From the IMG/VR virus record IMGVR_UViG_3300000116_000223, positions 1 to 20,073 of that record: 20,073 nucleotides of DNA. One strand, given 5' to 3'. Below the pieces are notes generated by a model. That model was not told the DNA's origin. It made no database searches and saw only the letters and a program-made list of their open reading frames with translations. This document shows, one piece after another, positions 1 to 20,073 of the stretch. Position 1 is the first letter of the stretch. Each line of letters starts with the position of its first letter. A program made the position numbers and the translations under genes. The stretch comes from a virus.

Positions 1-391
1 GCATACGCCCACCACTGTTTTGATTGATATGGTTGTGAGCTGTTGTTAGTTCTGGTATATACGTAGTAAGGGATGGGGTTGGTTGTAGTAAGCTGCTGAA
101 TGGTATTTCTTTTATGTAATGTAGAAATTCCTTTTTATCTCTTATATAGATATTTTCTATGCTTTTTAGTACTTTTATTCCCTCTTCTATAGGAAGATTT
201 ATTGTCTCACTATGTGAAATTGGGATTATGTATCCTTTTGTGTCTGTTAGTGGTTTAATATAGATAGCACATATACTATTTTCTACGGGATGTAGAAATG
301 GGGATGTGGGTATTATCTCCACATACGCTTCTTTGTGTTTAATTTGACAAAGATGATCTATCTTAGTTTGATTTTCTATAAGCCAATACAT
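1..391 (-). CDS. Partial gene, N-terminal 130 codons; possible family A DNA polymerase (exonuclease-like domain)
   Basis: An open frame starts at ATG 391-389, just after an in-frame TAG, and runs without a stop through the left edge, so the C-terminus is missing. The protein begins MYWLIENQTKIDHL. Further on it has IYIKPL, then KGYIIPISHSE, then IYIRDKKEFLHYI. The order of a beta strand, 'GYIIPISH', and then a helix leading to 'IYIRDKKEFLHY' resembles the 3'-5' exonuclease-like domain of family A DNA polymerases. In E. coli Pol I the matching stretch has 'AYIPVAH' followed by a helix and the conserved 'NLKYD' region. The acidic DxE of the first exonuclease motif is not evident, so the domain would be inactive or divergent. 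This is a memory-based resemblance with no catalytic polymerase motif in view. The gene lies 40 bases after the last structural gene and would begin a replication block. Confidence 0.35.
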   Translation of the reverse strand, partial: MYWLIENQTKIDHLCQIKHKEAYVEIIPTSPFLHPVENSICAIYIKPLTDTKGYIIPISHSETINLPIEEGIKVLKSIENIYIRDKKEFLHYIKEIPFSSLLQPTPSLTTYIPELTTAHNHINQNSGGRM

Positions 392-407
392 AAGATTAAG
401 ATACTAA

Positions 408-433
408 AAAATATTTAAATAGACAAATATTTT
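408..433 (-). terminator. Weak AT-only hairpin at the end of the structural block
   Basis: On the minus strand a 9-base arm AAAATATTT pairs perfectly with AAATATTTT across an 8-base loop, and a short T run follows (TTTTTT counting the arm). It overlaps the stop codon of the 306-aa gene and lies in the 40-base gap before the possible polymerase gene. All pairs are A-T, so stability is low. It may be a weak terminator or chance in AT-rich DNA. Confidence 0.2.
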
Positions 434-1352
434 AATATCCTCCTCCAGAATATCCTCCTCCACCTGTTGAAGGTGTGGATGGTCGTTGTGGGGGTGGTTG
501 AGATGAAGTAATGGGGGATGAAATTTGTGGGTTGATAAGGGTTAATGAATCATGTTTTTTCTTAACATGAGTAGCACCTACCATAGCTCCATTTTCAGGA
601 TGGATGTGATATGGACCCATATATTCTCTTCCATTAGGTGTTTTGAATTCTCCACCGTTTGTATATAAGTTTTCTTGGATCGAAGATTCTATATAAAGTT
701 GAGTAAACTTGTCTTTAAAGTATTTAGGGAAACCCGGCCATCGGGATTTTTGTTCTATAGATAGAGCAGAACCTCTATTTGAATTGAATATTTCTGTTTT
801 ATCTCCTTTTATTCTCCAAGTAAGAGAAGCAGGCTCATATAAATCATATGCTATACCCTTATCTTTATTTTTTAAAGCATCATAAGTTAATTTATCAATC
901 TCAATATATTTTAACTCATTTGTTTTTTTAGTAAAATACCTTGTAAGTTGTCCATTATCTTTTTGTTTTTGGGTTAAAGATGGATAATAAGAAGATGGGA
1001 TTATTCTTGATTGAGCATTTGAAGAATAATTTGAGGTAGTGGTAGGGTATATTAGGTTTCCATTTTCATCATAAAAACTAAGATCACTTGTTTGTCTTGT
1101 GTCTGCTATTTCTATTGTTTGACTAGTAAAAGATTCTAAAGTGTTAATATTATCTTCAAAAGGTTGATCATTAACTCCATTGATAAGGATTATTTCTTTT
1201 GATTGTTTATTAGGGATTTTTTCTGAATAAGTTTTCCCATCTGAAGTTTTATAGTATGAGCCTTTATAAGGTTCTTCATTAAATTTAAAAACATACTCAT
1301 TCCCATTAGTAAATAAATCTGTTTGTATTTGTGAAAGTGGATAATAAGGCAT
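432..1352 (-). CDS. Putative tail/baseplate structural protein with duplicated TNG-E-Y-G-Y motif and Gly-rich tail
   Basis: This 306-aa protein has no signal peptide or membrane segment. A motif occurs twice. The N-terminal copy (about residues 8-55) has LFTNGNEYVF followed by YKGSYY. The C-terminal copy (about 226-272) has LYTNGGEF, then YMGPYHIHP, then GATHVKKKH. Only the C-terminal copy carries histidines (H249, H251, H262, H267), which could bind metal, although this is inference. The last 30 residues are Pro/Ser-rich and end in GGGGYSGGGY, a flexible low-complexity tail. From memory, the YTNGGEF...Y-G-YH-H...G-M-GA-H pattern recurs in structural modules of aquatic phages, but I know of no assigned function. 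It is the last gene of the tail block, 16 bases after the hydrolase gene. The start is ATG 1352 with an A-rich leader. Role: probably tail tip or fibre-associated. Confidence 0.65.
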   Translation of the reverse strand: MPYYPLSQIQTDLFTNGNEYVFKFNEEPYKGSYYKTSDGKTYSEKIPNKQSKEIILINGVNDQPFEDNINTLESFTSQTIEIADTRQTSDLSFYDENGNLIYPTTTSNYSSNAQSRIIPSSYYPSLTQKQKDNGQLTRYFTKKTNELKYIEIDKLTYDALKNKDKGIAYDLYEPASLTWRIKGDKTEIFNSNRGSALSIEQKSRWPGFPKYFKDKFTQLYIESSIQENLYTNGGEFKTPNGREYMGPYHIHPENGAMVGATHVKKKHDSLTLINPQISSPITSSQPPPQRPSTPSTGGGGYSGGGY

Positions 1353-1367
1353 GTTTTTAAATTTTAA

Positions 1368-2081
1368 TTAATAGTCAGGTGAAACTAAAAGTTGAGTAAA
1401 ACCACCTACTGCCTTTTTTCCATTAATTGCTCTAGTTTGTATTAAACATTTTTTACCATAATTTCCTTCTATAGTTATAATAGATTTAAAATCACTAGTA
1501 GGAGCTACAAATATGCCAATATGTTGACCTGAAGAGGAGTTAGCTTGTGGGCCTGCAGAATTTATAAAACAATCTCCAGGAAGAATTATATTACTATTAT
1601 AATATTTTTTTAAAAGATCAGGTTGGGGGACTCCATTTTTAGTTATATCAACATACCTAACCATATTAGTAAAGTTTTTTCTTGTATTAGTTACAGTAGG
1701 ATCAAGAGCCCCATAAGATTTTCTTGACCATTTAGTTACATCTGTTCTTCCATCAGGAAAAGTTACAGGAATTCCTAAATATGACCCTACACCCTTTTCT
1801 ATCCAAGTATTAGGCTTTGGGGCATTAGTTATAATAGAATTACCACCAAGTAAAGCTTCTTTATAAACTAATCTACAAAAAGTATTACACCATGCTAAAC
1901 TATTACCATTAGCATCTTTAAACCAGCCAATTCCCTTCATCTTTTTTTCAAATATAGGATCATGAAATCCTCTTTGATTTCCCCCTTCAACAATGCTTCT
2001 TTGTCCTACATAAGAGGCTGCTATTTGAATTATTCTTTTTCTTAATTCTGGTAATTTATTTCCTGGTTTTGGTGTTGACAT
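1368..2081 (-). CDS. CHAP-like cysteine peptidoglycan hydrolase, tail-tip associated
   Basis: This 237-aa protein has the layout of CHAP/NlpC-type amidases or endopeptidases. The likely nucleophile is Cys65 in LAWCNTFCRLVYKEA, 'ILPGDCF' precedes the second half, and the likely catalytic His187 is in SGQHIGIFV. 'ITIEGNYG' (around 202-209) supplies the polar third residue (Glu205 or Asn207). These enzymes cut peptide or amide bonds in peptidoglycan. No signal peptide is visible. The gene follows the hub-like gene with only 3 bases between stop and start, so it is probably co-translated with baseplate genes. It could be the tail lysozyme that opens the wall during DNA entry, the functional counterpart of the T4 gp5 lysozyme domain. 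The alternative is a lysis endolysin, but no holin-like gene is nearby. The fold assignment rests on the Cys/His motifs and their spacing. Confidence 0.75.
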   Translation of the reverse strand: MSTPKPGNKLPELRKRIIQIAASYVGQRSIVEGGNQRGFHDPIFEKKMKGIGWFKDANGNSLAWCNTFCRLVYKEALLGGNSIITNAPKPNTWIEKGVGSYLGIPVTFPDGRTDVTKWSRKSYGALDPTVTNTRKNFTNMVRYVDITKNGVPQPDLLKKYYNSNIILPGDCFINSAGPQANSSSGQHIGIFVAPTSDFKSIITIEGNYGKKCLIQTRAINGKKAVGGFTQLLVSPDY

Positions 2082-2084
2082 AGT

Positions 2085-5015
2085 TTATAGAGTGTTTAAT
2101 TTATCTAATCCTGCTTTAATTCCAATATCTAATTTTGTTTTATCCGTGTATGCATTTTTAGCAAATTCAGTAGTTGCTCCTGTTCCCAAAGTACCTTTTC
2201 CATCTCCAGTTCCACCTCCAGATGAAACATTTGAGGTAGATGGGGAGAATAATATTTCGGTAAAAGATTTGTAATTTCCAAATAAAGAAGTCTTGACTTC
2301 TTCAGTCCATAGATAATTGTAATTGTCAATTTTTCCTCCCAGAATGTCTGATTTAGGCATTACTGTAACTTCTATGTCAGTTTCCCAATCATTATTACTT
2401 AATTTATGAGATATACCTGTTACTATGAAATTTAGAGCATCACCATATACAGAAGGTAAAAAACTTGAATCCATACGTAAAACATTATATATTTTTACTC
2501 CTGAAATTCCATCTACTGAAATGTTAACTTTAAAGGGTATAAATCCAATACCTCCACTTACACTTTTACCCTCAGATAATTGATTTTTTCTTGCAATAGC
2601 ATACTTGAAAAATTCGGAAACTATAGATAGATTTTGATCAATTACACTATCATCCAAGGGCTCCTTCCACTTAAAACTATCAAAGGGGGTATTTTTAGTA
2701 GTGCAAAGTATACCTTTCGTTCTTTCCTTAAGGAATTTTTCGGTGTAATTACTTACAGACTCTGCGGGGAATGTGACTGATTCAATATCTCCTGAAATTA
2801 TTTCGGGTTTAAATTTATCTTCTATTCCCTTATTCCATTTTGAAAATGATGTGGCATCTACCCCTTTTATACTTCCACCTGCTGTTGCCCCAACTGTAAT
2901 CATTGTGGCGTATTTAGGTGTAATAGCGGTTTTTATATTTAGTTTTCTTACAAAGTTAGAAGTATTACCATTATATCCAAATAAATTTAATTTATATTTA
3001 TCTGAAAGTTTTGAATATGATTTTACTCTTCCTGGTATTGGTGTTGTATCAATAATACTAAGTGTATTTGTAAATTCATTTATTATAGGTTCAAGATTAT
3101 TAATCCCTCCCATAGCTGTATTGACCCCCTCACATATCCCTTTTATTAAATTAAATACACTAACACTTCCATCTTTATCAGTATTAGAATCTAAAACTTC
3201 TCTAACAAACTTAAAGTTTAAATATATATTCAAAGCTTGAGCTCTGTTTACATGTTTAAATTTCTTTTGATTCCCTGGGGGGGTATCATAATCAAGAGTT
3301 CTAAATGGTTCTAATTCTCCAAAGAAAAAACTTCCTTGGCTTCTGTATAATTGAACTCCTTCAGAATTTTCATAATCTGTTGGGTTGATGAAATAATTTC
3401 TGACGCAACAAACTCTTAAATCACAACTAAATTGGTTTGGGATTGTATACATAATAGAATTACTATTTATGCTATTATTTATATCTATTTTAAATAAAGG
3501 GTTAAGTTTATTAAAATTTGATTGGTTTGTAGAGTCCGATTGACTAAGATTATTGAGTGATTTACCCGATGAATTAACTCTAGGTATTATTTTTTGTTCA
3601 ATATACTCTAATAAAGCACCAAATCTTATATAAATATCTGCTGAATCTTTACCTTTATTTGAATGAGGAGTTCTAAATCCATCTTTAGATCTTATGAATG
3701 AAGGGATAGGGTTGATAGTAGTAGTAGAAATTTCAGATGTATTTTTGACATAGCTGGTGTAAGAGGAATCCAAATCATCATCTGCTTCTCCAGCACATTC
3801 AGCTCTGTCACTACTATATCCCCTTCTAAGTAAAGTATCTTGGATATGGTGCCACATCGCATTTCTTTTATCCTTCCAAGGTTGGGATGAGCCCCATTCT
3901 TCTGGGGTATAGCTAAAGGTTTCTGATCTTTTATACGCGGGTGGGTTATAATAAGAATAAGACATATCATAATATGTTTCATATCTTGATACCGTTAGAT
4001 TCTCATCCCCTGTTTTTAAAAAATATCCCACTACACGCCTTTTGGGTTCTGAACTATTACCTGTATAAACAAACTCATGTTCATCGTATGTTTCTCTTTT
4101 CCCATGAGTATTTAACCATTCCCAACACCATAAAAAAGCATGTAGTTGACTTTTTGATCTATTTTCAATTTCTTCTGTTTGTGTACCTTCTTCTTTTGTG
4201 TTGGTGTAGTTTTGAAATTTTACAAATTGTGGTGATACTGAAATATTAGATTTTAGAGATTCTATAACATCTCCTAAACTCATTAAAGTAAGTGTTATAG
4301 AATATGATCCATCATCATTAAATACCCATTCAAAATTAGAGATTTTAGCTAAAAAACCATCATAATTTCCTACATATTCCCTTCTCTTAGCTTGGATATT
4401 ATTTAAGGCTTTAGCATAATCTGCATTACTTTCTAATCCTTGATCCCCTGTTTTAAAAAATGAATCTTCTAATAAGGTATTTTTTACTGCATGTAGGTCT
4501 GTTCCGTTTTTTGTGTATGTATTATTTCCCCATTCAACTAATAAAGTGTATCCTAGTCTTAAATATAGTACATCTATAATTTCAAACTGTTTTCGAGAAT
4601 GGACTTTAAATTTAAGAGTAGCTTTCTTTAATGAACCTCTAGTTAAGGTTTTTACATCTAAACTTTCAACACCTGGCATTGGTACAATTCCAAAATCACT
4701 TCTTTCATAAGTTCCGGGGAGGAATTTTCCTCTTTGAGCTAAAGATTCCCCATCTTTAGAAAAGGTAGAAGTACCATTAAACAACACATATTTTTTAGCT
4801 AATTCAGTTCCTGATAGTTTTGGGTAACCTAATTCTTTAGCTTTATCTGGGGAGATTGATACACCCGAGGCTACTTTAATCCAAGAATTTTGAGAATTTA
4901 GTATTTTTAACTGGTTGTTGTTTCGTGTGGTGGATTTGCCACTACCATGTAATGTTTGACGAGCATTAATTTGCTTAATTACATATTTATCTAATTCTTC
5001 TCCTACTATACTCAT
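2085..5015 (-). CDS. Large baseplate hub-like tail protein
   Basis: This 976-aa protein is the largest in the window. The N-terminal part (about 100-165) reads YERSDFGIVPMPGVESLDV and then KFKVHSRKQFEIIDVLYLR followed by LLVEWG. This resembles a beta-rich domain common in tail-tip proteins of T4-like phages. Near the C-terminus (about 820-890) the segment FIPFKVNISVDGISGVKIYN, then LPSVYGDALNFIVTGISHKL, then WETDIEV resembles hub domains that bridge tube and spike (T4 gp27 and VgrG/gpD types). The middle (about 285-445) is rich in Trp, Tyr and Cys and looks like an insertion. The C-terminus is a Ser/Gly/Thr linker ending in a short helix. It lies between the gp53-like wedge gene and the hydrolase gene. 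The hub assignment comes from pattern and position and could be wrong in detail, but a structural tail-tip role is likely. Confidence 0.62.
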   Translation of the reverse strand: MSIVGEELDKYVIKQINARQTLHGSGKSTTRNNNQLKILNSQNSWIKVASGVSISPDKAKELGYPKLSGTELAKKYVLFNGTSTFSKDGESLAQRGKFLPGTYERSDFGIVPMPGVESLDVKTLTRGSLKKATLKFKVHSRKQFEIIDVLYLRLGYTLLVEWGNNTYTKNGTDLHAVKNTLLEDSFFKTGDQGLESNADYAKALNNIQAKRREYVGNYDGFLAKISNFEWVFNDDGSYSITLTLMSLGDVIESLKSNISVSPQFVKFQNYTNTKEEGTQTEEIENRSKSQLHAFLWCWEWLNTHGKRETYDEHEFVYTGNSSEPKRRVVGYFLKTGDENLTVSRYETYYDMSYSYYNPPAYKRSETFSYTPEEWGSSQPWKDKRNAMWHHIQDTLLRRGYSSDRAECAGEADDDLDSSYTSYVKNTSEISTTTINPIPSFIRSKDGFRTPHSNKGKDSADIYIRFGALLEYIEQKIIPRVNSSGKSLNNLSQSDSTNQSNFNKLNPLFKIDINNSINSNSIMYTIPNQFSCDLRVCCVRNYFINPTDYENSEGVQLYRSQGSFFFGELEPFRTLDYDTPPGNQKKFKHVNRAQALNIYLNFKFVREVLDSNTDKDGSVSVFNLIKGICEGVNTAMGGINNLEPIINEFTNTLSIIDTTPIPGRVKSYSKLSDKYKLNLFGYNGNTSNFVRKLNIKTAITPKYATMITVGATAGGSIKGVDATSFSKWNKGIEDKFKPEIISGDIESVTFPAESVSNYTEKFLKERTKGILCTTKNTPFDSFKWKEPLDDSVIDQNLSIVSEFFKYAIARKNQLSEGKSVSGGIGFIPFKVNISVDGISGVKIYNVLRMDSSFLPSVYGDALNFIVTGISHKLSNNDWETDIEVTVMPKSDILGGKIDNYNYLWTEEVKTSLFGNYKSFTEILFSPSTSNVSSGGGTGDGKGTLGTGATTEFAKNAYTDKTKLDIGIKAGLDKLNTL

Positions 5016-5032
5016 AACTAGGTTTTTTTCTA

Positions 5033-5401
5033 TTAATAAACACCAATACTTGAAATAGAACCATTCAATGTAGATTGTTGTTTACTGTTAAGTAATTTAT
5101 ATGAAGATACTATGTTAGATAATCTATCTTTAGAGGGTATTCTAATTTGAGCACCTACTTCAGGAATAAGAGAGTCTGGAGTTTGAGTTGAATTTGCTCT
5201 AGCTATTATCCACCATAAACTTGAATCTCCATAAAAACTCTGGGCTAATAAATCGTATCTGTCACCTCTATTAGTATACACATAAGTATCTAAAGAATCA
5301 AGGGCAATTGAAGGATATTTTACATTAATGTATCCTCTTTTAGAGATTGATGATTGATTATTTTGGTATTCTATATAATTAATATTTGTGTATCTACTCA
5401 T
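5033..5401 (-). CDS. gp53: gp53/LysM-like baseplate wedge protein
   Basis: A small protein of 122 aa. Residues 36-89 form a LysM-like module: SLDTYVYTNRGDRYDLLAQS, then FYGDSSLWWIIARAN, ending in VGAQIRIP. This pattern (strand, then a helix with D-LA-FYGD, then WWIIARAN, then a proline-ended strand) is typical of LysM-type tail proteins such as P2 gpX and the T4 wedge protein gp53, which connects baseplate wedges. T4 gp53 is longer (196 aa), so this would be a minimal version. The ends outside the module are Ser/Asn/Gln-rich. Its position between the 861-aa structural gene (12-base gap) and the hub-like gene (17-base gap) fits a baseplate role. The LysM here would serve protein contact rather than peptidoglycan binding. 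Confidence 0.7.
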   Translation of the reverse strand: MSRYTNINYIEYQNNQSSISKRGYINVKYPSIALDSLDTYVYTNRGDRYDLLAQSFYGDSSLWWIIARANSTQTPDSLIPEVGAQIRIPSKDRLSNIVSSYKLLNSKQQSTLNGSISSIGVY

Positions 5402-5413
5402 AATTTTTATTTA

Positions 5414-7999
5414 TTAAAAAGGTGGTAACTCAGGACTATAATTTTCTGCTTCAGATATTAAAGCCGCTAATTCATCTTCATTTGATAAAAATTCAGCATA
5501 ATCTTGGGCAGTTTCAGGATCTAATATTTGGTTTTGGTCTCCTTGAGTTCGGGATACTATTTCTACATCTTCATCGGGTTCATAATTTATATATCCATCA
5601 CTCCCTCCCTCTTTAAGGTTTATAAATCTTTCAGATCCATAAGCATTTTTGTCTTCAATACCATTAATTGATCCTAATGAGAATTCATCTTTAGTCATGA
5701 AAGCATTTCTTTGACGTTGTACTCTAAAGTCATGGATTGGTGTAAAGCTAACATCTACTTCTATCATATGAGGTAATTCTTGAACTGAATTATCTGTGAA
5801 ATCACTTGCTTTACCTGTTCCATCTTCTGTAGAAGCATCTAGAGGAACCTGTATTTCCCAGGTTGATTCTTTTGGAGCTGTTAAATTGATACTTGTAATT
5901 ATTCCTGGTTGGTTGTATAGATAACTACCTATTGTAATTTCAGTCATAGTACCACCCATATACCCAGCATTTGTGTAGCTAGGAGCTAAAGATGAAGCTA
6001 AAAAGTTTAATTTTCTATACATTGGGAGAAGTTCTTGTTTTGACATAGCAACTACTTTAAAACTAAAAGAAATATCTCTTGAAAATCCACCATATTTATG
6101 AAATTCTTCTCCTCTACCTACATAGTTTAGTGATTTATATTTAGCTTTATACCCATCTTTAAACCCATCTAAATAAGCTCTAAAATGTAAGAAAAATTTA
6201 GCTGTAGTATCATTATCTAGTATTGCAAATCTAAATTTACAAAAATCATTTATTAAAGCATCTTTTCCAGCCTCTTCTGGTGTAGCTCCTAAAGGTCCAT
6301 TAGTTGATTTATATATAGGTAAAGCATTAATAGTATCTACAGGGCCTAAAATTTTACCTGGTGTGTTTTTGGCTCCAATTGATCTTTTACCTAATACATA
6401 ATTTGATACATCTCCTTTTTGTCCAGGATCATTATATTGACCCATGTTAACTCTTCTTTCTTGGTTCTCTTTTAAATAATCAGGAGATTTAGATATAAAT
6501 GTTTTAGTTTGATCAGATACTAATCTTTTTCTAAAATCTTGTTTTAATTGTCCTGTTTTATTTAGTTCTTGACTGGTAAAATCCGTTCCTCGCCAAGTAG
6601 ATGCTATAGTATTATCATTATCAGTATCTAAAACTGTACCAGTTAAAGATCTTACATAGTTTCCATTTAACCATGGTTGTATACTCTCACTATTGTCTTT
6701 ATCTATAAGATAATTTTCACTTCCAAACACTTTACTTTCTGCAACTTGAGGGTTATTATTTAAATAACGTAAAGAAACACTATTTGGGTTAGTAGGATCA
6801 CCAAAAATATTAACTGTGCTATAAGTTATGGGATTATTAGTACTATAATTATAATCCCCAAAATATGGATCTAAACCAGAATACCCTGTTCGAGCAGGTG
6901 TAATTCCATCATTTAAAGTTGCAAATTTTATATTTGTTTGCCCTATACCTAAAGCAGAGTTAGGACCACCACCATATGAATATAAAATACTATCTAAAGT
7001 ACCTAAAGGTTTTGATAAATTTAAACCTTTTGAATTCCATAAATTTAATAATCTATTATCATAATATACTTCTTGGGTAGTTGATGATTTAGTATTTTCT
7101 ATTGATTGAAGATTTGCTTGAGAATTTTCAACTTTAGCATTTTTGTTTTCTAATCTATTTTGGGTTTGTTGGTCTCTGTAAGCATCCCATTTTTCTAATC
7201 TTCTATTTCCTCTTTCTAAAGCTTTAGGAGTAAGACTTTCTTGGATTTGTTCGTCATTAACATAGTTAAATAATACTCCTCTATCATCGGGTCTTCTGTC
7301 TTTTTCTTCTGTTGCTTTAGTTTTAGCTCTCTCTTGTTGTTTTTTAGCTCGTTCAAGTTTATTTTTTGCTCTTTGTTCTTTTCTTATAATATTAAGAGGT
7401 ACAATATTTCTAATAGGCCCTTCACCATTTCTATCTGCTTTATTTTTTTCAAACACTACATCACCATATTTTTTAATAGCAGCATTTGGGAAGTTACCTG
7501 TAGGGTCAAGACCCATTTTATTTACGTGTTGGCCTAAATAGCCAACTTGAGATTGTAATAAAGTAGATAAAGGAGTATAAATACCTTCATTTATAGCACC
7601 GTTACCTTCTGTAAATCCTGTACTTTCAAGAGCTGTCTTGCCTTGACCTAAGATTGTTTTTGATTTAGAAAATCCACCATAAGCAGGTCCAGATGCTGTT
7701 TCAGCTTTTGTTGCTATTCTTGAAAGTAAGTTTTGTTTTGCAGTGAAAAGTAAACCATTAGGATTTTTAAAATCAAAAAAGTATTTAGATAAACGCGTAG
7801 CGTCCTCAAATGCCCTAGATGGTGCAGTTAAACCACCTCTAATTATTCCATCGCCATCAATAGCTGTATTTTCGGCTTGTCCTTCAATTGGAGATTGAAT
7901 ATAGGGTTGTCCACTATCCCCACCTCCAGGTCTATCTTGACCAAATTTAAGAGATTTAAGTGAGGTGTCCCCATTTTTTAATTTTATTAAAAGACCCAT
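5414..7999 (-). CDS. Large tail/baseplate structural protein with conserved C-terminal domain
   Basis: This 861-aa protein has a low-complexity first two-thirds. The N-terminus has Gly/Asp-rich stretches, residues about 206-237 are a highly charged Lys/Arg/Glu/Ala helix (KEQRAKNKLERAKKQQERAK), and long Asn/Gln/Ser-rich segments follow. The folded part is about 584-755. It contains KFRFAILDND, then FLHFRAYLDGF, YVGRGEEFHKYGGFSRDISF, YRKLNFLASSLAPSYT and FTPIHDF. From memory, this domain ('GRGE-F--Y-GF-R-ISF' with 'PMY-KLN-LAS-LAP-Y') recurs in tail modules of Bacteroidota and aquatic T4-like phages. I do not know its exact T4 counterpart. The last 65 residues are strongly acidic. The gene starts 8 bases after the 71-aa gene and shares its short N-terminal pattern. 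Being between the tape measure and the wedge/hub genes indicates the tail tip. Confidence 0.68.
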   Translation of the reverse strand: MGLLIKLKNGDTSLKSLKFGQDRPGGGDSGQPYIQSPIEGQAENTAIDGDGIIRGGLTAPSRAFEDATRLSKYFFDFKNPNGLLFTAKQNLLSRIATKAETASGPAYGGFSKSKTILGQGKTALESTGFTEGNGAINEGIYTPLSTLLQSQVGYLGQHVNKMGLDPTGNFPNAAIKKYGDVVFEKNKADRNGEGPIRNIVPLNIIRKEQRAKNKLERAKKQQERAKTKATEEKDRRPDDRGVLFNYVNDEQIQESLTPKALERGNRRLEKWDAYRDQQTQNRLENKNAKVENSQANLQSIENTKSSTTQEVYYDNRLLNLWNSKGLNLSKPLGTLDSILYSYGGGPNSALGIGQTNIKFATLNDGITPARTGYSGLDPYFGDYNYSTNNPITYSTVNIFGDPTNPNSVSLRYLNNNPQVAESKVFGSENYLIDKDNSESIQPWLNGNYVRSLTGTVLDTDNDNTIASTWRGTDFTSQELNKTGQLKQDFRKRLVSDQTKTFISKSPDYLKENQERRVNMGQYNDPGQKGDVSNYVLGKRSIGAKNTPGKILGPVDTINALPIYKSTNGPLGATPEEAGKDALINDFCKFRFAILDNDTTAKFFLHFRAYLDGFKDGYKAKYKSLNYVGRGEEFHKYGGFSRDISFSFKVVAMSKQELLPMYRKLNFLASSLAPSYTNAGYMGGTMTEITIGSYLYNQPGIITSINLTAPKESTWEIQVPLDASTEDGTGKASDFTDNSVQELPHMIEVDVSFTPIHDFRVQRQRNAFMTKDEFSLGSINGIEDKNAYGSERFINLKEGGSDGYINYEPDEDVEIVSRTQGDQNQILDPETAQDYAEFLSNEDELAALISEAENYSPELPPF

Positions 8000-8007
8000 A
8001 TTTTATT

Positions 8008-8223
8008 TTACTCTGGTAAGTTATCTAAATACTTTGAAGGTGTATCTCCATTTAGATCTAGTTGTGAAGGTGATGGATATCCAGATAATGTTGGATTACC
8101 ATTTAAAGAGTAAGTATTATGAAGATTTGATTGAACTGTATCTTCATTTGTTACTGGTGGTGTTGTTCCATCAAATTCACTTAAGTTAGATCCTTCTTTT
8201 TGTAGTTTGTTTAAAATTCCCAT
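8008..8223 (-). CDS. Small tail-module protein, 71 aa, unknown function
   Basis: The protein begins MGILNKLQKEGSNLSEFDG and carries NTYSLNGNPTLSGYPSPSQL followed by DLNGDTPSKYL. It is Asn/Ser/Pro-rich with no membrane segment and is probably extended or disordered. The pattern 'TYS-NGNP...PSPS-LDLNG-TP--YL' looks familiar from small proteins or N-terminal tags in phage tail modules, but no function is known to me. A copy of the conserved intergenic motif (8236-8247) ends 12 bases before the ATG, and the next gene starts 8 bases after the stop. It would therefore be first in the transcript for the baseplate block. Its opening residues resemble those of the 861-aa protein, which suggests a shared docking segment. 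Confidence 0.65.
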   Translation of the reverse strand: MGILNKLQKEGSNLSEFDGTTPPVTNEDTVQSNLHNTYSLNGNPTLSGYPSPSQLDLNGDTPSKYLDNLPE

Positions 8224-8235
8224 TTGTTATTGTTT

Positions 8236-8247
8236 TATTATAAATAT
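8236..8247 (-). promoter_or_regulatory. Intergenic motif ATATTTATAATA, putative late promoter
   Basis: The coding strand reads ATATTTATAATA, ending 12 bases before the ATG of the 71-aa gene. It is one of seven copies of ATATTTATAAYA, all placed just before start codons. An AT-only core at this spot suggests a -10-type element of a phage late promoter giving a very short 5' leader. Confidence 0.6.
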
Positions 8248-8250
8248 TAT

Positions 8251-10668
8251 CTAGTTTAATTGGTATGAGTTTTTCCCCATTTCATCTCCTGTTACTTTAG
8301 GATCATTTCCTATAGCTGCTTTAATTATTACATCTTCTCCTACTTGTACGTTAATAGGTCTAGAAGCTAGGGCATCTAACCTAGCACCTAAAGCATTTAC
8401 AGCAGATACTACTCCAGCCATACTACTACCCCCTTTAATAGGTTTTGATTGGATTTCACCTTCTTTAGAAAATTCTGTGGGTTTGCCAGGTTCAGAAACT
8501 GTATCATCTCCAAATAAATTTGTTCCTGCTATAACAGTGTCTTTATTATTAAGTTGGATTGCTCCTTCAGGTCCAAATAAAGTTCTACTACCATATCCTC
8601 CTCCTCCTCCTCCAGGAGAAACCATATCATTTGCTTTAGAAGAAGAAGACATTAAATAAGCAATTCCTCCTGCAATTGCTGCAATAGCTAAACCTGCTCC
8701 AACAAAGGGTATAACACCTAAAGATGACCATGCTCCTTTTATAATACTGATTGTAGCTGATGCTTTATCTTTCACAGTTTGAGCATTTTTAACAGCTCCA
8801 GTAGCTATTTCTGCAGCTTTTTGTTGTTTTTGATAAGCAATCTTAGCTATATCTATTCCTTTAGAGATTTTTTGGTATGAAATTAATCCTATTACAGCTG
8901 TAGTAATTGCTCCAATAGCTATTTCCATACCACTTAAACTTTCTAAACTTCCAGTAAACAAACCATTTACCATTTCTATAGCAAGTCTAAAAGGTTCAAC
9001 TGCCATAACTAAAGCAGGCATAATAACATTACTTACCATGAGTAGCATCTCAAAAAATGGTATAAAAGCAGCAGCTAAACCTCCAATAGCATTTTGGAAT
9101 TTTTCTTCGGCATCAGCTTTTTCATCTGCTAAAGATTTTTCTTTCATGAGATTTTCTATACCCTCTTTTTGTAATTCTTTGGCTGCTGCTTCAGCTCCTA
9201 TTGCTTTTTTCCTTTCTTCAAATGCTGCTTTTTGATCATCATTTAAATCACCTCCAACAGATTTTATAGCTTCTTGCTCAATAAGCATAGTACCTAATTG
9301 ATCAGCTGTCATACCAACTGCTTTTGCCATAGCTTCTTGTTGAATTCGGTTCATTTCTCCAAATTCTGCTGCACTACCTAATTGAGCATTAATTTCTTTT
9401 GCAACAGTTGCAAAATCATTATTTAAAGCAGCTGATCTGGCACGTTCAAGATTTAAATCTTTTCCAGTTAGCAATTCAGCTTCCATCTCATTCGCAATTG
9501 AACTTTCAAAATCTAATAAACTATCAGCTATTCCTGCTACTCCATCTAAATTAGTACCTAGTTTTGCGGCTTCAACAGCGGCTTTTGCTAAACCATCACT
9601 ACCCCCACTAATAGATATTTTTGTTCTGTCAGAAGCATTATTTACATCTAACATTATCTTTTTAGCATTTAAAGATAAATTATTATTAAATTTTTGGGCT
9701 TTAATAGTACCCATCATGGTGTTTACATAACCATCATAAGTTTCTCCTAATGCTTTAGAAGTTTTAAGCATTTTAGCTTGATCTTGATAACTTATATCAG
9801 AGTACTTATTCAACTTAATCATAGTACCTAATTGTTCATTAGATATTTTATGAGTAGTACCCATTGCCATATTGAGTTCAGTAGTAGCAGCCGTCATCCT
9901 TTCCTGGTTGATAGCAGGGTCTCTTGATTGATTTGCAAATGATGTAAACTCTTCATTTAAATTTCGGGCTGCATCGTGTCCCATATTTAAATTTTTACCC
10001 ATTTTACTAATGGCTTGATCAGCTTTCATGACTAAACCAAATAAAACACCAAAAGGACCAGGTAGTAATTTAGCTATATCTAATCCTTCTTCTATAGGTT
10101 TTTTTAGATGCTTTCCAAATTTTGATAACCTTGAAGGATTAGCCATTTTATCTAATTCTTCACTCATATCTTCTATGGTCCCCTCAGCATCTTCTAATAC
10201 TTTATTAACTTGATTTTGGGTTTGGATTTGATTTGATATTGATTGAGATATTTTTTGATATTGGGAATTTTGGTAGGCTAACTGTTTGTTTATCTTTTGT
10301 TTTTGTTTTTCATCTTTTTGAGATGTTGATAAAGATTCTTTTTGTTTATTTAGTGATTCTATAAGGGAGGATGTTGCCTCTCTTTTTTTTACATTATTTG
10401 CTATTTGATCTTTTAAAGATTGTTGGGATAAAGAAAGAAGTTCTTTATTTTTATCAATTTTATTTTTTAAAGCTGCAGCTTCTTCTTGGGTTAGTTTTGA
10501 TGTGTCTTGTTGAAATGTTTGAGCTACACTAACGAGACCTTCTAAAGCCTCTTTGCTGGTTCCAAAACCATCACCTATTGCTTTTGTATTGTCTGCTACC
10601 CCGTTCATAGCAGCTTGAATTTCTCCAAGTAGACCTTTTAATTCTTTTGCATCATCTGTAAGAGCCAT
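8251..10668 (-). CDS. Tail tape measure protein
   Basis: This 805-aa protein sets tail length and is threaded inside the tube. The N-terminal 170 residues are predicted coiled coil rich in Gln, Lys, Glu and Ser. Hydrophobic segments follow at about 198-215 (LLPGPFGVLFGLV), about 526-566 (beginning AIGGLAAAFIPFFEMLLMVS) and 651-673 (PFVGAGLAIAAIAGGIAYLM). After these come a Gly-rich hinge (PGGGGGGYGSR, about 684-694) and a C-terminal domain with RTLFGPEGAIQLNNKDTVIA, a style I recall from tape measure C-termini. Helical N-terminus, internal hydrophobic stretches and position right after the chaperone-like pair are hallmarks of the family. With the usual rule of about 0.15 nm per residue, the tail would be about 120 nm long, longer than expected from T4 gp29 (590 aa). 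A conserved motif copy precedes the start by 12 bases. Confidence 0.87.
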   Translation of the reverse strand: MALTDDAKELKGLLGEIQAAMNGVADNTKAIGDGFGTSKEALEGLVSVAQTFQQDTSKLTQEEAAALKNKIDKNKELLSLSQQSLKDQIANNVKKREATSSLIESLNKQKESLSTSQKDEKQKQKINKQLAYQNSQYQKISQSISNQIQTQNQVNKVLEDAEGTIEDMSEELDKMANPSRLSKFGKHLKKPIEEGLDIAKLLPGPFGVLFGLVMKADQAISKMGKNLNMGHDAARNLNEEFTSFANQSRDPAINQERMTAATTELNMAMGTTHKISNEQLGTMIKLNKYSDISYQDQAKMLKTSKALGETYDGYVNTMMGTIKAQKFNNNLSLNAKKIMLDVNNASDRTKISISGGSDGLAKAAVEAAKLGTNLDGVAGIADSLLDFESSIANEMEAELLTGKDLNLERARSAALNNDFATVAKEINAQLGSAAEFGEMNRIQQEAMAKAVGMTADQLGTMLIEQEAIKSVGGDLNDDQKAAFEERKKAIGAEAAAKELQKEGIENLMKEKSLADEKADAEEKFQNAIGGLAAAFIPFFEMLLMVSNVIMPALVMAVEPFRLAIEMVNGLFTGSLESLSGMEIAIGAITTAVIGLISYQKISKGIDIAKIAYQKQQKAAEIATGAVKNAQTVKDKASATISIIKGAWSSLGVIPFVGAGLAIAAIAGGIAYLMSSSSKANDMVSPGGGGGGYGSRTLFGPEGAIQLNNKDTVIAGTNLFGDDTVSEPGKPTEFSKEGEIQSKPIKGGSSMAGVVSAVNALGARLDALASRPINVQVGEDVIIKAAIGNDPKVTGDEMGKNSYQLN

Positions 10669-10680
10669 ACAATGGTATTT

Positions 10681-10692
10681 TATTATAAATAT
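10681..10692 (-). promoter_or_regulatory. Intergenic motif ATATTTATAATA, putative late promoter
   Basis: An exact copy of the shared motif on the coding strand, ending 12 bases before the tape measure ATG, in the short gap after the chaperone-like ORF stop. Spacing is the same as for the 71-aa gene. Confidence 0.6.
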
Positions 10693-10707
10693 TTAAAGGT
10701 TTAACTT

Positions 10708-11013
10708 TTATTTGTATTTAGCAGGACGCTTACCTTTAGCATTTGATAAAAATTCAGGTGATTTGATTTTCCCATCAGAATCTACAACAGTTTTTGATCC
10801 ACCACTCTTATCTTCATAAGATTGTTTTTCTTTATCATAATATTTTTGGATTTCATTAAAAGTAAAACGACGGAGCCATATAGGCATATTATAAACTGTT
10901 TCCCAATCATACCCACCATTTCCATGAAATACTATTTGGTGGATTTGTTTAAAAATGGATGATCTAGCTTGGGATATTGTATCAGATGTCAGGCCAAAAA
11001 AAGCTAATCCCAA
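10708..11013 (-). CDS. C-terminal extension ORF of the gp26-like protein (probable frameshift product, tail assembly chaperone)
   Basis: This frame overlaps the end of the gp26-like gene and lies in the +1 (equal to -2) frame. It is open only from 11055, because a TAA stands at 11058-11056. Between there and its conserved-looking part there is no ATG. The coordinates given begin at TTG 11013-11011, which I doubt is a real start. The protein part reads SIFKQIHQIVFHGNGGYDWE, then TVYNMPIWLRRFTFNEIQKY, and ends in a basic Lys/Gly tail. Its place between the gp26-like gene and the tape measure gene matches the lambda G/GT chaperone arrangement, where a ribosomal frameshift adds a T domain that binds the tape measure protein. 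A shifted product would be about 333 aa. Alternatives are reinitiation at TTG or a homopolymer sequencing error. Confidence 0.65.
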   Translation of the reverse strand: MGLAFFGLTSDTISQARSSIFKQIHQIVFHGNGGYDWETVYNMPIWLRRFTFNEIQKYYDKEKQSYEDKSGGSKTVVDSDGKIKSPEFLSNAKGKRPAKYK

Positions 11014-11710
11014 TTGGGATAGTGACTCTAGTGTTTTCGCTATTGGGAAAAAAAGTTAGATCAACATCGGGTTGAATCTTTTTAACATATTCTCTTAGCT
11101 TTCTTGAATCTTTTGCTAAAAGGTATTTATCAACAAAATCTCGAATATCTTTCGTTTCTGTCTTCCCCTCCACAGAAGTTATCATATATTTTAAACGGGT
11201 TGATATTTCAGGAGAGTTATCTTTATTTATTTTCTTTAGACCTTCTAATTCCCTTTGAATATTTTTTTCATCTTTACCATTTAAAAGTTTAAATGTTATT
11301 TTATTCTTAGAAAAAGGGAGAGTAAAATCAAAAGCATTTACTCCTTTTTCAAATAGTGGTTCATCTATTTCTTTATTTTCTAATAAAGATAAATCAATTG
11401 TTTGTTCTTCTCCTAAATAGTTAAAATTATATTCTGAGCCGTATCCTAAGATACGGGCAGCAACCATAACTGCATTTTTATCTCCAACTAATAATTCGCT
11501 ATAATCAATTTTAGATACAATTAAAGATTGCATTAGTTTGTCTAATACTGTTCCTTTTGAAATATAAGATTGATTAGTTAGAATATCTTCTTCTTTTGCG
11601 GTCATGTATTTCATTTCAATCTTTCCGCTTTTTAATCCCGATTCTTCAGAATACAATAAACCTTTTGAAGGTAACTCTACCATTTCGGTAGGTAATGTAA
11701 ATTCACTCAT
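10982..11710 (-). CDS. T4 gp26-like baseplate/tail assembly protein (putative chaperone, frame 0)
   Basis: This 242-aa protein opens with EFTLPTEMVELPSKGLLYSE, followed by IEMKYMTAKEEDILTN. This matches the N-terminal pattern of the T4 gp26-type family (Pfam T4_baseplate, recalled as PF12322). 'LLVGDKNAVMVAARILGYG' and the late 'RKLREYVKKIQPDVDL' also fit. Frame 0 ends IPIGISFFWPDI at TGA 10984-10982. T4 gp26 is 208 aa and was described as a hub component. Here the gene sits just upstream of the tape measure gene, overlaps an ORF in a second frame by about 70 open bases, and so resembles a tail assembly chaperone with short and long forms. The leader before ATG 11710 is A-rich and lacks both a Shine-Dalgarno site and the ATATTTATAAYA motif. 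Confidence 0.75.
   Translation of the reverse strand: MSEFTLPTEMVELPSKGLLYSEESGLKSGKIEMKYMTAKEEDILTNQSYISKGTVLDKLMQSLIVSKIDYSELLVGDKNAVMVAARILGYGSEYNFNYLGEEQTIDLSLLENKEIDEPLFEKGVNAFDFTLPFSKNKITFKLLNGKDEKNIQRELEGLKKINKDNSPEISTRLKYMITSVEGKTETKDIRDFVDKYLLAKDSRKLREYVKKIQPDVDLTFFPNSENTRVTIPIGISFFWPDI
10996..11002 (-). promoter_or_regulatory. Candidate frameshift site: T7 run near the end of the gp26-like gene
   Basis: Frame 0 reads AGC TTT TTT TGG CCT (residues 236-240). A peptidyl-tRNA-Phe on the second TTT can move +1 (or back 2) and pair perfectly with TTT again, then continue with GGC CTG ACA in the frame of the downstream ORF. The site is 11 bases before the frame-0 stop codon. Confidence 0.5.
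11007..11020. repeat. Perfect 14-bp palindrome ATCCCAATTGGGAT inside the ORF overlap
   Basis: The palindrome lies 4 bases upstream (in mRNA order) of the second T7 run and 27 bases downstream of the first. As RNA it could form a 5-bp stem with an AATT loop. It is GC-richer than its surroundings. It may be part of a recoding signal, or it may follow simply from the codons for Ile-Pro-Ile-Gly. Confidence 0.35.
11048..11054 (-). promoter_or_regulatory. Alternative frameshift site: first T7 run in the ORF overlap
   Basis: Frame 0 reads ACT TTT TTT CCC AAT. A +1 slip of tRNA-Phe from TTT to TTC is possible, leading to CCA ATA GCG in the second frame. The run begins 1 base after that frame opens (TAA at 11058-11056), so it is the earliest point at which a shift would work. 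Confidence 0.3.
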
Positions 11711-11751
11711 AATTTTTATTTAAAATAACTTTATTGTTTGATATACATATA

Positions 11752-12123
11752 TTAAAGAGATGAAATATTATCATCTTTTGTAAAAAATGCTTTAACTCCT
11801 GGTACTTTTCTAATATCCTGAGCTATGTCCATCATTTTTTCTCTATCAAATCCACCTTTTGTTATAAATGGGTAACCATCTACTTTTACACTTAATATAG
11901 CTTTAAATTTATTTAAATCTTGTTCCTTATATGAAAGTGGTTCTTCGGATGAGATAACTGTAATTCCAGGTATTGCTCTAATATCAGAGTAAATTTCTTT
12001 TTGAGGACGTTCTTTAATGTCAGTAATTAAAGTACCTACCATTTTATATTTATCTTGATATTCCTCATTTATAGCTTTATTTAGCTCTTCTTTTACTAGC
12101 GTACGTAAACTATTGTATTTCAT
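11752..12123 (-). CDS. Unknown protein with ferredoxin-like repeated pattern, 123 aa
   Basis: The start is set at ATG 12123. An upstream ATG at 12189 would add 22 hydrophobic residues, but its codons run through the hairpin region of the tail tube terminator, and the motif copy at 12135-12146 precedes only the later start. Residues 1-20 form a helix (LRTLVKEELNKAINEE). Two similar halves follow. The first is YKMVGTLITDIKE leading to 'DIRAIPGITVI' (27-57). The second is FKAILSVKVDGYPF leading to 'DIRKVPGVKAFF' (73-114). Strand-helix-strand twice with 'IR-(I/V)PG(I/V)' turns suggests a ferredoxin-like (ACT-like) fold. I cannot assign a function. It lies between the tail tube and the gp26-like gene, 41 bases before the latter, so a role in tail assembly is plausible. 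Confidence 0.6.
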   Translation of the reverse strand: MKYNSLRTLVKEELNKAINEEYQDKYKMVGTLITDIKERPQKEIYSDIRAIPGITVISSEEPLSYKEQDLNKFKAILSVKVDGYPFITKGGFDREKMMDIAQDIRKVPGVKAFFTKDDNISSL

Positions 12124-12134
12124 TTGTATGTATA

Positions 12135-12146
12135 TGTTATAAATAT
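12135..12146 (-). promoter_or_regulatory. Intergenic motif ATATTTATAACA, putative late promoter
   Basis: A copy of the shared motif, ending 11 bases before the ATG of the 123-aa gene. It stands about 30 bases downstream of the tail tube terminator, where a new promoter would be needed to transcribe the following genes. This position is the best argument that the motif is a promoter. Confidence 0.65.
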
Positions 12147-12172
12147 AATGAGACCTAATTAAATAACCAAGG

Positions 12173-12206
12173 AAAAATAAAAGCTCCACGTGTAAGTGAA
12201 GCTTTT
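12173..12206 (-). terminator. Intrinsic terminator after the tail tube gene
   Basis: On the minus strand the arm AAAAGCTTCAC pairs with GTGGAGCTTTT over 11 bp (one G-U wobble) around a 6-base loop TTACAC. ATTTTT follows directly, giving a U-rich end TTTTATTTTT. The hairpin starts 21 bases after the tail tube stop codon. This is the clearest terminator in the window and closes the sheath-sheath-tube unit. Confidence 0.82.
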
Positions 12207-12227
12207 AAATATATTTTAAAATTAATT

Positions 12228-12716
12228 TTAGTAATTTAATATGCAATAATCTGGTTGTACTTCAACTGTAATGTTAACAGCTGTTCCATCATCATCCCAA
12301 TTATAATCTCCAAAATTAGTACTTGTAATCATAGCGCCTTTAATTACCCATTCGTTTACAACATCTCCAACTGGTCCTAAACCATTAAATGTGATGTCTT
12401 TCTTATAGAAATCAGAGTAACCATCTCTACCTGTTACTGATTCATGTCCTAAACGTACCCATTCCATTACTGCTTGTGAACCTGCAGGAGTAATTGCTTC
12501 GTACATTGTAAAAGTAATTGTATTCCAAATAGTTTTACCTTTTACATAACGTTGAACATTAATATGGTTAAGTGCTACTGCTGTGGTTGAGTTTGATATA
12601 GCACTCATTCCTTTTACTAAAAATGAAGGTATCCCATCTAAATAAAGGATAAATCTATTAGTCATTCTAGGTTCGAATGCTGTGTAAAATATTTCGTTCG
12701 GATTTAAAATTGCCAT
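12228..12716 (-). CDS. gp19: Tail tube protein (gp19-like)
   Basis: This 162-aa protein is almost exactly the size of T4 gp19 (163 aa), which stacks as hexamer rings to form the inner tube. It begins MAILNPNEIFYTAFEPRMTN, then RFILYLDGIPSFLVKGMS. The C-terminal half has 'NEWVIKGAMITSTNFGDYNW' and ends in 'VEVQPDYCILNY', the beta-strand pattern expected of the tube fold. The gene follows two sheath genes and is followed by a strong terminator, as expected for a protein needed in many copies. A motif copy lies 20 bases before the ATG. The leader just before the start is A-rich (AACAAAATG) with no Shine-Dalgarno site. Confidence 0.9.
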   Translation of the reverse strand: MAILNPNEIFYTAFEPRMTNRFILYLDGIPSFLVKGMSAISNSTTAVALNHINVQRYVKGKTIWNTITFTMYEAITPAGSQAVMEWVRLGHESVTGRDGYSDFYKKDITFNGLGPVGDVVNEWVIKGAMITSTNFGDYNWDDDGTAVNITVEVQPDYCILNY

Positions 12717-12736
12717 TTTGTTATATTATTTTGTTC

Positions 12737-12748
12737 TATTATAAATAT
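12737..12748 (-). promoter_or_regulatory. Intergenic motif ATATTTATAATA, putative late promoter
   Basis: A copy of the shared motif between the second sheath gene and the tail tube gene, ending 20 bases before the tube ATG. It would let the tube be transcribed independently of the sheath. Confidence 0.6.
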
Positions 12749-12763
12749 CTAAATTTTATTCTT

Positions 12764-14461
12764 TTATGCTGGGAATTCTGCTCCAGTAGGTAGTAAAATG
12801 AAATCTACTGAAATGAATTCTGCTGTTCTTGTTGGTTGAACATATACTTGCCCTATCAATTGGTTTCTATCAATTACATCTGGGCCATTGTTTGAGTCAT
12901 CCATTACTACTTTAAAAGCATATAAACCTTGTTTTTGTTGTACTGTTTCTAAATATGGTGTAACTCTAGCTAAAAAGCTATTTCTTGTAGTTGCTGTGTT
13001 TTGTTCAAATACTATAGTATCTGCTGTTTGGCCAATAAAGCTTTTAAGTTCAATTAGTAAACGTCTTACATTTACTCTATCAAGTGCAGAAGCTTCTTTT
13101 TGTAATGTTTTTTGTCCAAATACTACAACTCCTGTTCTAGGTAATGTAGCTAATGGGTTAACATTTGATTCATATAATGAATCTTTCTGTGCTTGAGTTA
13201 ATTTATATTGAGTTCTCATTACTTCATCTAATCCACCTCTATTAATACCTGCAGGTGCAAACCATGGAGCAGCTATTTTATCATTATTTGCATATACACC
13301 AGGTATAACTGTTGATGCAGGTGACCAAATATGTCTTCCTGTGGATGGGTCAATTATTCTTACCCAAGGCCAATATGAAGCTCCATATGACGAATCTCTA
13401 CTTCCTGCTTGATTAATTACACTTGTTGTTGTTTCATTATATGTAACTAAATCTAAAACAAATAAATTATCTCCTCTTTCTTGTGTATTTGTAAGAAGGG
13501 TTGAGATTTTAGATCCATGTAAATCACTTGTTAAACCAGGTGTAAATAATACATTAAATTGATATGCATTTTTATCTTTTAATAAATCAATGGCATTATC
13601 ATAGTTATCAGGAGCTAATCCTTGTGTGTTTATAGCACTGATATTTTCATTCATTAGTGAACCATCTTTCATATCTCCAGTAGCAGCACCAAATGATCCA
13701 CTTCCTACAACAGGGATGGATCCTGTAAATGCAACTTTTGCTGCTCCATTAGCATCTAAATAATTTGGTGTAGGGGAAACAACACTTTTAACTCTTACAT
13801 AACGTGAAGCATTTGGATATTCGCCTGTTATATCAAGCTGGTTAGTTGATGAGTTGTATGCCAATTTTTGATCTCCAATTACTTTAGCTACATAACGAGT
13901 TGAGAATGGATCTAAATTTACATTATTATATGATTCAAGAATCATTTTTTTATTGTTTCTATCATCTCCTTGTCTAACTAAAAGGGTAAAATTACCGGAA
14001 GATGTATTTGAAGTAGCAATTTCCCACCTTACATTATCTTTTGATCCGTCAGATAAAACACCTCCTGTTCCTTCGGAAGAAGTACTATTCATAATAATAC
14101 CTTCACCTATAGTTTCTAAACTAAAGGCATTAGCAACAGTTCCTCCAGCAATAACTGAGGATGTAGCTGGGGTATATGAGCCACTTACTACTCTAGTTAC
14201 TAATAATGAACTTCCACCATTGTTAAAATAGCTATATGCTGCTGTTGAAGTTAAAAATGAGTGTACTAAACTACCACTTTCAAAAGTATCACCGAAACGA
14301 TTAACATAATCTGAATATGATGTAATTAAAGTTGGGATTTCAACAGGGCCTTTTACTGTAGGTCCTATAATAGCAGCACCCGCTTGTACTGGTTGGCCTG
14401 TAAGAAATGTGTTATCTATTTCGTTTAACGTTACTCCAGGAGAAATTGAAAAGTTTGCCAT
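12764..14461 (-). CDS. gp18: Tail sheath protein, second paralogue (gp18-like)
   Basis: This 565-aa sheath subunit forms the contractile outer layer of the tail. The N-terminus has the family signature SPGV (ISPGVTLNEID), then 'AGAAIIGPTVKGPVEIPTLI' and 'YFNNGGSSLLVTRVV'. The conserved C-terminal contraction domain includes YWPWVRIIDP (from about 363), PWFAPAGINRGG, GVVVFGQKTLQ, LDRVNVRRLLIELKSF (from about 459) and the closing strand AEFISVDFILLPTGAEFPA. T4 gp18 is 659 aa, so this is a slightly shorter type. It is clearly homologous along its whole length to the sheath gene just upstream, by eye roughly half identical, with the variable middle (about 120-290) most diverged. It is nearest the tube gene, as gp18 is to gp19 in T4. 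A motif copy precedes the start by 11 bases. Confidence 0.92.
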   Translation of the reverse strand: MANFSISPGVTLNEIDNTFLTGQPVQAGAAIIGPTVKGPVEIPTLITSYSDYVNRFGDTFESGSLVHSFLTSTAAYSYFNNGGSSLLVTRVVSGSYTPATSSVIAGGTVANAFSLETIGEGIIMNSTSSEGTGGVLSDGSKDNVRWEIATSNTSSGNFTLLVRQGDDRNNKKMILESYNNVNLDPFSTRYVAKVIGDQKLAYNSSTNQLDITGEYPNASRYVRVKSVVSPTPNYLDANGAAKVAFTGSIPVVGSGSFGAATGDMKDGSLMNENISAINTQGLAPDNYDNAIDLLKDKNAYQFNVLFTPGLTSDLHGSKISTLLTNTQERGDNLFVLDLVTYNETTTSVINQAGSRDSSYGASYWPWVRIIDPSTGRHIWSPASTVIPGVYANNDKIAAPWFAPAGINRGGLDEVMRTQYKLTQAQKDSLYESNVNPLATLPRTGVVVFGQKTLQKEASALDRVNVRRLLIELKSFIGQTADTIVFEQNTATTRNSFLARVTPYLETVQQKQGLYAFKVVMDDSNNGPDVIDRNQLIGQVYVQPTRTAEFISVDFILLPTGAEFPA

Positions 14462-14472
14462 TTTTTATCTTT

Positions 14473-14484
14473 TATTATAAATAT
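14473..14484 (-). promoter_or_regulatory. Intergenic motif ATATTTATAATA, putative late promoter
   Basis: A copy of the shared motif between the two sheath genes, ending 11 bases before the ATG of the second paralogue. It would allow the two sheath genes to be expressed at different levels. Confidence 0.6.
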
Positions 14485-14509
14485 TAATTATTTTTTTAAA
14501 ATTCTATTA

Positions 14510-16225
14510 CTAAGCAGGAAATGTTGCTCCTGTTGGTAGTATATTAAAGTCTAGTACTATAAATTCTGCAGACTTAACAGGTTGTAAATAAACATATCCT
14601 ATAAGTTGGTTATTATCTATTGTTGTTGGGGTATTATTTGATTCATCCATTACCACCTTAAATGAGGTTAAACCTTGTTGGTTTTGAACAGAATTTAAAT
14701 AAGGATTTACTTGTGATAAAAAATTATTACGTGTAGTAACATTATTTTGTTCAAATACTAATGTATCTGCTACTTGAGATATAAATCCTTTTAATTCAAT
14801 TAGTAAACGTCTTACATTTATTCTATCTAAAGCTGTTTTTCTACTTTGTAGTGTTTTTTGTCCGAATACTGTAACTCCGGTGTTTGGGAAAGTTACTATT
14901 CCATTTATGCTGTTTTGATATAAAGTATCTCTATTTCCTTGAGTTAAATATCTTTCAGCTCTAACGGCTGTACTCATTATTCCTCTACTTTGTCCTGCAG
15001 GTGCAAACCAAGGTTCAGCAACTCGATCATTAAAAGCATATATTCCTGGAATTAAAGTAGAAGCAGGTACCCAAACTTGTCTTGCTGTATCTGGATCAAT
15101 TGTTTTCACCCAAGGCCAATATGTAGCAGCATACGATGTATCATAGGTAGCAGCTTGTGTTATAGTAGTACTTATATTAGCACCATATCTTACTAAATCA
15201 ATTACAGCCATTGAATCTCCTCTATTTTGAACTGTATTAATTACATTTGTAATTGTGGTGGTATGAAGAGCAAAATCTGATAATAGGCCAGGGATTGTAA
15301 TTAAATTGTATATGTATGCTTCTTTATTTGCTAATAAGGAGATTGAATCAGCATAATCAGTAGCTTTTAACCCTTGAATACTATCATTTGAAATGTTTTC
15401 ATAATATTTCCCTTCTGTTCCAGGTATATTACTACCTCCAGCACCACCAAACACCCCACTTGAAGTAATAGGTAATGAACTAGTGAATTGAGATTTTGGT
15501 GTTCCATTATTATCAAAATATTCAGGAGTAGTTATATTAACTTGCTTTACTCTAACATATCGAGAGTTAGTAGGATAATCACCATTTGATGTTACAAAAA
15601 ACTCACCACCATCACTAGATACTACTTCAGTTTGTGTACCAATAATTTTTTCTACATAATTAGGTGAATATGGATCTAATGAAAGGTTACTCCATGTTTC
15701 TAATCTTGATGGTGAGAGTGTAGTATCATCCCCTCTTCTAATTACTAATTCAAAAGTACCCTCAGCTGTATTTCTATTTGTAATTTGCCATCTAATATTA
15801 TCTTTGGTACCATTTGCTAAAGTTCCATTAGCATTTAGTGAACTTGAGCTATTCATAATTTCACCTTCAGTAAGTGTTTCTAGTACAATTGATGCTGAGG
15901 TGTTAGCGTTTGCAATAATAGAAGATGTTGCAGGAGTAAATGAACCACTTACTACACGTGTAACTAATAAAGAAGTTCCACCATTGTTAAAATAGTTATA
16001 TGCTGAGATAGAGGTTAGATAAGTAAATGTTTGGCTTCCACTTTCAAAAGTAGTACCATATTTATTTGAATAGTCACTGTAAGTAGTGCATATGGTAGGA
16101 ATACCAACTTTTCCTTTTACTGTTGGACCTACTATAGCTGCACCTGCTGATAAAGGGAGCTGGGTTATTTCAGATTGGTCGTTTTCAATTGCTAATACTC
16201 CAGGTGATACAATAGTTTCTGCCAT
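14510..16225 (-). CDS. gp18: Tail sheath protein, first paralogue (gp18-like)
   Basis: This 571-aa protein has the same architecture as the downstream sheath gene. It starts with IVSPGVLAIEND, then 'AGAAIVGPTVKGKVGIPTI' and 'YFNNGGTSLLVTRVVSGSF'. The C-terminal domain has YWPWVKTIDP (from about 369), PWFAPAGQSRG, GVTVFGQKTLQ, LDRINVRRLLIELKGF (from about 465) and AEFIVLDFNILPTGATFPA at the end. Both genes keep the N- and C-terminal strands that link neighbouring subunits in a contractile sheath, so neither looks decayed. Some nucleotide blocks of 20 bases or more are identical between the copies, for example around the NVRRLL codons. Whether the two proteins mix in one sheath or do different jobs cannot be told from the sequence. 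A motif copy lies 17 bases before the ATG. Confidence 0.92.
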   Translation of the reverse strand: MAETIVSPGVLAIENDQSEITQLPLSAGAAIVGPTVKGKVGIPTICTTYSDYSNKYGTTFESGSQTFTYLTSISAYNYFNNGGTSLLVTRVVSGSFTPATSSIIANANTSASIVLETLTEGEIMNSSSSLNANGTLANGTKDNIRWQITNRNTAEGTFELVIRRGDDTTLSPSRLETWSNLSLDPYSPNYVEKIIGTQTEVVSSDGGEFFVTSNGDYPTNSRYVRVKQVNITTPEYFDNNGTPKSQFTSSLPITSSGVFGGAGGSNIPGTEGKYYENISNDSIQGLKATDYADSISLLANKEAYIYNLITIPGLLSDFALHTTTITNVINTVQNRGDSMAVIDLVRYGANISTTITQAATYDTSYAATYWPWVKTIDPDTARQVWVPASTLIPGIYAFNDRVAEPWFAPAGQSRGIMSTAVRAERYLTQGNRDTLYQNSINGIVTFPNTGVTVFGQKTLQSRKTALDRINVRRLLIELKGFISQVADTLVFEQNNVTTRNNFLSQVNPYLNSVQNQQGLTSFKVVMDESNNTPTTIDNNQLIGYVYLQPVKSAEFIVLDFNILPTGATFPA

Positions 16226-16242
16226 TTGTTAATAGATTATTT

Positions 16243-16254
16243 TGTTATAAATAT
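16243..16254 (-). promoter_or_regulatory. Intergenic motif ATATTTATAACA, putative late promoter
   Basis: A copy of the shared motif, ending 17 bases before the ATG of the first sheath gene. Confidence 0.6.
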
Positions 16255-16262
16255 GTCATAAC

Positions 16263-16281
16263 TTAAGTTAAATTAACTTAA
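16263..16281. repeat. Inverted repeat TTAAGTTAA-A-TTAACTTAA
   Basis: Perfect 9-base arms around one central base, overlapping the stop codon of the 90-aa gene and lying just before the motif of the first sheath gene. It could be a protein-binding operator-like site or a weak hairpin. No T run follows, so it is not a convincing terminator. Confidence 0.3.
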
Positions 16282-16545
16282 ATTAGTAATTTTGCCAGTT
16301 TCTGGTTCAATATTACATTTTCCATACTTTTTAAAGATATCTTTAGTAAGTTCTTTTTCTCTGTTAGTCAATTCATTTAGAAATATTTTTGCGTCTTCAT
16401 GTCTATTTTCAAGTTGAAGCTTAGTCATTTCTATTTCACCTAATTCTAAAATAAGAGATTGGGTTTGGGTTTGGATGTTTTTAAGATTTTTTAATTCTTC
16501 TTCTGTTAAAAACTTTTGTTCTTCTTTATTCGTAACTATTGACAT
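16273..16545 (-). CDS. Small coiled-coil protein, 90 aa, unknown function
   Basis: The protein is almost entirely helical and charged: FLTEEELKNLKNIQTQTQSL, then ILELGEIEMTKLQLENRHED, with heptad-like spacing of Leu and Ile over about residues 12-72. It ends in a short segment YGKCNIEPETGKITNLS that looks like a beta turn. It has no membrane segment or signal. I do not recognise the family. It sits immediately before the sheath genes and has its own motif copy 24 bases before the ATG, with a very A/T-rich leader. A small coiled-coil protein here could be an assembly factor or a minor tail component, but this is a guess from position only. Confidence 0.7.
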   Translation of the reverse strand: MSIVTNKEEQKFLTEEELKNLKNIQTQTQSLILELGEIEMTKLQLENRHEDAKIFLNELTNREKELTKDIFKKYGKCNIEPETGKITNLS

Positions 16546-16569
16546 AATTTATTTTATTTTTATTTATTT

Positions 16570-16581
16570 TATTATAAATAT
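16570..16581 (-). promoter_or_regulatory. Intergenic motif ATATTTATAATA, putative late promoter
   Basis: The first copy of the shared motif in transcription order. It lies just after the LamG gene stop and 24 bases before the ATG of the 90-aa gene, the longest spacing of the seven. Confidence 0.55.
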
Positions 16582-16582
16582 A

Positions 16583-17266
16583 TTAAGGTGTGTCTGTGCT
16601 ATAGGATGCGCCATTAATTGTACCTGTGCCTTCACCACTCATAGTATTATTAGCTGTTGTACCCGATCCTTCTTCAAATCTATACCAGTATGTAGGATCG
16701 TCAGCTAAAAGCCCAGTTAAATCTCTAATTACACCTCCATTATATATTTTATTTACATTTGCACTTTGGTCACTACCTCTCCAAAGTGCAACTTCATCCA
16801 TTAATCCTATATAATGTCTTCCAGATGCTCCACCAAGATAACCAAGATCAAAATCACCTGATAAGCTTCCTGTAGCTTCACCAAATGCTACTCCATTTCT
16901 AAAAGCTTTCACTATTGCAGATCCATTTCTTGTAATTACAACATTATTCCATACATTTAATTCAATTTCATTACCATCTCCTGTTGTATAAAAAGTAATT
17001 GAACTACCATCAACATTTAAAAGTATTTCAGTAGTTCTTACTAGATGAATGTAGTCAGAAGAACTTGAATTTTTCCCTGCAATATAACGACTATCTGCTG
17101 GGCTAATACCTTCAGGTTTGATCCAGAATGAAAAAGTAAACTCATCAGTATATGTTACATCAGTAAAAGTTACATTATCACTACTTCCATTAAAACTTAA
17201 TGAAAAATTATTATTAAATCCACTTTCTTGTGCTGCAATTGTTCCTAGACTTATTCCTATTCCCAT
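16583..17266 (-). CDS. LamG/concanavalin-A-like lectin-fold structural protein
   Basis: A 227-aa protein with a single jelly-roll domain covering residues about 19-227. Typical pieces are FSLSFNGSSDNVTF (21-34), DEFTFSFWIKPEG (41-53), 'ELNVWNNVVITRNGS', 'VKAFRNGVAFGEATGSL', 'YIGLMDEVALWRG' (152-164) and 'YWYRFEEGSG' near the end. This is the order seen in LamG-type (Laminin_G_3) domains, which often bind carbohydrates. The N-terminal MGIGISLGTIAAQE may be an attachment segment. There is no signal peptide. The gene lies between the tail terminator and the sheath genes, 7 bases after the Ser/Gly-rich gene, so the protein probably decorates the virion, perhaps near the neck, and could hold host or surface glycans. 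The fold is well supported; ligand and virion location are inferred. Confidence 0.8.
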   Translation of the reverse strand: MGIGISLGTIAAQESGFNNNFSLSFNGSSDNVTFTDVTYTDEFTFSFWIKPEGISPADSRYIAGKNSSSSDYIHLVRTTEILLNVDGSSITFYTTGDGNEIELNVWNNVVITRNGSAIVKAFRNGVAFGEATGSLSGDFDLGYLGGASGRHYIGLMDEVALWRGSDQSANVNKIYNGGVIRDLTGLLADDPTYWYRFEEGSGTTANNTMSGEGTGTINGASYSTDTP

Positions 17267-17273
17267 TTTTTTA

Positions 17274-17858
17274 TTAACTTAAATCACCAATTAAATCCCA
17301 TTTGTTATTTCCAACATATTTTAAAGTAGCTGCAGAAAATTGTCCAACTAATTTAAGTCTTCCACTTTTAGAATTTAGTGTAACTCCACTACCTGTTTCA
17401 AATGAAACATTACCTGCAGAAGATGTTTGAAAAAATTCAAATTCTACTCCTGTTGTACATGCTACAGAAGCAGTAACAAATATTGAACAGGTTACATTTC
17501 CACCTGCTCTATAATAAGCACCTGCAGTAGCATCACTTGCTGTAAAAGGATTTGAATCAAGTCCTATAATAGGGCGGTATACATTTGTTACTTCTCCTAT
17601 AAAACTACCACTAAATGTTCCTTTGCCTGATTGAGCATGTGAAGATGTAATTGAGTAGGAAGATGTGATTGAGTTTGAAGCAGTTAATGAGTTTATAATT
17701 GTAGGTTCTCCGTTTATAGATCCTGTCATGTTAAAAGAGCCTGATAGAGATATATTATAAGCATCTATTCCTGTAAATGCATCTATAGATTGAGTAACAT
17801 GCCCTGATTTAACTGTGTCTCCTGTACTAATTCCTGTTTTGCTTAATATTTTTGCCAT
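17274..17858 (-). CDS. Ser/Gly-rich phage structural protein (fibre or decoration type)
   Basis: This 194-aa protein begins MAKILSKTGISTGDTVKSGH, then VTQSIDAFTGIDAYNISLSG. Short Ser/Thr/Gly/Asn repeats (SLTASNSITSSYSITSSHAQ) follow from about 57 to 90. The second half ends in SGRLKLVGQFSAATLKYVGN followed by NKWDLIGDLS. This closing beta pattern (L-L-G-(Y/F)-A-L---G-W-L-GDL) is common in small phage fibre and decoration proteins. The repetitive middle resembles beta-helical or fibrous segments. It lies 15 bases after the gp15-like gene and 7 bases before the LamG gene, and the two probably form a pair of surface proteins. No exact family is recalled and the virion location is not known. Confidence 0.62.
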   Translation of the reverse strand: MAKILSKTGISTGDTVKSGHVTQSIDAFTGIDAYNISLSGSFNMTGSINGEPTIINSLTASNSITSSYSITSSHAQSGKGTFSGSFIGEVTNVYRPIIGLDSNPFTASDATAGAYYRAGGNVTCSIFVTASVACTTGVEFEFFQTSSAGNVSFETGSGVTLNSKSGRLKLVGQFSAATLKYVGNNKWDLIGDLS

Positions 17859-17873
17859 TTATTTTATTATTTT

Positions 17874-18782
17874 TTATATATTCTCTGATCCAACTCCTTG
17901 TACTTCAACTCCAATAATAACTTGAGATTTACTATTAAACTTTTTAATAGCAGAAATTTGTTTTTGGATTGTATCTGGTATTATATGTCCATACATATTT
18001 AATGTAAATGTAGATTTTACTATTCTATCTTGTCCATCATTTAGTTCTACTGTTGTTGTATATGAATCAATAGTAGCCTTAAATTTAAAACGTTCAGGAT
18101 CACCCCAATATGAATCTGAGGCATAGTTTATAGATTCAACTATTTTATTTAATTGATCTATATAATATGTTTGAATAGTACAACTATATTGTAATTTAAC
18201 ATAATCTGGTATGACACTAACTATGTATTGCTCTACAGGTTTTCGGTTATTTAAAGCACTAAAATTAGAGTATGAATTTTTATTATTGTATGATTTTTTC
18301 CATGAAGCATACAAATTTGGTGTGTTACCGTCAAGCTTATTTCCTACTGATCTGTCTTTTTCAAATGAATCTCGCTTAAACATAATAATAGGAGCCATAA
18401 TCCTACCTCTTTTATCTTTATAGTAACCATCTCTTTGAGCAGATTTCCATCTTTCAGGAGCACCATAAATTATGGGTACAGCAATTCGTTTACCATTTTG
18501 CACAACAGAAGGACGTATCACATTTTGAAAATAATACATTATAGATTCATCTATGTCTTGTAACCCAATTGTAAATGGTTTTGTTGTATCATTTTTAGAA
18601 GACAATTCATTCGATCTATTATGATCTAACCCATTTTGTTCAGTTTTAGTAAATTGTTCAAACTTACTAGGTTCATTAGGGTTACCCCTAGTATCACCAT
18701 TTTCAGGATTAACATAAGGATCTTGTTGAGATCGACTAATTTCCTTTTGACTTTTTGGTACAGGTTTTCTAGATTTTGGCAT
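17874..18782 (-). CDS. gp15: Tail terminator / sheath stabiliser (gp15-like)
   Basis: A 302-aa protein. The first 70 residues are Lys/Ser/Asn/Gln-rich and probably disordered. The folded part starts at about 75 with DESIMYYFQNVIRPSVVQNG, then KRIAVPIIYGAPERWKSAQ and RIMAPIIMFKRDS. It continues with EQYIVSVIPDYVKLQYSCTI, then 'YYIDQLNKIVESINYAS' and 'TFTLNMYGHIIP'. T4 gp15 (272 aa) shows the same order: 'IRVPITYAS', then 'LPRINLHLVDFSYN', 'MIYELSIFTRYEDDMFQIVE' and a late 'SLTFEVNGWMYP'. gp15 caps the finished tail and joins it to the neck. The gene follows the gp14-like gene by 3 bases, matching the T4 order 13-14-15. The long disordered N-terminus is not present in T4 gp15. Confidence 0.72.
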   Translation of the reverse strand: MPKSRKPVPKSQKEISRSQQDPYVNPENGDTRGNPNEPSKFEQFTKTEQNGLDHNRSNELSSKNDTTKPFTIGLQDIDESIMYYFQNVIRPSVVQNGKRIAVPIIYGAPERWKSAQRDGYYKDKRGRIMAPIIMFKRDSFEKDRSVGNKLDGNTPNLYASWKKSYNNKNSYSNFSALNNRKPVEQYIVSVIPDYVKLQYSCTIQTYYIDQLNKIVESINYASDSYWGDPERFKFKATIDSYTTTVELNDGQDRIVKSTFTLNMYGHIIPDTIQKQISAIKKFNSKSQVIIGVEVQGVGSENI

Positions 18783-18785
18783 ATA

Positions 18786-19295
18786 TTATAGTCTTTCTCT
18801 TGTAATTTGTACTTTATCAGCTGGGGTGTAGTGGGTAGTGCATATAATTGAGATATTAGAACCAAAATTATCTAATCCAGGGTTAAGTGGATTTTCACTA
18901 TACGGGTATCTAGGATCTTTACCAACAAATAATTGATTATCTTTAACACTATCTACTTCAAAATATCCTTCGTAATACATTATAATATCTCCAGGTTCCA
19001 TTACTACACTAGCATCAACTAAATCATCTCTAAAGAATCTAAATTCAACATCTCTTGTATAATCAACTCCCATATCACTAGAGTTGTATGTTTGATCACC
19101 TCTTTCAAGTAATACATTTAATAAAACAGGTTCTTGATAATATTTAGCCCCTGATGATTCTCCATATATGTTTACTCGGGTTTCTTCAAGATTTAATTTG
19201 TATACAGCACATTGTTGAGTGATAATATCCCCCATTAACTCTCTGTTAATACTTCTCATTAAAGAGACATCACGTTGTGTACCAAATAAAGCCAT
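18786..19295 (-). CDS. gp14: Neck protein (gp14-like)
   Basis: A 169-aa protein beginning MALFGTQRDVSLMRSINREL, then 'DIITQQCAVYKLNLEETRVN' and 'IYGESSGAKYYQEPVLLNVL'. 'VEFRFFRDDLV' and 'PGDIIMYYEGYFEVDSV' follow. This is the pattern of the gp14-type neck/head-completion protein in T4-like phages of aquatic bacteria, which with gp13 forms the collar between head and tail. T4 gp14 is longer (256 aa), so this is a compact form. Only one base separates the gp13-like stop from this ATG, and 3 bases separate its stop from the gp15-like ATG, which suggests translational coupling in one operon. The assignment rests on sequence feel plus the 13-14-15 order. Confidence 0.73.
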   Translation of the reverse strand: MALFGTQRDVSLMRSINRELMGDIITQQCAVYKLNLEETRVNIYGESSGAKYYQEPVLLNVLLERGDQTYNSSDMGVDYTRDVEFRFFRDDLVDASVVMEPGDIIMYYEGYFEVDSVKDNQLFVGKDPRYPYSENPLNPGLDNFGSNISIICTTHYTPADKVQITRERL

Positions 19296-19296
19296 A

Positions 19297-20073
19297 TTAT
19301 CCTACGTAAATTACCATTGGGACCTCACTAATTATTTTATTTTGAGCTGCACCTTCTTCTGCTTTTTTCTCGAGTAAGGTTTTACGAGAAGTTGTATCAA
19401 AGTATGCTCTTAATCTTTCTACTAGTGCAGCTTTTTCTGCTGTTGCTGCAGAAATTAAATCTGATTGGTTTAGAGTTACTTCAGATCCAGGTATTGGAAT
19501 TTGAGAGTATTTTCCCCTAACATATCCTAAAATTTCTTTAACAAGTGATAAAGCATATTCAAAAATCCACTGTCTACCAATTGAGTTAATACGTGTATAA
19601 TTGGGGTTTTCATATGGAACATTAGAAGCGTTGGTAATAATTTCTCTACCATCTCTATCGTAGTAAGGTTTATTTGTTTCTTCTAATTTAACATAATGGA
19701 ATGATAGATATGTTATAGCAGTATCATTTGGGATTGGGAAAACACGTAGTTTATTATTAACTAATTCAAATGTATATTGAGATTTTCTAATCTGATCATT
19801 TAATTCAATAGCTTGAATTTTTTGCAGATCATAATTTATTGGCATTAACATAAAGTTAATAGCTGGTGACATTCCTCCAAATCCAAATGAGTCCATCATT
19901 TGTTGCATTCCTACACCTGTACCTGCATATGGATCAAAATATCTTGTAATTGCGGGAGGTGATTCGTAAAATATTCTTTTTAATTCTATTCTACCCTCAA
20001 TACTTTCTGAAGTTGCCCACTCATTCATATCATATTCTTGCTTACCTTTAGTAAGTGGTAGTGAACCAGTATA
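19297..20073 (-). CDS. gp13: Neck protein (gp13-like), 5' end outside the window
   Basis: The frame is open to the very right edge: 15 codons precede the first ATG (20028-20026) and read YTGSLPLTKGKQEYD with no stop. This looks like normal protein of the family (LPLTKG-Q-YD), so the true start lies beyond 20073. The visible 258 codons include IEGRIELKRIFYESPPAITR, then YFDPYAGTG, 'MSPAINFMLMPINYDLQKIQ', 'NDQIRKSQYTFELVNNKLRV' and 'FPIPND'. This is the gp13-type head-completion/neck protein pattern of T4-like phages (T4 gp13 has 309 aa). It ends in MVIYVG one base before the gp14-like start. It probably acts with gp14 to join head and tail. Confidence 0.75.
   Translation of the reverse strand, partial: YTGSLPLTKGKQEYDMNEWATSESIEGRIELKRIFYESPPAITRYFDPYAGTGVGMQQMMDSFGFGGMSPAINFMLMPINYDLQKIQAIELNDQIRKSQYTFELVNNKLRVFPIPNDTAITYLSFHYVKLEETNKPYYDRDGREIITNASNVPYENPNYTRINSIGRQWIFEYALSLVKEILGYVRGKYSQIPIPGSEVTLNQSDLISAATAEKAALVERLRAYFDTTSRKTLLEKKAEEGAAQNKIISEVPMVIYVG

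Follow-up and report, generated by a model that had tools for sequence, protein, structure and literature searches.

Contractile tail sheaths are usually regarded as polymers of a single protein. Why, then, does the phage locus described here carry two sheath genes side by side, where did they come from, and what might a tail do with both products? The window analysed is the whole stretch of 20,073 nucleotides of IMG/VR record IMGVR_UViG_3300000116_000223, a metagenomic contig. Its two sheath genes, shA (downstream copy, D type) and shB (upstream copy, U type), are uninterrupted by stops and follow one another on the minus strand, with the tail tube gene adjoining shA on its downstream side (Table 1). 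Both products matched the tail sheath family phrog_23 (1.8e-71 for shA and 6.9e-69 for shB), and both exceeded the Pfam curated cut-offs for PF04984 and PF17482. Furthermore, their AlphaFold2 monomer models (pLDDT 84.4 for shA and 84.9 for shB) were predicted to share the sheath fold of solved gp18-type sheaths, the best match being 9f4a in each case (Z 32.5, rmsd 3.9, 435 aligned for shA; Z 34.0, rmsd 3.6, 436 aligned for shB). The claim of an earlier note on this DNA that two complete sheath genes stand in tandem is thus borne out.

Table 1 Positions of the sheath genes, their linking arms and associated features in the window
Feature	Position	Strand	Remarks
shB, upstream tail sheath gene (U type)	14510..16225	-	571 aa; phrog_23, Pfam, AF2 model
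shA, downstream tail sheath gene (D type)	12764..14461	-	565 aa; phrog_23, Pfam, AF2 model
shB N-terminal linking arm, residues 1-21	16163..16225	-	ancestral E3 T4 N15 Q17 S18
shB C-terminal linking arm, residues 549-571	14513..14581	-	ancestral Asn561 (= 555 of shA)
shA N-terminal linking arm, residues 1-21	14399..14461	-	D-type N3 F4 I15 N17 T18
shA C-terminal linking arm, residues 543-565	12767..12835	-	I555, E562
TATTTATAA motif before shB	16245..16253	-	exact match, 28 nt before start
TATTTATAA motif before shA	14475..14483	-	exact match, 22 nt before start
unk90, small conserved gene before sheath gene(s)	16273..16545	-	position shared by one- and two-sheath loci
Tail tube protein	12228..12716	-	162 aa; phrog_4542 4.9e-19
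unk145, companion gene of the sheath pair	11752..12123	-	123 aa from ATG at 12123
gp53-like baseplate gene	5033-5401		phrog_7145 2.4e-11; Pfam Phage_gp53 0.0037, below cut-off

The two proteins were identical at 308 of 565 aligned residues. Identity per 40-column bin was lowest in the middle (35-45% in most bins) and reached 55-73% at the ends, in keeping with the proposal that the copies differ mainly in the middle, but the differences fixed between U and D copies cluster in the linking arms as well. Selection on both copies was purifying (dN/dS 0.05-0.25), and mean distances were similar for U and D copies (0.321 and 0.306). Intact, constrained and retained across the whole lineage, both copies look functional, as had been supposed. 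Each had also been credited with a promoter-like motif of its own. An exact TATTTATAA does stand before shA, shB and the tube gene alike; the window holds seven exact copies, every one on the coding strand ahead of tail genes, against a chance mean of 2.2, and seven were reached in 0 of 100 shuffles. On the other hand, no excess was found in the window once one mismatch was allowed (37 found and 41.5 expected), and generic sigma-70 promoters, considered as an account of the motif, were not enriched there (24 found and 30.6 expected). The same motif before both sheath genes and the tube suggests joint late expression.

The gene order unk90-shB-shA-tube-unk145-hub was common to dozens of IMG/VR contigs. 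We sampled loci as the best 80 matches for each of three queries (P0001, P0002 and unk145), so that counts among them are not natural frequencies. Among the matches listed, unk145 occurred in 21 of 24 two-sheath loci (L020, L092 and L023 had no match) and in none of 70 single-sheath loci, and, when unk145 itself was the probe, the sheath pair was present in all 42 assessable loci among the matches listed. The family alignment of unk145 begins at ATG 12123, while the mechanical ORF extends to GTG 12189. Comparisons with PHROGs (best 0.029), Pfam (best 0.065) and the PDB (best 0.85 with the single sequence and 0.039 with a profile) gave no convincing match, and the screen of loci, for which both proteins served as queries, gave no blastp link in favour of a paralogous relation to the tube. 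Changes fixed between two- and one-sheath phages were seen in g302 (4/120), g243 (2/88) and unk90 (1/16), and were absent from the compared columns of the tube (0/84), hub (0/101), g861 (0/74) and g169 (0/60). Four long two-sheath contigs were examined, and none of them held a further sheath copy.

In the sheath tree, the upstream copies formed one clade (U, 100/99) and the downstream copies another (D, 100/100). D grouped with 30 single-sheath rows (100/98) and U with 10 (95/82), and a single clade of U plus D was disfavoured (AU p 0.028). One locus (L036) fell outside the two-sheath clade in the tube tree, as did two (L028 and L031) in a four-gene tree. Two rows within the U and D clades looked single-sheathed; they are not countable as such because their contigs end there, L094 starting at the contig start and L013 ending about 100 bases after the sheath gene. 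Judged by sequence, the sheath pair is an old, conserved arrangement of one phage lineage. Given that U and D are nearer to different single-sheath phages and that their joint clade is disfavoured, the pair is probably better explained by two sheath lineages that were joined, or by a duplication that is old and was followed by many losses, than by a recent duplication. The earlier note had regarded a grouping of the copies with distant, separate phage lineages as telling against its reading. Such a grouping is found in part, each copy falling with its own set of single-sheath phages; this bears on the origin of the pair and leaves the case for the function of either copy as it was.

A recent tandem duplication within the lineage, with similarity maintained by gene conversion, would account for the adjacency of the genes, for a within-locus identity slightly above that across loci over 26 loci (0.629 vs 0.620) and for three outlier windows in two relatives. 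Nevertheless, we consider it very improbable, as it sits badly with the tree and as the window's own pair had no excess of identity (0.619 within the window vs 0.624 across loci). The identical blocks of at least 20 bases that had been read as signs of exchange do exist, namely two runs of 20 and 26 nt. However, among 50 control pairs, each matching a window copy with the opposite type from a different phage, 9 had a run of 26 nt or longer and 11 had at least two runs of 20 nt or longer. Because similar runs and similar identity recur across phages, these blocks are better seen as conserved motifs, and gene conversion in the window was rejected. Relatives do vary at the surface. Among the matches listed, inserts of about 90-145 aa near residue 106 were carried by 27 of the 86 U copies and 17 of the 88 D copies, that is, by 44 of 174 two-sheath copies vs 2 of 85 single-sheath ones, and for three inserts the nearest other insert sat in a copy of the opposite type. 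The surface variation that had been suggested earlier is real in these relatives; in the window, both copies are without an insert and no exchange was seen. Among 70 distinct loci with both copies, there was no sign that phages avoid carrying two inserts (39 with none, 17 with U only, 7 with D only and 7 with both; Fisher p 0.21).

The linking arms gave the clearest view of how the copies differ. The N- and C-terminal ends are present in both sheaths and disordered in the monomer models; N-arm limits were set by analogy with phiKp24 M1-S21. At a cut-off of 0.7 in the 26-locus set, fixed U/D differences occupied 9 of 31 arm positions vs 17 of 252 others (p 0.0006), and the enrichment held at cut-offs 0.8-0.85 (p 0.003-0.004). 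With more sequences, p was 0.0006-0.017 at cut-offs 0.7-0.9. The odds were about 5-14 at most cut-offs. In the 26-locus set the enrichment had weakened by 0.9 (p 0.08), and at 0.95 it was gone in both sequence sets. Fixed differences outside the arms included 147, 172 and 197. Residues 15 and 555 were tabulated in 81 of 88 D rows, 80 of 86 U rows and 84 of 85 single-sheath rows, those gapped at either residue being dropped. Among the matches listed, both residues were hydrophobic in 81/81 D copies, Asn was paired with Asn (78) or Thr (2) in 80/80 U copies, and Asn/Asn was found in 74/84 single-sheath copies. The aligned residues show the arms of shA to be the rewritten, derived ones, while shB retains the arms of single-sheath phages and is relaxed at positions of the C-terminal domain. 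In a related single-sheath pair (L096 and L100), 15 and 555 had changed together to Ile/Ile. In an independent tandem pair (L142), Tyr4 and Ile15 were confined to the second copy, there with Asn555. The opposite, concerted changes of N-arm and C-arm, together with the arm enrichment, speak for separate recognition.

We therefore favour, at a probability of roughly 0.45, a single contractile sheath that would be built from both shA and shB, with subunits sorted by ring and with the pair probably coming from two sheath lineages of related phages brought together. If residues 15 and 555 meet between subunits, Asn/Asn in shB and Ile/Ile in shA would make two closure codes; subunits would then sort into rings of a single kind, and rings of both kinds would stack in the shaft, an assembly in which unk145 might assist. 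The mixed sheath or special ring that the earlier note had offered is still the best kind of explanation. A more specific version is more doubtful: that the two sheaths, of different ancestry, would be mutually exclusive through the arm change (polar Asn15/Asn555 vs hydrophobic Ile15/Ile555, and Thr4 vs Phe4) and that unk145 would be dedicated to the assembly of a ring-sorted sheath of two materials. Several observations weigh against ring sorting. The D arms changed once, on a single stem, and 15 and 555 are seen to have changed together in just two lineages. The second copy of the independent pair combines Ile15 with Asn555, the arm enrichment fails at the strictest cut-off, some fixed differences fall outside the arms, and the tube has no position at which two- and one-sheath phages differ in a fixed way.

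The arm changes could also serve a more local purpose. One protein may form nearly the whole shaft and the other just one or two rings at one end, beside the baseplate or neck, where it would serve as an adaptor, an arrangement that we regard as possible, if on the doubtful side. The rewritten arms of shA would suit attachment to an altered platform, and the relaxed C-terminal domain of shB would be in keeping with a ring that receives no further one. In the gp53-like baseplate gene, a fixed Arg together with an insertion of 2 residues marks 32/32 two-sheath vs 0/14 single-sheath sequences. There is precedent as well: the PVC baseplate entry 6j0n is the sole one to list Pvc3 and Pvc4, and Afp4 is confined to 6rao, whose title names the baseplate, and 6rgl. 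Such a division of labour fits less well with the similar evolutionary rates of the two copies and with surface inserts on either of them, and for the gp25-like sequences (PF04965), which would receive the first ring and were present in 7 of 18 records, the comparison covers just 3 two-sheath and 4 single-sheath phages. Free mixing of both subunits within the same rings, for the benefit of dosage or surface variety, would agree with the shared fold and with adjacent genes bearing similar leaders, but it appears improbable in view of the opposite, concerted arm changes and the concentration of fixed differences there. We hold it equally improbable that the two proteins are alternatives for different virions or conditions, as a form of surface variation: the excess of inserts in two-sheath copies and the three inserts nearest to the other type point that way, while the motif shared with the tube and the lack of core exchange in the window point the other way.

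A lineage that has long kept a companion gene and two sheaths whose arms differ at fixed positions amounts to a natural experiment on the ring-stacking code, and residues 4, 15, 17, 18 and 555 offer a short list for testing handshake chemistry against ring partnership. Two-sheath particles as such are already known (phage PaBG, AFP and PVC); what is new here is the lineage, the proposed arm code and the companion gene. The literature on multiple sheaths includes PaBG-type jumbo phages and AFP, and we make no claim that this pair is new to print.

Among known systems, the nearest named phage is vB_FspM_immuto_2-6A (Immutovirus, a Flavobacterium phage), which shares the gene order at sheath and tube. 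It has a single sheath gene (711 aa; 47.7% identical to shA and 51.2% to shB) and no unk145 match. It grows on a laboratory isolate of Flavobacterium, and Bacteroidota are the probable hosts of the two-sheath lineage. The sheaths of the window resemble T4 gp18 in their C-terminal half (phmmer 1.4e-41) and core fold, whereas T4 has one sheath protein and its outer domains are unlike. The two sheaths of PaBG were reportedly first described by Kurochkina in Virology in 2018. The likeness to PaBG lies in two complete sheath genes within one genome, but its two sheaths are 38% identical, their genes (76 and 213) are not adjacent, and the Lupandier phages are an unrelated group (Lu11 vs shA by tblastn, 22.9%). 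In PaBG and its relatives (the Lupandier group), PMC7412058 describes two sheath genes arising from duplication, with both products among the virion proteins. AFP and PVC likewise have several sheath proteins per particle, according to PMC8894135 and PMC12961389. They differ in being headless, non-phage injection particles with small sheaths (354-466 aa) that match in sequence to the C-terminal part only. The window holds an upstream head-tail adaptor-like gene (phrog_211), with capsid genes outside it, and has a phage as its nearest named record. Afp2 and Afp3 occur together in 6rbn and 6rc8, two entries of the AFP shaft, which provide a solved precedent for a two-protein shaft, and a two-sheath phage lineage would in turn bear on why AFP and PVC particles carry several sheath proteins.

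The window belongs to a virus record of 23,925 bases, with a G+C content of 28-34%, and carries on its minus strand a tail gene module whose features are collected in the table below. PHROGs, Pfam and the predicted fold agree that the upstream gene shB (571 aa) and the downstream gene shA (565 aa) each encode a complete sheath protein, which bears out the tandem pair described in the earlier note. The two proteins have 308 of 565 aligned residues in common, and their aligned codon bases are 62% alike. Ahead of them lies a gene for a LamG/concanavalin-like protein, a possible surface adhesin; just 5 of the screened loci sets have this gene.

Features of the tail module, in reading order where the order is given
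Feature	Positions	Strand	Remark
Adaptor-like gene (phrog_211)		-	first in reading order
g169, g302, g194		-	follow the adaptor-like gene
LamG/concanavalin-like protein gene	16583-17266	-	directly before unk90; PF13385, 3.2e-17
unk90		-	small gene before the sheath pair
shB	14510-16225	-	upstream sheath, U type
shA	12764-14461	-	downstream sheath, D type
Tube gene (phrog_4542)		-	follows shA
Terminator-like stem	12178-12207	-	12 pairs, then T's; between tube and unk145
unk145	11752-12123	-	123 aa, ATG at 12123; between tube and hub
Hub-like gene (phrog_150)		-	follows unk145
Tape measure gene, TMP (phrog_167)		-	follows the hub-like gene; more baseplate genes after it
gp53-like baseplate gene	5033-5401	-	
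TATTTATAA sites	8238-8246, 10683-10691, 12137-12145, 12739-12747, 14475-14483, 16245-16253, 16572-16580	-	exact matches

IMG/VR was scanned twice, with the shA and shB sheaths as queries, and the loci were of two kinds: unk90-SH-tube-hub, with a single sheath, and unk90-U-D-tube-unk145-hub, with two. In two-sheath loci of that order, all upstream copies (U) group with shB and all downstream copies (D) with shA. Sheath trees were built from 192 proteins and, more carefully, from 102 rows (50 single-sheath ones and the two copies of each of 26 loci). In both, all U copies fall into a clade of their own (support 100/99 in the 102-row tree), and so do the D copies (100/100). The pair is therefore older than the spread of its lineage, and homogenisation between the copies has not taken place. 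Long contigs gave the same picture: the sheath query P0001 found a pair of sheath genes in all four two-sheath cases (122-156 kb) and a single one in all three single-sheath cases (113-155 kb) and in Flavobacterium phage vB_FspM_immuto_2-6A (immuto), some of the genes being split by inserts.

In the 102-row tree, D copies group with 30 single-sheath rows (100/98) and U copies with 10 others (95/82); constraining U and D together was 75 log-likelihood units worse (p-AU 0.028). The earlier note had named, as an outcome that would refute its reading, copies that group with distant separate phage lineages. The sheath tree shows this in part, each copy being nearest to different single-sheath rows. 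The phages themselves look like one lineage: the tube tree places 46 two-sheath rows in one clade (single exception L036), and the tube+hub+TMP+g861 tree keeps 17 of 19 two-sheath phages together (exceptions L028 and L031). Most simply, related phages contributed two sheath lineages that were joined once; an old duplication followed by repeated loss is also conceivable. A separate tandem pair occurs in three other loci (L142, L148 and L156). One of its members has 566 aa and the other is longer (799 aa in L142), and these two likewise lie apart from each other in the sheath tree.

The motif TATTTATAA occurs seven times in the window, always on the coding strand and 22-35 nt before the starts of shB, shA, unk90, tube, unk145, TMP and a 71-aa ORF, against 2.2 occurrences expected; 0 of 100 shuffles reached seven. 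Each sheath gene has its own exact copy, in line with the promoter-like motif that the earlier note assigned to each, and in this group of phages TATTTATAA is likely to act as a promoter or leader. Among relatives, TATTTATA lies upstream of 47/53 U, 45/48 D and 55/81 single-sheath genes. Values of dN/dS were 0.05-0.19 for U and 0.07-0.25 for D (12 locus pairs, one without a U value), and mean distances within copy type were alike (U 0.321, D 0.306). By motifs, dN/dS and distances, both genes appear to be in use. Both proteins are presumably present in virions.

We counted fixed U/D differences among positions conserved in both types. The N- and C-terminal linking arms (residues 1-21 and 543-565 of shA) were enriched, with 9/31 arm against 17/252 other positions at a cut-off of 0.7 (p 0.0006), and p values of 0.001, 0.004, 0.003, 0.08 and 0.31 at 0.75, 0.8, 0.85, 0.9 and 0.95. 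When the set was enlarged to 86 U and 88 D sequences, p was 0.0006, 0.007, 0.017 and 0.017 over cut-offs 0.7-0.9, and there was no fixed arm difference at 0.95. Because E3, T4, N15, Q17, S18 and N555 are kept tree-wide by U and by single-sheath phages, the arms changed on the D side. Residues 15 and 555 are both hydrophobic in D (81/81), Asn/Asn (78/80) or Asn/Thr (2/80) in U, and Asn/Asn in 74/84 single-sheath rows; two related single-sheath phages (L096, L100) have Ile/Ile. In the unrelated tandem pair of L142, Tyr4 and Ile15 occur in the second copy only, where Asn555 is kept. The U copy deviates in the C-terminal domain at positions where D equals single-sheath proteins (e.g., 410, 411, 414, 420, 514 and 515).

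The pair has a companion, unk145. Among loci holding tube and hub, it lies between these genes in 21/24 two-sheath and 0/70 single-sheath loci; loci were collected by sheath and unk145 searches (best 80 each), so these counts are not natural frequencies. With unk145 as its own probe (best 80 of 93 relatives), a U+D pair was present in all 42 loci whose contig extends 4.4 kb or more ahead of unk145. One of them is L229, where a frameshift, an interruption or an assembly error leaves the D gene as separate ORFs of 419 and 323 aa. In the other 38, where the contig start was too near, 22 held D only, 7 U+D and 9 none. The ATG start of unk145 is supported, since the terminator-like stem overlaps the GTG-started ORF. 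A family search gave no convincing match for unk145; its N-terminus (LRxLVKEELxxxLxEE) resembles that of a protein whose gene directly precedes the gp25-like one of immuto and of G011. In the gp53-like gene, 32/32 two-sheath sequences have Arg93 and two extra residues following IRIP, both of which 14 single-sheath sequences are without.

Passages of PMC10457771 describe the platform for the first sheath ring as supplied by a gp25 homologue, and passages on phage phiKp24 (PMC9700779) and phage Milano (PMC10811340) accord with it. Residues 15 and 555 may be in contact, in which case rings would be closed by their own copy type only, and two sorts of ring, U and D, would stack together in the sheath; unk145 may have a part in this assembly. 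Alternating or block stacking would fit derived arms with a conserved C-terminal domain in D, and ancestral arms with a changed C-terminal domain in U. We tentatively favour such a two-component shaft (probability roughly 0.45) over an end ring made by one sheath protein. The latter seems less likely, though the relaxed C-terminal domain of U suits it too and it has a precedent in PVC, whose Pvc3 and Pvc4 occur only in the baseplate entry. For the two-component shaft the parallel is AFP, whose solved shaft entries contain two sheath proteins, Afp2 and Afp3.

Surface inserts of approximately 90-145 aa near residue 106 occur in 27/86 U, 17/88 D and 2/85 single-sheath proteins (immuto and Mel-JY01); shA and shB are without one. 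Surface modules may shift between copies in relatives, since three inserts (D of L014, D of L231 and U of L092) are nearest to the other copy type.

The hosts are probably Bacteroidota, as immuto infects Flavobacterium and two MAG contigs in Bacteroidota bins hold single-sheath relatives. Immuto, the nearest named phage, differs in having one sheath. In the phage collection P0001 matched 2,676 places over 2,608 records, and few records can therefore hold several sheath places. In a 484-kb uncultured phage (LR756508, L161) an unk90-like gene separates two large sheath-like ORFs, both of ~830 aa. Two-sheath phages as such are known, namely PaBG and its group (PMC7412058), and some phage genomes encoding two copies according to a survey (PMC9230969); the shB/shA pair adds a variant to them.
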